From Parvibaculum sp. (GTDB taxonomy: Bacteria; Pseudomonadota; Alphaproteobacteria; Parvibaculales; Parvibaculaceae), in the NCBI RefSeq assembly GCF_019635935.1, contig NZ_JAHBYN010000001.1, positions 1,795,501 to 1,859,500 on the forward strand: DNA of 64,000 nucleotides, in the 5' to 3' direction. Numbering within the stretch: position 1 is the first letter of the stretch; each line of letters opens with the position of its first letter. A program made the position numbers and the translations under genes. The notes under the pieces were generated by a model, which saw only the letters and a program-made list of their open reading frames with translations, made no database searches and was not told the DNA's origin. Below, piece by piece: positions 1 through 64,000 of this stretch.

Positions 1-909
1 ATCGTCGAATGCGCCGACGGTCTCAACACGCTGATCGATTTCCGCTTCCAGCAGCACTTCAAGGCGAAGACCGGCATGCACGGCATGGGCAAGAACCGCG
101 CCGGCGCCAATGGCGCCGACGTGGTGCTGAAGGTGCCCGCCGGCACGCAGGTGTTCGAGGAAGACGGCGAAACGCTGATCGCCGACATGACGGAGCCCGG
201 CCAGCGCATCGTGCTCGCCAAAGGCGGCAATGGCGGCTTCGGCAATGCCTATTTCAAAAGCGCGACCAACCAGTCGCCGCGCCGCGCCAATCCCGGACAG
301 GAAGGCATCGAGAAGATCGTCGTGCTGCGGCTGAAGCTGATTGCCGATGCAGGCCTTGTCGGCCTGCCCAATGCCGGCAAGTCGACTTTCCTTGCCGCGG
401 TGAGCGCCGCCAAGCCGAAGATTGCCGACTACCCTTTCACCACACTCGATCCCGGCCTCGGCGTCGTCACCGTCGACACGCGCAGCTTCGTGCTGGCCGA
501 TATTCCGGGCCTGATCGAGGGCGCGCATGAAGGCGCAGGGCTCGGCGACCGCTTTCTCGGCCATCTCGAACGCTGCAGCATTCTGATCCATCTGGTCGAC
601 GGCACGCAGGAAGACGTCGCCGATGCCTATGCGGTCATTCGCGGCGAGATCGAAGCCTATGGTGCGGGCCTTGAAGACAAGCCCGAAATTCTCTGCCTCA
701 ACAAGGCCGACGCCTTGACGGAGGAAGAACGCGCCGAAAGGAAGCGCGCGCTCGAAGAAGCAAGCGGCGGCACGGTGCATTTGCTGTCGGGCGTTTCGGG
801 CGAAGGCGTGACGGCGGTGCTGCGCCTCGTCGCCGACGAAATCGCCCGGAACCGCGCGGCGGAACGCGCCGAAGAAAATCAGACCGAAGAAGAGGGCTGG
901 CAGCCATGA
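1..909 (+). CDS. obgE: GTPase ObgE/CgtA, 5' end cut off by window
   Basis: Ribosome-associated GTPase that acts in late 50S assembly and stress control. The reading frame is open from base 1, and the 302 visible residues begin inside the glycine-rich Obg fold, whose tail reads [17 protein letters not shown]. The G domain follows: P-loop GLPNAGKST near base 361, DPGLGVV and the [14 protein letters not shown] switch region, then LNKAD. About 35-40 N-terminal residues should lie upstream of the window. The C-terminus is short and acidic, with no long OCT domain. The stop overlaps the proB start (ATGA), so the two are probably translationally coupled. Identification is secure; only the start is missing. 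Confidence 0.97.
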
Positions 910-2027
910 GCGCGTCCTATCTGGCACAAGCGCAGCGCGTCGTCGTCAAGATCGGTTCGGCGCTGCTGACCGACGCCGAAACCGGCAAGCTCAACCGCAC
1001 CTGGCTGCAGGCGCTGGTCGAAGACGTGGCGCGGATGCGCGCGCGCGGGCAGGAAATGCTGATCGTCTCCTCGGGCGCCATCGCGCTCGGACGCCGCGCG
1101 CTGAAGCTCGCCCCCGGCAAGCTGAAACTCGAGGAGAGCCAGGCCGCCGCGGCCGTCGGCCAGATCGGCCTTGCTCATGCCTTTCAGGAAATGCTGTCGG
1201 CCTATGGTCATTCCTGCGCGCAAATTCTGGTGACGCTGGAAGACACCGAGGAGCGCCGCCGCTATCTGAATGCGCGCTCGACCATCTCGACGCTGCTGAA
1301 GCTCGGCGCGGTGCCCGTCATCAACGAGAACGACACGGTGGCGACGACCGAAATCCGCTACGGCGACAACGACCGCCTCGCCGCCCGCGTCGCCAGCATG
1401 ATGTCGGCCGACTGTCTGGTGCTGCTGTCGGATGTCGACGGCCTCTACACCGCCCCGCCCCATCTGACCGGCGCAACGCATCTGCCGGAGGTCGCGGAGA
1501 TCACGCCCGAGATCGAGGCGATGGCCGGCGGCGCCGCCAGCGAGTTTTCGCGCGGCGGCATGAAAACGAAACTGGCCGCCGCCCGCATCGCCACCGATGG
1601 CGGCGCGCGCATGGCGATCGCCAATGGTCACGGGCTGCATCCCCTGAAGGCGATCGAGGATGGCGCGCGCTGCACATGGTTCGCCGCCCATTCCACGCCC
1701 TATGCGGCGCGCAAACGCTGGATCTCGGGCTCGCTGAAAAGTCTCGGCGCGCTTGTCATCGATGACGGCGCGGTCAAGGCGCTGACGCAGGGACGCAGCC
1801 TGCTGCCGGCCGGCGTCGCCACCGTCGAGGGCATCTTCGGACGCGGCGACGCGGTGAGCGTGCGCGACAAAGCGGGCCACGAAATCGCCAGCGGCCTCGT
1901 CGCCTATTCAAGCGACGATGCGCGGCGCATTGCCGGACATTCGAGCCACGAAATCGAGGAACTGCTCGGCTATTCGGGCCGCGCCGAAATGATCCATCGC
2001 GACGATCTGGTGCTGAAGAAGGGCTGA
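906..2027 (+). CDS. proB: glutamate 5-kinase
   Basis: Phosphorylates L-glutamate to gamma-glutamyl phosphate, the first step of proline synthesis. The 373-residue product has the normal two-domain layout. An amino-acid kinase domain carries [10 protein letters not shown] near the N-terminus, [19 protein letters not shown] in the middle and [15 protein letters not shown] at its end. A C-terminal PUA domain follows (about residues 275-360). The start overlaps the obgE stop by 4 bases. proA lies 73 bp downstream with a GAGGGGGAG ribosome site before its ATG. In most relatives ProB is feedback-inhibited by proline through the kinase domain; the sequence does not show whether that holds here. Confidence 0.97.
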
Positions 2028-2100
2028 GCCCGTTGAAACCGGCGCATCCGCCTGAGATACTTCGTACAAGGCGCGTGCAGTTAACGAGGGGGAGAACCCC

Positions 2101-3390
2101 ATGACGATTGTGAAGATGAACGCGGAACGGCAGGACGTGACGGCGCTGATGGCCGAAATCGGCCGCGCCGCGCGCGCCGCCGCGACAAAACTCGCGCATA
2201 CGCCGACCAAGCAGAAGGATGCGGCGCTGCTCGCCGCCGCCATGGCCATGCGCGCCAATGTCGACGACATTCTGAACGCCAATGCCGAGGATGTGGCGGA
2301 CGCGGTGAAGAACGGTCTCACACCGGCGATGATCGACCGGCTGACGCTCGATGTGAAGCGCGTGGAGGCCATTGCCCGCGCGCTCGAGGACATCGCCGCC
2401 CTGCCCGATCCCGTCGGCACGAAGATCGCCGAATGGGATCGCCCCAACGGTCTGCATATCGAGCGCGTACGCACGCCGCTCGGCGTTGTCGGCATCATCT
2501 ATGAGAGCCGCCCCAACGTGACGGCGGATGCGGGCGCACTGTGCCTGAAATCCGGCAATGCGGCGATCCTGCGCGGCGGCTCGGAAGCGCTGCGGTCGAG
2601 CAAGGCGATCCATGCCTCGCTGATCGAGGGCATTGTCGCCTCGAACCTGCCCGAAGCGTCGATCCAGCTCGTGCCGGTTGCCGACCGCGCCGCCGTCGGC
2701 GAAATGCTGCGCGGCCTCGACGGCAATCTCGACGTGATCGTGCCGCGCGGCGGCAAGAGCCTTGTCGCGCGCGTACAGGACGAAGCGCGCGTGCCGGTCT
2801 TCGCGCATCTCGAAGGCATCTGCCATGTCTATGTCGACGGCGACGCCGATCTCGACATGGCGCGCAACATCGTCCTCAATTCGAAGCTGCGCCGCACCGG
2901 CATTTGCGGTGCGGCCGAAACGCTGCTGGTCGACGAAGCCTGCGCGGCGACACATCTGAAACCGCTGGTCGAGGCGCTGATCGCCGAGGGCTGCGAAGTG
3001 CGCGGCGACACAGCGGCGCAAGCGGTGGACACCCGTGTCAAACCGGCAACGGAAGAAGACTGGCGCACCGAATATCTCGACGCGATCATTTCCGTGCGCG
3101 TCGTGAAAGGCGTCGATGCCGCGATGGCGCATATCGTCGAATACGGTTCGGCGCATACCGAGGCGATCGTGACCGGCAATGCGGCGACCGCCGCGCGGTT
3201 CCTGAGCGAACTCGACAGCGCGATATTGCTGCACAACGCCTCGACGCAATTTGCCGATGGCGGCGAGTTCGGCATGGGCGCCGAAATCGGCATCGCCACC
3301 GGCAAGTTTCATGCGCGCGGGCCCGTCGGCGTCGAACAGTTGACGAGCTTCAAATATGCGGTGCGCGGCAACGGCCAGGTGCGGCCCTGA
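2101..3390 (+). CDS. proA: gamma-glutamyl phosphate reductase
   Basis: NADPH-dependent reduction of gamma-glutamyl phosphate to glutamate-5-semialdehyde, the second proline step. It belongs to the aldehyde dehydrogenase superfamily. The 429 residues match the usual family length. The ProA signature is present: [35 protein letters not shown], and the nucleophile in [17 protein letters not shown]. The conserved C-terminal block [20 protein letters not shown] is intact. The start at 2101 has a purine-rich GAGGGGGAGAACCCC leader. proA is followed after 13 bp by nadD, so the obgE-to-rlmH genes look like one transcription unit. Confidence 0.97.
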
Positions 3391-3403
3391 CGGATATCCG
3401 CAC

Positions 3404-4039
3404 ATGACGCGCCGCCGCGAGCTGCTGACGCCGAGAATGAAAGTCGGCCTGCTCGGCGGTTCCTTCAATCCTGCGCATGAGGGCCATCTGCATCTGACGC
3501 GGATGTGTTTGCGCGCGCTCGGGCTCGACCGCGTCTGGTGGCTGGTCTCGCCGCAAAATCCGTTGAAACCCGAAACGGGCATGGCGCCCTTCGCCGACCG
3601 CTTCGCCTCGGCGCAGGCGATGGCGCGCGACCCGCGCATCTGCGTCAGCGACATCGAGACGCGGCTCGGCACGCGCTACACCGCCGACACGCTGACCGCC
3701 TTGCGCGCGCGCCACCCGGATGTCCGCTTCGTCTGGCTGATGGGCGCCGACAACATGATCGATCTGCCGCGCTGGCGGCGCTGGCGCGACATCGCGGGCG
3801 GCGTGCCGATTGCCGTGTACCCGAGGCCCGGCTTCACGTTGAAGGCGCGCCTGTCGCCGGCCGCCGCGGCGCTGCGCCCTCACTTGCTCGACGCGAGCGA
3901 CGGCGCCCTGCTGGCGGACGCCGCGCCGCCGGCGCTGATATTCCTTGAAGGCCCGGAAAGCCGCCATTCGGCGACCGAAATCCGCAGCCGCGGCGGCTGG
4001 CCAGCCGCCGGCACGATCGCCCTGTCGCGGAACCTTTAA
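3404..4039 (+). CDS. nadD: nicotinate-nucleotide adenylyltransferase
   Basis: Transfers AMP from ATP to nicotinate mononucleotide to make deamido-NAD in NAD biosynthesis. The nucleotidyltransferase motif GLLGGSFNPAHEGHLHL lies near the N-terminus and the second motif SATEIRSR near the C-terminus, as in the HIGH/ISSTxxR pattern of the family. The 3404 ATG gives 211 residues, with 11 residues before the conserved core. An ATG at 3437 directly before KVGLLGG is also possible. The gene follows proA by 13 bp. Family assignment is firm; the start is moderately sure. Confidence 0.95.
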   Translation: MTRRRELLTPRMKVGLLGGSFNPAHEGHLHLTRMCLRALGLDRVWWLVSPQNPLKPETGMAPFADRFASAQAMARDPRICVSDIETRLGTRYTADTLTALRARHPDVRFVWLMGADNMIDLPRWRRWRDIAGGVPIAVYPRPGFTLKARLSPAAAALRPHLLDASDGALLADAAPPALIFLEGPESRHSATEIRSRGGWPAAGTIALSRNL

Positions 4040-4337
4040 AATCCGGTCATTGAACTTGAGCGCCCCCGACCTTATTGTCGGAGAGCCGGTGTCCGGCGTC
4101 GGGCCCGGCTTTGTGCGAGTCAGCAAACCAAGGAGCCTGTTCCTGACCAGTCAATCAAGGGACCTGAGGGTCCGCCATGCGCCCGCAAGGGCAAGTGCAG
4201 CAAAGCCTAGTGATACAAAGCAAGGCGGCGGCGCCAAGCGCCCCGCATCGAGGAAGACCCCGAAAGCCGCCGGGGCGGCGGGGGTCGAAACGGCCCAGCA
4301 CCTCCCGAACAAATCTTCCGCCGAACGATCCTCCGCC

Positions 4338-4670
4338 ATGCTCGCGCTCGTGCTCGAAAGCCTGGACGAGGACAAGGCCGAAGATGTCGTTTCCATCGAC
4401 CTTGCCGGAAAGACGCCCATCGCCGATCACATGGTGGTGGCGAGCGGCCGTTCGCAGCGCCATGTCGGCGCCGTGGCCGACCATCTCGTCCGCCGCCTGA
4501 AAGAGGCGGGCTTCGGAAACTCGCAGGTCGAGGGCATGAAACAGGGCGACTGGGTGCTCATCGACGGCGGCGACGTGCTGATCCACGTCTTCCGGCCGGA
4601 GGTGCGCGAGTTCTACAAGCTGGAGAAGATGTGGTCGGCCGACATTCCGGCGGACCAGCTGGCCGTCTGA
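4338..4670 (+). CDS. rsfS: ribosomal silencing factor RsfS
   Basis: Binds L14 on the 50S subunit and blocks joining with 30S in stationary phase. The core is complete: DEDKAEDVVSIDLAGK, MVVASGRSQRHVGAVADHL, GDWVLIDGGDVLIHVF and REFYKLEKMW. The ATG at 4338 gives 110 residues, close to the family minimum, but no Shine-Dalgarno sequence precedes it. The same frame is open upstream for about 390 bp. A GTG at 4113 would add a basic, Ala/Lys/Pro-rich extension of about 75 residues. Many alphaproteobacterial RsfS proteins are annotated with such extensions, so the true start is uncertain. rlmH follows, the usual neighbour. Confidence 0.9.
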   Translation: MLALVLESLDEDKAEDVVSIDLAGKTPIADHMVVASGRSQRHVGAVADHLVRRLKEAGFGNSQVEGMKQGDWVLIDGGDVLIHVFRPEVREFYKLEKMWSADIPADQLAV

Positions 4671-4751
4671 GGCGACGCTCCCTCACGACTGCGCCTGACA
4701 CTTCTCCCCGCGTCCGTGAATTGACCGGCGCCGGGCCGGACGGGGGAGTAT

Positions 4752-5234
4752 ATGCGCGTTCAGATCTGTGCCGTCGGCCGATTGCGCGCCGGACCGGAAA
4801 AACAACTCATCGACGATTACCTGTCGCGCCTCGAAGTCGCCGGCCGCGCCATCGGCATCACGAGCGCGCCGCTTGTCGAGGTCGAGGAAAAGCGGCGGCT
4901 CGACGGGGCGGCCCTGAAGACGCGCGAGGGCGAACTCCTGCGCGCCGCGGCGGCGAAAGGCGCGACCATTGTGGCGCTCGACGAACGCGGCCGCGCCGAA
5001 CCGAGCGAGGCCTTCGCAAAACGTCTCGGCGACTGGCGCGACGCAGGCGCCGGCGATGTCGCCTTCCTGATCGGCGGCGCCGGCGGCCTCGCACCCGAGA
5101 TCCGCGAAAGCGCCACCCATGTCATGGCTTTCGGTCCGGCGACCTGGCCGCATATGCTGGTCCGCGCGATGCTGGCCGAACAGCTCTATCGTGCCGTAAC
5201 GATACTCTCGGGCCACCCCTATCATCGCGCCTGA
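4752..5234 (+). CDS. rlmH: 23S rRNA (pseudouridine-1915-N3)-methyltransferase
   Basis: SPOUT-family methyltransferase that modifies pseudouridine 1915 in helix 69 of 23S rRNA. The 160-residue product has the usual length and the expected motifs: [33 protein letters not shown] (AdoMet knot), [22 protein letters not shown] and the end [18 protein letters not shown] ribosome site lies just before the ATG. It sits directly after rsfS, matching the common rsfS-rlmH pairing in bacteria. Confidence 0.97.
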
Positions 5235-5346
5235 GCGGATGTTTCCGGCAAGTGGACACCCTGCGGCACATGCACTAATTTGACATTCCGCTCGCCGAGG
5301 GCGCGGCGATTCGACGCTCGATGACGAGCGGATTTTCTGGATCATC

Positions 5347-6912
5347 ATGGGTTCAATGAACGGCGCACGACCCCTTGTTCTGGCTCTGCTGGATGGCTGG
5401 GGCGTCCGGGCGGAACGCGAGGCGAATGCCATCGCGCTGGCCAGGACGCCGATCTACGACCGGCTGGCCGCGACCGCGCCGCGCGCGCTTCTGGGCGCGT
5501 CGGGCGAAGCGATCGGCATTGCGCCCGGCCGCGCCGCCTATCCGCAAGCCGCCTATGCGACACTCGGCGCCGGCCGTCCCGTTGCGCAGACGGCGACCGC
5601 CATCGCGAGCATGCTGCACGACAAGGGCGCCGCGAGCCTTGCCGCGCACCCGGCGCTGCAGCGCCTTGTCGCCCGCGTCCGCCCGCTTGGCGGCGCCATT
5701 CACCTGATCGGCATGGTGACGCCTTCCGGCATCGCCGGACACCAGCACCACCTGGCGGTGCTGGCGGCGCTGTTGAGCCATGAAGGCGTCAGGGTCTGGG
5801 TCCATGCGGTGATGGACGGTCAGGACACACGGCCGCAAAGCGGCATCGAGCATCTGGCCGAATTTCTCGACGACATTGCCGGCGCCGAAAACGCCGGTCT
5901 TGCAAGCGTCATGGGGCGCGGCTACGGCTTCGACGGCGACACCGAACCGGCGGCGCTTGCCGAAGCCTGGCGCGTGCTCGCCGAGGCGGATGGCCCGCGA
6001 ACCGAATATCCGACGGCCTATCTCGACCAGTGCTACCGCAAGGGGCTGAACGACGACCGCATACCGCCCGCGCCGACATCCGGTTATCGCGGCATCAGAC
6101 AGGACGATGCGCTGCTGCTGGTGAACCTGCAGCCGAACGATGCGCTGGCCTTGATGGGTGCGCTTGTCGATCCGGTGGCGGCGGGTTTTGCCCAGACCGC
6201 GCCGGCGCTCTGCGGCGTCTGCTCGCTTGTCGCGCTCGACGCGCCCACGGGCGACGCGGTCGAGGCGCTCTACGCGAGCACAACTTTCGGCGCGAGCTTC
6301 GGCGAGGCCCTGTCGCAGGGCGGCCGGACGCAGCTTGTGCTGACCGAAACGGCGGCCGAGAGCAATCTCTGGAATTTCGCGCGCGGCGGCCATGCGGCGC
6401 TCCGCGCCGGCGAAAATGTGCTTGTCGCCGAAACGCCGGCGCGCATCGAAAAGCGGCCCGAACTTGCCTCGGCCGCGCTGACATCCGAGGTGCTTGCCGC
6501 ATTGAAGGCCGGCGACCGCGACATCATCACCGTCGAATTCGCCAATGCGGCGCTGCTCGGCCGCACCGGCAACATGCGCGCGACCGTCGCCGCCATCGAG
6601 GCGGTCGACAAATGCCTTGGAAAGATCGCCGCGCAAATCGAAAAGCGCGGCGGAACGCTGGTGCTTTGCGGCACCTATGGCAAGGCCGAGTTGATGATCG
6701 ATCCGGAGACCGGCGGGCCCTGGCGCGCAACGACGACGTCGGATGTTCCCTTCGTGCTGGCCGGCGAACAACGGGGCCTGACATTGACGAACGGTACGCT
6801 TGCCGACGTCGCGCCGACGCTGCTTCGGCTTCTGGGTCTGGAGGCGCCGCGCGAAATGACCGGACGTCCGCTTCTCGCCGCGGCCGAAGCGCCGAGCCGG
6901 ATCAGTGCCTGA
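5347..6912 (+). CDS. degenerate iPGM-family protein, probable pseudoenzyme
   Basis: Length (521) and overall order follow cofactor-independent phosphoglycerate mutase (GpmI), and DGWG (residues 16-19), GAGR, HLIGM, the MDGQDT segment and FAN are recognisable. The catalytic centre is not. The phosphoserine motif NSEVGH is replaced around residues 63-68 by AAYPQA. FANPDMVGHTG has become FANAALLGRTG (398-408), TADHGNAE has become CGTYGKAE (441-448), the HTTNPVP histidine is lost (461-468), and the substrate Arg motif FRADR reads LQPND (261-265). So the metal ligands and nucleophile are gone while the frame stays open. It overlaps the EnvC-like gene by 8 bp. Catalysis as a mutase looks impossible; a structural or regulatory role is inference. 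A true PGM must exist elsewhere. Confidence 0.85.
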   Translation: MGSMNGARPLVLALLDGWGVRAEREANAIALARTPIYDRLAATAPRALLGASGEAIGIAPGRAAYPQAAYATLGAGRPVAQTATAIASMLHDKGAASLAAHPALQRLVARVRPLGGAIHLIGMVTPSGIAGHQHHLAVLAALLSHEGVRVWVHAVMDGQDTRPQSGIEHLAEFLDDIAGAENAGLASVMGRGYGFDGDTEPAALAEAWRVLAEADGPRTEYPTAYLDQCYRKGLNDDRIPPAPTSGYRGIRQDDALLLVNLQPNDALALMGALVDPVAAGFAQTAPALCGVCSLVALDAPTGDAVEALYASTTFGASFGEALSQGGRTQLVLTETAAESNLWNFARGGHAALRAGENVLVAETPARIEKRPELASAALTSEVLAALKAGDRDIITVEFANAALLGRTGNMRATVAAIEAVDKCLGKIAAQIEKRGGTLVLCGTYGKAELMIDPETGGPWRATTTSDVPFVLAGEQRGLTLTNGTLADVAPTLLRLLGLEAPREMTGRPLLAAAEAPSRISA

Positions 6913-8242
6913 CATCGCACGCAACCCCTCGAAAGCGCTGCTGCTGGCGGCGGCGCTGGCGGCGGGGTGGGTTCACGGCGCATATGCCGAAACGGCCGAA
7001 CCCGGCGAACTCGATGCGCTGCAGCGGCAGATCGAAACAAGCCTCGAAAAGCAGAAGGCGCTCGAAGCGCAATCGGAAGCCGCACGCCGCGAGGCCGAAG
7101 AAATACGCAACGCGCTGATCGAATCGGCGGCAAACGTGCAGCGGCGCGAAGCGGATGTTTCGGCGTCGGAAGACCGCTTGCAGGGCCTGCGTGCCGCCGA
7201 GGCGGACTTGACCGTGCAGCTTGAACGCCGGCGCGCGGCGATGGCCGAACTATTGGCGGCGCTGACAAGCCTCGACCGGCAGCCGCCGCCGGCGCTCGCC
7301 GTGCGCCCCGACGACGCGCTGGCCTCGGCGCGAAGCGCGATGCTGCTGGGCGCCGCCGTTCCCGAACTCCAGGCCGAAGCCGCCGAATTACGCCTGCGCC
7401 TCGAGGAACTGGCGCGTCTGCGCGGCGAAATCCTCGCCGAACGCCAGACGCTGGGCGAATCGAAAACCCTGCTCGAAAGCGAAAGGCTGTCGCTCGAAGC
7501 GCTGCTCGCGCGCAAGCTTGAACAGCAGGCAAAGCTCAGCGCGGCTTTCGAGAGCGAACAGGCGCGCGCCGAGCGGCTGTCGCGGCAGGCGACCGACCTG
7601 ACCGACCTGATTGCCCGGCTCGAAGCCGGCGCCGCCGCGCGCCTGCCGATGCACCGGCCCGACGAGCGCCCCGAACCGGCACGGGAAGCGCCGCCGCCCG
7701 CATCCGCCGACACGGCGGAGACCCGCATGGCCGTGCTGAGGCCGCCCTCCGGGCCGCCCGCCATGCCCTCCTCGCGGCTGTTTTCGGACGCCAGGGGACT
7801 GATCCGCCCGCCGGCGGCCGGCCGGATCGTCCAGCGCTACGGCGCGCCCGACGGGCTGGGGGGCCAGACCCAGGGATTGACCATCGAGACCCGCGCGGAT
7901 GCACACATTATTGCCCCTTTTGACGGTAGAATCTCTTACGCAGGGCCGTTTCGCCGCTATGGCCAACTCTTGATCATATCGGTCGGCGAGGGCTACCATG
8001 TGCTGTTGGCGGGCATGACGAGAATCGATGGCGCCGTGGGCCAGAGCGTTCTTGCCGGCGAACCTGTCGGCACGATGGGTTCATCGCCCTCCGGCGACGA
8101 TCCGGCCGTGCGAAACGACAAGACGGGGCGGGACGGAATACCCGGCCGCGGCCCCGAGCTCTATATCGAAATCCGGAAAGACGGCAGCCCGATCGATCCC
8201 CGACCCTGGCTGACGATGAGTGACAAGAAGGCAAGTGGTTAA
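6905..8242 (+). CDS. EnvC-like murein hydrolase activator, coiled coil plus degenerate LytM domain
   Basis: Probable periplasmic activator of cell-wall amidases at division. A GTG start at 6905 gives 445 residues: an N-terminal signal-like hydrophobic stretch (LLLAAALAAGWVHGAYA), a long Glu/Ala/Arg-rich coiled coil (about 30-240), a Pro/Ala-rich linker, and a C-terminal LytM (M23) fold (about 300-435). The zinc ligands of active M23 enzymes are missing: the HxxxD region reads GLTIETRADAHIIAP and the last His motif reads ELYIEIRKDG. This is the EnvC pattern, where the LytM domain activates amidases rather than cutting. It is directly followed by ctpA, a common alphaproteobacterial arrangement. 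Confidence 0.88.
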   Translation: MPDIARNPSKALLLAAALAAGWVHGAYAETAEPGELDALQRQIETSLEKQKALEAQSEAARREAEEIRNALIESAANVQRREADVSASEDRLQGLRAAEADLTVQLERRRAAMAELLAALTSLDRQPPPALAVRPDDALASARSAMLLGAAVPELQAEAAELRLRLEELARLRGEILAERQTLGESKTLLESERLSLEALLARKLEQQAKLSAAFESEQARAERLSRQATDLTDLIARLEAGAAARLPMHRPDERPEPAREAPPPASADTAETRMAVLRPPSGPPAMPSSRLFSDARGLIRPPAAGRIVQRYGAPDGLGGQTQGLTIETRADAHIIAPFDGRISYAGPFRRYGQLLIISVGEGYHVLLAGMTRIDGAVGQSVLAGEPVGTMGSSPSGDDPAVRNDKTGRDGIPGRGPELYIEIRKDGSPIDPRPWLTMSDKKASG

Positions 8243-9577
8243 ATGAAAAAGTCCGTCTTCGCCGGCTTCGCCGTCGGCATGTGCCTGTCCGTCGGAGCCC
8301 TGATGGCGTTCCAGCCCGGGGGGCTGAATTCGGCGGCCTATGCCAACGACCAGAACACCTATCGCCAGCTGAACCTGTTCGGCGATGTCTTCGAACGCGT
8401 ACGCGCCGACTATGTCGAGCCGACGGACGATTCGAAACTGGTCGAAAACGCCATCAACGGCATGCTGACCTCGCTCGACCCGCATTCGAGCTACATGACG
8501 CCCAAGACCTTCCGCGACATGCAGGTGCAGACACGCGGCGAATTCGGCGGCCTCGGCATCGAGGTGACGATGGAGAACGGTGTCGTCAAGGTGGTGACGC
8601 CGATCGACGACACGCCCGCCAGCCGCGCCGGCATGCGCCCCAACGACTACATCACCCATATCGACGGCACGGCGATCCTCGGCATGACGCTGAGCGACGC
8701 GGTCGACAAGATGCGCGGACCGTCGAACTCGGCGGTGACGCTCACCGTGATCCGCAAGGGTGTCGACGAGCCTTTCGAGGTAAAGCTGACGCGTGCCATC
8801 ATCACCATCAAGTCGGTGCGCTACAATCGCGAGGGCGACATCGGCTACATCCGCATCACCTCCTTCAACGAGCAGACCTCCGACCTGCTGAACAAGGCGA
8901 TCTCCGATCTTGCAAAGCAGATCGGCAATACGCGCCTGAAGGGCTACATCATCGACATGCGCAACAATCCGGGCGGCCTGCTCGACCAGGCGATCTCGGT
9001 CAGCGACGACTTCATCGACGGCGGCGAAATCGTTTCGACGCGCGGCCGCCACGCCGAGGACACGCAACGCTACAATGCGCGCTCCGGCGACATCACACGC
9101 GGCAAGCCGATCATCGTTCTCGTCAATGGCGGCTCGGCCAGCGCTTCGGAAATCGTTGCCGGCGCATTGCAGGACCACCGCCGCGCGACAGTTCTCGGCA
9201 CACGCTCCTTCGGCAAGGGCTCCGTGCAGACGATCATTCCGCTCGGCTCCGACGGCGCACTGCGCCTGACGACGGCGCGCTACTACACGCCCGCCGGCCG
9301 CTCGATCCAGGCCAAGGGCATCGAACCCGACATCATCGTCACGCAGACGGATCCCGACGAGAAATCCGGCAAAAAGCAGGCAGGCACCATCGGCGAAGCA
9401 GCGCTGCCCGGCCATCTCGCAAACGAGGAAGGCGACGAGCAGAGCGGCTCCGACAGCTTCGTGCCCAAGGACAAGGCCGAGGACCGGCAACTTCTCTACG
9501 CCATCGACCTGATGAACGGCGTTCGCAAGGATGCCGCCTATATCGGCGGGACCACATCGAGCGCCATGGCGAACTGA
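8243..9577 (+). CDS. ctpA: S41 family carboxy-terminal processing protease
   Basis: Periplasmic serine protease that trims C-termini of envelope proteins. It has 444 residues with an N-terminal signal anchor (about 1-32). A PDZ domain (about 85-170) contains GGLGIEVTMENGVVKVVTP. The S41 catalytic domain follows, with the Ser in VNGGSASASEIVAGAL and the Lys in GTRSFGKGSVQT, the expected Ser-Lys dyad, and then YYTPAGRSIQAKGIEPD. The ATG follows the upstream stop with no gap, so translation is probably coupled to the EnvC-like gene. That fits joint work on peptidoglycan remodelling. Confidence 0.95.
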   Translation: MKKSVFAGFAVGMCLSVGALMAFQPGGLNSAAYANDQNTYRQLNLFGDVFERVRADYVEPTDDSKLVENAINGMLTSLDPHSSYMTPKTFRDMQVQTRGEFGGLGIEVTMENGVVKVVTPIDDTPASRAGMRPNDYITHIDGTAILGMTLSDAVDKMRGPSNSAVTLTVIRKGVDEPFEVKLTRAIITIKSVRYNREGDIGYIRITSFNEQTSDLLNKAISDLAKQIGNTRLKGYIIDMRNNPGGLLDQAISVSDDFIDGGEIVSTRGRHAEDTQRYNARSGDITRGKPIIVLVNGGSASASEIVAGALQDHRRATVLGTRSFGKGSVQTIIPLGSDGALRLTTARYYTPAGRSIQAKGIEPDIIVTQTDPDEKSGKKQAGTIGEAALPGHLANEEGDEQSGSDSFVPKDKAEDRQLLYAIDLMNGVRKDAAYIGGTTSSAMAN

Positions 9578-9641
9578 GGGGCCGGCCGAGAGAGCCGGTT
9601 GAGTTGAGACGTCCCGTCGCGGCCGGAGACGAATTGCAGAC

Positions 9642-10892
9642 ATGGGTGCGAAGATAGCGGCGAAAGGCGTTGGCCCGATCGGGGGCGGGCAAGCGCAGGA
9701 GGAAGGTCGGCGCCGCTTCGGCGCGCTGTCCGTCGCCGCTCTCCTTGTTGCGCTCGTCTATGGCGGCACGCTTGCATGGCTGCTTCTTTCCGACAACCGC
9801 CTTGCCGGCGAACCCGTCATACATCTCGCACTGGCGGAGGATGACCTCGCCGAAAGCGAAACGCCGCTCGCGGCGCCCGGACCCGACGGCGCGGATATTG
9901 CGGATGCAACACCGGATCGGCCGGACGCAGACGAACCGAGCGCCGACGAACAGGCGCTGCTCGATGCGGCGCGGCGGATCGGCGAAGGCAATGAAATCGC
10001 GCCCGAAGATGTTGCCGCGCAGGTGCGCATTGTCGGCGCCGAAAGCGTTTCGGGCGGGGAAGAGACGACACCAAACGAGAAGCCCGCGATACGCGCGCTG
10101 CCGCCCGTGCCCGATCCGGCGCTCGTCGAGAAGACGCCGGAAGGTCTGCTGCCTCAGATCGCAGCCGACGGCCGCACACCCCGCGACGTCTATGCGCGGC
10201 CCGTGCCGCCCGGCACGCCGGCCACGCGGCGCATCGCGCTGGTCGTCAGCGGCATGGGCATCAGCGAAAGCGCGACGGCGCATGCAATCGAAACGCTGCC
10301 GCCGGAGGTGACGCTTTCCTTTGCGCCCTACGGTCCCGGCCTGCAGGACTGGATCGCGAAAGCGCGCGCGGCGGGCCATGAAGTGCTGCTCGAATTGCCG
10401 ATGGAACCGTTCGGCTATCCGCAGAACGATCCCGGTCCCTACACATTGCTGACATCGCTTTCGGCGGAGGAAAATCTCGCGCGCCTCGAATGGTTGATGA
10501 GCCGCTTCACCGGTTATGCCGGCGTGATGAACTATCAGGGCGCGCGCTTCACGACATCGGCATCGACCGTCGAAGCGGTGATGGCCGCCCTGCAAAAGCG
10601 CGGTCTCCTTTATGTCGACAACGGCGCCTCGGCGCGCAGCCTCGCACCGCAACTGGCGCGCGATGCCGGCATGCCGGCGGTGCAGGCGACACGCATCGTC
10701 GACCCGGTGCAGAACCCGCAGGTCATCGCGACATCGCTCGAAGTGCTGGAAGAGACGGCCGCAAGCGCGGCGGTCGCCATCGGCGTCGCATCGGGCTTTC
10801 CGGTGACGGTGGACGCGCTGGCGGCATGGGCCGCGACGCTTGACGAAAAGAATTTCGTGCTGGTGCCCGTAAGCGCCACGGCGCAGAAGTAA
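9642..10892 (+). CDS. divergent polysaccharide deacetylase (YibQ-like), membrane anchored
   Basis: 416 residues with one N-terminal membrane segment (about 28-48: SVAALLVALVYGGTLAWLLL), a low-complexity acidic linker to about residue 175, then a divergent polysaccharide deacetylase domain (PF04748 type). Domain landmarks are PPEVTLSFAPYG, GHEVLLELPMEPFGYP, NDPGPYTLLTS and a C-terminal FVLVPVSA. The first strand reads ALVVSGMGIS where YibQ-type proteins usually have IDDLG, so the acidic metal-ligand pair is absent. Activity as a deacetylase is therefore doubtful. Its place after envC-ctpA suggests an envelope role. rppH follows by 24 bp. Confidence 0.85.
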   Translation: MGAKIAAKGVGPIGGGQAQEEGRRRFGALSVAALLVALVYGGTLAWLLLSDNRLAGEPVIHLALAEDDLAESETPLAAPGPDGADIADATPDRPDADEPSADEQALLDAARRIGEGNEIAPEDVAAQVRIVGAESVSGGEETTPNEKPAIRALPPVPDPALVEKTPEGLLPQIAADGRTPRDVYARPVPPGTPATRRIALVVSGMGISESATAHAIETLPPEVTLSFAPYGPGLQDWIAKARAAGHEVLLELPMEPFGYPQNDPGPYTLLTSLSAEENLARLEWLMSRFTGYAGVMNYQGARFTTSASTVEAVMAALQKRGLLYVDNGASARSLAPQLARDAGMPAVQATRIVDPVQNPQVIATSLEVLEETAASAAVAIGVASGFPVTVDALAAWAATLDEKNFVLVPVSATAQK

Positions 10893-10916
10893 AACGCAAC
10901 AGCGAGGAATGCGCCC

Positions 10917-11456
10917 ATGACACGCCAGAGCGAGCCGGCAAAGGCGGTCGATCCCGAAACGCTGCCCTATCGCCCTTGCGTCGGCATCATGCTGATCAAT
11001 CGCGACGGCCTTGTATGGGTCGGCAACCGGATGATGGCGGACGGCGGCGCGCACGAACTGACGGGCGCCGCGCTGACCTGGCAGATGCCGCAAGGCGGTA
11101 TCGACGAGGGCGAAGCCCCGCGCGACGCGGCGCTGCGCGAGCTGAAGGAAGAGACGGGTACGGACAAGGCCCGCACCATCGGCGAGACGAAAGACTGGCT
11201 GACCTATGACCTGCCGCCTCATCTTGTCGGCATCGCGCTAAGGGGCAAATATCGCGGGCAAAAGCAGAAATGGTTCGCGATGCGATTTCTGGGCGAGGAC
11301 AGCGACATCGACATCGCCGCCGACGCCCACCAGGAATTCAGCGAATGGGCATGGGTGCCGCTCGACGAACTGCTGGGACTGGTCGTGCCTTTCAAGCGTT
11401 CCGTCTACGAACAACTGGTGACGGAATTCCGGCCGCTGGCGGTGCCCGGAACCTGA
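10917..11456 (+). CDS. rppH: RNA pyrophosphohydrolase (Nudix)
   Basis: Removes pyrophosphate from 5'-triphosphorylated RNA and so starts mRNA decay. The 179-residue product carries a full Nudix box, GGIDEGEAPRDAALREL then KEETGT (about residues 62-84). It also has the RppH/ApaH-type surroundings: PYRPCVGIMLINRDGLVWVG at the N-terminus, LTWQMPQGG before the box and KWFAMRFLGED after it. It closes the forward cluster that begins with obgE. Downstream comes a repeat-rich intergenic stretch and then a convergent gene. Confidence 0.95.
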   Translation: MTRQSEPAKAVDPETLPYRPCVGIMLINRDGLVWVGNRMMADGGAHELTGAALTWQMPQGGIDEGEAPRDAALRELKEETGTDKARTIGETKDWLTYDLPPHLVGIALRGKYRGQKQKWFAMRFLGEDSDIDIAADAHQEFSEWAWVPLDELLGLVVPFKRSVYEQLVTEFRPLAVPGT

Positions 11457-11480
11457 GGTTTCTTCCCGTAACGGGGCCTT

Positions 11481-11508
11481 CTGTCATCGTACTGTCAAAA
11501 ATCTGTCA
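11481..11508 (+). promoter_or_regulatory. triple Pho-box-like direct repeat, copy A
   Basis: CTGTCA occurs three times at 11481, 11492 and 11503, exactly 11 bp apart. This matches the PhoB box (7-bp repeats CTGTCAT separated by 4 bp, unit 11 bp). The middle spacer is A-rich, as expected. Here it lies between the 3' ends of two convergent genes (rppH and the first membrane sensor gene), so no obvious target gene is near. The same array recurs at 47871. It may be an inert passenger of a repeat element. Confidence 0.6.
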
Positions 11509-11590
11509 CAAGCGCATACGGGGCGGGGATAACTCGATCCGAAAAACGACTTATCCCCGCCCCGAAAATTATTTATCCCCGGTTTGACGG
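11481..11590. repeat. dispersed intergenic repeat, copy A, with 14-bp inverted repeat
   Basis: This stretch shares two blocks with 47871-47944: the Pho-box array, and a segment TTATCCCCGCCCC followed by GAAAAT and a second T-TATCCCCGGTTTG. In this copy a perfect 14-bp inverted repeat (11519-11532 with 11551-11564; arms CGGGGCGGGGATAA) encloses an 18-nt loop. A further TTTATCCCCGG at 11572 could compete for the left arm. It lies between convergent genes and could act as a two-way terminator, but there is no clean T-run. Confidence 0.7.
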
Positions 11591-11600
11591 AACACCGCGA

Positions 11601-12683
11601 TCAGTTCTCGCCCTCCCATGAAGCGGCAATCGCCTGGAGCTCGCCCGCCAGCGGCACGATGCGCGTCTTGAAGGCGTAGTCCGCATAGTCCCAGCGCTGA
11701 CCGGCGCGCAGCGCGAAAACGCGTTCGAGGTTTTCCCGCGCGGTCCGGATCAGAAAAACCAGCCTGTCGATTTTCGGCTGCACGGAGGCCGGCGCGGCCT
11801 TGCGGGCATCGTCGATCGCCGTCAGCATCGCGGAAAGTCCGGCGCGGCTCGCGGCGGCCGGCGGACCGGCCTCGCTGCTGCCCGTCGTGAACTTGACGAG
11901 CGACAGGCGCAGATCGTCGAGGTCGCCGCGCAGCTTCGCGAAGGGGTCGATGGCACCGGCATCCTCGGGCGAGGAATTCGCCAGCATGACATCGAGCACC
12001 TCGGCGCAAATCCGCTGCGCCTCGTCGAGGCCAGGACGAACGTCTTCGTTGAAGAGCTGCAATCCCGGATAGCGGTTGACCGTGCCGATCATTCCCGCAA
12101 TCGCACGCTGCTCGGCGAGCAGCCGCTCGACGAGACGCTTCATCTCGGCGAGTTGCACGAGGCGCAGCCCGTCGGTCCAGGACACGGAATGCCGTTCGAT
12201 GGCATCGGCATCGGATTTGAGTTTCGCCGCCGCTTCGCGCCACTCGGTGCGGAAGCCCTCGCCCTCGGTCAGGATGTAGCCGCGAAGGCCGACAAGGCTC
12301 GCCTCGCGCGAGGCGGAAAAATTCGCAAGCAGCGTTTCGAAATCCGCCGGCGCGGCCTCCACGCCGCGCACCGCGCCATCGGCCGGTGCCGCGGCATCGC
12401 GCGGCGGCGCGCCGGAACCGGACCTCTGCTCGTCATAGACCACGAGAAGCCCGAACACGCCGCCCATGAGGGCAAGCGAGAAGGCGAGCCACGCCATGCG
12501 GCGGCGGCGCGACCACGAAAACATTCGTCTCATGAAATTGCCACGCCCGCGCGGCGGCTTGCGGAAAGCGAAATCGGGCGTTGCGGGAGAGTCCGGACCT
12601 TGCGGTCGTTGCTCCGTGTCCTGCGGAAGACGGTAGCGGGTCCGCCAGTGATATTCCGCGTCTCGGTTCGCAGCAAAGGGCAT
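11601..12683 (-). CDS. single-pass membrane protein with CHASE3-like helical sensor domain, copy A
   Basis: About 360 residues from the ATG at 12683, which follows a CAGGCAGG-like leader; a longer frame upstream has no support. Layout: a basic N-terminal cytoplasmic part of about 70 residues, one membrane helix (WLAFSLALMGGVFGLLVVY), then a long helical periplasmic domain. The domain resembles CHASE3/four-helix-bundle sensors in the RGYILTEGEGFRTEW stretch, followed by IERHSVSWTDGLRLVQL, GTVNRYPGLQLFNEDVRP and RWDYADYAF. No HAMP, kinase or methyl-accepting region follows, so it is a sensor module without an output domain. It is a paralogue of the 14323-15408 gene (same motifs, 361 residues) and is divergent from the LytM-like gene at 12909. 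Function unknown. Confidence 0.75.
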   Translation of the reverse strand: MPFAANRDAEYHWRTRYRLPQDTEQRPQGPDSPATPDFAFRKPPRGRGNFMRRMFSWSRRRRMAWLAFSLALMGGVFGLLVVYDEQRSGSGAPPRDAAAPADGAVRGVEAAPADFETLLANFSASREASLVGLRGYILTEGEGFRTEWREAAAKLKSDADAIERHSVSWTDGLRLVQLAEMKRLVERLLAEQRAIAGMIGTVNRYPGLQLFNEDVRPGLDEAQRICAEVLDVMLANSSPEDAGAIDPFAKLRGDLDDLRLSLVKFTTGSSEAGPPAAASRAGLSAMLTAIDDARKAAPASVQPKIDRLVFLIRTARENLERVFALRAGQRWDYADYAFKTRIVPLAGELQAIAASWEGEN

Positions 12684-12908
12684 CACACACCTGCCTGTGT
12701 AGTACCCCGAACGAGCAGTAGAGCTATTAAACATAGCGCCGAAAGCAGCCACGGCGAAGAATATTTTGTGGTGCTTTGTAACCCTTGATGGACAAAGGAC
12801 GATTCCGCTGGAGATTCGTCCGGGGGCGGCGCAATATGGTGTCTGGCGGGGTATGCAGGAGACCCGGTGACTGCGCATGGCGCCGGGCGAAAGCGACCGG
12901 AGCAGGCG

Positions 12909-13691
12909 ATGTTCCTCCTACGCCGCATTGTCTACATGGTGATCTTGACCGTCATTGCCTTTGTCGCACTCGACACTGACAAGCGCGAAACCGCACGCGC
13001 GCTCGTCCATGACGGTTACGCGGCGATTGCCGGGCGCGCGCCGCCGCTGCCGCTGAAGCGGCCGCTCTTTCTGGCGCAAGCGGGGCTCGACGACTGCCTG
13101 CGCGGAACGGCGACCGTCGCGAGCGACAACGAGACCTATGCGGCGTTCTGCGCCGACCTCGCAAGCTTTGCCGCGTCGATCGTCGCGCCGGACGAGCCGG
13201 AGGACGAAGGCCGAGACGAAACGGAAAAGCAGGAGTATGCGCGCGCGCCCGAAACCGCCGGCCCGCCGGCAGTGCAATGCCGCGTCGATGCGAGCGGCGC
13301 CGTGGGCATAAACACCGATGGCATATGGACGTCGCCGCCGGAGCGCGCGCACGCCGGATCGCCACCCGGCATGCGCGGCGGAAAATCGAGCCGCATCGTT
13401 CTCGTGCCGCAAGGCTGCGACGTCGAAAGCCCGGCCGACGCGAAGGTCCTTTATGCGGGGCCGTTCAAGGGCTATCTCGGCATTGTCATTCTCGACGCCG
13501 GAAAAACGGAACGGCTGATCGTGGCGGGTCTCGGCGAGATCGCGGTGCAGCGCGGCGACAGCATTGCGCGCGGTGCGAAAATCGGCGCGACATCGCAATC
13601 GACGGCGCCGGCGCTCGCGAGCGCCGAAACGGCGGGCGAAGCCGCATTGCTCTATGTGGAAGACGCTTCGGGCGCGGGCCCTTCGGGCTGA
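12909..13691 (+). CDS. membrane-anchored degenerate LytM-like protein, copy A
   Basis: 260 residues from the ATG at 12909, with GGAG about 8 bp upstream. An N-terminal hydrophobic segment (VYMVILTVIAFVAL) is followed by a variable region with two cysteines (DDCLRG and FCADLASFA) and a C-terminal LytM-like barrel: SPADAKVLYAGPFKGYLG, LIVAGLGEIAVQRGDS, GAKIGATS. It has the fold pattern of EnvC/M23 LytM domains, but no His/Asp zinc ligand is visible, so it should not be a peptidase. The last 160 bp are nearly identical to the paralogue at 17267-17956, while the N-terminal halves are very different. It converges on a truncated ferritin-like gene. Its role is unknown; an envelope partner of the divergent sensor is inference. 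Confidence 0.75.
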   Translation: MFLLRRIVYMVILTVIAFVALDTDKRETARALVHDGYAAIAGRAPPLPLKRPLFLAQAGLDDCLRGTATVASDNETYAAFCADLASFAASIVAPDEPEDEGRDETEKQEYARAPETAGPPAVQCRVDASGAVGINTDGIWTSPPERAHAGSPPGMRGGKSSRIVLVPQGCDVESPADAKVLYAGPFKGYLGIVILDAGKTERLIVAGLGEIAVQRGDSIARGAKIGATSQSTAPALASAETAGEAALLYVEDASGAGPSG

Positions 13692-14224
13692 AAGCTAGAC
13701 AGCCGCGCTGGAAAGCCGCCAGTTGCGGAAGCGCCAGTAGCGCCAGGCGAGCGCCGAGACGGCGCGCATCGGCATCCCTTGCGGCTTGAGGCCGGCGGCC
13801 TTGGCGACCATCGAGATCAGCCGCTCGACATGCTGGCGGCGGTAGAGGCCAAGCGCGCGCTTCTCATAGGCTTTGGCGAAGAGTTCGCGCTCGTAAGGCA
13901 CGCTGCCATCGGCCGGCGTGTTGGCGGCGTAATAGGCGCAGGCCAGCTCATCGTCGTCGGCTTCCGAAATGCGGCCGAGCGCCACGCGGATGCGCGCGAA
14001 GACCGAAGGCTTCGCCTCGTCGAGCGCGTTGAAGCGGTCGTAGAAGAGTTTGTAGTGGCGGAACTCGTCGGCGGCGATGTTGGCCGCGATCTGTTTCAGC
14101 ACCGGCTCGTCGGTCGCGTCCTTGATGGCGGTGTAGTAGGACGAGGTGCCGCTCTCGACGACGCAGCGCGCGATGAGTTCACCGCCGCGGCTGCCGCACA
14201 CCGGCTGGATCGCGTCGAGCGGGG
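13531..14224. repeat. duplicated segment, copy A (LytM 3' end plus ferritin 3' part)
   Basis: The 3' end of the LytM-like gene and the convergent ferritin-like gene recur at about 17797-18708. Identity is near complete in the ferritin part and above 90% by eye in the LytM part. Between the two gene ends copy A has 3 bp, whereas copy B has 223 bp holding a palindromic element. The proteins diverge strongly outside the block, so this looks like recent gene conversion or a partial re-duplication on top of an older cassette duplication. Confidence 0.85.
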
Positions 14225-14309
14225 TCGTGCCCTTCAAGTGCCACATCCATGAGCCTGGGGCCGCCGATTTCGTGCCGCTGGCAAAGCCCGTCAAAAATTG
14301 ACGGATCAC
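13695..14309 (-). pseudogene. truncated ferritin-like di-iron protein, copy A
   Basis: From about base 14224 down to the stop, this matches residues 99-274 of the intact gene at 18180-19004. Bases 13699-13913 equal 18184-18398 without a mismatch (215 bp). The first part of the parent, with ligands E35 and E66-x-x-H69, is missing and is replaced by 27 unrelated codons (MIRQFLTGFASG...). Only the second ligand half remains (E in VVESGTSSYY and E-x-x-H in ADEFRHY), so a di-iron site cannot form. The frame is still open, so a product is possible, but the simplest reading is a decaying duplicate. It lies 13 bp from the next sensor gene. Confidence 0.85.
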
Positions 14310-14322
14310 TTCCCGGCAAGCG

Positions 14323-15408
14323 TCACCCGGCCGACGAACGCCAGTTCTTCACAACGAATAAAATCTGCTCCGTCTCGGGGAGCACCTTTTGCCGGAAGGC
14401 ATAGTCGGCGTAATCCCATCGCTCCGTTCGCTTGAGCGCAATGATGTCGTCAATCTGAAGGCTGGCCTTGCGCAGCATATCCACAAGACGATCAAGCCGC
14501 GGATCTCCCGCACTCCCTCCAATTCTGTCGAGAGCAGCGGGCGCTTTTCGGATCTGGCGCAGCGATTGCGAAAGTTCGGGCGGGGGCGCGGAAAGACCGG
14601 AATGCAGGAATGTCGACAGTCCTTCTTCCGCCAGACGGATATTGCCCCGCAATTCGGCAAGCGCGCCGATTGCGGCGTTTGATTTGTCCGAGACCAGAAA
14701 CGATTGGATGGAATCATTGCAGAGTTCAATGGCCCGCACCAGCGCCGGTTGCACATCCTCATTATAAAGCCGCAGACCCGGAAAGCGGTTCGATGTGCCG
14801 ACAAGACTGGCGACGAGCTTCTCGTTTTCGGCAAGGGAGTCCATGCTCATCCGCAGATTGCGCAGTTGCACGAGCCGCTCTCCATCCGTCCACAGATAGG
14901 CATTGCGTTCGATTTCCGCTTCAAGCGCTTTCCGTTTGCCCGTTGCCTGCCGCCATTCCTCGCGGAAGCCGGGATTACCGGCCAGCACGTAACCTCTCAA
15001 TGCAATAAGGCTCACTTCGCTCGCTTTGGCGAAATCGGAAGCCATATCGTCGAAGGGACGCGCATTCGAGACGAATGTCGCTTGCCCCCGAAAATAGCGC
15101 GTGAAAGATGCATATCGGTCGGACAACCAGCCATCGGCATCGCCCATCTGCCCGACAAGGGTAATGCTGCCAAGAAGCCAGGTCGCCATCACCAGAACCA
15201 TACCGCCCTTGAGGAGCAAACCGTGTCGAGTGCGGGCGGGAAGACGGCGAAGCTCCGGAAAGGTCAGGCGTAATCGCCAATTTCCCCACATCCTCCGGAG
15301 ACGGAGGAGCGAAAAACCTCCGCGCTCAATGCGCGGAGAAAGACCATGGCGCGGCCGCCACTCCTGCTCGGAGAGGGAGCGTGTAGCGACTGTGGCATCT
15401 TTGTTCAT
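14323..15408 (-). CDS. single-pass membrane protein with CHASE3-like helical sensor domain, copy B
   Basis: 361 residues from the ATG at 15408, with GGAG in the leader. Layout is the same as copy A: a cytoplasmic N-terminus of about 85 basic residues, one membrane helix (GGMVLVMATWLLGSITLV) and a periplasmic helical bundle. Motifs shared with copy A are RGYVLAGNPGFREEW, IERNAYLWTDGERLVQL, GTSNRFPGLRLYNEDVQP and RWDYADYAF. Overall similarity to copy A is moderate, so this duplication is older than the ferritin block. No output domain follows. It is divergent from the MEDS-LuxR regulator at 15667, which may be its signalling partner by position only. Base composition is lower in GC than the flanking core genes. 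Confidence 0.75.
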   Translation of the reverse strand: MNKDATVATRSLSEQEWRPRHGLSPRIERGGFSLLRLRRMWGNWRLRLTFPELRRLPARTRHGLLLKGGMVLVMATWLLGSITLVGQMGDADGWLSDRYASFTRYFRGQATFVSNARPFDDMASDFAKASEVSLIALRGYVLAGNPGFREEWRQATGKRKALEAEIERNAYLWTDGERLVQLRNLRMSMDSLAENEKLVASLVGTSNRFPGLRLYNEDVQPALVRAIELCNDSIQSFLVSDKSNAAIGALAELRGNIRLAEEGLSTFLHSGLSAPPPELSQSLRQIRKAPAALDRIGGSAGDPRLDRLVDMLRKASLQIDDIIALKRTERWDYADYAFRQKVLPETEQILFVVKNWRSSAG

Positions 15409-15666
15409 CCTGCATTCTCCACGATCTGGCAAGCCGTCGCCGAGGCCTCCTGCCTAATATCGATCACGGAAAGCCTGTTCCTACTCGTAGGGTTACGAGG
15501 GCGAACCGGCAGCGGCCACACCGCGTCCGGACCCGTCGGGGGCCTGCAATTTCCTTTTGCGCGCAAGGTGGTATCCTGATGGCAGTTCAATACGGCCCTC
15601 CAGCTTGCCGTTTCTCCGTATAGTGTCCCCTGAGAGCCTGCATGGATTGGCCGTCGGAGATATTCG

Positions 15667-16608
15667 ATGAACAAGCCTTACACCTTCCGCGAAGGGAGCC
15701 ACGCCCGGCGCCGTCGCAGGCCGATTGGGCTGTCGTGGGACGAATCCGAGCCCGACACCGCGTTGCGCAAGACCGGAATCGACCTGATCGGCGACGTGCC
15801 ATGGGGCACGCATATCTGCATGTTCTACGAGACCAAGCAGGATCTGCTAGACACCAACGTCGACTATTTCAGAGCCGGGCTGGAGAGCAATGAGTATGGG
15901 CTGTGGGCGATTTCCGACCCCATCAGTCTGGAAGAGGCGACGGAGGCCCTCCGGCGGGGGATTCCCGACTGTGACCGGCATCTCGCCTGTGGAAATATAG
16001 AACTTGCCGCAGGCTACGACTGGTATCTCCCAGGGGGACAGTTCGAACTGGGAAAGATCATTCAAGGCTGGCATCGCAAGCATTATGGAGCCCTAGCCGC
16101 TGGCCATGAGGGTTTGCGCATCTGCGGAAATGCGCTGTGGCAACAAACCGAGCTTTGGAAAGATTTCTGCGACTACGAACGCGTGCTCGATGATTCCATC
16201 GACGGCCACCGAATGCTGATCCTCTGCACCTACTCGCTGGGCACCAGCCGGGCGCGCGACATACTTGATGTCGCCCGCGCCCATCAATGCACAATTGCGA
16301 GACGTAACGGCGAATGGGAGTTCCTGAAAGTTCCAGCTCTTGACCGGATGCGAAATGAGCTCCGCGTCCTAAACGAGGATCTGGATGTTTTGCCGCACGC
16401 ATTTCCCGGGCACGAGATTCTAACACCGCGCGAGAAGGTGATACTGGCGCAGATCGTGAGGGGAGCCTCGAACAAGGAAACAGCCCGAACGCTCAAGATA
16501 AGCCCGCGCACGGTGGAATTTCACCGTGCCAACATCATGCGCAAGCTCGACGTGAAGAATACAATTGAACTTGTGCGTCTGGTTCTAGGCGAACCTGCGA
16601 ACGGCTGA
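15667..16608 (+). CDS. MEDS-domain LuxR-type transcriptional regulator
   Basis: 313 residues in two parts. The N-terminal MEDS (DcmR-type sensory) domain spans about 40-225: GTHICMFYETKQDLLD, YFRAGLESNEYGLWAISDP, DWYLPGGQF, a GLRICGN segment and LILCTYSLG. The C-terminal LuxR-type HTH (about 250-308) reads LTPREKVILAQIVRG, then NKETARTLKISPRTVEFHR and NIMRKLDVKN. A GGAGA ribosome site is 8 bp before the ATG. MEDS domains occur with one-component regulators such as DcmR of methylotrophs; the ligand is not known to me. A single receiver protein follows by 111 bp. The gene sits inside the second cassette copy between sensor B and LytM-like B, with GC below that of neighbours, suggesting insertion or transfer. 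Confidence 0.88.
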   Translation: MNKPYTFREGSHARRRRRPIGLSWDESEPDTALRKTGIDLIGDVPWGTHICMFYETKQDLLDTNVDYFRAGLESNEYGLWAISDPISLEEATEALRRGIPDCDRHLACGNIELAAGYDWYLPGGQFELGKIIQGWHRKHYGALAAGHEGLRICGNALWQQTELWKDFCDYERVLDDSIDGHRMLILCTYSLGTSRARDILDVARAHQCTIARRNGEWEFLKVPALDRMRNELRVLNEDLDVLPHAFPGHEILTPREKVILAQIVRGASNKETARTLKISPRTVEFHRANIMRKLDVKNTIELVRLVLGEPANG

Positions 16609-16719
16609 GCGCCCAGCTGCGCCGACCTCGTAAGATTACTGGCCCCGCAAAACTACCGGTGTGCGTGCGGTTCGCACGGTCCAAATACGCTGTGGAGACC
16701 CACACGCTTCAACGGGCCA

Positions 16720-17112
16720 ATGACGACCGCAATTCATATCCTGATTGTCGACAAGGATGCCGATACGCTCAAGGCATGCGAAGAGCATTTGTCAACGCGG
16801 AAAGCGACAACCGTCACAACGTGCGACAGCCGGGCGGCCCTGCGCGAGTTTGGCACCTGCAATCCCGACATAGTTCTAACCGAACTCGTGATGCCGGAGA
16901 GAGACGGAATTGAGATCCTGCTGAAAATAAAGCGGACTTCGCCACAAACAAAAGTCATTGCGATGTCGCGAGGGAGTGCATCCTTGCCATCTGATTTTGT
17001 CCTCCATCTGGCAAGTAGGCTAGGTGCCGACGGCACAGTTTCAAAGCCGGTCGACGCCGCGCGGCTGCTCGAAGCCATCGAAAAAGTCCTCTCCACTCAA
17101 ACAGAGGATTGA
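16720..17112 (+). CDS. single-domain response regulator with Glu at the phospho-acceptor site
   Basis: 130 residues, a receiver domain only. The acidic pocket is kept (D11, D13 in LIVDKDAD), as are the switch Ser (S83 in AMSRGS) and the Lys (K109 in VSKPVD). The expected phospho-acceptor Asp in the xxD-I-x-MP motif is Glu: IVLTELVMPERDG, E55, codon GAA. Asp-to-Glu at this site often mimics the phosphorylated state, so the protein may be locked in an active form. It is downstream of the MEDS-LuxR gene and upstream of LytM-like B. GC is low (near 50% in the middle by eye). The receiver fold is certain; the signalling consequence is inference. Confidence 0.85.
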   Translation: MTTAIHILIVDKDADTLKACEEHLSTRKATTVTTCDSRAALREFGTCNPDIVLTELVMPERDGIEILLKIKRTSPQTKVIAMSRGSASLPSDFVLHLASRLGADGTVSKPVDAARLLEAIEKVLSTQTED

Positions 17113-17266
17113 GTGGAACCCGCCTATGGAAACCTACAGGCATCGACCCCCCGACAGGACGACACCACCCGATCGCCCTTAGCTAATCAGCTGAATCAAA
17201 ACCAACCGTACACGGCGCAACCGGGGATTCGCATCGTCAAAACAAGGATAGTCAGGAGAGACCGCC

Positions 17267-17956
17267 ATGCCCGCGCACCATCTTTCTGCATTATCTCTGT
17301 TTGCCGCCGGACTGCTGATCGTTTTTTCAATACCTGTGGTAGTCGCCCCTCCGGCTGCGAAGCTTATTCAACAGAGCACATACTCGGTCGGCGACCTGGT
17401 GAAAGAGTCTCCCTCGCCCATCAACCTCAGCGACTGTTTACGGGGGCAGGAACCAGCGCACTGGTCGCCCGCTTATCAGCATATCTGCGCCGATCTCGCG
17501 AGTTTCACGTCGCCTGAGACGGCCGTTGTCGCGGAGGGTGACGCCATGCCCGTGGAGCCGCCGGAACGCGATATCGCTCTCGCTGAGGATGACGCAGAAC
17601 CCGTCTGCGCCGCAACGCTTCCACCGATCGCTCCCCGTGTTCGCGGCAAGACGAGCCAGGTGATCGTGGTTCCGCACGGCTGCGCCGTGCCAAGCCCTGC
17701 CGACGGCAGAATTCGCTATGCCGGATTCTTCAAGGGCTATCTCGGCGTCGTCATTCTCGAAACCGGGAGCGAAACGCGGCTGACCATTGCCGGGCTCGGC
17801 GAGATCGCCGTGCAACGCGGCGACAGCATTACGCGCGGCGCGACGATCGGCGCGACATCGCAATCGACGGCGCCGGCGCTCGCAAGCGCCGAAACGGCGG
17901 GCGAAGCCGCATTGCTCTATGTGGAAGATGCTTCGGGCGCGGACCCTTCGGGCTGA
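17267..17956 (+). CDS. degenerate LytM-like protein, copy B
   Basis: 229 residues with an N-terminal signal/anchor (LSALSLFAAGLLIVFSIPVVV), then a region whose two cysteines match copy A (LSDCLRG and ICADLASF). Another Cys pair (EPVCAAT, PHGCAV) precedes the C-terminal LytM-like barrel: SPADGRIRYAGFFKGYLG, LTIAGLGEIAVQRGDS, GATIGATS. No zinc ligands are visible. The conserved cysteines suggest disulfides and a periplasmic location. The last 160 bp match copy A almost base for base, while the first 100 residues share little beyond the cysteines. A GGAGA ribosome site precedes the ATG. Confidence 0.75.
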   Translation: MPAHHLSALSLFAAGLLIVFSIPVVVAPPAAKLIQQSTYSVGDLVKESPSPINLSDCLRGQEPAHWSPAYQHICADLASFTSPETAVVAEGDAMPVEPPERDIALAEDDAEPVCAATLPPIAPRVRGKTSQVIVVPHGCAVPSPADGRIRYAGFFKGYLGVVILETGSETRLTIAGLGEIAVQRGDSITRGATIGATSQSTAPALASAETAGEAALLYVEDASGADPSG

Positions 17957-18708
17957 ACGTGCAACTTCTCTCTACCCTCCCCCTGTGGGAGGGTCGAAAA
18001 ATTCGAGCATAGCGAGAGTTTTTCGGGGAGGGGTAAGCGGGGAACACCGGCGCATAATCGAAATGCCTGCGTTTGCCGATAGCGGAGCACCCCTCCCCAA
18101 ACGGCTTGCAGCCGTTTGACCCTCCCACAGGGGGAGGGTGGGAAGAAATCTCGGAAATGGATGGAAAAGGAAATGTGCTTTACACAGCCGCGCTGGAAAG
18201 CCGCCAGTTGCGGAAGCGCCAGTAGCGCCAGGCGAGCGCCGAGACGGCGCGCATCGGCATCCCTTGCGGCTTGAGGCCGGCGGCCTTGGCGACCATCGAG
18301 ATCAGCCGCTCGACATGCTGGCGGCGGTAGAGGCCAAGCGCGCGCTTCTCATAGGCTTTGGCGAAGAGTTCGCGCTCGTAAGGCACGCTGCCATCGGCGG
18401 GCGTGTTGGCGGCGTAGTAGGCGCAGGCCAATTCGTCGTCGTCGGCTTCCGAAATGCGGCCGAGCGCGACGCGAATGCGCGCGAAGACCGATGGCGGTTC
18501 CTCGCCGAGATCGTTGAAACGGTCGTAGAAGAGTTTGTAGTGGCGGAACTCGTCGGCAGCGATATTGGCCGCAATCTGTTTCAGCACCGGCTCGTCGGTC
18601 GCGTCCTTGATGGCCGTGTAATAGGAGGAGGTGCCGCTCTCGACAACGCAGCGCGCGATCAGCTCGCCGCCCCTGCTGCCGCGCACCGACTGGATGGCAT
18701 CAAGCGGG
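17797..18708. repeat. duplicated segment, copy B
   Basis: This is the partner of 13531-14224. It contains the 3' end of LytM-like B, a 223-bp spacer with a palindromic element, and the 3' part of the intact ferritin-like gene. The spacer is absent from copy A, so the palindromic element either entered here after duplication or was lost from copy A. Confidence 0.85.
17974..18139. repeat. 166-bp palindromic intergenic element
   Basis: Perfect 22-bp inverted repeats bound the element (17974-17995 and 18118-18139). Each arm is itself near-palindromic (ACCCTCCCCCTGTGGGAGGGT). Inside lie GGGGAGGGG (from about 18023) facing CCCCTCCCC (18090-18098) and a small hairpin AAACGGCTTGCAGCCGTTT. It carries no coding frame and sits between convergent genes. 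It looks like a MITE/REP-type palindromic unit; its strong folding could also end transcription from both sides. Confidence 0.75.
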
Positions 18709-19004
18709 ATCGAATAGCCTTCGCGGAAGCGCTTGAAGGCTTCATCGAAACTGAAATCGGGATCGGCAAGCTCGGCCCAGCGGGCCAGCGCCTGACCGTG
18801 CTGCACTTCCTCGGCGCCCCATTTATGGATCGTTTCCTTGATGTCGGGGCGGTCGGAAAAGACGTTGCAGAGATAGGTGACATAATCCGGCGCGTTGAAC
18901 TCGACCATCGCCGCCGCCTTGACGGCGCGCAGGATTTCGGGATCGACCTTTGCGGGGTCGAAGTCCTGCCAGTTGATGTCGTCGAGCGTCCAGTGACGGG
19001 TCAT
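18180..19004 (-). CDS. ferritin-like di-iron protein, intact copy B
   Basis: 274 residues from the ATG at 19004 (GAGGAA just upstream); an upstream ATG at 19061 would add 19 residues. The helical protein has a di-iron ligand series typical of the ferritin/rubrerythrin/R2-like superfamily: E35 (AAMVEFNAP), E66-x-x-H69 (EEVQHG), E122 (VVESGTSSYY) and E152-x-x-H155 (ADEFRHYK). The basic, Trp-rich C-terminus (WRYWRFRNWR) is unusual for a soluble ferritin and may bind membrane or nucleic acid. It shares its 3' half with the truncated copy at 13695. It converges on LytM-like B and lies just downstream of atpC in reverse order. Substrate or function unknown. Confidence 0.82.
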   Translation of the reverse strand: MTRHWTLDDINWQDFDPAKVDPEILRAVKAAAMVEFNAPDYVTYLCNVFSDRPDIKETIHKWGAEEVQHGQALARWAELADPDFSFDEAFKRFREGYSIPLDAIQSVRGSRGGELIARCVVESGTSSYYTAIKDATDEPVLKQIAANIAADEFRHYKLFYDRFNDLGEEPPSVFARIRVALGRISEADDDELACAYYAANTPADGSVPYERELFAKAYEKRALGLYRRQHVERLISMVAKAAGLKPQGMPMRAVSALAWRYWRFRNWRLSSAAV

Positions 19005-19181
19005 GCGTTCCTCGGCCTGCGGGGCGCGTTCAGAGGCCCCCGCAGCCAGCCTTTGTGACACGAAAACTATATAATCGGGAATATGGCGCGGTGAAGGCCC
19101 GCGAGGCCGATTGCCGCATGGGCGGAAAATGCGGGGAATTGCGGGGGGTTGGCGACCTCGCCCCCGCTTTCTTTCCCGTCC

Positions 19182-19580
19182 TCAGAGCACCTGGCGGAGC
19201 TGCTTCAGGTGGTCGAGCTTTTCCTGCGCGGCCTGACGCTTGGCGTCGGTCCTGGCGTCGCCGACATCTTCCTGCGCATTGGAGATTTCACGGTCGAGCG
19301 CCGCCGTGTCGAGCTCGGCGAGCGGCACCGAATATTCGGCAAGCACGGTGAGGCCCTTGGGCGTTACCTCGGCGAAACCGCCGCGCACGAAGATCCGCTC
19401 CTGCGGCTTGCCGGCCGCATCGACATTGACGATGCCGGGGCGCAGCGTCGACATGACGGGCGCGTGGCCCGCCATGATGCCCATGTCGCCCTCGGCGCCG
19501 GGAACGACGACCATGTCGACCTCGCCCGAAAAGAGCAGGCGCTCGGGCGAGACGAGATCGAACTGAAGCTTCTCAGCCAT
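19182..19580 (-). CDS. atpC: F1 ATP synthase epsilon subunit
   Basis: Regulatory central-stalk subunit of F1. The 132 residues start MAEKLQFDLVSPERLLFSGE and contain the conserved block VVVPGAEGDMGIMAGHAP, followed by the C-terminal helical part with DREISNAQEDV. It is the last gene of atpHAGDC, 24 bp after atpD. The F0 genes are not in this window, as is usual in Alphaproteobacteria. Confidence 0.97.
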   Translation of the reverse strand: MAEKLQFDLVSPERLLFSGEVDMVVVPGAEGDMGIMAGHAPVMSTLRPGIVNVDAAGKPQERIFVRGGFAEVTPKGLTVLAEYSVPLAELDTAALDREISNAQEDVGDARTDAKRQAAQEKLDHLKQLRQVL

Positions 19581-19604
19581 CGGACTTTACCTCGCGGGCA
19601 GCGC

Positions 19605-21961
<2,357 letters not shown>

Positions 21962-21996
21962 TCGCCCTTACCCTTTACGCCCGGTCGCTCTTCAGA

Positions 21997-23526
21997 TCAG
22001 GCGAACGCCTTGGAGAAGCTTTCGACCGCCGCTTTCAGCTTGGCTTCCGTGTCGTTCGAAATCTGCTTCTCGCTGCGGATCGCATCGAGAATGCCGGCAT
22101 TGTTGGAGCGAATGCTGCGCAGGAATTCCTGCTCGAAACGCCCGACATCGGAAACCGGCAGCTTGTCGAGATAGCCGTTGACGCCGGCATAGATCACGAC
22201 GACCTGCTCTTCGATCTTCAGCGGCGAGAACTGGCCCTGCTTCAGAAGCTCGGTCAGGCGCGCGCCGCGATTGAGAAGGCGCTGCGTCGCCGCGTCGAGA
22301 TCGGAACCGAACTGCGCGAAGGCCGCCATTTCGCGGTACTGTGCGAGCTCGCCCTTGATCTTGCCGGCAACCTGCTTCATCGCCTTGATCTGCGCCGACG
22401 AACCGACGCGGCTGACCGACAGACCGACGTTCACGGCCGGACGGATGCCCTGATAGAAGAGATCGGTTTCAAGGAAGATCTGGCCGTCGGTGATCGAGAT
22501 CACGTTGGTCGGAATATAAGCCGACACGTCGTTGGCCTGCGTCTCGATGACGGGCAGCGCGGTCAGCGAGCCGTTACCGTTTTCGTCGTTGAGCTTCGCG
22601 GCGCGTTCGAGCAGGCGGGAATGCAGATAGAAGACGTCGCCCGGATAGGCTTCGCGTCCCGGCGGACGGCGCAGCAGGAGCGACATCTGGCGGTAGGCAA
22701 CGGCCTGCTTGGAGAGATCGTCGTAAACGACGAGGGCGTGCATGCCGTTGTCGCGGAAGAACTCGCCCATCGTGCAGCCGGCGAACGGCGCCAGGAACTG
22801 CAGCGGCGCGGGATCGGACGCGGTGGCGGCGACGATGATCGAATATTCGAGCGCGCCGTTTTCTTCCAGCGTCTTGGCGATCTGCGCCACCGTCGAGCGC
22901 TTCTGGCCGATGGCGACATAGATGCAATAGAGCTTCTGGTTTTCGTCGTCGCCCTGGTTGAGCGGCTTCTGATTGAGGATCGCGTCGATGGCGATGGCGG
23001 TCTTGCCGGTCTGGCGGTCGCCGATGATCAACTCGCGCTGGCCGCGGCCGATCGGGATCAGCGCGTCGATGGCCTTGAGGCCGGTCTGCATCGGCTCATG
23101 CACCGATTTCCGGGGAATGATGCCGGGCGCTTTCACGTCCACGCGGCGGCGTTCCGAGCTCGCGATCGGGCCTTTGCCGTCGATCGGATTGCCGAGCGGA
23201 TCGACGACGCGGCCGAGCAGGCCCTTGCCGACCGGCACGTCCACGATGGAGCCGGTGCGCTTGACGGTGTCGCCTTCCTTGATGTTCCGGTCGGAACCGA
23301 AAATCACGACGCCGACATTGTCCTGTTCGAGGTTCAAGGCCATGCCGCGCACGCCGCCCGGGAACTCGACCATTTCGCCGGCTTCGACATTGTCGAGGCC
23401 GTAGACGCGGGCAATACCGTCACCGACGGAGAGCACCTGGCCGATCTCGGAAACCTGCGCCTCGGCGCCGAAATCCTTGATCTGCTGCTTGAGGATGGCG
23501 GAAATTTCCGCGGCCTGAATGTCCAT
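21997..23526 (-). CDS. atpA: F1 ATP synthase alpha subunit
   Basis: Nucleotide-binding, non-catalytic F1 subunit. The 509 residues begin [19 protein letters not shown] and carry the P-loop [28 protein letters not shown], and the [12 protein letters not shown]-like segment ([19 protein letters not shown]). It also has the arginine-finger region [17 protein letters not shown]. Its start codon overlaps the atpH stop by one base, so the two are translationally coupled. Confidence 0.98.
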
Positions 23527-24083
23527 CAGGAGGCCTCTTTCATGGCAATCTGGAGAGAATTGAGCTTGGTCTTGAGCGAGCTGTCGATCATGCGGCTGCC
23601 GACCTTGACGACGAGGCCGCCGAGAAGCGTGGCATCGACATGCGTGTCGATATGCACATCCTTGCCGGTCGCGGTCTTCAGCGACGCCTTGAGGTTCGCG
23701 AGCTGCGCCTCATTCAGCGGATGCGCGGAGGCGACATCGGCCGTCATCTCGCCGCGCGTCCGGGCGAGGATCGCGGTATAGGCCGAGATCATGCCGCGCA
23801 GCGCGAAGAGGCGGCGGTTCTGGATGACGAGGCCGACGAAGTTCTTGACCAGCGTCGAGGTGCCGGCCTTGTCGAGCACGGCGCCGAAGGCGCGGGTCTG
23901 CTCGTCGGCGCTGAAAACGGGGCTGCGGACGAGGCGCGCGAGATCGCTGCTCTCGTCCAGCATTCGGCCAATGGCGGCAAGATCGCCCGCCACCGCGTCG
24001 AGCGCATTCTGCGCTTCCGCCAGTTCGAACAGGGCCGTCGCATAACGGCCGGCCATGCCGGATACGGGATGATCAGATGACAC
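23526..24083 (-). CDS. atpH: F1 ATP synthase delta subunit
   Basis: Peripheral-stalk subunit joining F1 to F0. The 185 residues start with a conserved [14 protein letters not shown] stretch. The helical N-terminal domain follows, and the C-terminal block [23 protein letters not shown] is intact. It is the first gene of the F1 operon. The 267-bp gap upstream to priA probably holds the operon promoter, but no convincing -35/-10 pair is obvious. Confidence 0.96.
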
Positions 24084-24350
24084 GTGCGGCGCTCGCCTGT
24101 GCTTTGTCGTGAGGGCCGGCGCGCGAGACCGGAGCCTGCCGCCAACTATTTGAAATCGCTAGCTTATTTCAGTCCGTAGAGGCGCGGGATCGACCCCTGC
24201 CCCGGAGGCCGCGCGTTAGGTAACACATGGTCTTCGCCCGCGCAACAGGAACGCCCGGAAATGGCCGCTCCTGCGGCATTTTGGGCCCTCGCAAAGGTTC
24301 ACGGAGAGCCTGCCGCAGCGTCGGCCTGACGCGGCAGGTAAGGGCTTGGC

Positions 24351-26552
24351 CTACATGAAGCTGTAAGGGTCGATATCGACCGAGACGCGGACCGCGTTTG
24401 GCAGCTTCATCTCACCGAGCCAGGCCTGCATGAAGGCCTGCACATTGACCTGGCGGCCGGCCTTGACGAGGAACCGGAGCCGCGTGCGGCCGCGCAGGAG
24501 CGCCATCGGGGCGGGCGCCGGGCCGAGCACCGAAACCTCGCCGGTCTTCGGCACGCGGCGCGCCATCTCGCGCGCGGTGCGGCGCGCCAGTTCGGCATCG
24601 GCCGAGGCGACGACGACGCCGACGAGACGCCCGAAAGGCGGCAGCGAAACGCGCTCGCGTGCCTCGGCCTCGCGGGCGAGAAAGGCGTCGCGGTCGCCCG
24701 AGACGAGGGCGCGCATGACGCCGTGCTGGGGCATCCAGGTCTGCAGCAGGACCCGACCCGGCCGCTCGGCGCGCCCCGCCCGTCCCGCCACCTGCTGCAG
24801 CAACTGGAAGGTGCGCTCGGCGGCGCGGAGATCGCCATTTTCGAGACCGAGATCGGCATCGACCACGCCGACCAGCGTCAGCCAGGGAAAGTGGTGGCCC
24901 TTGGCGACGATCTGTGTACCGACAATGATGTCGACCTCGCGCGCCTCGATGGCGGCGAAGACCGCGCGATGCGCCGCCGGTCCGTGCAGCACATCACTTG
25001 AAACGACGGCGGTGCGCGCTTGCGGGAAAAGCTCGGCAACCTCTTCCGCGATGCGTTCGACGCCCGGCCCGCAGGCAACCAGCGCGTCTTCGGCGCCGCA
25101 GGACGGACAGGCCTTCGGCACCGGCGCGGTGTAGCCGCAATGATGACAGGCAAGCTCGCGACGGAAACGATGTTCGACGAGCCAGCTCGAACACTGCGGA
25201 CATTCGAAGCGATGACCGCAAGTCCGGCAAAGCGTTAGCGGCGCATAGCCGCGCCGGTTGAGGAACAGCATCGCCTGTTCGCCGGCCTCCAGCGTGCGCG
25301 TGATTTCGGTGACGAGGAGGGGCGACAGCCAGCGCCCGCGCTCCGGCGGATGGCGGCGCATGTCGACGGCCTCGACTTGCGGCATTTCAGCAACCCCGTG
25401 CCGCGCCTCAAGACGCAGACGGCGATAGCGCCCCTGATCGGCATTGACCACCGTTTCGAGCGAAGGCGTCGCCGAGCTGAGGACAATCGGAAACCGCCCC
25501 AGCGAGGCGCAGACGACCGCCATGTCGCGCGCGTGATAAGGAACGCCGTCCTCCTGCTTGAAGGCCGCTTCGTGTTCCTCGTCGACAATGATGAGACCGA
25601 GTTCGGGGAAAGGCAGGAAGAGCGCCGAACGCGCACCGACGACGACACGGGCGCGTCCCTCAGCGACGCCGCGCCAGACGCGGGTGCGCTCGCGCGACGA
25701 GAGATCGGAATGCCATTCGGCCGGCCGGCACCCGAAACGCTGTTCGAAGCGGTCGAGAAATTGCGATGTCAGCGCGATTTCCGGCAGCAGGATCAGCACC
25801 TGCTTTTGCCGCCGGAGCGCCTCGGCGACGGCTTCGAAATAGACTTCGGTTTTTCCCGAACCCGTGACGCCGTCGAGCAGCGTCGCCGAATAGCCGCCCT
25901 CGGCGACGCTCGCGGCGAGCGCGGCGGCGACTTCGGCCTGGTCGGGCGACAGCGCCATGCCTTGCGCTTCGGGATCGGGCAGCGGGAACGGCGCTTCCGC
26001 CGGCATTTCGACGGGCGCGAAGGTGCCGGCCTCGACCAGCCCGCGCACCACGCCGTCCGAAACGCCCGCCTCTTCCGCGAGCTCGCGCACCGTGCGGACG
26101 AAACCGTCGCTCGCCGTTTCGACGGCACGGAGCCGCGCCGGCGTCATGCGCGCCGGGCGGCGATCGGTCAGCCGGTAGGCGATGCGCAGACGCGGCGGCT
26201 CCAGCGCGCCCGGCGCGCGGACGGCCAGACGCAAGACGGAGCCGCGCGGGGCGAGCGTGTAGCCGGCGATCCAGTCAATGAGGCGCATTAACGCTTCGGG
26301 CATCGGCGGCGCATCGAACCGTTCGATAACGGCTTTCAGCTTCTTGCGGTCGAAGCCGCCCTTGCCCGCGCCCCAGACGACGCCGATCAGTTCCTGCGCG
26401 CCGAGCGGCACCACGACATAGTCGCCAGGGTTGAGCGTTAACCCCGAAGGCACCGCATAATCATAGGGTTCCGGCAAGGCGAGCGGCACCAGAACGGCGA
26501 CGCTCGACGCCGTCGCCGGGGGTGACGCGCTTGTGGATATTTCGGAAGCCAT
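24351..26552 (-). CDS. priA: primosomal protein N', replication restart helicase
   Basis: 3'-5' DNA helicase that reloads the replisome at stalled forks. The 733 residues include the DNA-binding N-terminal domain (LPEPYDYAVPSGL, GDYVVVPLGAQE), Walker A DGVTGSGKTEVYFEAV, LLPEIALT, Walker B VDEEHEAAFKQ and SATPSLET. Zinc-binding cysteine pairs follow (CRTCGHRFECPQC, CHHCG, CPSCG), then the second helicase half with GTQIVAKGHHFPWLTLVGV and QVAGRAGRAERPG. It is the conserved alphaproteobacterial neighbour of atpH. Confidence 0.98.
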   Translation of the reverse strand: MASEISTSASPPATASSVAVLVPLALPEPYDYAVPSGLTLNPGDYVVVPLGAQELIGVVWGAGKGGFDRKKLKAVIERFDAPPMPEALMRLIDWIAGYTLAPRGSVLRLAVRAPGALEPPRLRIAYRLTDRRPARMTPARLRAVETASDGFVRTVRELAEEAGVSDGVVRGLVEAGTFAPVEMPAEAPFPLPDPEAQGMALSPDQAEVAAALAASVAEGGYSATLLDGVTGSGKTEVYFEAVAEALRRQKQVLILLPEIALTSQFLDRFEQRFGCRPAEWHSDLSSRERTRVWRGVAEGRARVVVGARSALFLPFPELGLIIVDEEHEAAFKQEDGVPYHARDMAVVCASLGRFPIVLSSATPSLETVVNADQGRYRRLRLEARHGVAEMPQVEAVDMRRHPPERGRWLSPLLVTEITRTLEAGEQAMLFLNRRGYAPLTLCRTCGHRFECPQCSSWLVEHRFRRELACHHCGYTAPVPKACPSCGAEDALVACGPGVERIAEEVAELFPQARTAVVSSDVLHGPAAHRAVFAAIEAREVDIIVGTQIVAKGHHFPWLTLVGVVDADLGLENGDLRAAERTFQLLQQVAGRAGRAERPGRVLLQTWMPQHGVMRALVSGDRDAFLAREAEARERVSLPPFGRLVGVVVASADAELARRTAREMARRVPKTGEVSVLGPAPAPMALLRGRTRLRFLVKAGRQVNVQAFMQAWLGEMKLPNAVRVSVDIDPYSFM

Positions 26553-26736
26553 ACGATCGGGTCCGGCAACGTTTCAAAACCGAGGCGACACCGTAACGCC
26601 TCATAAAGCAAGCCGCACGACGACAGGTTGCGCAGCAGCGCCGGGACGGGCAAAAGGTGAAGCCTTCCGGCCGTGACTGCACTAGACTGTCGCGCAGGAA
26701 CGATACAAGCGAAGCTCTCACCCAGAAGACCCAAGC

Positions 26737-27393
26737 ATGAAATTTTTCGTCGACACCGCCGATATTGCCGACATTCGCGAACTTGCCGATACCGGCCTGC
26801 TCGACGGCGTGACCACCAACCCGTCGCTGATCGCCAAATCGGGGCGCGACTTCATCGAGGTCGTGGCCGAGATCTGCGGCATCGTCGAAGGCCCGGTCAG
26901 CGCCGAGGTGACGGCGCTCGACGCCGCCGGCATGATCGCCGAGGGCCGCAAGCTCGCAAAGATCGCCAAAAACATCGCGGTCAAGGTGCCGCTGACCTGG
27001 GACGGGCTGAAAGCCTGCAAGACGCTGACCGGCGAAGGCACCATGGTGAACGTCACCTTGTGCTTCTCCGCCAACCAGGCGCTGCTGGCGGCGAAAGCCG
27101 GCGCGACTTTCGTTTCGCCCTTCATCGGCCGTCTCGACGACGTCAATATCGACGGCATGGAACTGATCCACGAGATACGCTCGATTTACGATAACTACCC
27201 GGCGCTGACGACGGAGATTCTTGCCGCCTCGATCCGCAACGCCAACCACGTCAAGGACGCGGCGATTGCCGGCGCGGATGTGGCGACCGTGCCGCCGGCT
27301 GTGCTGAAAGGACTTGTTCAGCATCCGCTGACCGACAAGGGCATCGAAATGTTCATGGCCGACTGGAAAAAAACCGGCCAAAAAATTCTCTGA
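26737..27393 (+). CDS. transaldolase, TalC/fructose-6-phosphate aldolase type
   Basis: The 218-residue short-form transaldolase starts [20 protein letters not shown]. The Schiff-base lysine is K83 in [10 protein letters not shown], and the family block [21 protein letters not shown] is intact, as is the C-terminal [18 protein letters not shown]. This size class includes true transaldolases and fructose-6-phosphate aldolases. The sequence alone does not decide, though in Alphaproteobacteria it usually serves the pentose phosphate pathway. It is divergent from priA with 184 bp between. Confidence 0.93.
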
Positions 27394-27453
27394 TCGCGAA
27401 AAACTTCGCCGGCCGAAAGAAACTGGAAACGCTCTCTGGGAGATGCTGAGGCC

Positions 27454-28194
27454 ATGAGCCAGCACAACGACAGACCGGAAGCCCAACGCATCGACGACGT
27501 CCCGCCTGCGATCTCCGCGGCCGACGTGACTGCCTATCTGCGCCGTCATCCCGAACTGCTGGCCAACGACCCGGATCTGATCGCGAGCCTCGTTCCGCCC
27601 TCGCAATCGACGGGCCGCAATGTGCTCGACATGCAGCATTTCATGATCGGCCGGCTGCAGGGCCAGGTGCGGATGCTGCGCGACATCCAGTCCGACCTGA
27701 TCGAAGCTTCGTCGCTGAACAGCTTTGCCCGCGAACAGGTTCACGCCGCCGCGCTGCGCCTTCTCGACGCGGAAAGCTTCGAACATCTGATCGAATATGC
27801 AACGGGACCGGAAGGCCTTGCCCGCGTGCTCGGCGTACGCGCCGCGACGCTCTGCGTCGAGACGGCGAACGGCGTGGCCGGCATCGGCATTCGCGGCGTG
27901 CGCGTGCTGGAGCCCGGCGGCGTCGACCGTATTATGGGGATCGGCGAGCGCTGCCGCCTCGCCGCCCATGTGCGCGGCAGTCGCGGGCTCTACGGACCGC
28001 TGGCCGAAGAGGTCAATTCCGAAGCGCTGGTCCGCCTCGACTTCGCGCCGGGCGCACCGCCCGGCCTGATGGCGCTCGGGGGCTTCGAGCCCGAACAGTT
28101 CCATCCCGACCAGGCGGTCGATCTTCTCGAATTCCTGGCCCGCATCGTCGAACGCTGCGTGCGCCGATGGCTCGATCTGCCGCCCGCACGCTGA
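27454..28194 (+). CDS. DUF484 family protein (GAF-like)
   Basis: 246 residues of the DUF484 family, which regularly precedes xerC in Proteobacteria. The N-terminal motif AADVTAYLRRHPELLANDPDLI is the family hallmark. Next comes a helical region with SFAREQVHAAALRLLDAE, and then a GAF-like fold (about 110-240). The function is unknown. The gene's end overlaps the xerC start by 28 bp, pointing to coupled expression. Confidence 0.9.
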   Translation: MSQHNDRPEAQRIDDVPPAISAADVTAYLRRHPELLANDPDLIASLVPPSQSTGRNVLDMQHFMIGRLQGQVRMLRDIQSDLIEASSLNSFAREQVHAAALRLLDAESFEHLIEYATGPEGLARVLGVRAATLCVETANGVAGIGIRGVRVLEPGGVDRIMGIGERCRLAAHVRGSRGLYGPLAEEVNSEALVRLDFAPGAPPGLMALGGFEPEQFHPDQAVDLLEFLARIVERCVRRWLDLPPAR

Positions 28195-29147
28195 CGGGCG
28201 CCCCGTCGCCCGACGACGCCGCGCGGGCGATCCCCGCACATGAAGATGCGCGCCGCGAAATACGCAACTGGTATGCGCATCTGATGGGCGAGCGCCGCCT
28301 CGGCGCGGCAACGCTCGTCAATTATCACCGCGACCTGACGCGCTTCTTCGAATTCCTGGTCGATCATCTGGGCGGGCCTGCCGACCTGAAGGCGCTGGCC
28401 GCGCTCGAGCTGCGCGACTTCCGTGCCTTTGTCAGCCATCGCCGGGGCGAAGGCCTCACAAGCCGCAGCGTGGCGCGGACGCTGTCGAGCCTGCGCTCCT
28501 TTTACGGATTTCTCGACCGCACCGGCGTCGCCGCCAATGCAGCGCTGAAGGCGCTGCGCTCGCCGAAACTGCCGCACGGCATCCCGAAACCGCTGACGGT
28601 GACGGGCGCCGGCAAATTGCTCGACGGCGCACGCGACCGGGAAACGGCGCCGTGGAAAGCGGCGCGCGACGTGGCGGTGCTGACCCTGCTTTATGGCTGC
28701 GGGCTGCGCATATCGGAAGCGCTGGGTCTCGACCGCGAGGTCGCGCCGCTGAAGGATGTGCTGCGCATCACCGGCAAGGGCAACAAGGAACGCATCGTGC
28801 CGGTGCTGCCGGTGGCGCGCGAAGCGGTCGACGCCTATCTGGAGCTTTGTCCGCATGCGCTGATGGCGGGCGGGCCACTTTTTGTCGGCGCGCGGGGAAA
28901 ACGCCTCGATCAGCGGCAGGTGCGCCAGACCATGATCGATTTGAGGCGCGGCCTCAACCTGCCGGAGACGGTAAGCCCTCACGCGCTGCGCCACAGCTTC
29001 GCGACGCATCTGCTGGCTGGCGGCGGCGATTTGCGTTCGATTCAGGAATTGCTCGGCCATGCGAGCCTCTCGACGACGCAGGTCTATACCGAAGTCGATC
29101 CGGCGCGGTTGTTGGAAATCTATGACAAGGCGAAGGGACGGCGGTGA
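28167..29147 (+). CDS. xerC: tyrosine recombinase XerC
   Basis: Site-specific recombinase that, with XerD, resolves chromosome dimers at dif. The 326 residues have an N-terminal SAM-like DNA-binding domain (GAATLVNYHRDLTRFFEFL) and a catalytic domain. The catalytic residues are R in LLYGCGLRISEALGL, K in ITGKGNKERIVPVL, H-x-x-R in SPHALRHSFATHLLAGG, H in LLGHASLSTTQ and the nucleophile in VYTEVDP. The ATG at 28167 lies inside the DUF484 gene. No mobile-element context is seen, so this is the housekeeping Xer, not an integrase. Confidence 0.95.
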   Translation: MARSAARTLTGAPSPDDAARAIPAHEDARREIRNWYAHLMGERRLGAATLVNYHRDLTRFFEFLVDHLGGPADLKALAALELRDFRAFVSHRRGEGLTSRSVARTLSSLRSFYGFLDRTGVAANAALKALRSPKLPHGIPKPLTVTGAGKLLDGARDRETAPWKAARDVAVLTLLYGCGLRISEALGLDREVAPLKDVLRITGKGNKERIVPVLPVAREAVDAYLELCPHALMAGGPLFVGARGKRLDQRQVRQTMIDLRRGLNLPETVSPHALRHSFATHLLAGGGDLRSIQELLGHASLSTTQVYTEVDPARLLEIYDKAKGRR

Positions 29148-29156
29148 GCAGCGTCC

Positions 29157-30548
29157 TCACATATGGATCGGAAGCCCTGTGACCGCGAGTGCGGCTTCCT
29201 TGACCGCTTCGGACATGGTCGGATGGGCGATGCACATGCGGGCGATATCTTCCGAACTCGATGAGAATTCCATCGCGGTCACGGCCTGCGCAATCATCTC
29301 GCCCGCGTTCACGCCGACGATGTGAATACCGAGGATGCGGTCGGTCTTTTTATCGGCGAGAATCTTGACGAAGCCTTCGGTCGTCTTGTTGGCCTTGGCG
29401 CGGCCATTCGCGGTGAAGGGAAACTTGCCAGCATTATAGTCGATGCCCGCTTCCTTCAACTGCTCTTCGGTCTTGCCGACGCTTGCGACTTCCGGCGAGG
29501 TGTAGACGACGCCCGGAATGACGTCGTAATTGACCGCGCCGTAGTGACCCGCAAGCTTTTCGGCGAGCGCCACGCCTTCTTCCATCGCCTTGTGGGCGAG
29601 CATCGGACCGGCGACGCAATCGCCGATCGCATAAATGCTATCGACACTGGTCTTGTAGTTGGCGTCGATTTCGACGCGGCCGCGTTTGTCGGTCTTGACG
29701 CCGATCTTGTCGAGGCCGAGGCCGACGGTATAGGCGACGCGGCCGATCGAGACGAGAACGACATCGGCATCGAAGACCTGCGCTTCGCCGCCCTTGGCGG
29801 GTTCGACCGAAACCTTGAGGCCGGATTTCTGTTTCTCGACCTTCGTCACCTTGGCGCCGAGCTTGAACGTGAAGCCCTGCTTCTTGAGGATGCGGGTGAA
29901 ATTCTTGACGACCTCGCCATCCATGCCCGGCAGGATGTTGTCGAGGAATTCGACCACCGTCACTTCGGCGCCGAGACGGCCCCAGACCGACCCAAGCTCA
30001 AGTCCGATGACGCCGCCACCGATGACGAGGAGCTTGCCCGGCACTTTTTCCAGCGCCAGTGCGCCGGTCGACGACACCACCGTCTTCTCGTCGATCTCGA
30101 TGCCCGGAAGCTCAGCGACGTCGGAGCCGGTGGCGATGACGATGTTCTTCGTTTCCAGCACACGGTCGCCGACCCTGACCTTGCCGGCAGCCTCGATGCG
30201 GCCCTCGCCCTTCACCCATTCGATCTTGTTTTTCTTGAACAGGAATTCGACGCCCTTGGTGTTGCCGTCAACTGCCTCGTCCTTGAAGGCGAGCATCTGT
30301 TTGAGGTTGAGCTTCGGCTTCGGCACCTCGATGCCCATGCCCTCGAAGCTCTCGCCCGCCTCGTGGAAAAGTTCCGACGCATGCAGCAGCGCCTTCGACG
30401 GGATGCAGCCGGTATTGAGACAGGTGCCGCCGAGCCGGTCGCGCTTTTCGACCACCGCGACCTTGAGCCCGAGCTGCGCCGCCTTGATTGCGCATTCATA
30501 ACCGCCGGGCCCGGCGCCGATCACCACAAGGTCGAGTTGGTCCGCCAT
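29157..30548 (-). CDS. lpdA: dihydrolipoyl dehydrogenase (E3)
   Basis: FAD flavoenzyme that reoxidises lipoamide in the 2-oxoglutarate dehydrogenase complex and possibly others. The 463 residues have the FAD site VVIGAGPGGYECAIKAAQLG, the redox disulfide in GGTCLNTGCIPSKALLH, an NAD site with GGGVIGLELGSVWGRLGA, and the active-site His-Glu in AHPTMSEAVKEA. It follows sucB by 9 bp on the minus strand and ends the mdh-suc-lpd cluster. Confidence 0.97.
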   Translation of the reverse strand: MADQLDLVVIGAGPGGYECAIKAAQLGLKVAVVEKRDRLGGTCLNTGCIPSKALLHASELFHEAGESFEGMGIEVPKPKLNLKQMLAFKDEAVDGNTKGVEFLFKKNKIEWVKGEGRIEAAGKVRVGDRVLETKNIVIATGSDVAELPGIEIDEKTVVSSTGALALEKVPGKLLVIGGGVIGLELGSVWGRLGAEVTVVEFLDNILPGMDGEVVKNFTRILKKQGFTFKLGAKVTKVEKQKSGLKVSVEPAKGGEAQVFDADVVLVSIGRVAYTVGLGLDKIGVKTDKRGRVEIDANYKTSVDSIYAIGDCVAGPMLAHKAMEEGVALAEKLAGHYGAVNYDVIPGVVYTSPEVASVGKTEEQLKEAGIDYNAGKFPFTANGRAKANKTTEGFVKILADKKTDRILGIHIVGVNAGEMIAQAVTAMEFSSSSEDIARMCIAHPTMSEAVKEAALAVTGLPIHM

Positions 30549-30557
30549 TGAATTACC

Positions 30558-31781
30558 TCAGAGATCGAGCAGCAGGCGTTGCGGGTCTTCGAGCGACTCT
30601 TTCACGCGCACAAGGAAGGTGACCGCCTCCTTGCCGTCGACGATGCGGTGATCGTAGGAAAGCGCCAGATACATCATCGGGCGGATTTCGACCTTGCCGC
30701 CGATCGCCATCGGCCGTTCCTGGATCTTGTGCATGCCGAGCACGCCCGATTGCGGCGCATTGAGGATCGGCGTCGACATCAGCGAGCCGTAAACGCCGCC
30801 ATTCGAAATCGTGAAAGTGCCGCCCTGCAGTTCTTCCAGCTTGAGCTGGCCGTCGCGGGCGCGGGTGCCAAGCGCATTGATTTCCTTTTCGATTCCGGCC
30901 AGCGACAGGTCCTGCGCATCGCGCAGCACCGGCACGACGAGGCCGCGATCGGTGCCGACCGCCACGCCGATATTGTAGTAGTTCTTGTAGACGATCTCCT
31001 CGCCGTCGATCTCGGCATTGACGGCCGGGATTTCGCGCAGCGCATGGATGCAGGCCTTGACGAAGAAGCCCATGAAGCCGACGCGCACGCCATGCTTCTT
31101 CTCGAAGAGTTCCTTGTACTGGTTGCGCAGCGCCATGACGTTGGTCATGTCCACCTCGTTGAAGGTGGTGAGCATGGCCGCCGTGTTCTGCGCTTCCTTG
31201 AGACGGGTCGCGATGGTCTTGCGGAGCCGCGTCATCTTCACGCGTTCCTCGCGCGCGGCATCGCCCTGGGACGCGCGCGCCTGAACCGGCGCGGCGGCGG
31301 GCTTTGCCTTCGCGGCCGCTTCGGCATCTTCCTTGGTCACACGGCCGCCGCGGCCGGTGCCCTCGACCTTCGACACATCGAGATCGTTTTCGGCGGCGAC
31401 GCGGCGCACCGCCGGCGAGGGCGCGGCATCGGCGGGCCTTGCCGGCGCTTTCGCCTCGGATTTCGGTTCCGGCTTCAGTTCGGGTTTGGCTTCGGCTTTT
31501 TTCGGCTCTTCCTTTTTGGCCGCGGGCGCGGCGGCCCGGCCCTTGCCTTCGCCGATCTCGCCGAGAAGCGCGCCGACCTCGACCGTCTCGCCGTCCTTGA
31601 CCATGATTTCGCCAAGCACGCCCGAGGCCGGTGCCGGCACTTCGACCGTCACCTTGTCGGTTTCAAGCTCGACCAGCGGCTCGTCCGCCGTCACCTGATC
31701 GCCCGGTTTCTTGAACCATTGCGCGACGGTCGCCTCCGTCACCGATTCGCCCAGCGTGGGCACGCGAATTTCCGTCGCCAT
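30558..31781 (-). CDS. sucB: dihydrolipoamide succinyltransferase (E2)
   Basis: Core of the 2-oxoglutarate dehydrogenase complex. The 407 residues have one N-terminal lipoyl domain (lysine in [15 protein letters not shown]), an Ala/Pro/Lys/Glu linker (about 80-115), an E1/E3-binding domain ([32 protein letters not shown]) and a catalytic acyltransferase domain. The latter ends with the active-site block [19 protein letters not shown]. It lies between sucA and lpdA with short gaps, as in other Alphaproteobacteria. Confidence 0.97.
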
Positions 31782-31821
31782 TCGTCTCTCGCCTTTCCGA
31801 ATCCGGAGCCCGCCCGAAGCC

Positions 31822-34800
31822 TCAATCGATCTTCAGCGCTTCCGAAAGAAACTGGTTCAATTCCTGATTGTGTTTGCTGAGAAGCCCCGTCGCCGTCGCC
31901 GCCGACGCCGGCCGCCCGACATAGGAGGCGCGGCGGTAGCGCGCGCCGACATGGTCGAGCACCCATTCGATGTTGGGCTCCATGAAGAACCATGCGCCCA
32001 TGTTTTTCGGTTCTTCCTGGCACCAGACGAACTCCGCCTGCGGGAAGCGCGACAGCTCGGTGATGAGCGACTTCGCCGGGAAGGGATAAAGCTGCTCGAC
32101 GCGCATCAGGTAGATGTCGTTGATCTCGCGCCGTTCGCGCTCTTCATAGAGATCGTAATAGACCTTGCCGGTGCAGAGCACGACGCGCTTGATCTCCTTG
32201 TCGGCGACAAGCTTGATCTTCTGGTCGGGCAGAAGTTCCGCATCGTCCCAGAGCACGCGGTGGAACGACGAGCCGGGCCCGAGCTCCTCGAGCTTCGAGA
32301 CGCAGCGCTTGTGCCGGAGCAGTGATTTCGGCGTCATCATGATCAGCGGCTTGCGGAACTTGCGGTGCATCTGCCGCCGGAGCACATGGAAATAGTTCAT
32401 CGGCGTCGTACAGTTAACGACCTGCATGTTGTCTTCGGCGCAGGATTGCAGGAAGCGTTCGAGCCGCGCCGAGGAATGCTCCGGCCCCTGGCCTTCATAG
32501 CCATGCGGCAGCAGCAGCACGAGGCCCGACATGCGGAGCCACTTGCGTTCGCCAGACGAAATGAACTGGTCGATGACGACCTGCGCGCCGTTGGTAAAGT
32601 CGCCGAACTGCGCCTCCCACAAGACAAGCGCATTCGGCTCGGCAAGGCTGTAGCCATATTCAAAGCCGAGCACGGCGGCTTCCGACAGCATCGAGTTGAT
32701 GACTTCGAACTCGGCATCCTCGGAAATGCTGTTGAGCGGCACGTAGCGGTCTTCGTTTTCCTGATCGTTGAGCACCGAATGGCGCTGCACGAAGGTGCCG
32801 CGCTCGCTGTCCTGTCCCGACAACCGAACCTTGATTCCTTCCTTCAGCAGCGACCCGAAAGCAAGCGCCTCGGCCGTCGACCAGTCGATCCCCTCGCCGC
32901 TCTCGATCGCCTTGCGGCGATTGTCGAGAAAACGCTGGATCGTCTTGTGGACATGGAAACCTTCCGGCACCTCGGTGATCTTGCGGCCGATCTCGCGCAA
33001 CGTATCGAGCCCGACTTCCGTTTCGCCGCGCCGTGCCTCGCCCTCGGCCCGGCCAAAGCCCGACCAGCGACCGTCGAGCCAGTCGGCCTTGTTGGGACGG
33101 AAACTGTTGGATGCCTCGAATTCGCCGTCGAGCTCGGCGCGGAAGGCGGCGAGGCGCGCATCGACTTCCTCGCGCGACATCAGCCCTTCGCGCACCAGAC
33201 GGTCGGAATAGACCTGCAGCGTCGTCGGATGATCCTTGATCTTCTGGTACATCAAGGGCTGCGTCATGCTCGGATCGTCGCTTTCGTTGTGACCGAAGCG
33301 GCGGTAGCAGAACATGTCGATGACGACCGGCTTGTTGAAGCGCTGCCGGAATTCGGTCGCGATCTTGGCGGCATGAACCACCGCTTCCGGATCGTCGCCG
33401 TTCACATGAAAGATCGGCGCCTGCACCATCTTCGCAACGTCGGAAGGATAGGGCGAGGAGCGGCTGTTGATCGGGCTCGTCGTGAAGCCGATCTGGTTGT
33501 TGATGATGAAATGGATCGAACCGCCGGTGCGGTGTCCCTTGAGCCCCGACAGGCCGAGACATTCGGCAACGATGCCCTGCCCGGCAAAGGCCGCATCGCC
33601 GTGGATCAGCAGCGGAATGACGGTGACGCGCTGACGGTCGCGATGCTGGTCCTGCTTGGCGCGCGCCTTGCCAAGCACGACGGGATCGACGATTTCGAGA
33701 TGCGAGGGATTGGCGGTCAGCGACAGATGCACCTTGTTGCCGTCGAACTCGCGGTCCGACGACGCGCCGAGGTGATATTTGACGTCGCCCGAACCGTCAA
33801 CGTCTTCGGGGTTCGACGAACCGCCCTTGAATTCGTGGAAGATCGCGCGATAGGGCTTCGACATCACATTGGCGAGCACATTGAGCCGGCCGCGATGCGC
33901 CATGCCGAACACGATGTCCTTGGCGCCGAGCGCGCCGCCGCGCTTGATGATCTGTTCGAGCGCCGGGATCATCGCTTCCGCGCCGTCGAGACCGAACCGC
34001 TTGGTGCCGACATATTTGACGCCGCAATATTTCTCGAAACCTTCGGCCTGGATCATCTTGTCGAGGATCGCCGAGCGGCCCATGTCGGTGAAGGAAATCT
34101 CCTTGTCCGGTCCTTCGATGCGCTCCTGAATCCACGCCTTCTCTTCCGGATCGCCGATATGCATGAACTCGACCGCGAGCGTTCCGCAATAGGTGCGGCG
34201 TAGAATGTCGAGCATCTCGCGCACGGTCGCCATTTCAAGCCCGAGCACATTGTCGATGAAGATCGGGCGGTCGAGATCGTCCGGGCCGAAGCCGTAGCTT
34301 TCGGGCTGAAGCTCGGGATGCTGGGACTTCGGACGCAGATCGAGCGGGTCGACGTCGGCATCCAGATGTCCGCGAATGCGATAGGCGCGGATCATCATCA
34401 GGGCACGGACGGAATCGAGCGTCGCGGCGCGGATTTCGTCCTGGCTGGCCGACGGCGCGCGTTCGGCGATCTTCTGTTTCATGCTGCCGGCGACGAATTC
34501 CTGTGCGCCCCAATTGCCGTCAAGCGCACTGACAAGCTCGCCATTGGCGGCGGGCGGCCAGTCGTCGCGCCGCCACGAAGCGCCTTGCGCCTCTTTCAAC
34601 ACGTCTTCCGGCGCATCGCCGAGACCGTCGAAGAAGTCGCGCCACTCGGCATCGACCGATTGCGGATCGCGCTGGTATTTCGCGTAGAGCCCTTCGACAA
34701 AGGCGGCGTTGGCGCCGTAGAGAAAGGATGTCCGCTCGAAGCGGTCGTTCGCGCCGTTGCTGCTCATCGGAACCGATCCATGTGACGAAGGCGCTGCCGC

Positions 34801-35016
34801 GGAAACCGCGGGCGCCTGAAGAGCCGTTTCGCCGGAGAGAAAATCATTGGGCGTCACCGCGCCGCCCGTCGCCTTGAGGATGGCGTCGAGCGTCGGCCAT
34901 TCGGGGCGCCGCTGGCCGTTCATGCAGCGCGTGACCGTGGACACCGAAACGCCCAACTGATCGGCAAAGGCGCTTGCCGTCAGATTGTTGGTTTCAAGCC
35001 ATTCGGAGAGTTTCAT
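31822..35016 (-). CDS. sucA: 2-oxoglutarate dehydrogenase E1 with fused N-terminal Cro/CI-type HTH
   Basis: Thiamine-diphosphate-dependent decarboxylase of 2-oxoglutarate in the TCA cycle. Residues from about 84 (ATG at 34767, [20 protein letters not shown]) match a normal Suc[15 protein letters not shown], the [10 protein letters not shown] histidine, a [16 protein letters not shown] loop, [10 protein letters not shown], and [20 protein letters not shown]. Before it, in the same frame and with no stop, is a helix-turn-helix of about 62 residues beginning [20 protein letters not shown], with recognition helix [16 protein letters not shown] Ser/Ala/Pro linker (63-83) joins them. The ATG at 35016 gives 1064 residues; no strong ribosome site precedes either start, so both a long and a short form are possible. 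Two TTGCC-N5-GGCA dyads lie just upstream. HTH-E1 fusions are not known to me. Confidence 0.93.
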
Positions 35017-35025
35017 GATTAAAAT

Positions 35026-35040
35026 TTGCCAGAGAGGCAA
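35026..35040. promoter_or_regulatory. putative operator 1 upstream of sucA (TTGCC-N5-GGCAA)
   Basis: A perfect 5-bp inverted repeat with a 5-bp spacer, ending 10 bp before the fused sucA start codon. On the minus strand it sits downstream of a TTGACG hexamer (35046-35051), that is, where a -35/-10 spacer would be. Its size suits a small Cro/CI-type dimer. The obvious candidate protein is the HTH on sucA itself; this is inference. Confidence 0.5.
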
Positions 35041-35057
35041 TCCGCCGTCAACGCGAT

Positions 35058-35072
35058 TTGCCTTGTAGGCAC
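35058..35072. promoter_or_regulatory. putative operator 2 upstream of sucA (TTGCC-N5-GGCAC)
   Basis: This repeats operator 1 with one mismatch in the outer base. The two dyad centres are 32 bp apart, about three helical turns, so two dimers would bind the same DNA face. It lies just upstream of the TTGACG hexamer when read on the minus strand. A third, unrelated dyad TCTGG-N7-CCAGA lies at 35074-35090. Confidence 0.45.
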
Positions 35073-35237
35073 ATTCTGGAACCGAACCAGAAAAGCGTAC
35101 AAGCCGACCCTAGAGAACCAGAATATAGTTAACAGATGACAATTTAGCAGGCCCGGCGTCAACAAAGGGTTCAAATGCGCCGCGGGGCTCCCGGAAAACC
35201 CGAAAACCCCGCGAAAATCGCCGAAAACAGCCGAAAA

Positions 35238-36113
35238 TCAGCCCTTCAGCACCTCGACCAGCGTCGTGCCGAGCGCCGAAGGCGACTTGGCGACCGTGAT
35301 ACCGGCCGAGCGCATGGCCTCCATCTTGTCCTCCGCCCCGCCCTTGCCGCCCGAAATGATCGCGCCGGCATGGCCCATCCGGCGGCCCGGAGGGGCCGTG
35401 ACGCCGGCGATGAAGCCGACGACCGGTTTCTTGACCTTCGAGGCTTTCAGGAACTCGGCCGCGTCTTCTTCGGCCGAGCCGCCGATTTCGCCGATCATGA
35501 TGATCGACGTCGTGGCCGGATCGCCAAGGAACATGTCGAGACAGTCGATGAAATTGGTGCCGTTGACCGGGTCGCCGCCGATGCCGATGCAGGTGGTCTG
35601 GCCGAGACCCGCCGCCGTCGTCTGCGCCACCGCTTCATAGGTCAGCGTACCCGAACGCGAGACGATGCCGACCGAACCCGGCTTGTGGATGTGGCCCGGC
35701 ATGATGCCGATCTTGCATTCGCCGGGCGTGATGACGCCGGGGCAGTTCGGGCCGACGAGCCGCGTCTTCGAGCCCGTGAGCGCGCGCTTCACCTTCACCA
35801 TGTCGAGAACCGGAATGCCCTCGGTGATGCAGACCGCGAGCTCGATGCCGGCGTCGATCGCTTCGAGGATCGCATCGGCCGCGAAGGGCGGCGGCACATA
35901 AATGGCGGACGCGGTCGCGCCCGTCTTCTCGACCGCCTGCGCGACCGTGTCGAAGACCGGAAGATCGAGATGTTTCGTGCCGCCCTTGCCGGGGCTGACG
36001 CCGCCGACCATCTTCGTGCCATAGGCGATCGCCTGTTCCGAATGGAACGTACCCTGATTGCCTGTGAAGCCCTGGCAGATAACTTTCGTGTTCTTGTCAA
36101 CGAGAACGGACAT
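35238..36113 (-). CDS. sucD: succinyl-CoA synthetase alpha subunit
   Basis: Carries the CoA site and the phosphohistidine of succinyl-CoA synthetase. The 291 residues begin [20 protein letters not shown] and contain [53 protein letters not shown] and the active-site histidine in [16 protein letters not shown]. The start codon overlaps the sucC stop by one base. The 221-bp gap to the fused sucA start downstream contains the putative sucA promoter and operators. Confidence 0.97.
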
Positions 36114-37282
36114 TATGCGGCCTCCTTCACGGCTTTGACGATCTTCTCGGCCGCATCGGCGAGGTTGTCGGCGGAAATGATCGGCAGACCGCTCTCGGCC
36201 ATGATCTTCTTGCCGAGATCGACATTGGTGCCTTCGAGGCGCACGACCAGCGGCACACCGAGCGACACTTCCTTGGCCGCCGCAACGACGCCCTCGGCAA
36301 TGATGTCGCAACGCATGATGCCGCCAAAGATGTTGACGAGGATGCCTTCGACATTCTCGTCCGACAGAATGATCTTGAAAGCCGCCGTCACTTTCTCTTT
36401 CGTTGCGCCGCCGCCGACATCGAGGAAATTTGCGGGTTCGGAGCCGTAGAGCTTGATGATGTCCATCGTCGCCATGGCAAGACCGGCGCCGTTGACCATG
36501 CAGCCGATCTGGCCGTCGAGCTTGATGTAGTTGAGGTCGTACTTCGACGCTTCGACTTCGGCCGGATCTTCTTCGGTCAAGTCGCGCAGCTCGACAATGT
36601 CCTTGTGACGGTGGAGCGCGTTCGAATCGAAATTCACTTTCGCATCGAGGCAGAGAAGATTGCCTTCGCCGGTCACGACCAGCGGATTGATTTCGAGCAT
36701 GCTCATGTCTTCGCCGACAAAGGCCTTGTAGAGCTTGTCGATGAGCGCCACGCCCTGCTTCACCTGATCGCCTTCGAGGCCGAGCGCATAGGCAACCTTG
36801 CGGCCATGAAAACCGCTGATGCCCGATGCCGGGTCGATGGAGAAGCTGAGGATCTTTTCCGGCGTCTTTTTCGCGACCTCTTCGATGTCCATGCCGCCTT
36901 CGGTCGAGACGATGAAGGAGACGCGCGATGTCGCGCGATCGACGACGATGGAGAGGTAAAGTTCGCGCGCGATCGAGGAACCTTCCTCGACATAGAGCCG
37001 GTTGACCTGCTTGCCGTCGGGACCGGTCTGATGCGTCACCAGCGTCGAGCCGAGCAGCCGCGCCGCTTCCGATTTCACGTCGTCGACCGACTTCACAACC
37101 TTGACGCCGCCGGCCTTGCCGCGGCCGCCCGCATGGATCTGCGCCTTGACGACCCAGACCGGACCGCCGAGTTCCTTCGCTTTCGCCACCGCTTCGTCCG
37201 GCGAGAAGGCCGCATGGCCCCGCGGCACCGGGACGCCGTACTTCGCAAGCACGGCCTTGGCCTGGTATTCGTGAATGTTCAT
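36113..37282 (-). CDS. sucC: succinyl-CoA synthetase beta subunit
   Basis: ATP-grasp subunit of succinyl-CoA synthetase. The 389 residues begin [20 protein letters not shown] and contain [39 protein letters not shown] and [20 protein letters not shown]. The [20 protein letters not shown] region and the C-terminal [15 protein letters not shown] follow. It leads sucCD; the 231 bp upstream to the hydrolase gene may hold a promoter. Confidence 0.97.
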
Positions 37283-37513
37283 GCAAAAACCGTCCGGCTG
37301 ATCGGCGTCGCGGGAACCCGTGCGCCGGGAGAGGAAAGATCGCTTGCCCGATAGCCCCGATAGCTAGGTCGGATGGCCGCGAGTTATACCACCCGAGCGA
37401 ACGGGTGCAACCGGCAGATGGGCTTGCGCGGCCCGCCTTGCGATCTCGTCAACTGACATAAAGTTCAATTGTGTCAGCGGGATAGCGGATGACGCAGCGT
37501 CATCTCCCGCGCC

Positions 37514-38590
37514 TCAGCGCAGGTCGTGCTGGACGATCTTCTTTGAGCCCACCGGCAGTTCGAGATAGAGCCCGTCATAGCCGAGCATCACACCCCTTGG
37601 ACGGATGTCCGAGACGCCGCGCAGGAACATCCGTTCCGACAGCGCATTGGGCAGACGCGGCACGATGTGGCTGTAGACCAGAAGCTCCGCCCCCGCCAGG
37701 TTGGCGATCTCGGCCGCCTCGACCGGCGTTGCGTGATAGTCCGGAATATCGCCCATGATCTTTTCGCGGCGGTCGCCGATGCGGCCGAGCACCTGTCCGA
37801 TCGTGTTGACCATGTGGGCGGCCAGCGCCTCATGCACCATCACATCGGCATCCTTGCCGACCCGCGCGACATTCTCGTCGCGCGACGTGTCGCCCGAGAA
37901 GACCACCGAACGATCCTTGTAGTCGATGCGATAGCCAAAGGCCGGCGTCACCGGAAAATGCGTGACGAGAAAGGCCGTCACCTTGAGGTCGCCCGCCTCG
38001 AAAACGGTGACGGTGGCGTCGCGGTCGGGGATCTCGACGATGACGGGATTGAACTTCGCGCCTTCCACGGCGAAGAAGTCGGTGCCGTGATGGGCGATGC
38101 GCCAGCTGTTGTCGAGCTTGAAGGCTTCCGCGTAGCCCGCCGCCACATGCTCGATGCCGGCAGGGCCGTAAAGCGTCAGCGGATCGCTGCGGCCCGCCGC
38201 CCAGCTGTTGAGCGCGATATCGGGCAGGTCGCCGATATGGTCGGAATGGAGATGCGTGTAGAAGACCCCCGAGAGCCCGCCCATTGGCATCTGCATCGCG
38301 GTGAGGTTGTCGGCGCCGCCCGGCCCGCTGTCGATCAGGAAGAAATAGTCGCCCGCATAGACGCCGATGCAGGCCGACGCCCGGTCGGGATCGGGAAGCG
38401 GCGAGCCGGTGCCGCAAAAGACGATATGCAGCGCATCGGGATCGAGCACCGCCAGGTTGGTGCCGGCGAAGCGCTCGATCATGCGGGTGAGCACCCGGTC
38501 CTGCAGGCCCGGCGAGAGCCAGAGCGTCGCGAAAGCCACCAGCGCCAGCGCCACAACGCCGCCCGCACCGAATATCCAGATCCGCTTCAT
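37514..38590 (-). CDS. membrane-anchored metallo-beta-lactamase-fold hydrolase
   Basis: 358 residues with an N-terminal signal/anchor (FGAGGVVALALVAFATLWLS), then an MBL fold: CGTGSPLPDPDRASAC, the metal motif YTHLHSDHIGDLPD (HxHxDH), VTHFPVTPAFGYRIDY, FSGDTSRDENVARVGKDADV and a late His in YSHIVPR. This is the RNase Z/arylsulfatase-like subgroup, but the anchor argues for a periplasmic or membrane-facing enzyme of unknown substrate. A GGGGGAGAGCTGGCG leader supports the start. It sits between mdh and sucC, where most relatives have no gene. Confidence 0.85.
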   Translation of the reverse strand: MKRIWIFGAGGVVALALVAFATLWLSPGLQDRVLTRMIERFAGTNLAVLDPDALHIVFCGTGSPLPDPDRASACIGVYAGDYFFLIDSGPGGADNLTAMQMPMGGLSGVFYTHLHSDHIGDLPDIALNSWAAGRSDPLTLYGPAGIEHVAAGYAEAFKLDNSWRIAHHGTDFFAVEGAKFNPVIVEIPDRDATVTVFEAGDLKVTAFLVTHFPVTPAFGYRIDYKDRSVVFSGDTSRDENVARVGKDADVMVHEALAAHMVNTIGQVLGRIGDRREKIMGDIPDYHATPVEAAEIANLAGAELLVYSHIVPRLPNALSERMFLRGVSDIRPRGVMLGYDGLYLELPVGSKKIVQHDLR

Positions 38591-38692
38591 CGCCAGCTCT
38601 CCCCCTCGGCCCCTGCTTAATGTATAGCATTAATATGGAAAGGCCGGCGCCGCAAGTGTTGGCAGTTAAAGTGCCATAATTTCAGGAAAACG

Positions 38693-38718
38693 AAAAGGGC
38701 GGACCCGAAGGCCCGCCC
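38693..38718 (-). terminator. rho-independent terminator of mdh
   Basis: Read on the minus strand: a 9-bp GC stem (one G-U pair) closed by a TTCG tetraloop, followed by TTTTCG. It lies 29 bp after the mdh stop and would separate mdh from the hydrolase and sucCD genes. Confidence 0.75.
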
Positions 38719-38746
38719 CGCATTTCGCACCGGACGAAACCCCGTC

Positions 38747-40673
<1,927 letters not shown>

Positions 40674-40677
40674 AAAT

Positions 40678-41799
40678 TCAGTCGGCGCTCCTCAACGCCA
40701 GATAGTCGAGGCTCTGCATCTCGATCAGCCGCGATGCCGTGCGTTCGAACTCGAACGCACCGTCGCCCTTCTCGTAAAGCGACTGAGGCGCGGCGGCGGC
40801 CGACAGGATGACCTTTGTCTTCGCCTCGTAAAGCGCATCGATCAGCGTGACGAAACGTTTGGCCTCGTTGCGCCGCTCCGGCCCCATCGCCGGCACATCC
40901 CGGATAATGACCGTGTGAAAGCTTTGCGCGATCTTCAGATAGTCGGCGGCGCCGAGCGGCTTCGCACACAGATCGGCAAATGAAAACCGCGCCACGCCAT
41001 GCGCCGCTTCCGGCACTTCGACCGCGCGGCCCTTCAACGCCAGCGTCATCGGGTCGCCGCGTTTTGCATCGGTCAGCTTTTCGAACGCTTCGTCGAGCGC
41101 GGCGGCGGCGGCGGCGTCGAGCGGCGAATGGTAGACCGGCATTCCCTTGATGCGGTCGAGCCGGTAATCGGTGGCGCTGTCGAGATGCAGCACATCCATC
41201 CGCGCCTTGACGAGATCGATGAAGGGCAGGAAGCGGTGCCGGTTGAGCCCGCCCTCGTAAAGCTCGTCCGGCGCGCGGTTCGACGTCGCGACGACGACGA
41301 CGCCGAGCGCAAAGAGCTGCGAAAACAGCCGCCCGAGGATCGACGCGTCGGCAATGTCGTGAACCTGGAATTCGTCGAAACAGAGAAGCGCCGCCTCGCG
41401 CGCGATAGAAGCCGCGACCGGCGGGATCGGATCGTCGCCCTTGACCTTCCCGGCCTTCTCGCGCTGGCGCCAGGTATGGATATGCGCATGCACCTCCTGC
41501 ATGAAGGCGTGGAAATGCACGCGGCGCTTCGGCGCGATGGCCACCGTCTCGAAAAAGAGGTCCATCAGCATCGACTTGCCGCGCCCGACGCCGCCCCAGA
41601 TGTAGAGCCCTTCGGGCGGCGTCACCGGACGGCCGAAACCGAGAAAGGCAAAGGGGCCGACCTTCTTGCCGGGCAACCATTCGGCAAGCTCGTTGGCGAG
41701 ATGCTGCAGATGCTGGGCGGCATGAGCCTGCGCCGCGTCCTCGGCGATTTCGCCCCGCGCGATTTTCTCGCGATAGCTGGAAAGCGGCCCGGAGCTCAT
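40678..41799 (-). CDS. zapE: cell division ATPase ZapE (AFG1 family)
   Basis: AAA-like ATPase associated with the Z-ring under stress; mitochondrial relatives are AFG1/LACE1. The ATG at 41799 gives 373 residues, and another ATG 8 codons upstream is possible. Motifs: Walker A WGGVGRGKSMLMDLFFE, the HFHAFMQEVHAHIH block, Walker B LLCFDEFQVHDIADASIL and sensor VVATSNRAPDELYEGGLNR. In many Alphaproteobacteria zapE lies next to mdh; here only a lipoprotein gene separates them. Confidence 0.95.
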   Translation of the reverse strand: MSSGPLSSYREKIARGEIAEDAAQAHAAQHLQHLANELAEWLPGKKVGPFAFLGFGRPVTPPEGLYIWGGVGRGKSMLMDLFFETVAIAPKRRVHFHAFMQEVHAHIHTWRQREKAGKVKGDDPIPPVAASIAREAALLCFDEFQVHDIADASILGRLFSQLFALGVVVVATSNRAPDELYEGGLNRHRFLPFIDLVKARMDVLHLDSATDYRLDRIKGMPVYHSPLDAAAAAALDEAFEKLTDAKRGDPMTLALKGRAVEVPEAAHGVARFSFADLCAKPLGAADYLKIAQSFHTVIIRDVPAMGPERRNEAKRFVTLIDALYEAKTKVILSAAAAPQSLYEKGDGAFEFERTASRLIEMQSLDYLALRSAD

Positions 41800-41876
41800 G
41801 CGCCGCCGGAAAGAACATTGCATGAACAGAGTGACTCGGCCATCATCTCTCCCTGCCGCGATGAGGGGATGGGCTT

Positions 41877-42188
41877 GTGCAACATCTGATCGGACTTGCC
41901 GGACAATTCGAGGAAGCCTCTAAACACTATGCCGCCGCAAACGGCATAACGCGAAACGACGACTGGTTCATCCTCAAACTTCAGGAGGAGCTGGGAGAGC
42001 TGACGCAAGTCTGGATGAAGCTGACGGATCGCGGCCGGAAGCGCGGTTTGAGCGAGGCTGAATTGCGCGCGGCACTGGCCGACGAAACGGCAGACCTACT
42101 CGGCCATATTCTGCTTTTCGCGAAGCGCAACGGGATCGAACTTGCGCCCGCCATTGCGCGCAAATGGCGCTTCGAGCCCGCCGCCTAG
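41877..42188 (+). CDS. MazG-like nucleotide pyrophosphohydrolase
   Basis: 103 residues from a GTG at 41877. The all-alpha NTP-PPase motif is present: E-E-x-x-E in KLQEELGELTQVW and E-x-x-D in LADETADLLGHILLF, which would bind Mg2+. Such small proteins hydrolyse NTPs or dNTPs; the substrate is not evident. It is divergent from zapE. Its TAG stop overlaps the stop of the next, convergent gene in a shared CTAG. Confidence 0.82.
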   Translation: MQHLIGLAGQFEEASKHYAAANGITRNDDWFILKLQEELGELTQVWMKLTDRGRKRGLSEAELRAALADETADLLGHILLFAKRNGIELAPAIARKWRFEPAA

Positions 42189-43009
42189 GGCATCGCCCGC
42201 CAGGCATCCATATAGGGATCGAGCGCCACGGCGCGGTCTTCGTCCGACAGCGGCAGATCGAAATGTTCCACGAGCGCCGCCGCAATTTCCTCGACACTCT
42301 CAAGGCGCCGGTTCTCGACCCGGCCGTCGAGATGGCGGATCGTCAGATTGCAATTGAAGAGCGTGATGCGGCGGTCCGCGAGCGGCCGGGCGACGATCAG
42401 GAACTGCGCGAAGATCGATTGTGGGTGGGTCGAGGTGTACCAGTTGGCAATCTCGTAATCGGCCCGCGTCTGCGGATCGAGGGTGAAGCGATAGACGTTG
42501 CCCCAGTCGTCGCCGAGCTTCGCCTGCAGCATGTAACCGTCGCCATCGACGATGAGCCGGCGCGGTTCATGCGGCGTCTCTTGTTCGATATCCGTTTCGA
42601 GACGGATCGGCCCTGTCATGGTGAGCCCACCGAAACCGATATCGGCAAGGAAGCGCCCCTCCGGCAGCTCGATGAGCGAGAGCATGTGCGAGGGGCCGGT
42701 ATCGACCTCGTCCGGCGTCTTCCAGCGCACCCGCCCGATCAGCGTCGTGATGTCGAATCCGAGCTCACGCAGCACGGCGGCAAAGAGCCCGTTGACCTCG
42801 AAGCAATAGCCGCCGCGCCGCGCGCCCACGAGCTTCTGCTGCAAGGCGGGAAGGTCGAGCACAACCGGCCGCTTCGCCAGCACCGAGAGGTTCTCGAACG
42901 GGATCGATAGGGCATGGGCGTAATGCAGCGCCTTCAATGTTTCGAGCGTCGGCGCGCGCGCACCCGAATAGCCGATGCGTTCGAAATAAGTATCAAGATC
43001 GACAGGCAT
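42185..43009 (-). CDS. arylamine N-acetyltransferase
   Basis: Transfers acetyl groups from acetyl-CoA to arylamines or hydrazines. The 274 residues begin MPVDLDTYFERIGYSG, the normal NAT start and length. The Cys-His-Asp triad is visible at C69 (RRGGYCFEVNGLF), H108 (TGPSHMLSLI) and D123 (LADIGFGG), almost the textbook spacing. An upstream ATG would add 12 residues with no support. Its stop overlaps that of the MazG-like gene (CTAG). Confidence 0.95.
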   Translation of the reverse strand: MPVDLDTYFERIGYSGARAPTLETLKALHYAHALSIPFENLSVLAKRPVVLDLPALQQKLVGARRGGYCFEVNGLFAAVLRELGFDITTLIGRVRWKTPDEVDTGPSHMLSLIELPEGRFLADIGFGGLTMTGPIRLETDIEQETPHEPRRLIVDGDGYMLQAKLGDDWGNVYRFTLDPQTRADYEIANWYTSTHPQSIFAQFLIVARPLADRRITLFNCNLTIRHLDGRVENRRLESVEEIAAALVEHFDLPLSDEDRAVALDPYMDAWRAMP

Positions 43010-43102
43010 ACCGGCAGTCCCTTCGGCGAAAAGGTTTCCGCACATATGGGAATGGCGCCGCCCGGGGGAAGCGCCATTCTGAATTTCTACGACAGGGCCA
43101 TC

Positions 43103-44602
43103 CTACTTCATCGTCGGGATGACGAAGGACGAACCCTCCTTGAGCCCGGTCGGCCAGCGCGAGGTGACGGTCTTGACATGCGTCCAGAACCGGACGCCTT
43201 CGGGCCCGTGCTGGTTGGTGTCGCCGAAGGCCGAACGCTTCCAGCCGCCGAATGTGTGATAGGCAAGCGGCACCGGGATCGGCACGTTGATGCCGACCAT
43301 GCCAACTTGCACACGGCTTGCGAAGCTGCGCGCCGCGTCGCCATCGCGCGTGAAGATCGCGACGCCATTGCCATATTGATGTTTCGTCGGCAGCGCCGCC
43401 GCTTCCTCGAAATCCTTCGCCCGCACGACCTGCAGCACGGGGCCGAAAATCTCGTCCTTGTAGGATTTCATTTCCGGCGTCACATGATCGAACAGCGACC
43501 CGCCGAGGAAATAGCCGTTCTCGTAGCCCTGCAGCTTGAAACCGCGCCCATCGACCAGCAGCTTCGCGCCTTCCTTGACGCCCATGTCGATATAGGAGCT
43601 GACCTTCTCCATATGGGCCTTGCTGACAAGCGGCCCGTAATCGCTGTCGGTCGCGGTCGAAATGCCGACCTTCAACGCCTGCACACGCGGCACCAGTTTC
43701 TCGACCAAGCGGTCCGCCGTTTCCTTGCCCACCGGCACCGCGACCGAGATCGCCATGCAGCGTTCGCCGGCCGAGCCGTAGCCCGCGCCGATCAACTCGT
43801 TGACGACTTGGTCCATGTCGGCATCGGGCATGATGATCGCGTGGTTCTTTGCGCCGCCCATCGCCTGCACGCGCTTGCCGTTGGCCGCGCCCGTTGCATA
43901 GACATATTGCGCGATGTCCGACGAACCGACGAAGCTCACCGCCTGGATCGCCGGATCGGTGAGGATCGCATCGACCGCTTCCTTGTCGCCATTGACGACG
44001 TTCAGCACACCCGCCGGCGCGCCGGCTTCCATGAACAGTTCGGCAAGCCGGATCGGCACCGACGGATCCTTCTCCGAGGGCTTGCAGATGAAGGTGTTTC
44101 CGCAGGCAATCGAGACTCCGAACATCCACATCGGGATCATCGCCGGAAAGTTGAACGGCGTGATGCCGGCGCAGACGCCGAGCGGCTGGCGCATCGAATA
44201 CATGTCGATGCCGGGGCCGGCGCCTTCGGTGAACTCGCCCTTCATCAAATGCGGGATGCCGCAGGCGAACTCGATCACTTCGAGGCCGCGCTGGATGTCG
44301 CCCTTCGAGTCGGCGATCACCTTGCCATGTTCCGACGACAGCAGCTCGGCGAGCTCGTTCATGTTGGCTTCAAGGAGCCGCTTGAATTCGAACATCACGC
44401 GGGCCCGGCGCTGCGGGTTGGTGGCCGCCCAGTCCGGGAAGGCCTTCGCCGCGACTTCGACCGCGGCGTGAAGCTCGGCGGCGCTCGCCAGCGGCGTTCG
44501 CGCCGTCACCTCGCCCGTGTTCGGATTGGTCACATCGAGAAAGCGCCCGCTGGCGCCCTTGACGTGCTTGCCGCCGATGAAATGCGTCAGATCCTTCGCC
44601 AT
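43103..44602 (-). CDS. mmsA: CoA-acylating methylmalonate-semialdehyde dehydrogenase
   Basis: Converts methylmalonate semialdehyde plus CoA to propionyl-CoA in valine and inositol breakdown. The 499 residues start MAKDLTHFIGGKHVKG. The aldehyde dehydrogenase fold has TPFNFPAMIPMWMFG, the KPSEKDPSVPIRLAELF region, VGSSDIAQYVYATG, GGAKNHAIIMPDAD and the catalytic Cys in GSAGERCMAISVAVPVG. LGVCAGITPFNFPAM is typical of MmsA. The propionyl-CoA product would feed the ethylmalonyl-CoA/methylmalonyl route suggested by mch at 53654. Confidence 0.94.
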   Translation of the reverse strand: MAKDLTHFIGGKHVKGASGRFLDVTNPNTGEVTARTPLASAAELHAAVEVAAKAFPDWAATNPQRRARVMFEFKRLLEANMNELAELLSSEHGKVIADSKGDIQRGLEVIEFACGIPHLMKGEFTEGAGPGIDMYSMRQPLGVCAGITPFNFPAMIPMWMFGVSIACGNTFICKPSEKDPSVPIRLAELFMEAGAPAGVLNVVNGDKEAVDAILTDPAIQAVSFVGSSDIAQYVYATGAANGKRVQAMGGAKNHAIIMPDADMDQVVNELIGAGYGSAGERCMAISVAVPVGKETADRLVEKLVPRVQALKVGISTATDSDYGPLVSKAHMEKVSSYIDMGVKEGAKLLVDGRGFKLQGYENGYFLGGSLFDHVTPEMKSYKDEIFGPVLQVVRAKDFEEAAALPTKHQYGNGVAIFTRDGDAARSFASRVQVGMVGINVPIPVPLAYHTFGGWKRSAFGDTNQHGPEGVRFWTHVKTVTSRWPTGLKEGSSFVIPTMK

Positions 44603-44955
44603 GGCCTTTGCCGCGAAACCCCGCTCCCGCCTGGGTCCCGCGCCTCCCTTATTTGTGGCAGTTGGGGGTCTGTTTAGCGCGGGCTCCGACAAGGCGGCAA
44701 GGCCCGCCGGCGCCGATTCGGGGCCGCGCAACCCGTTTCGGCTCCGGAAGGGCCGTGACCTAACGTCAACAGACCGAAAAGAATCCTCATAATTGGCCGT
44801 TTCGCTGTGGCCTTTCGGCCCAAATCATCACTAACATTGCCTCCGGGCGCCTGTCGAAACCGTGCGGGAGAAGCCGGGGGGCCCTTTTCAGGCTGTGGGG
44901 ATTGCGCAGCCGGGGTGAAACAAACGGGCGAAACGACCGCCAAGAGGAAATGACC
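44603..44955. other. intergenic region between mmsA and small acidic protein gene
   Basis: 353 bp with no convincing gene. It holds divergent promoters for mmsA and the small membrane protein, and a small hairpin around TGGCCTTTCGGCCCA (44810-44823). The last part carries the AAGAGGAA ribosome site of the next gene. No clear operator or riboswitch is seen. Confidence 0.5.
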
Positions 44956-45255
44956 ATGTCCAATTTCATGAAGACCGCCATAGCCATCATCGTGCTCGCC
45001 GTCGTGCTGGTGATCGGGTACCGGATGATGAACCCTGAAGATGCGACCGTCGGCGATGCCGTCGACAGCATGATGGAAGATGCCGGAGACGCCGCGGACG
45101 CTGTGGGCGAAGCTGCAAGCGACGCGATGGGCGCCGCCGAAGAAGCGGCCGAAGACGCGATGGACGCCGCCGAAGAAGCGGCCGACGACGCGGGCGACGC
45201 GGCCGAGGAAGCCTATGACGACATGACTGGCGACGAAGAAGAGGCGGTCGAATAA
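44956..45255 (+). CDS. small acidic single-pass membrane protein, Ala/Glu/Asp repeats
   Basis: 99 residues. The ATG at 44956 fits the AAGAGGAA site; an ATG 6 bp earlier is too close. One N-terminal membrane helix (AIAIIVLAVVLVIGYRMM) is followed by a tail of about 70 residues made almost only of Ala, Glu, Asp, Met and Gly in a degenerate AAEEAxEDA pattern repeated about five times. It should form a long, very acidic amphipathic helix on one side of the membrane. No family recognised; LEA-like or apolipoprotein-like repeats look similar in composition. A good terminator follows, so the gene is monocistronic. Confidence 0.7.
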   Translation: MSNFMKTAIAIIVLAVVLVIGYRMMNPEDATVGDAVDSMMEDAGDAADAVGEAASDAMGAAEEAAEDAMDAAEEAADDAGDAAEEAYDDMTGDEEEAVE

Positions 45256-45284
45256 GACCTGCCACTTCCGAGGGGGGACGATCC

Positions 45285-45325
45285 GGCCCGCGCATCCGAA
45301 AGGATGGCGCGGGCCGTTTCTTTTG
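45285..45325 (+). terminator. rho-independent terminator after small acidic protein
   Basis: GGCCCGCGCATCC (45285-45297) pairs with GGATGGCGCGGGCC (45302-45315, one bulged base) around a GAAA tetraloop, followed by GTTTCTTTT. It lies 30 bp after the stop. It also reads toward the convergent acr3 gene end and may serve both. Confidence 0.85.
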
Positions 45326-45327
45326 GG

Positions 45328-46416
45328 TCAGTCGGCCGGATGCGCCGCTTCGGCCCGGCGAAGCGCCTCGGCACCGAACCAGCGCCGCCCGAGCCAGAGC
45401 GACACGCTGACCAGCGCGATCAGCACCGGCACCTCGACCAGCGGCCCGATGACGGTGGCGAAGGCGACCGGCGAGGCGATGCCGAAGGTTGCGATGGCGA
45501 CCGCGATCGCAAGTTCGAAATTGTTGCTGGCCGCCGTAAAGGACAGCGACACCGTGCGCGGATAGTCGGCGCCGAGCAACCGGCTCATCGCGAAACTGAT
45601 CAGAAACATGATGACGAAATAGAGCGCCAGCGGCACGGCGATGCGCAGCGCGTCGAAAGGCAGCGCCAGCACCGCCTCGCCCTTCATCGTGAACATGACG
45701 GCGATGGTGAAAAGCAGTGCGATCAGCGTGACGGGCGCAATGCGCGGCACAAAGCCGTTGTCATAGGCCGCCGCCCCGATGCGCGGACGCAGAAAATGCC
45801 GCGTCAGAAAACCCGCGCCGAAGGGAAGCCCGAGATAAAGCAGGACGGCGCCCGCGATAGTCCAGAAGCCGACAGCAATCACCTGTCCCTCGATGCCGAA
45901 CAGGGGCGGCAGCACGGCGAGGAAGAACCACGCATAGACGCTGAAGAACAGAAGCTGGAAGAGGCTGTTGAAGGCGACGAGTGCTGCGACATACTCGTTG
46001 CTGCCGCGCGCCAGCTGGTTCCAGACAATGACCATGGCAATGCAGCGCGCCAGCCCGATCAGGATGAGGCCGGTCATGTAGGCCGGTTCGTCCGAAAGAA
46101 ACAGAACGGCGAGACCGAACATCAGGAAAGGCCCGATCAGCCAGTTCTGAATGAGCGACAGCGCAAGGACGCGGCGGTCCTCGAAAATGCGCGGCAATTC
46201 CTCGTAGCGCACCCGCGCCAGCGGCGGATACATCATCAGGATGAGGCCGATGGCGATGGGGATGTTGGTGGAGCCGATGGAAAGCGCATCGAGCGCCACC
46301 GCCGCGCCGTCGAACACCGAACCGATGGCGACACCCGCCGCCATTGCCGCGAAAATCCAGACGGTCAGATAGCGGTCGAGAAAGCCGAGCCTGCGCGGCG
46401 CGTCTTCCGCCGCCAT
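45328..46416 (-). CDS. acr3: arsenite efflux transporter, ACR3 family
   Basis: Exports As(III) across the inner membrane. The 362 residues have about ten membrane helices. Family motifs are [17 protein letters not shown], the conserved Cys125 in [17 protein letters not shown], and [18 protein letters not shown] with [13 protein letters not shown] near the end. The start at 46416 overlaps the arsC stop by one base. It is the last gene of the arsRIC-acr3 operon. Confidence 0.95.
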
Positions 46417-46943
46417 TACGCCGCCCCCACGACGCCGCGACCGAGATCGCTGAGCTTCTTCTGCAAGGCGAGCTTGTCGAGCGAGCGCAGCGGCAGGTTG
46501 GTGAAAATATCGATCCGGGTACGGATTTGGCGGAAGACGTCGAGGAAGAACGCATGCTTCTCGGCTTCGCTGCCTTCGAAGGCAGCGGGATCGGCAAAGG
46601 GCCAATGCGCCGTCATCGGCTGTCCCGGCCAGATGGGGCAGACCTCGCCGGCCGCGTTGTCGCAGACGGTAAAAACGAAATTCATCTTCGGCGCGCCGGG
46701 CGCCTCGAACTCGTCCCAGCTCTTCGACCGCAAGCCTTCGGTGCTGAGTTTAGCCGTTCTCAACACGTCGAGCGCGACCGGATTGACCTTGCCGGCCGGA
46801 TGGCTGCCGGCGCTATAGGCTTTGAAGGGCCGCCCGGGCAGCGAATTCAGATAGGCCTCCGCCATGATGCTGCGCGCCGAATTGCCGGTGCAGAGAAAAA
46901 GAACGTTGTAGCTTTCGACCTGGTTTTCCGGCGCGCCGCTCAT
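46416..46943 (-). CDS. arsC: arsenate reductase, low-molecular-weight phosphatase type
   Basis: Reduces arsenate to arsenite for export. The 175 residues start with a P-loop [16 protein letters not shown] (nucleophile C18), followed by C94 in [11 protein letters not shown] and C102 in VCPIWPG. This gives the three-cysteine relay of the thioredoxin-type enzyme. The C-terminus is extended by about 35 residues compared with the shortest homologues. It lies between arsI and acr3. Confidence 0.94.
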
Positions 46944-46959
46944 GGGTGTTTTCCTTGTG

Positions 46960-47448
46960 TCAGCAACAGGCCGAGAGCGGCTTCGCTACCGGCTCGGACT
47001 TCGCGGATGACGGCGCGCAGCCGCAAACCGATTGATCCATACCCGCCATATCGAGTTTCTCGAGTTCCGGGCCGGTGCCGAATTCTTCCATCTGGTGCAG
47101 CGTGTAGAACGCTTCCCAGCGCACGCCATCGGGATCGGCCGTCCAGCTCTTTTCGGACTTGGCGTAGCAGCAGGTTGTGACGCCTTCGGGAAGGTAAGGC
47201 GCTTCCGCTTCCTTCAGCCTGCTGAAGATCGGTTCAAGCTCTTCCGGCGCATCGACCTGGATGCCGGCATGGGCGAAACCCTTTTCGCCCGAAAGCGTTT
47301 CGACGACGAAATTGACGCGCGGGTCTTCGAGCATCCATTTCGCGTAGCCCTCGCGGCGCACCGAAGGCGCGGCGCCGAACAGGGTGGAGTAGAAAGAGAC
47401 GGATTTTTCAAGGTCTTCGACCCCGAAGCTCACATGCAGACGCTTCAT
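46960..47448 (-). CDS. arsI: ArsI-type C-As lyase (VOC family)
   Basis: Non-heme Fe dioxygenase-like protein that breaks C-As bonds of trivalent organoarsenicals. The 162 residues begin MKRLHVSFGVEDLEKSVSFY. Candidate metal ligands are H5, H60 (GFAHAGIQ) and E112 (VRWEAFYT), and the vicinal substrate cysteines C93-C94 lie in GVTTCCYAKSEKSW. The related CadI cadmium proteins share the fold, but the CCYAK motif and ars context favour ArsI. A Cys-rich tail (VCGCAPSS...SACC) may bind arsenic. The start overlaps the arsR stop. Confidence 0.85.
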   Translation of the reverse strand: MKRLHVSFGVEDLEKSVSFYSTLFGAAPSVRREGYAKWMLEDPRVNFVVETLSGEKGFAHAGIQVDAPEELEPIFSRLKEAEAPYLPEGVTTCCYAKSEKSWTADPDGVRWEAFYTLHQMEEFGTGPELEKLDMAGMDQSVCGCAPSSAKSEPVAKPLSACC

Positions 47449-47810
47449 CAGACGCACTCCTTTTGAGCGGATTTTACGGGTGCCACGGCGCAGGGGGATA
47501 AAGTCCCGCAAGCGCCCTGGCAGCAATCGTCGAGCAGGAAGCCTGTCAGCCCGAGCATCGCATCGAGGTCGGCCTTGTAGACGATCGAGCGTCCCTCGCG
47601 CCGCGAGGTGACCAGACCGGCATGCGCCAACTCCTTGAGATGAAAGGACAAAGTGGCCGGCGGCACGGAGAGCGCCTCGCCGATCTCCCCGGCCGCGAGC
47701 CCGCCCCGGCCGTCCTCGACGGCATGGGCGCGCACCAGCGCGCGGAAAATCGCGAGACGGGTTTCCTGAGCAAGGGCCGACAAGGCCGATATGGCGGTTG
47801 CCATTTCCAT
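47448..47810 (-). CDS. arsR: ArsR-family arsenic-responsive repressor
   Basis: Winged-helix repressor released by As(III). The 120 residues from MEMATAISALSALAQETRLA have the DNA-binding helix SVPPATLSFHLKELAHAGLV, wing SRREGRSIVYKAD, and C-terminal cysteines in DDCCQGACGTLSPC that can bind arsenite, a position seen in the CC-type ArsR proteins. An earlier ATG at 47846 is unlikely because the operator would lie inside the gene. The gene opens the arsR-arsI-arsC-acr3 operon. Confidence 0.92.
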   Translation of the reverse strand: MEMATAISALSALAQETRLAIFRALVRAHAVEDGRGGLAAGEIGEALSVPPATLSFHLKELAHAGLVTSRREGRSIVYKADLDAMLGLTGFLLDDCCQGACGTLSPCAVAPVKSAQKECV

Positions 47811-47824
47811 ATTTCGATAAATAT
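47809..47824. promoter_or_regulatory. ArsR operator-like palindrome
   Basis: ATATTT-CGAT-AAATAT is a perfect 6-bp inverted repeat with a 4-bp spacer, the only AT-rich dyad in the area. It touches the arsR start codon. Size and place fit an ArsR-family operator for autoregulation; binding is inference. Confidence 0.6.
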
Positions 47825-47870
47825 AGAAATGAAGGGCGGGAGTCAAGGGCGGGAGCGTCGGAAAGCGCCT

Positions 47871-47898
47871 CTGTCATCGATCTGTCAAAAATCTGTCA
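47871..47898 (+). promoter_or_regulatory. triple Pho-box-like direct repeat, copy B
   Basis: CTGTCA at 47871, 47882 and 47893, 11 bp apart, the PhoB-box spacing. It is 60 bp upstream of arsR on the other strand and 330 bp before the monooxygenase-like gene on the same strand. PhoB control of arsenate genes is known in other bacteria because arsenate mimics phosphate. The box direction points away from arsR, which weakens that reading. Confidence 0.6.
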
Positions 47899-48080
47899 CA
47901 AACACCGCTTATCCCCGCCCCTGAAAATACTTGTCCCCGGTTTGGGCGGCCCCGCCGCGCCCGGCAAACGATTCGAACGGCGCGCGACCCCGGGGATAAG
48001 TGGCCGGGGACAAGTTTTTCGCCGCCGCCGGCAAAAAATCGCCGGGACAGGTTCGACGGAAAAACTTGTCCCCGCCCGTT
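47871..48080. repeat. dispersed intergenic repeat, copy B, with interleaved inverted repeats
   Basis: The first 74 bp match 11481-11590. Beyond that, TTRTCCCCG words recur: CTTATCCCCG (47908) pairs with CGGGGATAAG (47991), ACTTGTCCCCGG (47929) pairs with CCGGGGACAAGT (48004), and the latter can instead pair over 16 bp with 48059-48074. The order is a-b-a'-b'-b, which allows pseudoknot-like or mutually exclusive folds. This fills most of the 417-bp gap between arsR and the next gene; no gene is seen in it. Confidence 0.7.
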
Positions 48081-48227
48081 AAAGAGCAAGCGGACCCTCC
48101 AGCCGCATTCTTCTCCGGCGTCAGCATCCCTCAAGATCTGATGCCGCGGCCCGCGCCATCTATCCCCCCTTGGTGGCGCGGGCCGGCCTCGCCCGCGCTA
48201 GACTGCGCGGGCAAGGGAGGACCTCCG

Positions 48228-48524
48228 ATGATCGTCATTACCGGCACGGCGAAGATCGCCGATGAAAACCGCGCCGCCTTCCGGCCCGTCGCCGAACGCC
48301 AGGTGCGGCTCTCGCGCGCCGAAGCCGGCAACGTCGCTTACGGCTATTACGAGGACCAGATGGAGCCGGGGCGCTTTTTCTTCTACGAGGAGTGGAAGGA
48401 CCGCGCCGCGGTCGACTTCCATTTCGCGCAGGCCTATTGCCATGAATTCATGGAAGCGGCCCGCGCGCTCGCCGAAACGCCGCCGGAAATTTCGATCCGT
48501 GAAGTCATGGTGAAGGAAGGGTGA
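48228..48524 (+). CDS. antibiotic biosynthesis monooxygenase (ABM/YgiN-like) protein
   Basis: 98 residues from the ATG at 48228, preceded by GGGAGG. The dimeric alpha-beta barrel ABM pattern is present: MIVITGTAKIADENRAAFRP, a central GYYEDQMEPGRFFFYEEWKD, HFAQAYCHEFMEAARALAE and a final strand EISIREV. Such proteins are quinol or small-molecule monooxygenases or binding proteins. Substrate unknown. It stands alone, upstream of a terminator. Confidence 0.85.
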   Translation: MIVITGTAKIADENRAAFRPVAERQVRLSRAEAGNVAYGYYEDQMEPGRFFFYEEWKDRAAVDFHFAQAYCHEFMEAARALAETPPEISIREVMVKEG

Positions 48525-48836
48525 ACCCTCCGGATGCGGAGGACCGGATTTCCGCCGATTTTGTCCGCGTGAACGAATGGCAAGGCGCCACAACCGCCTG
48601 CACGTTCACCTCGTATTCAGACCCCGGGGCTTAGGCTTTTCACAAGACGGCGCCGGATGAACGCGCCGGAATTTCGGGTCCCAGGCCCCGGCTGCGTCGC
48701 GAGCGCCCCGGCATATCCTGGCCCTCCCAAAACCCGGCCCGCCACTCGCAGGGGCCGGGTTTTTCTTGCCTCCCCGCCTGCCGCCGCCGCGCCCTTCCTC
48801 TATGATGGCCGTCTGCCGCCTTGAGAGGACGCTGCC
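48525..48836. other. intergenic region with terminator
   Basis: 312 bp between the ABM gene and a lipoprotein gene. It contains one strong terminator (48730-48766, separate entry). The rest, including TCACGTTCACC-like short AT-poor sequence and a GC-rich stretch after 48640, shows no gene. The last 20 bp hold the GAGAGGA ribosome site of the lipoprotein gene. Confidence 0.5.
48730..48766 (+). terminator. rho-independent terminator
   Basis: AAACCCGGCCC (48730-48740) pairs perfectly over 11 bp with GGGCCGGGTTT (48752-48762); the loop is 11 nt, then TTCTT. It lies 206 bp after the ABM gene stop, so the transcript would have a long 3' tail, or another unseen RNA ends here. Confidence 0.8.
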
Positions 48837-49385
48837 ATGCATCGCCATTTCCGTTTTGCCGCCGCGCTTGCCGCAACGCTGTTGCTCGGCGGCTGCTTCA
48901 TTTCGACAGGCGATCTGATCCCGACCGCAGACGCCGATTATCCGGTGGCGGACGATGCGCGCTTCACGCTCCACCGGCTCGACGAGACGGGCGCGCGCAC
49001 CGGCGAGACGGTGGGCGAGGTGCGTGTCGCGCGCGCCGGCGACCGCTACACGATGACGACGGGCGAGGACGGCAAGCCCTTCACCGGGCTGATGAAGGAA
49101 ATCGCGCCCGGCCTTTATGCGGTGATGGCGCGCGAGGCGGATGGCGATCCGGCCGACGGCAATCTCTATGCGCTGCTCGAACGCGACGGCGACAACTGGA
49201 AGCGCTGGGGCATGGTCTGCCCGGACTTCATTGCGCTCGCCGAGCGGCGCGGCGCCCGGCTTTCGGATTTCGGCGTGACGGTCGAGAACAGCGATTGCAT
49301 GGTGAAAGATTTCGACGGGCTGACACGCGCGCTGCTGTTCGCGCATGAGTTCGGCAAGCCGGACGCGGTTTATGTCGCGGAGTGA
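48837..49385 (+). CDS. lipoprotein of unknown function
   Basis: 182 residues with a signal peptide and lipobox (AAALAATLLLGGCFIS; Cys20). The mature part is soluble and acidic with two further cysteines (GMVCPDF and NSDCMVKDF) that may pair. No known domain recognised; the beta-rich pattern (FTLHRLDETG, GEVRVARAGDRYTM) hints at a small barrel. It is followed by a REP-like element. Confidence 0.75.
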   Translation: MHRHFRFAAALAATLLLGGCFISTGDLIPTADADYPVADDARFTLHRLDETGARTGETVGEVRVARAGDRYTMTTGEDGKPFTGLMKEIAPGLYAVMAREADGDPADGNLYALLERDGDNWKRWGMVCPDFIALAERRGARLSDFGVTVENSDCMVKDFDGLTRALLFAHEFGKPDAVYVAE

Positions 49386-49399
49386 ATCTCACCCTCAAT

Positions 49400-49505
49400 T
49401 GTCATCCCGGTGATCCCGGCTTTCGCCGGGACAGGAGCCGGGATCCATCTGAGATCACAACAAGCGGTGAGGCCCATGGGCCCCGGCTTTCGCCGGGGTG
49501 ACACT
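49400..49505. repeat. REP-like palindromic repeat
   Basis: Two hairpins built on the same core: TCCCGGC-TTTC-GCCGGGA at 49414-49431 and CCCCGGC-TTTC-GCCGGGG at 49481-49498. TGTCAT at the left and GTGACAC at the right act as outer inverted ends. This is the common alphaproteobacterial 'CCCCGGCGAAAGCCGGGG' type of intergenic repeat. It lies between convergent genes. Confidence 0.75.
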
Positions 49506-49535
49506 TCTGGTTTTGTTTGACGCAGCGGAAAACGA

Positions 49536-49561
49536 AAAGGCCGCCCGGTGAGGCGGCCTTT
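49536..49561 (-). terminator. rho-independent terminator of sdh operon
   Basis: A perfect 10-bp stem AAAGGCCGCC/GGCGGCCTTT with the 6-nt loop CGGTGA, 23 bp after the sdhB stop. Read on the minus strand it ends GGCGGCCTTTTCG. Confidence 0.85.
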
Positions 49562-49584
49562 GATATCTCGTCCGTATACTGAAA

Positions 49585-50364
49585 TCAGCTCTGCCGCTCG
49601 ACCATCATCTTCTTGATCTCGGCGATGGCTTTGGCGGGGTTGAGGCCCTTGGGGCAGGCCTTGGCGCAGTTCATGATCGTGTGGCAGCGGTAGAGCCGGA
49701 ACGGGTCTTCGAGGTCGTCGAGACGTTCGCCGGTCGCTTCGTCGCGGCTGTCGATCAGCCAGCGATAGGCCTGCAGGAGCGCGGCGGGGCCGAGATAGCG
49801 GTCGCCGTTCCACCAGTAGGACGGACAGGATGTCGAGCAGCAGGCGCAGAGAATGCACTCGTAAAGCCCGTCGAGCTTTTCGCGGTCGGCGTGGCTCTGG
49901 CGCCATTCCTTTTCGGGCTCGGCCGATTTCGTCTGCAGCCATGGCTCGATGAAGGCGTGCTGCGCGTAGAAATTGGTGAGGTCGGGCACCAGGTCCTTGA
50001 TCACCGGCATGTGCGGCAATGGATAGATCCTGACGTCGCCCTTCACCTCGCCGATGCCCTTGGTGCAGGCAAGCGTGTTTTCGCCGTCGATATTCATCGC
50101 GCAGGAACCGCAAATGCCCTCGCGGCAGGAACGGCGAAAGGTCAGCGTCTGGTCGGTCTCGTTCTTGATCTTGATCAGCGCGTCGAGAACCATCGGCCCG
50201 CATTGGTCGAGATCGACTTCGTAAGTGTCGATGCGCGGATTGGCCGTGTCGTCCGGCGACCAGCGATAGACGCGGAAGCGCTTGACGTTTTTGGCGCCCG
50301 GTGCGGCCTTGAAGGTCTCGCCTTCATGGACCTTGGAATTTTTCGGCAGCGTGAGTTGAACCAT
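49585..50364 (-). CDS. sdhB: succinate dehydrogenase iron-sulfur subunit
   Basis: Passes electrons from FAD to quinone through three Fe-S clusters. The 259 residues start [20 protein letters not shown]. The [2Fe-2S] cysteines lie in [18 protein letters not shown] and NTLACTK; the [4Fe-4S] in [19 protein letters not shown]; the [3Fe-4S] in [20 protein letters not shown]. It follows sdhA by 20 bp. Confidence 0.97.
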
Positions 50365-50384
50365 GACCTGATCCTGTGGCGCCT

Positions 50385-52175
50385 TTAGTAAACGCGCGCC
50401 TTCGGCTTGATGTATTCGATGTCGGTTGAAAGCGTGTAGGCATGCACCGGGCGGTAGTCGATGGCGGGCTTGCCGTTTGTGTCCACCCAGCAAAGCGTGT
50501 GCTTCATCCAGGTCTCGTCGTCACGCTCCGGGAAATCCTCGCGGGCGTGCGCGCCGCGGCTTTCCTGACGGTTGACCGCGCCTTCGACGGTCGCAATCGC
50601 CTGCACGATGAGATTGTCGAATTCGAGCGTCTCGATGAGATCGGAATTCCAGATCAGCGAGCGGTCGGAGACCTTGAGGTCCGGCATCGCGGCGTGAACA
50701 TCGGCGACGCGCTTCTGGCCCGAACGCAAGGTTTCGCCGGTGCGGAAGACGGCGACATCTTCCTGCATGGCGCGCTGCATGGTGAGACGAAGTTCGGCGG
50801 TCGGCGTCGAACCGCTCGCATTGCGGAAACGGTCGAGACGGGCAAGCGCATTGTCGCCGGCGCCTTTCGCGAGTTCGGGCTGGCGCGCGCCAGGCTGGAC
50901 CAGCTCGGCGGCGCGAAGCCCGGCGGCGCGGCCGAAGACCACGAGATCGATCAGCGAATTGGAACCGAGGCGGTTGGCGCCATGAACGGAAACACAGGCC
51001 GCCTCGCCAATCGCCATCAGGCCTGGCACCACCGTATCCGGGTTGCCGTTTTTCAGCGTCAGCACTTCACCGTGGAAGTTGGTCGGGATGCCGCCCATGT
51101 TGTAGTGCACGGTCGGCAGCACCGGGATCGGCTCCTTCGTGACGTCGACGCCGGCAAAGATATGCGCCGATTCCGAAATGCCCGGCAGGCGCTCGGCCAG
51201 GATCGCCGGATCGAGATGGTCGAGATGCAGGAAGATGTGATCCTTCTGCGGACCGACGCCGCGGCCTTCGCGGATCTCGACCGTCATCGAACGCGAGACG
51301 ACATCGCGCGAGGCAAGGTCTTTCGCCGACGGCGCATAGCGCTCCATGAAGCGCTCGCCTTCGGAATTTGTGAGGTAGCCGCCCTCGCCGCGCGCGCCTT
51401 CGGTGATGAGGCAACCCGCGCCGTAAATGCCGGTCGGATGGAACTGCACGAATTCCATGTCTTGCAGCGGCAAGCCGGCGCGCAGGACCATCGCATTGCC
51501 GTCGCCGGTGCAGGTGTGCGCCGAGGTCGCCGAGAAGTAAGCGCGTCCGTAGCCGCCGGTCGCGAGAATGACCAGCGAGGCGCGGAAGCGGTGAACTTCG
51601 CCGGTCGCCATGTCGAGCGCGACGACGCCGCGGCATTGGCCTTCGGCATCCATGATCAGGTCGATGGCGAAATATTCGATATAGAATTGCGCCTTGTGAC
51701 GCACCGACTGGCCATACAGCGTGTGCAGCATCGCATGGCCGGTGCGGTCGGCGGCCGCGCAGGTGCGCTGGGCGATGCCTTCGCCGAAATTCGTGGTCAT
51801 GCCGCCGAAGGGGCGCTGATAGATCTTGCCTTCCTCGGTGCGGCTGAACGGGACGCCGAAATGTTCGAGCTCGTAAACGGCTTCGGGCGCCTGGCGGCAG
51901 AGATATTCGATCGCGTCCTGGTCGCCGAGCCAGTCCGACCCCTTGACCGTGTCGTACATGTGCCAGCGCCAGTCGTCCGGGCCCATATTGCCGAGCGAGG
52001 CCGAGATGCCGCCCTGCGCCGCGACCGTGTGGCTGCGCGTCGGGAAGACCTTGGTGATGTTGGCGGTGCGCAATCCCTTTTCGACGCAACCGAGCGTGGC
52101 GCGAAGCCCCGCGCCGCCGGCGCCGACAACGACAACGTCGAATGTGTGATCGATGAATGTGTAGCTCGCCGTCAT
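50385..52175 (-). CDS. sdhA: succinate dehydrogenase flavoprotein subunit
   Basis: Oxidises succinate to fumarate at covalently bound FAD. The 596 residues have the FAD site [17 protein letters not shown], the flavinylated His in [18 protein letters not shown], the active-site region [20 protein letters not shown], and the catalytic Arg region in [20 protein letters not shown]. The C-terminus [20 protein letters not shown] is complete. It follows sdhD. Confidence 0.98.
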
Positions 52176-52203
52176 GGAAGATACTTTCGACGCTTTCAGG
52201 AGA

Positions 52204-52587
52204 TCAGGAACCGAAGCCGATTTTCAGCGCCGCATAGATGCAGGCGATGCCGATGGCGGCCGAGAAGAAAATGTTGAGCAGCAGCGACAGCGTTTTCAGG
52301 CCTTCGGCGATCACATAATCCTCGATGATGACCTGCATGCCGAGACGCATGTGCCAGACGCCGGAAAGGATCAGCGCCAGAAGCGCGATGACCGCCAGCG
52401 GATGCGCGAGATACGCCCTCACCGTCAGATAGTCGGCGCCCGACAGCGCGACCAGCGAGGCGATGAGAAAAAGTGCCAGCGGCACATTGGCCGCCGCCGT
52501 CACGCGCTGCAGCCAGAAGTGATGAGCGCCGGATTTGGCCGAGCCGAGGCCGATGACGCGGCTCAGGGGTGTGCGCATGTCGGCCAT
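52204..52587 (-). CDS. sdhD: succinate dehydrogenase membrane anchor subunit
   Basis: 127 residues with three membrane helices. It starts [20 protein letters not shown]. Candidate heme and quinone residues are visible in [18 protein letters not shown], the SdhD signature (His and Tyr). The start codon overlaps the sdhC stop by one base. It joins SdhC to anchor SdhAB. Confidence 0.93.
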
Positions 52588-52991
52588 CAGAGCGCCCCCA
52601 TCATCGAATAGCCCGCAATCCAGACCAGAACCGTCAGCACGACCGAGCCGATGACCGTGCCCCAGGCCATGACGTCGGCGGTGCGCAGCTCGAAGCCCTT
52701 GCCGAAATCCCAGATGAAATGGCGGATGCCGCCCAGCATGTGGTGGATCAGCGCCCATGTGTAGCCGAAGAGCACGAGGCGGCCGAACCACGAGCCGATG
52801 AAACCCTCGAAAACCGCATAGGCGTCCGGCCCGCTCGCCACCGCCACCAGCCACCAGGCGAGCAGCAGCGTGCCGGCATAAAGCCCCGCGCCGGTGATGC
52901 GATGAACGATCGACATGACCATGGTGACGGTCAGACGATAAATCTGCAGATGCGGGGAAAGCGGCCTTGCGGCCTGTCGCGGATCAGCCAT
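52587..52991 (-). CDS. sdhC: succinate dehydrogenase cytochrome b556 subunit
   Basis: 134 residues from MADPRQAARPLSPHLQIYRL, three membrane helices. The signature SIVHRITGAGLY and the heme-ligand region LIHHMLGGIRHFIWDF are intact. It is the first gene of sdhCDAB. The 203-bp gap upstream to the divergent thioesterase gene holds the operon promoter. Confidence 0.95.
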   Translation of the reverse strand: MADPRQAARPLSPHLQIYRLTVTMVMSIVHRITGAGLYAGTLLLAWWLVAVASGPDAYAVFEGFIGSWFGRLVLFGYTWALIHHMLGGIRHFIWDFGKGFELRTADVMAWGTVIGSVVLTVLVWIAGYSMMGAL

Positions 52992-53194
52992 TCGATTTTC
53001 CCAAGGAACATGGGCCGGGCGGGCGGGGGAAGCCCCATTGAGTCTGTTGTTTATCGCGCCGGACGGCTCAAGGCAAATGCCGAAAACCGCCGCAACGTCC
53101 CGCTTGCGCAAATGCCATTGCGCCCAATCGCGAAGCTTTCGCAACGGAAACCGGGCATGCTGAAGACCTTGTAAATACCGCCAGAGTTCCCCCG

Positions 53195-53647
53195 ATGAGT
53201 GTTGCCGCATTGCCCCATGGCGAAAGCCCAGAAGCGCGCGTGACCCGTGTGCTGACCGCGCAGCCCTTTTCGATGCTGGTGGGGGCGAAAGTCGGGCGGG
53301 TGGCGCGCGGCCGCGCCGAGCTGATAGTCGAGATCCGGCCGGACCTGACCCAGAACAACGGCTTCATTCATGGCGGCGTGATCGGCTATCTCGCCGACAA
53401 TGCGAGCGGCTGCGCCGCCTCGACCATGCTGCCGGAAGGCGCGGCGAGCCTTGTGACCTCCGAATTCAAGGTCAACCTGATCCGCCCCGCCATCGGCACC
53501 CGCGCCATTGCGCGCGGCGAAGTGGTGAAGGCCGGACGCCGGCAATGCGTCGCCGAAACGCGGGTTTACTGCGAGGAGGGCGGCGCGGAAAAACTGGTCG
53601 CCATCGCGCTGGCGACGCTGGCCTATATTTATCCGGGCGAGGGCTGA
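53195..53647 (+). CDS. PaaI-type hotdog thioesterase
   Basis: 150 residues with the hotdog fold of the PaaI/YdiI group. The catalytic segment NNGFIHGGVIGYLADNASG has the HGG motif; the strand SEFKVNLIRPAIGTRAIARG and the end VAIALATLAYIYP fit the family. It hydrolyses acyl-CoA thioesters, chain specificity unknown. It is divergent from sdhC and convergent with mch (6 bp between stops). Confidence 0.9.
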   Translation: MSVAALPHGESPEARVTRVLTAQPFSMLVGAKVGRVARGRAELIVEIRPDLTQNNGFIHGGVIGYLADNASGCAASTMLPEGAASLVTSEFKVNLIRPAIGTRAIARGEVVKAGRRQCVAETRVYCEEGGAEKLVAIALATLAYIYPGEG

Positions 53648-53653
53648 AAGCGC

Positions 53654-54712
53654 TTAGCGCCGCGGCATCAGCACCCAGTAGTCGAGATCGAGGATGACGC
53701 CGTCTTCGTAGCCTTTGTCCTTCGCGCCCGGAAAATCGGCGCAGGGGCGATCCCTGGTGGCGACGGTGCGCAGCCGCAACGCGGCGATGTCCTCGCGCTT
53801 TGCGAGCGGCGACTTCGCCAGCACTTCCGACCAGGCGAAAACCGTGTCGCCGGCAAAAAGCGGCGCAACATGCCGCCCGGCATTGATCGCGGCGACAAGG
53901 AGCGCATTGCCGAGCCCGTTGAAAGAGAGAGCGCGGGCGAGCGAAATCACATGGCCGCCATAGATCAACCGGCGGCCGAAGCGGCCCTTGCCTTCCGTGA
54001 ACTGATTGAAATGCACCTTGGCGGTGTTCTGGTAGAGACGCGTCGCCATCATGTGCTCGGCCTCCTCGACGGTGATGCCGTCGACATGGTCGATCTTTTC
54101 GCCGACCGCGTAGTCGTCCCAGAGATGGGGCGAACCGGAAGCAACCGTGTCGAAGCCCTTGAAGCTTGTCTTTGCGGGCGCGACAAGATGCGCCGGCTCG
54201 ACGATGTCGGGCAGATGCGGCACATCGGCTTCCGGCGCGCGCGCGGCCTTGTCGCGCTTCCGGACCATCACCCAGCGCACATAATCGATGACGGTTTCGC
54301 CGCGCTGGTTGCGGCCTGTCGAGCGCACATAGACCGTGCCGGTCTCGCCGTTCGAATTTTCCTTCAGCCCGATCACCTTCGATTCGGTCGAAAGCGTGTC
54401 GCCCGGAAAGACGGGTTTCAGAAACTTGCAATCGGCATAGCCGAGATTGGCGACCGCGTTGAGCGAGATGTCGGGCACCGTCTTGCCGAAGACGATGTGG
54501 AAGGCGAGGAGATCGTCGACGGGCGCGCTCGCATATCCGGCCTTGCGCGCGGCCTCGGCCGAGGATTGCAGCGCAAAGCGCGAACCGAACAGCGCCTGGT
54601 AGAGCGCCGTATCGCCTTCGCTCACCGTGCGCGGCGTCGCGTGATGCAGCACCTGCCCGATTTTGAAGTCCTCGAAGAAATTTCCCGGATTGGTCTTCGA
54701 CATCGCGTTCAC
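53654..54712 (-). CDS. mch: mesaconyl-CoA hydratase (MaoC-like, double hotdog)
   Basis: Interconverts mesaconyl-C1-CoA and beta-methylmalyl-CoA in the ethylmalonyl-CoA pathway of acetate assimilation. 352 residues from a GTG that overlaps the upstream stop; an ATG 3 codons later is also possible. Motifs: KTNPGNFFEDFKIGQVLHHA, PRTVSEGDTALYQALFGSRF, DDLLAFHIVFGKTVPDISLN and YADCKFLKPVFPGDTL, all matching the alphaproteobacterial Mch family as I know it. A second hotdog repeat follows (HVDGITVEEAEHMMATRLYQ). Pairing with a malyl-CoA-type lyase supports the pathway. Confidence 0.88.
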   Translation of the reverse strand: MNAMSKTNPGNFFEDFKIGQVLHHATPRTVSEGDTALYQALFGSRFALQSSAEAARKAGYASAPVDDLLAFHIVFGKTVPDISLNAVANLGYADCKFLKPVFPGDTLSTESKVIGLKENSNGETGTVYVRSTGRNQRGETVIDYVRWVMVRKRDKAARAPEADVPHLPDIVEPAHLVAPAKTSFKGFDTVASGSPHLWDDYAVGEKIDHVDGITVEEAEHMMATRLYQNTAKVHFNQFTEGKGRFGRRLIYGGHVISLARALSFNGLGNALLVAAINAGRHVAPLFAGDTVFAWSEVLAKSPLAKREDIAALRLRTVATRDRPCADFPGAKDKGYEDGVILDLDYWVLMPRR

Positions 54713-55608
54713 TCCGCCACGGCTTCAAGCTCGGCGATCGCATCGGCAATCGCAACGATGCGCTCGGCGATTTCGGCATGCAGGATTTCGACCATGCGGC
54801 CCTCGACTTTCAACACGCCCTTGCCCTTGTTTTCCGGCAGCTTGAACGCGGCAATGGTGGCGCGCGCCTGCGCGACCGTCTCGGCATCGGGCGAGAAGAT
54901 GCGGTTGCAGGGATCGAGCTGCGATGGATGGATCAGCGTCTTGCCGTCGAAGCCCATGTCGCGGCCCTGCTCGCAAATGGCGGCGAAGCCCGCCTCGTTC
55001 TTGATGTCGTTATAGACGCCGTCGAGAATGACGAGGCCATAGGCGCGGGCGGCCAGAAGCGCGAGACCGAGCGAGGCGAGCATCGGCGTGCGGTCGGCTG
55101 TATGCGCGGCGCGCAGTTCCTTGGCGATGTCGTTAGTGCCCATCACCCAGACCGACATGCGCGACGCCGGCTCGCGCGCCTTGGCGGCGATCGCCTGAAT
55201 GTTGAGCAGCGCCAGCGGCGTCTCGATCATGCACCAGAGTTGCAGGCCGGGCCGGGCGCCGGCATCCGACAGCGCCTCTTCCGCGCGCTCGACATCGGCG
55301 GCCGAATTGATTTTCGGCACAAGGATGGCGTCGGGCCCCGCCGCAACGGCCGCCTTGATGTCGGCCATGCCCCAGGGCGTGTCGAGGCCGTTGACCCGGA
55401 TCGCGATTTCGCGCTTGCCGTAGCCGCCTTCCTTCACCGCAGCCGCAACCTGCGCGCGCGCCTCTTCCTTGGCGTCGGGCGCCACCGCGTCCTCAAGATC
55501 AAGGATCAGCGCATCGGCCTTGAGGTCGCGCGCCTTTTCGAGCGCCCGTGCGTTCGAACCCGGCATGTAGAGAACGCTGCGGCGCGGGCGGGCGGTTTGG
55601 TCGGCCAT
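54709..55608 (-). CDS. CoA-ester lyase/thioesterase, HpcH/HpaI-CitE type (malyl-CoA)
   Basis: 299 residues starting MADQTARPRRSVLYMPGSNA, a TIM-barrel CitE-like protein. Mg2+ and substrate motifs: ADALILDLEDAVAPDAKEEA, IAIRVNGLDTPWG, ILVPKINSAADV, MIETPLALLN, and GFDGKTLIHPSQLDPCN near the end. The sequence is closer to the Mcl2 (S-malyl-CoA thioesterase) type than to Mcl1, whose N-terminus differs; that call is from memory. The stop overlaps the mch start (GTGA), so both act in one pathway. Confidence 0.85.
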   Translation of the reverse strand: MADQTARPRRSVLYMPGSNARALEKARDLKADALILDLEDAVAPDAKEEARAQVAAAVKEGGYGKREIAIRVNGLDTPWGMADIKAAVAAGPDAILVPKINSAADVERAEEALSDAGARPGLQLWCMIETPLALLNIQAIAAKAREPASRMSVWVMGTNDIAKELRAAHTADRTPMLASLGLALLAARAYGLVILDGVYNDIKNEAGFAAICEQGRDMGFDGKTLIHPSQLDPCNRIFSPDAETVAQARATIAAFKLPENKGKGVLKVEGRMVEILHAEIAERIVAIADAIAELEAVAE

Positions 55609-55680
55609 GGGGTCGGGTCTCCGGTTCGCGGGGAATGCGAAGCGGACACTATAAAGAGCGGGGGCGGCTGTGAAGCGGAA

Positions 55681-57837
55681 TCAGCCCGCAAGACGCGCCG
55701 TCGCGCGCGGCAGCACGCGGGCATAGGGCATGCGCACCGTGATCGTGGTGCCCCGGCCGGGCTCGCTGTCGATGACGAGCGTCGCGCCGTGCATCCGCGC
55801 CAGCGCCCGTGTCAGCGGCAGGCCGAGCCCGGTGCCCTCGGTCGAATAGACATTGCTGTCCTTGCCGATCTGGCGGAAGGGCTCGAGAGCGGTCGGAATG
55901 TCGGCCTTCGCCATGCCGATGCCGGTGTCGGACACGCGGAACGCCATGCGCTCGTCGGGCTCCATGAAGGCCGCAAGCTCGATATGGCCGCCCTTGGGCG
56001 TGAACTTGACCGCATTGGAGACAAGATTGAGCAGGATCTGGCGAAGCGCCCGCTTGTCGGCATTGAGCAGCGGCAGGTTCTGTTCGACCGTGACGCCGAG
56101 ATCGATGCCGGCCTCCTCGGCGCGGTGACGCATCATCCGCTCGCAACTTGCCATGACATCGACCACATCGAGCTCTTCCTCGTAAAGCTCGTAGCGGTCG
56201 GCCTCGATCTTGGAGAGATCGAGGATGTCGTTGATCAGGCTGAGAAGATGGCTCGACGATTTGTGGATATCGACGACATAGTCCTTGTAGCGGTCGTTCT
56301 CGATCGGACCGAAAAGCTCGCCGTTCATCACTTCGGAAAAGCCGATAATGGCGTTCAAGGGTGTGCGCAGCTCATGGCTCATATTGGCGAGGAATTGCGA
56401 CTTCGAGGCGTTGGCAAGCTCGGCCACGTCGCGCGCGTCGCGCAACTGGTTGGCCGTGCGCTCGCGCTCGTTGACCTCGCGGTTGAACTTGTCGAGCACC
56501 AGATTGTAGCGCGAGGCGATTTCGCCGGCCTCGGTGAAAGGCTCGACGCGCAGGGGCTTCGAGAAGTCGCCGCGCGCCGCCTGACCTTCCATCGCGCCCA
56601 GCACGTCGAGCAGCGCGCTCGAGGCGCCATGCTCGGCGATGTTGAGACCGATGCGCTCGGCCTCCGCCGACACGCGCAGGGGATAGAAACGATTGACGAG
56701 GCGCAGCACGACATAGGCAACCGAGAAGGCGAAGAGACCGGCCGCAGCAACGCCCTGCGCCTGCACGACGAACTGCTCGAAACGCGTGTGACCATGCGGG
56801 AACAGCGACACGTCGCCGAAAATCGCCACCGCCAGCGTGCCCCAGATGCCGGCCGCGAGATGCACCGGCACCGCATCGACCGCATCGTCGATCTCGAGCC
56901 GTTCGAGGAGGTGGCTCGCCATGTAACAGACCACGCCGCCGATGGCGCCGATCAGCACGGCGGCACTCGTGTCGACGATGTGGCAATTGGCGGTGATGGC
57001 GACGAGACCGGCAAGAATGCCGTTCAGCGTCTGCTGCACATCCGGCAGACCGCGCGTAAACCAGCTGAGCCCCGTGGCGGCAAAGCCGCCGGCGGCTGCC
57101 GCCAGCATCGTGTGGACCAGAATGAAAGGAACGGAAGCGTCGAGCGCCAGCGTCGAGCCGCCATTGAAACCGAACCAGCCGATCCACAACAGGAACATGC
57201 CGAGCGTCGCCATCGGCATGTCATGCGGCTCGATGCGCCCGCCATCGGGACCGAAACGGCCGATGCGCGCGCCCATGACGAGGATCGCGGCAAGCGCGAT
57301 CCAGCCGCCGATCGAATGCACGACCGTGGAGCCCGCGAAATCGACAAAGCCTTTCACTTCAAGCCAGCCCGCCGCCTCGCCGGCGAGAATGCCGCCCCAA
57401 GCCCAATGACCGAAGACTGGATAGATCGCCATGCTGAGCACGGCCGCGGTAATCAGATAGCCGCGAAAGCTCATGCGCTCGGCAACGGCGCCGGCGACGA
57501 TGGTGGTGGCGGTGGAGCAGAAGGCAAGCTGGAAAAAGAAGAAGACCATGACCCAGGCCATGCCCGCCGATGCGTTGGCGGCGCCGCTCTGGAAAGCGAA
57601 TCCCGAAAGGCCGAAAAAACCGGCGGCGCTGGCGCCGAACATCAACCCGAAGCCGACCAGCCAGAAGCCGAGACCGGCAACGCAGAAATCCATCACGTTC
57701 TTGACGGCGACGTTGATGGAATTCTTGGCGCGCACCATGCCGGATTCGAGGCAGGTGAAGCCGGCCTGCATCAGGATCACCAGGATCGTGCAAACGAGAA
57801 CCCAGATCGTGTCGATCGATTGTGCAGCGCTACCCAC
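55681..57837 (-). CDS. ammonium transporter-histidine kinase fusion (Amt-HK)
   Basis: 718 residues from a GTG at 57837. Residues 1-385 are an Amt/Rh channel: FCSTATTIVAGAVAERMSF, the twin pore histidines H174 (TVVHSIGGWIAL) and H326 (VPVHLAAGIWG), and IGWFGFNGGSTLALD. Residues 415-470 form a HAMP-like/coiled linker (RGDFSKPLRVEPFTEAGEIA). Residues 475-710 are a histidine kinase: H488 in FLANMSHELRTPLNAIIGFSE, N-box LLNLVSNAVKFTPKGG, G1 VSDTGIGM and G2 STEGTGLGLPL. A comparable fusion is Amt5 of Kuenenia, described as an ammonium sensor. No GlnK gene or response regulator is adjacent, so the target is unknown. Confidence 0.93.
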   Translation of the reverse strand: MGSAAQSIDTIWVLVCTILVILMQAGFTCLESGMVRAKNSINVAVKNVMDFCVAGLGFWLVGFGLMFGASAAGFFGLSGFAFQSGAANASAGMAWVMVFFFFQLAFCSTATTIVAGAVAERMSFRGYLITAAVLSMAIYPVFGHWAWGGILAGEAAGWLEVKGFVDFAGSTVVHSIGGWIALAAILVMGARIGRFGPDGGRIEPHDMPMATLGMFLLWIGWFGFNGGSTLALDASVPFILVHTMLAAAAGGFAATGLSWFTRGLPDVQQTLNGILAGLVAITANCHIVDTSAAVLIGAIGGVVCYMASHLLERLEIDDAVDAVPVHLAAGIWGTLAVAIFGDVSLFPHGHTRFEQFVVQAQGVAAAGLFAFSVAYVVLRLVNRFYPLRVSAEAERIGLNIAEHGASSALLDVLGAMEGQAARGDFSKPLRVEPFTEAGEIASRYNLVLDKFNREVNERERTANQLRDARDVAELANASKSQFLANMSHELRTPLNAIIGFSEVMNGELFGPIENDRYKDYVVDIHKSSSHLLSLINDILDLSKIEADRYELYEEELDVVDVMASCERMMRHRAEEAGIDLGVTVEQNLPLLNADKRALRQILLNLVSNAVKFTPKGGHIELAAFMEPDERMAFRVSDTGIGMAKADIPTALEPFRQIGKDSNVYSTEGTGLGLPLTRALARMHGATLVIDSEPGRGTTITVRMPYARVLPRATARLAG

Positions 57838-57944
57838 GATCCGCCCCCGGAATACGCATGGAAAACTGACGTGGGCGGGAGACTACAGGGCAAAAAGTAA
57901 ATTTTTTGCGCCGCGGTATTCGCGATGGGTCAAAAAGCCCGCGG

Positions 57945-57973
57945 AAACCCTGCACAAAACATGTGCAGGGTTT
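57945..57973. terminator. perfect hairpin, probable terminator of asd
   Basis: AAACCCTGCAC and GTGCAGGGTTT form a perfect 11-bp stem with a 7-nt loop AAAACAT. It lies about 90 bp after asd on the minus strand and 108 bp upstream of the Amt-HK start. A second AT-rich dyad (GCAAAAA-N5-TTTTTTGC, 57890-57909) lies between it and the Amt-HK gene and could be a regulatory site. Confidence 0.7.
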
Positions 57974-58063
57974 ATCGGGAGGTTAACGGGCGGCCGAGCC
58001 GCGATTTGCTTTGTACGCGGAATATCGCGCAGAGACTGGAACGCGCAATGCGGGACGCAACGC

Positions 58064-59086
58064 TCACGCGGCCTTCTTGAGGTGGCGAGCGCCCAGAATT
58101 TCGGCAATCTGGACCGCATTGAGCGCAGCGCCCTTCCTGAGATTGTCGGAGACGACCCAGATGTTGAGGCCGTTCTCGACGGTCGGGTCGACGCGGATGC
58201 GGCTGATATAGGTTGCATAGTCGCCGACGCATTCGATGGGCGTCACATAGCCGCCATCCTCGCGCTTGTCGACGACGAGACAGCCCGGCGCCTCGCGCAA
58301 TATGTCGCGCGCCTCGTCGTCGGAGATCGGCCGTTCGAACTCGATGTTGACGGCTTCCGAATGGCCGACGAAAACCGGGACGCGCACGCAGGTGGCCGTG
58401 ACTTTGATCTTCGGATCGAGGATCTTCTTGGTCTCGGCCATCATCTTCCATTCCTCCTTCGTCTGGCCGTCCTCCATGAAATCGTCGATATGGGGAATGA
58501 CGTTGAAGGCGATCTGCTTGGTGAACTTGCCCTCATCGATGCTGTCGTTGACGAAGATCGCGCGCGTCTGACTGAACAGCTCGTCCATCGCTTCCTTGCC
58601 GGCGCCCGAGACCGACTGATAGGTCGCGACGACGACGCGGCGGATGCCGGCGGCGTCGTGCAGCGGCTTCAGCGCGACGACCATCTGCGCGGTCGAGCAA
58701 TTGGGGTTGGCGATGATGTTCTTCTTCGCATAGCCGGCAATCGCCGATGCGTTGACTTCCGGCACGATCAGCGGCACGTCGGCGTCCATCCGCCAGCGCG
58801 ACGAATTGTCGATGACGACGCAGCCCTTGGCCGCGATCTTCGGCGCCCATTCGCCCGACATCGTGCCCGACGTCGCCATCAGGCAGATGTCGGTGCCCTT
58901 GAAGTCGTAGGTGTCGAGGGCGCGAACCTTGAGGTCGCGGTCGCCAAAGGAAACCTCGGTGCCCTGACTGCGGCGCGAGGCGAGCGCCACCACTTCGTCG
59001 GCCGGAAATTCGCGCTCGGCGAGAATGTTGAGCATTTCGCGGCCGACATTGCCCGTGGCGCCGAGAACGGCAATCTTGTAGCCCAT
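58064..59086 (-). CDS. asd: aspartate-semialdehyde dehydrogenase
   Basis: NADPH-dependent step of the aspartate pathway to lysine, methionine, threonine and diaminopimelate. The 340 residues start MGYKIAVLGATGNVGREMLN. Catalytic Cys130 lies in NPNCSTAQM and the His in RVPVFVGHSEAVNIEFERP; SVSGAGKEAMDEL is intact. It follows leuB by 69 bp and may be part of a leuCDB-asd unit. Confidence 0.97.
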   Translation of the reverse strand: MGYKIAVLGATGNVGREMLNILAEREFPADEVVALASRRSQGTEVSFGDRDLKVRALDTYDFKGTDICLMATSGTMSGEWAPKIAAKGCVVIDNSSRWRMDADVPLIVPEVNASAIAGYAKKNIIANPNCSTAQMVVALKPLHDAAGIRRVVVATYQSVSGAGKEAMDELFSQTRAIFVNDSIDEGKFTKQIAFNVIPHIDDFMEDGQTKEEWKMMAETKKILDPKIKVTATCVRVPVFVGHSEAVNIEFERPISDDEARDILREAPGCLVVDKREDGGYVTPIECVGDYATYISRIRVDPTVENGLNIWVVSDNLRKGAALNAVQIAEILGARHLKKAA

Positions 59087-59155
59087 GATCGTTTTCCTTG
59101 TCTGGGGACCGCCTCGCCCGGAGCGGTCCTCCAACGGGTCAAGCGGCCGGCAATT

Positions 59156-60262
59156 TTATCCGTTCAGTTTGGCGAGCGCCGCGAGGATCGCGTCGCCCAT
59201 TTCCCTGGTGCCGACTTTTTTCATGCCGGGCTGCATGATGTCGCCGGTGCGAAGCCCGTCGGCGAGCACGGTGTCGACCGCTTTTTCGAGGAGGTCGGCA
59301 TCGGGCCCGAGTTCGAACGTGTAGCGCAGCGCCATCGCGAAAGAGAGGATCGACGCAATCGGGTTAGCCGCGCCCGTGCCGGCAATGTCGGGCGCGGAGC
59401 CGTGCACCGGCTCGTACATCGCGCAGGCCTTGCCGGACGCATCCTTTGCGCCGAGCGACGCCGAGGGCAGCATGCCGAGCGAGCCCGTCAGCATCGAGGC
59501 GATGTCGGAAAGCACGTCGCCAAAAAGATTGTCGGTGACGATCACGTCGAACTGCTTCGGGTTGCGCACCAGCTGCATCGCGCAATTGTCGGCCAGCATA
59601 TGCTCGAGCTTGACGTCGGCGAACTTCTCCTTGTGAAGCTTCGAGACTTCCTCGTACCAGAGCACGCCCGACTTCATCACATTGCGCTTCTCGACCGACA
59701 TGACGCGGTTGCCGCGCTTGCGCGCGAGATCGAAGGCGACTTCGGCGATGCGCCGAATTTCGTTCGTCGTATAGACCTGCGTGTCGACGCCGCGGCGCTC
59801 GCCGTTTCCGAGATCGGTGATTTCCTTCGGCTCGCCGAAATAGACGCCGCCGGTGAGTTCGCGCACGATCATGATGTCGAGGCCTTCGACGATCTCGCGC
59901 TTCAGCGACGACGCATCCGCCAGCGCCGCGAAGCAGAGCGCGGGGCGCAGGTTTGCGAAGAGTTCGAGATCCTTGCGCAACCGCAGCAGGCCCGCTTCCG
60001 GGCGGCCTTCATACGGCACATTATCCCATTTCGGCCCGCCGACCGCGCCGAGCATGACGGCGTCGGCGCGCTTCGCCTTTTCGACCGTTTCGTCGGTGAC
60101 AGCGACGCCATGCGCGTCATAGCAGCAGCCGCCGACAAGCTCGTTTTCGATCTTCGCGTCGAACTTGCGGTTGTCGTTGAACCACTGGATCACGCGCTCG
60201 ACTTCGCCCATGACTTCCGGGCCGATGCCGTCGCCGGCGACGATGAGAATATTCTTTGTCAT
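59156..60262 (-). CDS. leuB: 3-isopropylmalate dehydrogenase
   Basis: NAD-dependent oxidative decarboxylation in leucine synthesis. The 368 residues start [20 protein letters not shown]. Motifs: [34 protein letters not shown], the NAD/Mg2+ block [21 protein letters not shown] and [20 protein letters not shown]. It lies 22 bp after leuD. Confidence 0.97.
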
Positions 60263-60284
60263 TTATTTTTCTTCGTTTCGGGTG

Positions 60285-60890
60285 TCAGAGCCAGGGCTGC
60301 TCGGCTTCGAGTTTCTTTTCGAAACCGGCGATCGTCTCGACTTTTTGCAGCGTCAGGCCGACGCCGTCGAGACCGTTCAGCAGGCAATGTTTGCGGAAGG
60401 GGTCGATGTCGAACTGGATGACGCCGCCATCGGGGCCGCGAATTTCCTGTGCTTCGAGATCGACAGTGACGACGGCATTGCTCCCGCGCTCCGCGTCGTC
60501 CATCAGCTTGTCGACTTCCGATTGCGGAAGCACGATGGGCAGGATGCCGTTCTGGAAGCAGTTGTTGTAGAAGATGTCGGCGAAGCTCGTGGCGATGACG
60601 CAGCGGATGCCGAAATCCAAGAGCGCCCAGGGCGCGTGTTCGCGCGACGAACCGCAGCCGAAATTCTCGCCGGTCACAAGTATCTGCGCGTTGCGGTAGG
60701 CCGGCTGATTCAGCACGAAATCCGGCACTTCTTTCCCGTCATCGTCATAACGCATCTCGTCGAACAGGTTCTTGCCGAGCCCCGTGCGCTTGATCGTCTT
60801 CAGGAACTGCTTCGGGATGATCATGTCGGTATCGACATTGATGATCGGCAGCGGCGCCGCAACGCCCGTCAGCTTGTTGAACTTGTCCAT
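60285..60890 (-). CDS. leuD: 3-isopropylmalate dehydratase small subunit
   Basis: Swivel subunit of isopropylmalate isomerase. The 201 residues begin [20 protein letters not shown]. Conserved segments are [19 protein letters not shown], the [17 protein letters not shown] block and [17 protein letters not shown]. The start codon overlaps the leuC stop by one base. Confidence 0.97.
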
Positions 60891-62305
60891 CAGAATTCCC
60901 TCACATCGACGAAATGGCCCGCGAACGCCGCCGCCGCCGCCATCGCCGGCGAGACGAGATGCGTGCGGCCGCCGCGGCCCTGACGGCCCTCGAAATTGCG
61001 GTTCGACGTCGAGGCGCAGCGTTCGCCGGGCGCGAGCTTGTCGGCGTTCATCGCAAGGCACATCGAGCAGCCGGGCTCGCGCCATTCGAAGCCCGCTTCG
61101 AGAAAAATCTTGTCGAGACCTTCCTTCTCCGCCTGTTCTTTCACAAGGCCGGAACCGGGCACGACCATCGCATTGACCGTCGGCGCGACCTTGCGGCCGG
61201 CCTTGATCGCCTTTTCAGCAATGGCGGCGGCGGCGCGCAAATCTTCGATGCGGCCATTGGTGCAGGAACCGATGAAGACGCGGTCGATCTTGACGTCGAC
61301 AATCGGCGTGCCGGGCGTGAGCCCCATATAGTCGAGCGCGCGGCGCATCGACGTCGCATGGGCTTCGTCGTGCACATCCTTCGGATCGGGAATGCGATCC
61401 GTGATCTTGATGACGTTTTCCGGGCTCGTGCCCCAGGTGATCAGCGGCGGCAGGTTGGCGATGTCGATGGTGATTTCCTTGTCGAACTTCGCGCCTTCGT
61501 CGGACGGCAGCGTCTTCCAGTATTCGACCGCCATCTCCCACGCCTTGCCTCTGGGCGCGCGCGGGCGGGTTTCGAGATAGGCATAGGTTTTTTCGTCGGG
61601 CGCAATCAGGCCGGCGCGCGCACCGCCCTCGATCGTCATGTTGCAGACGGTCATGCGGCCTTCCATCGAAAGATCGCGGATCGCCTCGCCCGCATATTCG
61701 ATGACATAGCCGGTGCCGCCAGCGGTCCCGATCTCGCCGATGATCGCAAGCACGATGTCCTTGGCGGTGAAGCCCGCCGGCGCCTTGCCCACCACATTGA
61801 TGCGCATGTTTTTGGCTTTGGACTGGATCAACGTCTGCGTCGCGAGCACATGCTCGACCTCGGACGTGCCGATGCCATGCGCGAGCGCGCCGAAGGCGCC
61901 ATGCGTCGAGGTGTGGCTGTCGCCGCAGACGATCGTGGTGCCGGGCAGCGTAAAGCCCTGTTCCGGCCCGACGATATGCACGATGCCCTGACGGATGTCG
62001 GACATTTCGAGATATTCGACGCCGAAATCCTTCGCATTATGTTCGAGCGTCTCGACCTGGATGCGGCTTTCCTCATCCGCAATGCCCTTGGAACGGTCGG
62101 TCGTCGGCACGTTGTGGTCGGCGACGGCCAGCGTCTTTCGCGGCGCATGAACGGCGCGCTTCGCCATGCGCAGACCCTCGAAGGCCTGCGGGCTCGTCAC
62201 TTCATGCACGAGATGCCGGTCGATATAGAGAAGGCCCGTGCCGTCTTCGGCCATCTCGACCAGATGCGCATCCCAGATCTTGTCGTACATGGTGCGGGGC
62301 GACAT
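60890..62305 (-). CDS. leuC: 3-isopropylmalate dehydratase large subunit
   Basis: Aconitase-family [4Fe-4S] enzyme of leucine synthesis. The 471 residues begin [20 protein letters not shown]. Motifs: [40 protein letters not shown], the first cluster Cys in [17 protein letters not shown] and the others in [15 protein letters not shown]. No leader peptide or T-box was seen in the 117-bp gap to rplS. Confidence 0.97.
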
Positions 62306-62352
62306 TTCGCTTTCCTCGTCGTTCGGAATTTTTGTTCAGTGTAGCCCATAAC

Positions 62353-62390
62353 AAAAACGGGCCGGGGCCTTCAGGCGCCCTGCCCGCTTT
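62353..62390 (-). terminator. rho-independent terminator of the rimM-trmD-rplS operon
   Basis: Read on the minus strand, a GC-rich stem (CGGGCAGGGCGCC / GGCCCCGGCCCG, imperfect) closes on a TGAA loop and is followed by TTTTTGTT. It lies just after rplS and before leuC. Confidence 0.75.
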
Positions 62391-62422
62391 TCGATACGGT
62401 TTCCGCGGGTTAGCGGAATAAA

Positions 62423-62815
62423 TCAGGCGGCGCCGTTTTCCTGGCTGCGGGTCTTGTGGTCCTGTTTCTCGGTAATTCGGGCAGCCTTGCCGCGCAAGCC
62501 CCGCAGGTAATAAAGCTTCGCCCGGCGCACACGGCCCTTGCGCACGACCTTGATCGAGTCGACCAGCGGCCCGTAAAGCGGGAACACGCGCTCGACGCCC
62601 TCGCCGTAGGAAATCTTGCGGACGGTGAAGTTCTGGTTGATGCCGCCGCCGGCGCGGCCGATGCAGACGCCTTCATAGGCCTGCAGGCGCTCGCGCGTGC
62701 CTTCGACCACCTTCACATTGACCTGCAGCGTATCGCCGGGGGCAAAGTCGGGGATGGTCTTGCCGCTCGAAAGCGTGGCCATCTGCTCCTGATCGAGCTG
62801 CTCGATGATATTCAT
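62423..62815 (-). CDS. rplS: 50S ribosomal protein L19
   Basis: Structural protein at the 30S-50S interface. The 130 residues start [20 protein letters not shown] and contain [59 protein letters not shown] and [16 protein letters not shown]. It is followed by a terminator; trmD and rimM lie upstream in the usual order. Confidence 0.98.
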
Positions 62816-62917
62816 GGTCTCAAACCTCGGATATGAAGGCGTTCGGGCTGCAAAAGGGACAATCCCGGCCCGGAAGCGCGCTTCCGTAACACAAATTATG
62901 CCCCGTGGCGACTGCCA

Positions 62918-63628
62918 TCAGGGTTTCTTCCGCAGAAAATCGTCCCAAAGATCGGGCCGTCTTTCCCGCGTCGTCCTTTCGGCCTCGGCACGGCGCCAGG
63001 CCTTGACCTTTTTGTGGTCGCCGGAGGTCAAAACCGGCGGAATCTCACGGCCCTCGAAGATCTGCGGCCTTGTATAGTGCGGGTACTCCAGAAGCCCGCT
63101 TTCGAAGCTTTCCTCGGTCCCCGAGGCGTCCTTGCCCATAACCCCCGGCAGCAGGCGGACAACCGCGTCGATCAGCGCGATGGCCGCCGGTTCGCCCCCG
63201 GAAAGGACGAAATCGCCGAGGCTGACCTCCTCGATGGCCCGGGCCTCGATGACCCGCTGGTCGAGCCCCTCGAAGCGCCCGCAAATCAGCGCCACGCCGG
63301 GCCCCGCCGCCAGTTCCCGGACCCGCGCCTGACGGAGCGGCCGCCCGCGCGGGCTGAGATAGATCAGCGGCCGCGGGTCGCCCGCCGGGTGGACCGCATC
63401 GATCGCCGCCGCCATCACATCGGCCCGCATCACCATGCCGGGCCCACCGCCCGACGGCGTGTCGTCGACCGAGCGGTGCCGGTCGACCGCAAAGTCGCGA
63501 ATATCGACCGCCTCAAGCCGCCAGCGACCGGTTTCAAGCGCCCGGCCCGCAAGCGACAGGCCGAGCGGCCCCGGAAACATCTCCGGGAAGAGCGTCAGCA
63601 CGGTTGCGGTCCAGGCGTCACGCACCAT
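62918..63628 (-). CDS. trmD: tRNA (guanine-N1-)-methyltransferase
   Basis: Makes m1G37 in tRNAs to prevent frameshifting. The 236 residues start [20 protein letters not shown]. The SPOUT trefoil-knot motifs are present: [46 protein letters not shown] and [19 protein letters not shown]. The start lies inside the end of rimM (11-bp overlap), indicating coupled translation. Confidence 0.97.
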
Positions 63629-64000
63629 CGGGCTCCTCGCCGCCGCCATCGAACGTGCCGAGCGGCGGATCGATGACGATGCGCCCACCGGCAATATCGA
63701 CTTGCAGCACATTGGCCTCGGTGAAGCCCATCAGTACCGTCGCCCCGCCATCCGCAGGCGCAATCTCGAGAAGATCGCCGGCGCCGAAATTATGTACGCC
63801 GGCGACCGTGCCGTAATCGTGGTCACCTACGCCGACGGCACGAAGCCCGACGAGATCGGCGTGATACCAGCCCTCGTCATCGCCCGCCGGCGGCAGCCTG
63901 TCGCGCGGCACATAAAGCTCGGTGCCGCGAAGCACCTCGGCCGCGTCGCGGTCGTCGATGCCGCCGAGCCGGCACAGCACCAGTTCCTTGACCATGCCCT
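63618..64000 (-). CDS. rimM: 16S rRNA processing protein RimM, N-terminus cut off by window
   Basis: 30S maturation factor that binds S19. About 127 residues are visible: the end of the N-terminal barrel with [33 protein letters not shown], the C-terminal PRC-barrel with [29 protein letters not shown] and the end [10 protein letters not shown]. The frame stays open past base 64000, so the ATG at 63995 is internal; about 45-50 N-terminal residues lie outside. It is the first visible gene of rimM-trmD-rplS. Confidence 0.92.

Follow-up and report, generated by a model that had tools for sequence, protein, structure and literature searches.

A full-length phosphoglycerate mutase homologue without most of its active site, kept beside envC in Parvibaculum and its relatives

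Introduction

Structures of the cofactor-independent phosphoglycerate mutase (iPGM) contain two metal sites, one formed by Asp/His/His and the other by Asp/Ser/Asp/His. The phosphoglycerate is held by His123, residues 153–154 and four arginines, of which two are Arg185 and Arg191 (PMC5382265). The gene, gpmM, forms a conserved cluster with envC and sddA; a link of wall hydrolysis to energy metabolism has been suggested on this basis, and tests of it were called for (PMC12440217). According to the same authors, a dead SddA homologue, ATU2773, is retained in the envC operon. In the part of the survey by Foster et al. (2010) that concerns it, P. lavamentivorans is listed with both dPGM and iPGM, and a short dPGM resembling that of S. 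pombe is noted (PMC2964296).

The position of gpmI beside envC in many Proteobacteria is an open question, on which a lineage with a dead GpmI provides a natural experiment. Here, we describe such a lineage, starting from a window of 64,000 nucleotides of Parvibaculum sp. (contig NZ_JAHBYN010000001.1, positions 1,795,501 to 1,859,500). Coordinates refer to this window unless a contig is named, and the window features lie on the plus strand. In the open-access papers searched, we found no earlier report of a dead iPGM, nor any partner or phenotype described for one.

Results and discussion

Sequence match and predicted structure

The open reading frame at 5347..6912 encodes 521 residues from ATG to TGA with no internal stop. 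In the profile search, it covered positions 2–504 of the 504 in TIGR01307 (E 2e-93), with a score of 313.6 bits that missed the curated equivalog cut-off of 330.65. Both PF06415 and PF01676 were matched, meaning that the metalloenzyme and iPGM_N domains are present in full length. Solved iPGMs were also matched over their whole length (5VPU, E 1e-72; 1O99/1EJJ, E 2e-69), in agreement with the first-pass annotation, which had called the protein a full-length phosphoglycerate mutase homologue. We refer to it as the pseudo-iPGM, considering the profile matches, the changed active site, the dN/dS values and the predicted fold together. The search of the same genome returned no second gpmI-like gene, leaving this frame as the sole one found.

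The AlphaFold model has the iPGM fold, with pLDDT of 87.9 and pTM of 0.84, values obtained from an input alignment that included intact enzymes, which favours this fold and is silent on dynamics. The best structure matches of the model were 1EJJ, 1O99 and 1O98, with TM scores of 0.89–0.92. No signal peptide was seen, and the pseudo-iPGM should be cytosolic, with EnvC, CtpA and the deacetylase encoded downstream expected in the periplasm. Direct contact between the two sides is, in consequence, unlikely.

The active site

We scored fifteen catalytic or substrate-contacting positions in an alignment to intact iPGMs, using the numbering of the Geobacillus stearothermophilus enzyme. Lys336 was counted among the substrate-contacting positions. 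Twelve of the fifteen were changed in the window protein, and Asp16, Asp160 and Arg191 were retained. Among the losses are the phosphoserine, all but one of the six other metal ligands and the majority of the residues that bind phosphoglycerate. From the set comprising the nucleophile and both metal sites (D12, S62, D403, H407, D444, H445, H462), the equivalent of D12 alone was kept; from the phosphoglycerate-binding set (H123, R153, D154, R185, R191, R261, R264, K336), those of D154 and R185 alone.

Following the alignment along the chain, Asp16 (5392..5394) corresponds to the metal ligand Asp12, and is replaced by Gln in the second dead lineage described below. Pro66 (5542..5544) took the place of the nucleophile Ser62, and Ala130 (5734..5736) that of His123, which binds phosphoglycerate (PMC5382265). 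The pair Gln159-Asp160 (5821..5826) corresponds to Arg153, changed, and Asp154, retained. Arg191 (5917..5919), equivalent to Arg185, was preserved in all copies readable at this place, and the former Arg191 became Gly197 (5935..5937). Within the RADR/RPDR motif (Gln262 to Asp265, 6130..6141), Arg261 and Arg264 were substituted by Gln262 and Asp265. Ala337 (6355..6357) stood for Lys336. The metal ligands Asp403 and His407 were replaced by Ala402 and Arg406 (6550..6564; FANPDMVGH read FANAALLGR), Asp444 and His445 by Thr443 and Tyr444 (6673..6678; TADHGNAE read CGTYGKAE), and His462 by Thr462 (6730..6732).

The statement made from the sequence at the outset, that every catalytic landmark is changed, holds for all the motifs that were listed with it, and goes too far by the three retained residues. 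Judged from the alignment, iPGM chemistry is not expected, because the serine and all metal ligands but one are gone.

Spread and single origin of the dead form

All 31 copies read in Parvibaculaceae, from four genera, were dead, with 2–7 of the 15 active-site residues retained. They came from 20 Parvibaculum genomes, one of which had two copies, and from three further genera; a few copies were cut by contig ends. A second dead group was found in another order of the class, in a genus (g112, of the f108 lineage) that may be Pyruvatibacter. Its four copies, from four genomes, kept R153, D154 and R185 alone and were gapped in the alignment through the serine (S62) and D444-H445 segments. Some 50 further iPGMs, drawn from the class, the phylum and other phyla, had 15/15, among them those with the lowest scores. 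By this residue count (2–7 of 15 in 35/35 dead copies, 15 of 15 in the others and no intermediates), the loss of the active site is far beyond chance. Further dead cases were sought among the weak-scoring iPGMs of the phylum and rejected, as all had 15/15. In the phylum sample of 397 genomes, 227 were GpmI-positive, and 226 of these had a match above the TIGR01307 cut-off.

The old-site columns varied across the dead family, with P/A/M/G/V/L/T at S62 and T/P/N/G/A/Y at H462. The equivalents of R191 and R261 were lost in most Parvibaculum copies and partly retained in the sister genera.

With the catalytic columns removed, a single branch of the tree split the intact from the dead proteins with 100/100 support. 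Moreover, the two dead groups have derived residues in common, such as E172, D253, R434 and R406. On both counts, a separate inactivation of the second lineage is not favoured, with the caveat that the branch of the dead clade is long (1.19), which leaves some room for long-branch attraction. In a tree of the neighbouring genes, the f108 genus stood close to Parvibaculaceae, at modest support. A single inactivation event, by which the Parvibaculum group lost most of the active site already in its ancestor, is well supported. The gene is cleanly gone from its usual place in the complete genome (G027) of genus g2 of Parvibaculaceae. In the neighbouring-gene tree, g2 falls inside the family, so this absence is a later loss, and at least one relative can do without the pseudo-iPGM.

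GpmA as the working mutase

An intact gpmA was found in the same genome at C1:2044025-2044654 (-), with the RHG, S.L.RA, ERDYG and HGN motifs. The proposed check of the genome for another mutase gene thus returned an intact gpmA and no second gpmI. GpmA scored above the cut-off in every Parvibaculaceae genome of the set with at least 90% completeness, and all copies read carried the expected motifs. Nearly all genomes with dead GpmI have an intact cofactor-dependent GpmA, and class genomes with an intact gpmI mostly have no gpmA. Nine of the 289 genomes of the class sample had both a gpmA and a gpmI match, and in seven of the nine GpmI was dead. The two exceptions (G150, G244) have an intact iPGM beside gpmA, in fragmented assemblies. 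Copies of gpmA from the two dead groups formed one cluster with a support of 94. One assembly (G011, locus L111) had a second gpmA of a long type, unlike the short type of the genus; contamination is possible, since the assembly is 6% contaminated.

That the glycolytic step in the dead-GpmI lineage is carried by a monomeric, cofactor-dependent GpmA of the S. pombe type is well supported. The dPGM noted for P. lavamentivorans in the relevant part of Foster et al. agrees with this census (PMC2964296). As predicted from gene content and motifs, Parvibaculum has only one working mutase type. The annotation of these genomes is corrected accordingly, as they lack the two working phosphoglycerate mutase types that similarity surveys suggest.

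Selection and shifted constraint

The pairwise dN/dS of the dead gene (Nei-Gojobori) was 0.12–0.25 within Parvibaculum, 0.05–0.21 in the second group, and 0.14–0.25 between the window gene and its relatives. These values were close to those of envC (0.03–0.25) and nadD, and above those of ctpA and proA. Every complete dead copy had a full-length open frame, and no stops were found in the copies read. Synonymous divergence was large in several pairs, meaning that a frame free of selection should have been interrupted by now. The possibility that we are looking at a decaying pseudogene whose loss is pending can draw on the complete loss in genus g2, but dN/dS is far under 1, the synonymous divergence is large and the frames are unbroken, which makes it hardly credible, and a neutral pseudogene is rejected by dN/dS.

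The lost catalytic columns were more variable than the rest of the protein, with mean pairwise identity of 0.31 in the Parvibaculaceae copies against 0.51 overall. Among 114 other columns that are invariant in intact iPGMs, 71 had the same majority residue in the dead family. Compared with working iPGMs, the dead family showed stronger conservation in two segments of the transferase domain: residues 131–155 (LSHEG.xVWVHA; 5737..5811; block-permutation p about 0.0004–0.001) and 166–190 (5842..5916; p about 0.0003–0.0007). A third segment, 416–440 (6592..6666), showed the same more weakly (p about 0.01). Residues 56–85 and 326–355 were less conserved than in intact iPGMs. These results appear to show a move of constraint from the catalytic loops to transferase-domain segments, which fits a changed function; they are an indication only, since the test treats column blocks as exchangeable and the compared sets differ in phylogeny.

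With its catalytic residues lost and purifying selection acting on the protein, the gene product is, as far as the coding sequences tell, a pseudoenzyme. According to the first-pass annotation, the gene has preserved its scaffold, its frame and its place in the operon, and selection retains a protein without mutase chemistry; dN/dS of 0.05–0.25 and the absence of stops bear this out at the level of sequence. The comparison with relatives that it proposed gave the same picture, as the dead state is common to Parvibaculaceae and the neighbouring order, with dN/dS below 1.

The gene block around the pseudo-iPGM

Upstream lies rlmH (4752..5234), with an orthologue at the same place in relatives. 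The EnvC-like protein with a LytM domain (6905..8242; PF01551, E 5e-17; NF008644 EnvC, E 5e-10) begins with a GTG at 6905, before the pseudo-iPGM frame has ended. The overlap reported earlier was thus real, amounting to 8 nt, and is similar in several relatives. Gene order further assigns to the block a ctpA-like S41 peptidase (8243..9577), which is followed by a divergent polysaccharide deacetylase of the SddA/YibQ type (9642..10892). DD and HLPM are zinc-site motifs of such deacetylases. Motif comparison showed that the window protein lacks them, having VSGMG where DD and ELPM where HLPM would be expected (motif roles from PMC12440217). The class relatives examined were alike in this respect, suggesting that the zinc motifs were lost earlier than the iPGM site.

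The order rlmH-gpmI-envC-ctpA-pda-rppH was the same with dead and with intact gpmI of the class. The overlap with envC is consequently ancestral and gives no evidence of a new link, so the connection to wall remodelling that had been drawn from it is not supported. In several GpmA lineages, gpmI was absent at exactly this place and envC adjoined rlmH. Joint loss gave no firm association of the pseudo-iPGM with the deacetylase: both are absent at L172 (G027, genus g2) and L185 (G053), but other lineages lack only one of them.

Several loci depart from this arrangement. One assembly (G006; L199 and L200) contained two diverged proA-nadD-rsfS-rlmH-pseudo-iPGM-envC-ctpA blocks, possibly from mixed strains. 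At L194 (G016), proA was split between two frames at about 1472–3127, by a frameshift or an assembly error. A tandem pair of ctpA-like genes lay 3' of envC at L203 (G040; 966–3670), and about 3 kb of extra sequence separated nadD from rsfS in the f108 genus and genus g4 (L175, L176, L177, L179).

Possible roles of the retained protein

A dead active site in a protein that selection has kept makes a new, non-catalytic role probable. We somewhat favour an iPGM-derived pseudoenzyme that was freed by GpmA and now acts by binding. GpmA would carry the glycolytic step, and gpmI, once freed, would have had its active site dismantled a single time in the lineage. The constraint that seems to have moved onto the transferase-domain surfaces 131–155 and 166–190 and onto the helix 416–440 suggests that these are the probable contact surfaces for another protein or a small ligand. 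The pseudo-iPGM may then have a regulatory or scaffolding role in the cytosol, being produced from one cluster with EnvC, CtpA and the deacetylase. A wall link is possible. The far-reaching form of this proposal, in which a lineage-wide, non-catalytic cytosolic regulator ties central carbon metabolism to the remodelling of the septal wall (EnvC, CtpA and the dead SddA-like deacetylase) and the gpmI-envC association across Proteobacteria rests on binding and not on mutase activity, is rather unlikely.

The protein could instead sense 3-phosphoglycerate, as the first-pass annotation had suggested, or some other small acid, with a glycerate-like ligand in the remaining transferase-domain pocket and signalling by closure of the two domains. 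The predicted two-domain fold would allow this, and the equivalents of D154 and R185, which contact phosphoglycerate (PMC5382265), are retained in all readable copies of both dead lineages. However, these two are the only such contacts left in the window protein and, being invariant in all iPGMs, may be structural; Parvibaculum lacks the serine and the metal ligands as well as H123, R191, R264 and K336, and no stable ligand site is evident, as R191 and R261 are gone from most Parvibaculum copies and persist in part in the sister genera. The sensor proposal is weakened by this, and we regard it as a rather unlikely account too. New chemistry on the old scaffold, either metal-independent or using metal in another way, would fit the kept fold, the low dN/dS and the wide occurrence of some new residues (R406, D253, R434). 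Nevertheless, the old site holds no polar residue set that is consistent across the dead family, its columns are more variable than average, and the second lineage is gapped through the S62 and D444-H445 segments. The search for alternative catalytic residues of another enzyme of the alkaline-phosphatase superfamily, named beforehand as what would overturn the reading of a dead site, likewise gave no consistent set, the former ligand columns being variable. A different enzyme is thus improbable.

Equally improbable is a translational leader, that is, a gene retained only because envC starts in its 3' end, so that loss of the frame would lower EnvC. The 8-nt overlap and its counterparts in relatives point in this direction, and termination-reinitiation coupling has been proposed for the envC-sddA pair of E. 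coli (PMC12440217). Yet coupling needs an open frame and not an amino-acid sequence, whereas dN/dS is 0.05–0.25 along the protein, the most constrained segments are far from the 3' end, and the GpmA lineages without gpmI still have envC beside rlmH. The persistence of both neighbourhood and protein in two orders after the loss of catalysis means that a non-catalytic role can be tested without disturbing glycolysis.

Comparison with known systems

The pseudo-iPGM resembles iPGM (GpmI/GpmM; TIGR01307) in length, two-domain fold, full-length sequence match and gene order beside envC, and differs from it in 12 of 15 active-site residues, the score below the cut-off and the presence of GpmA in the genome. 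With phosphopentomutase and other members of the PF01676 metalloenzyme superfamily it shares the superfamily fold, at weak TM scores of 0.34–0.39; the similarity is far lower, and those enzymes need metal ligands that are absent here. ATU2773, the SddA/YibQ homologue without zinc ligands, is likewise catalytically dead and retained in this conserved cluster, but it is another gene, encodes a periplasmic deacetylase and has no sequence relation to iPGM (PMC12440217). P. lavamentivorans of Foster et al. belongs to the same genus, and the iPGM of that survey is most likely the orthologue of the window gene; the survey worked by similarity threshold, and its relevant part is silent on the loss of the active site (PMC2964296).
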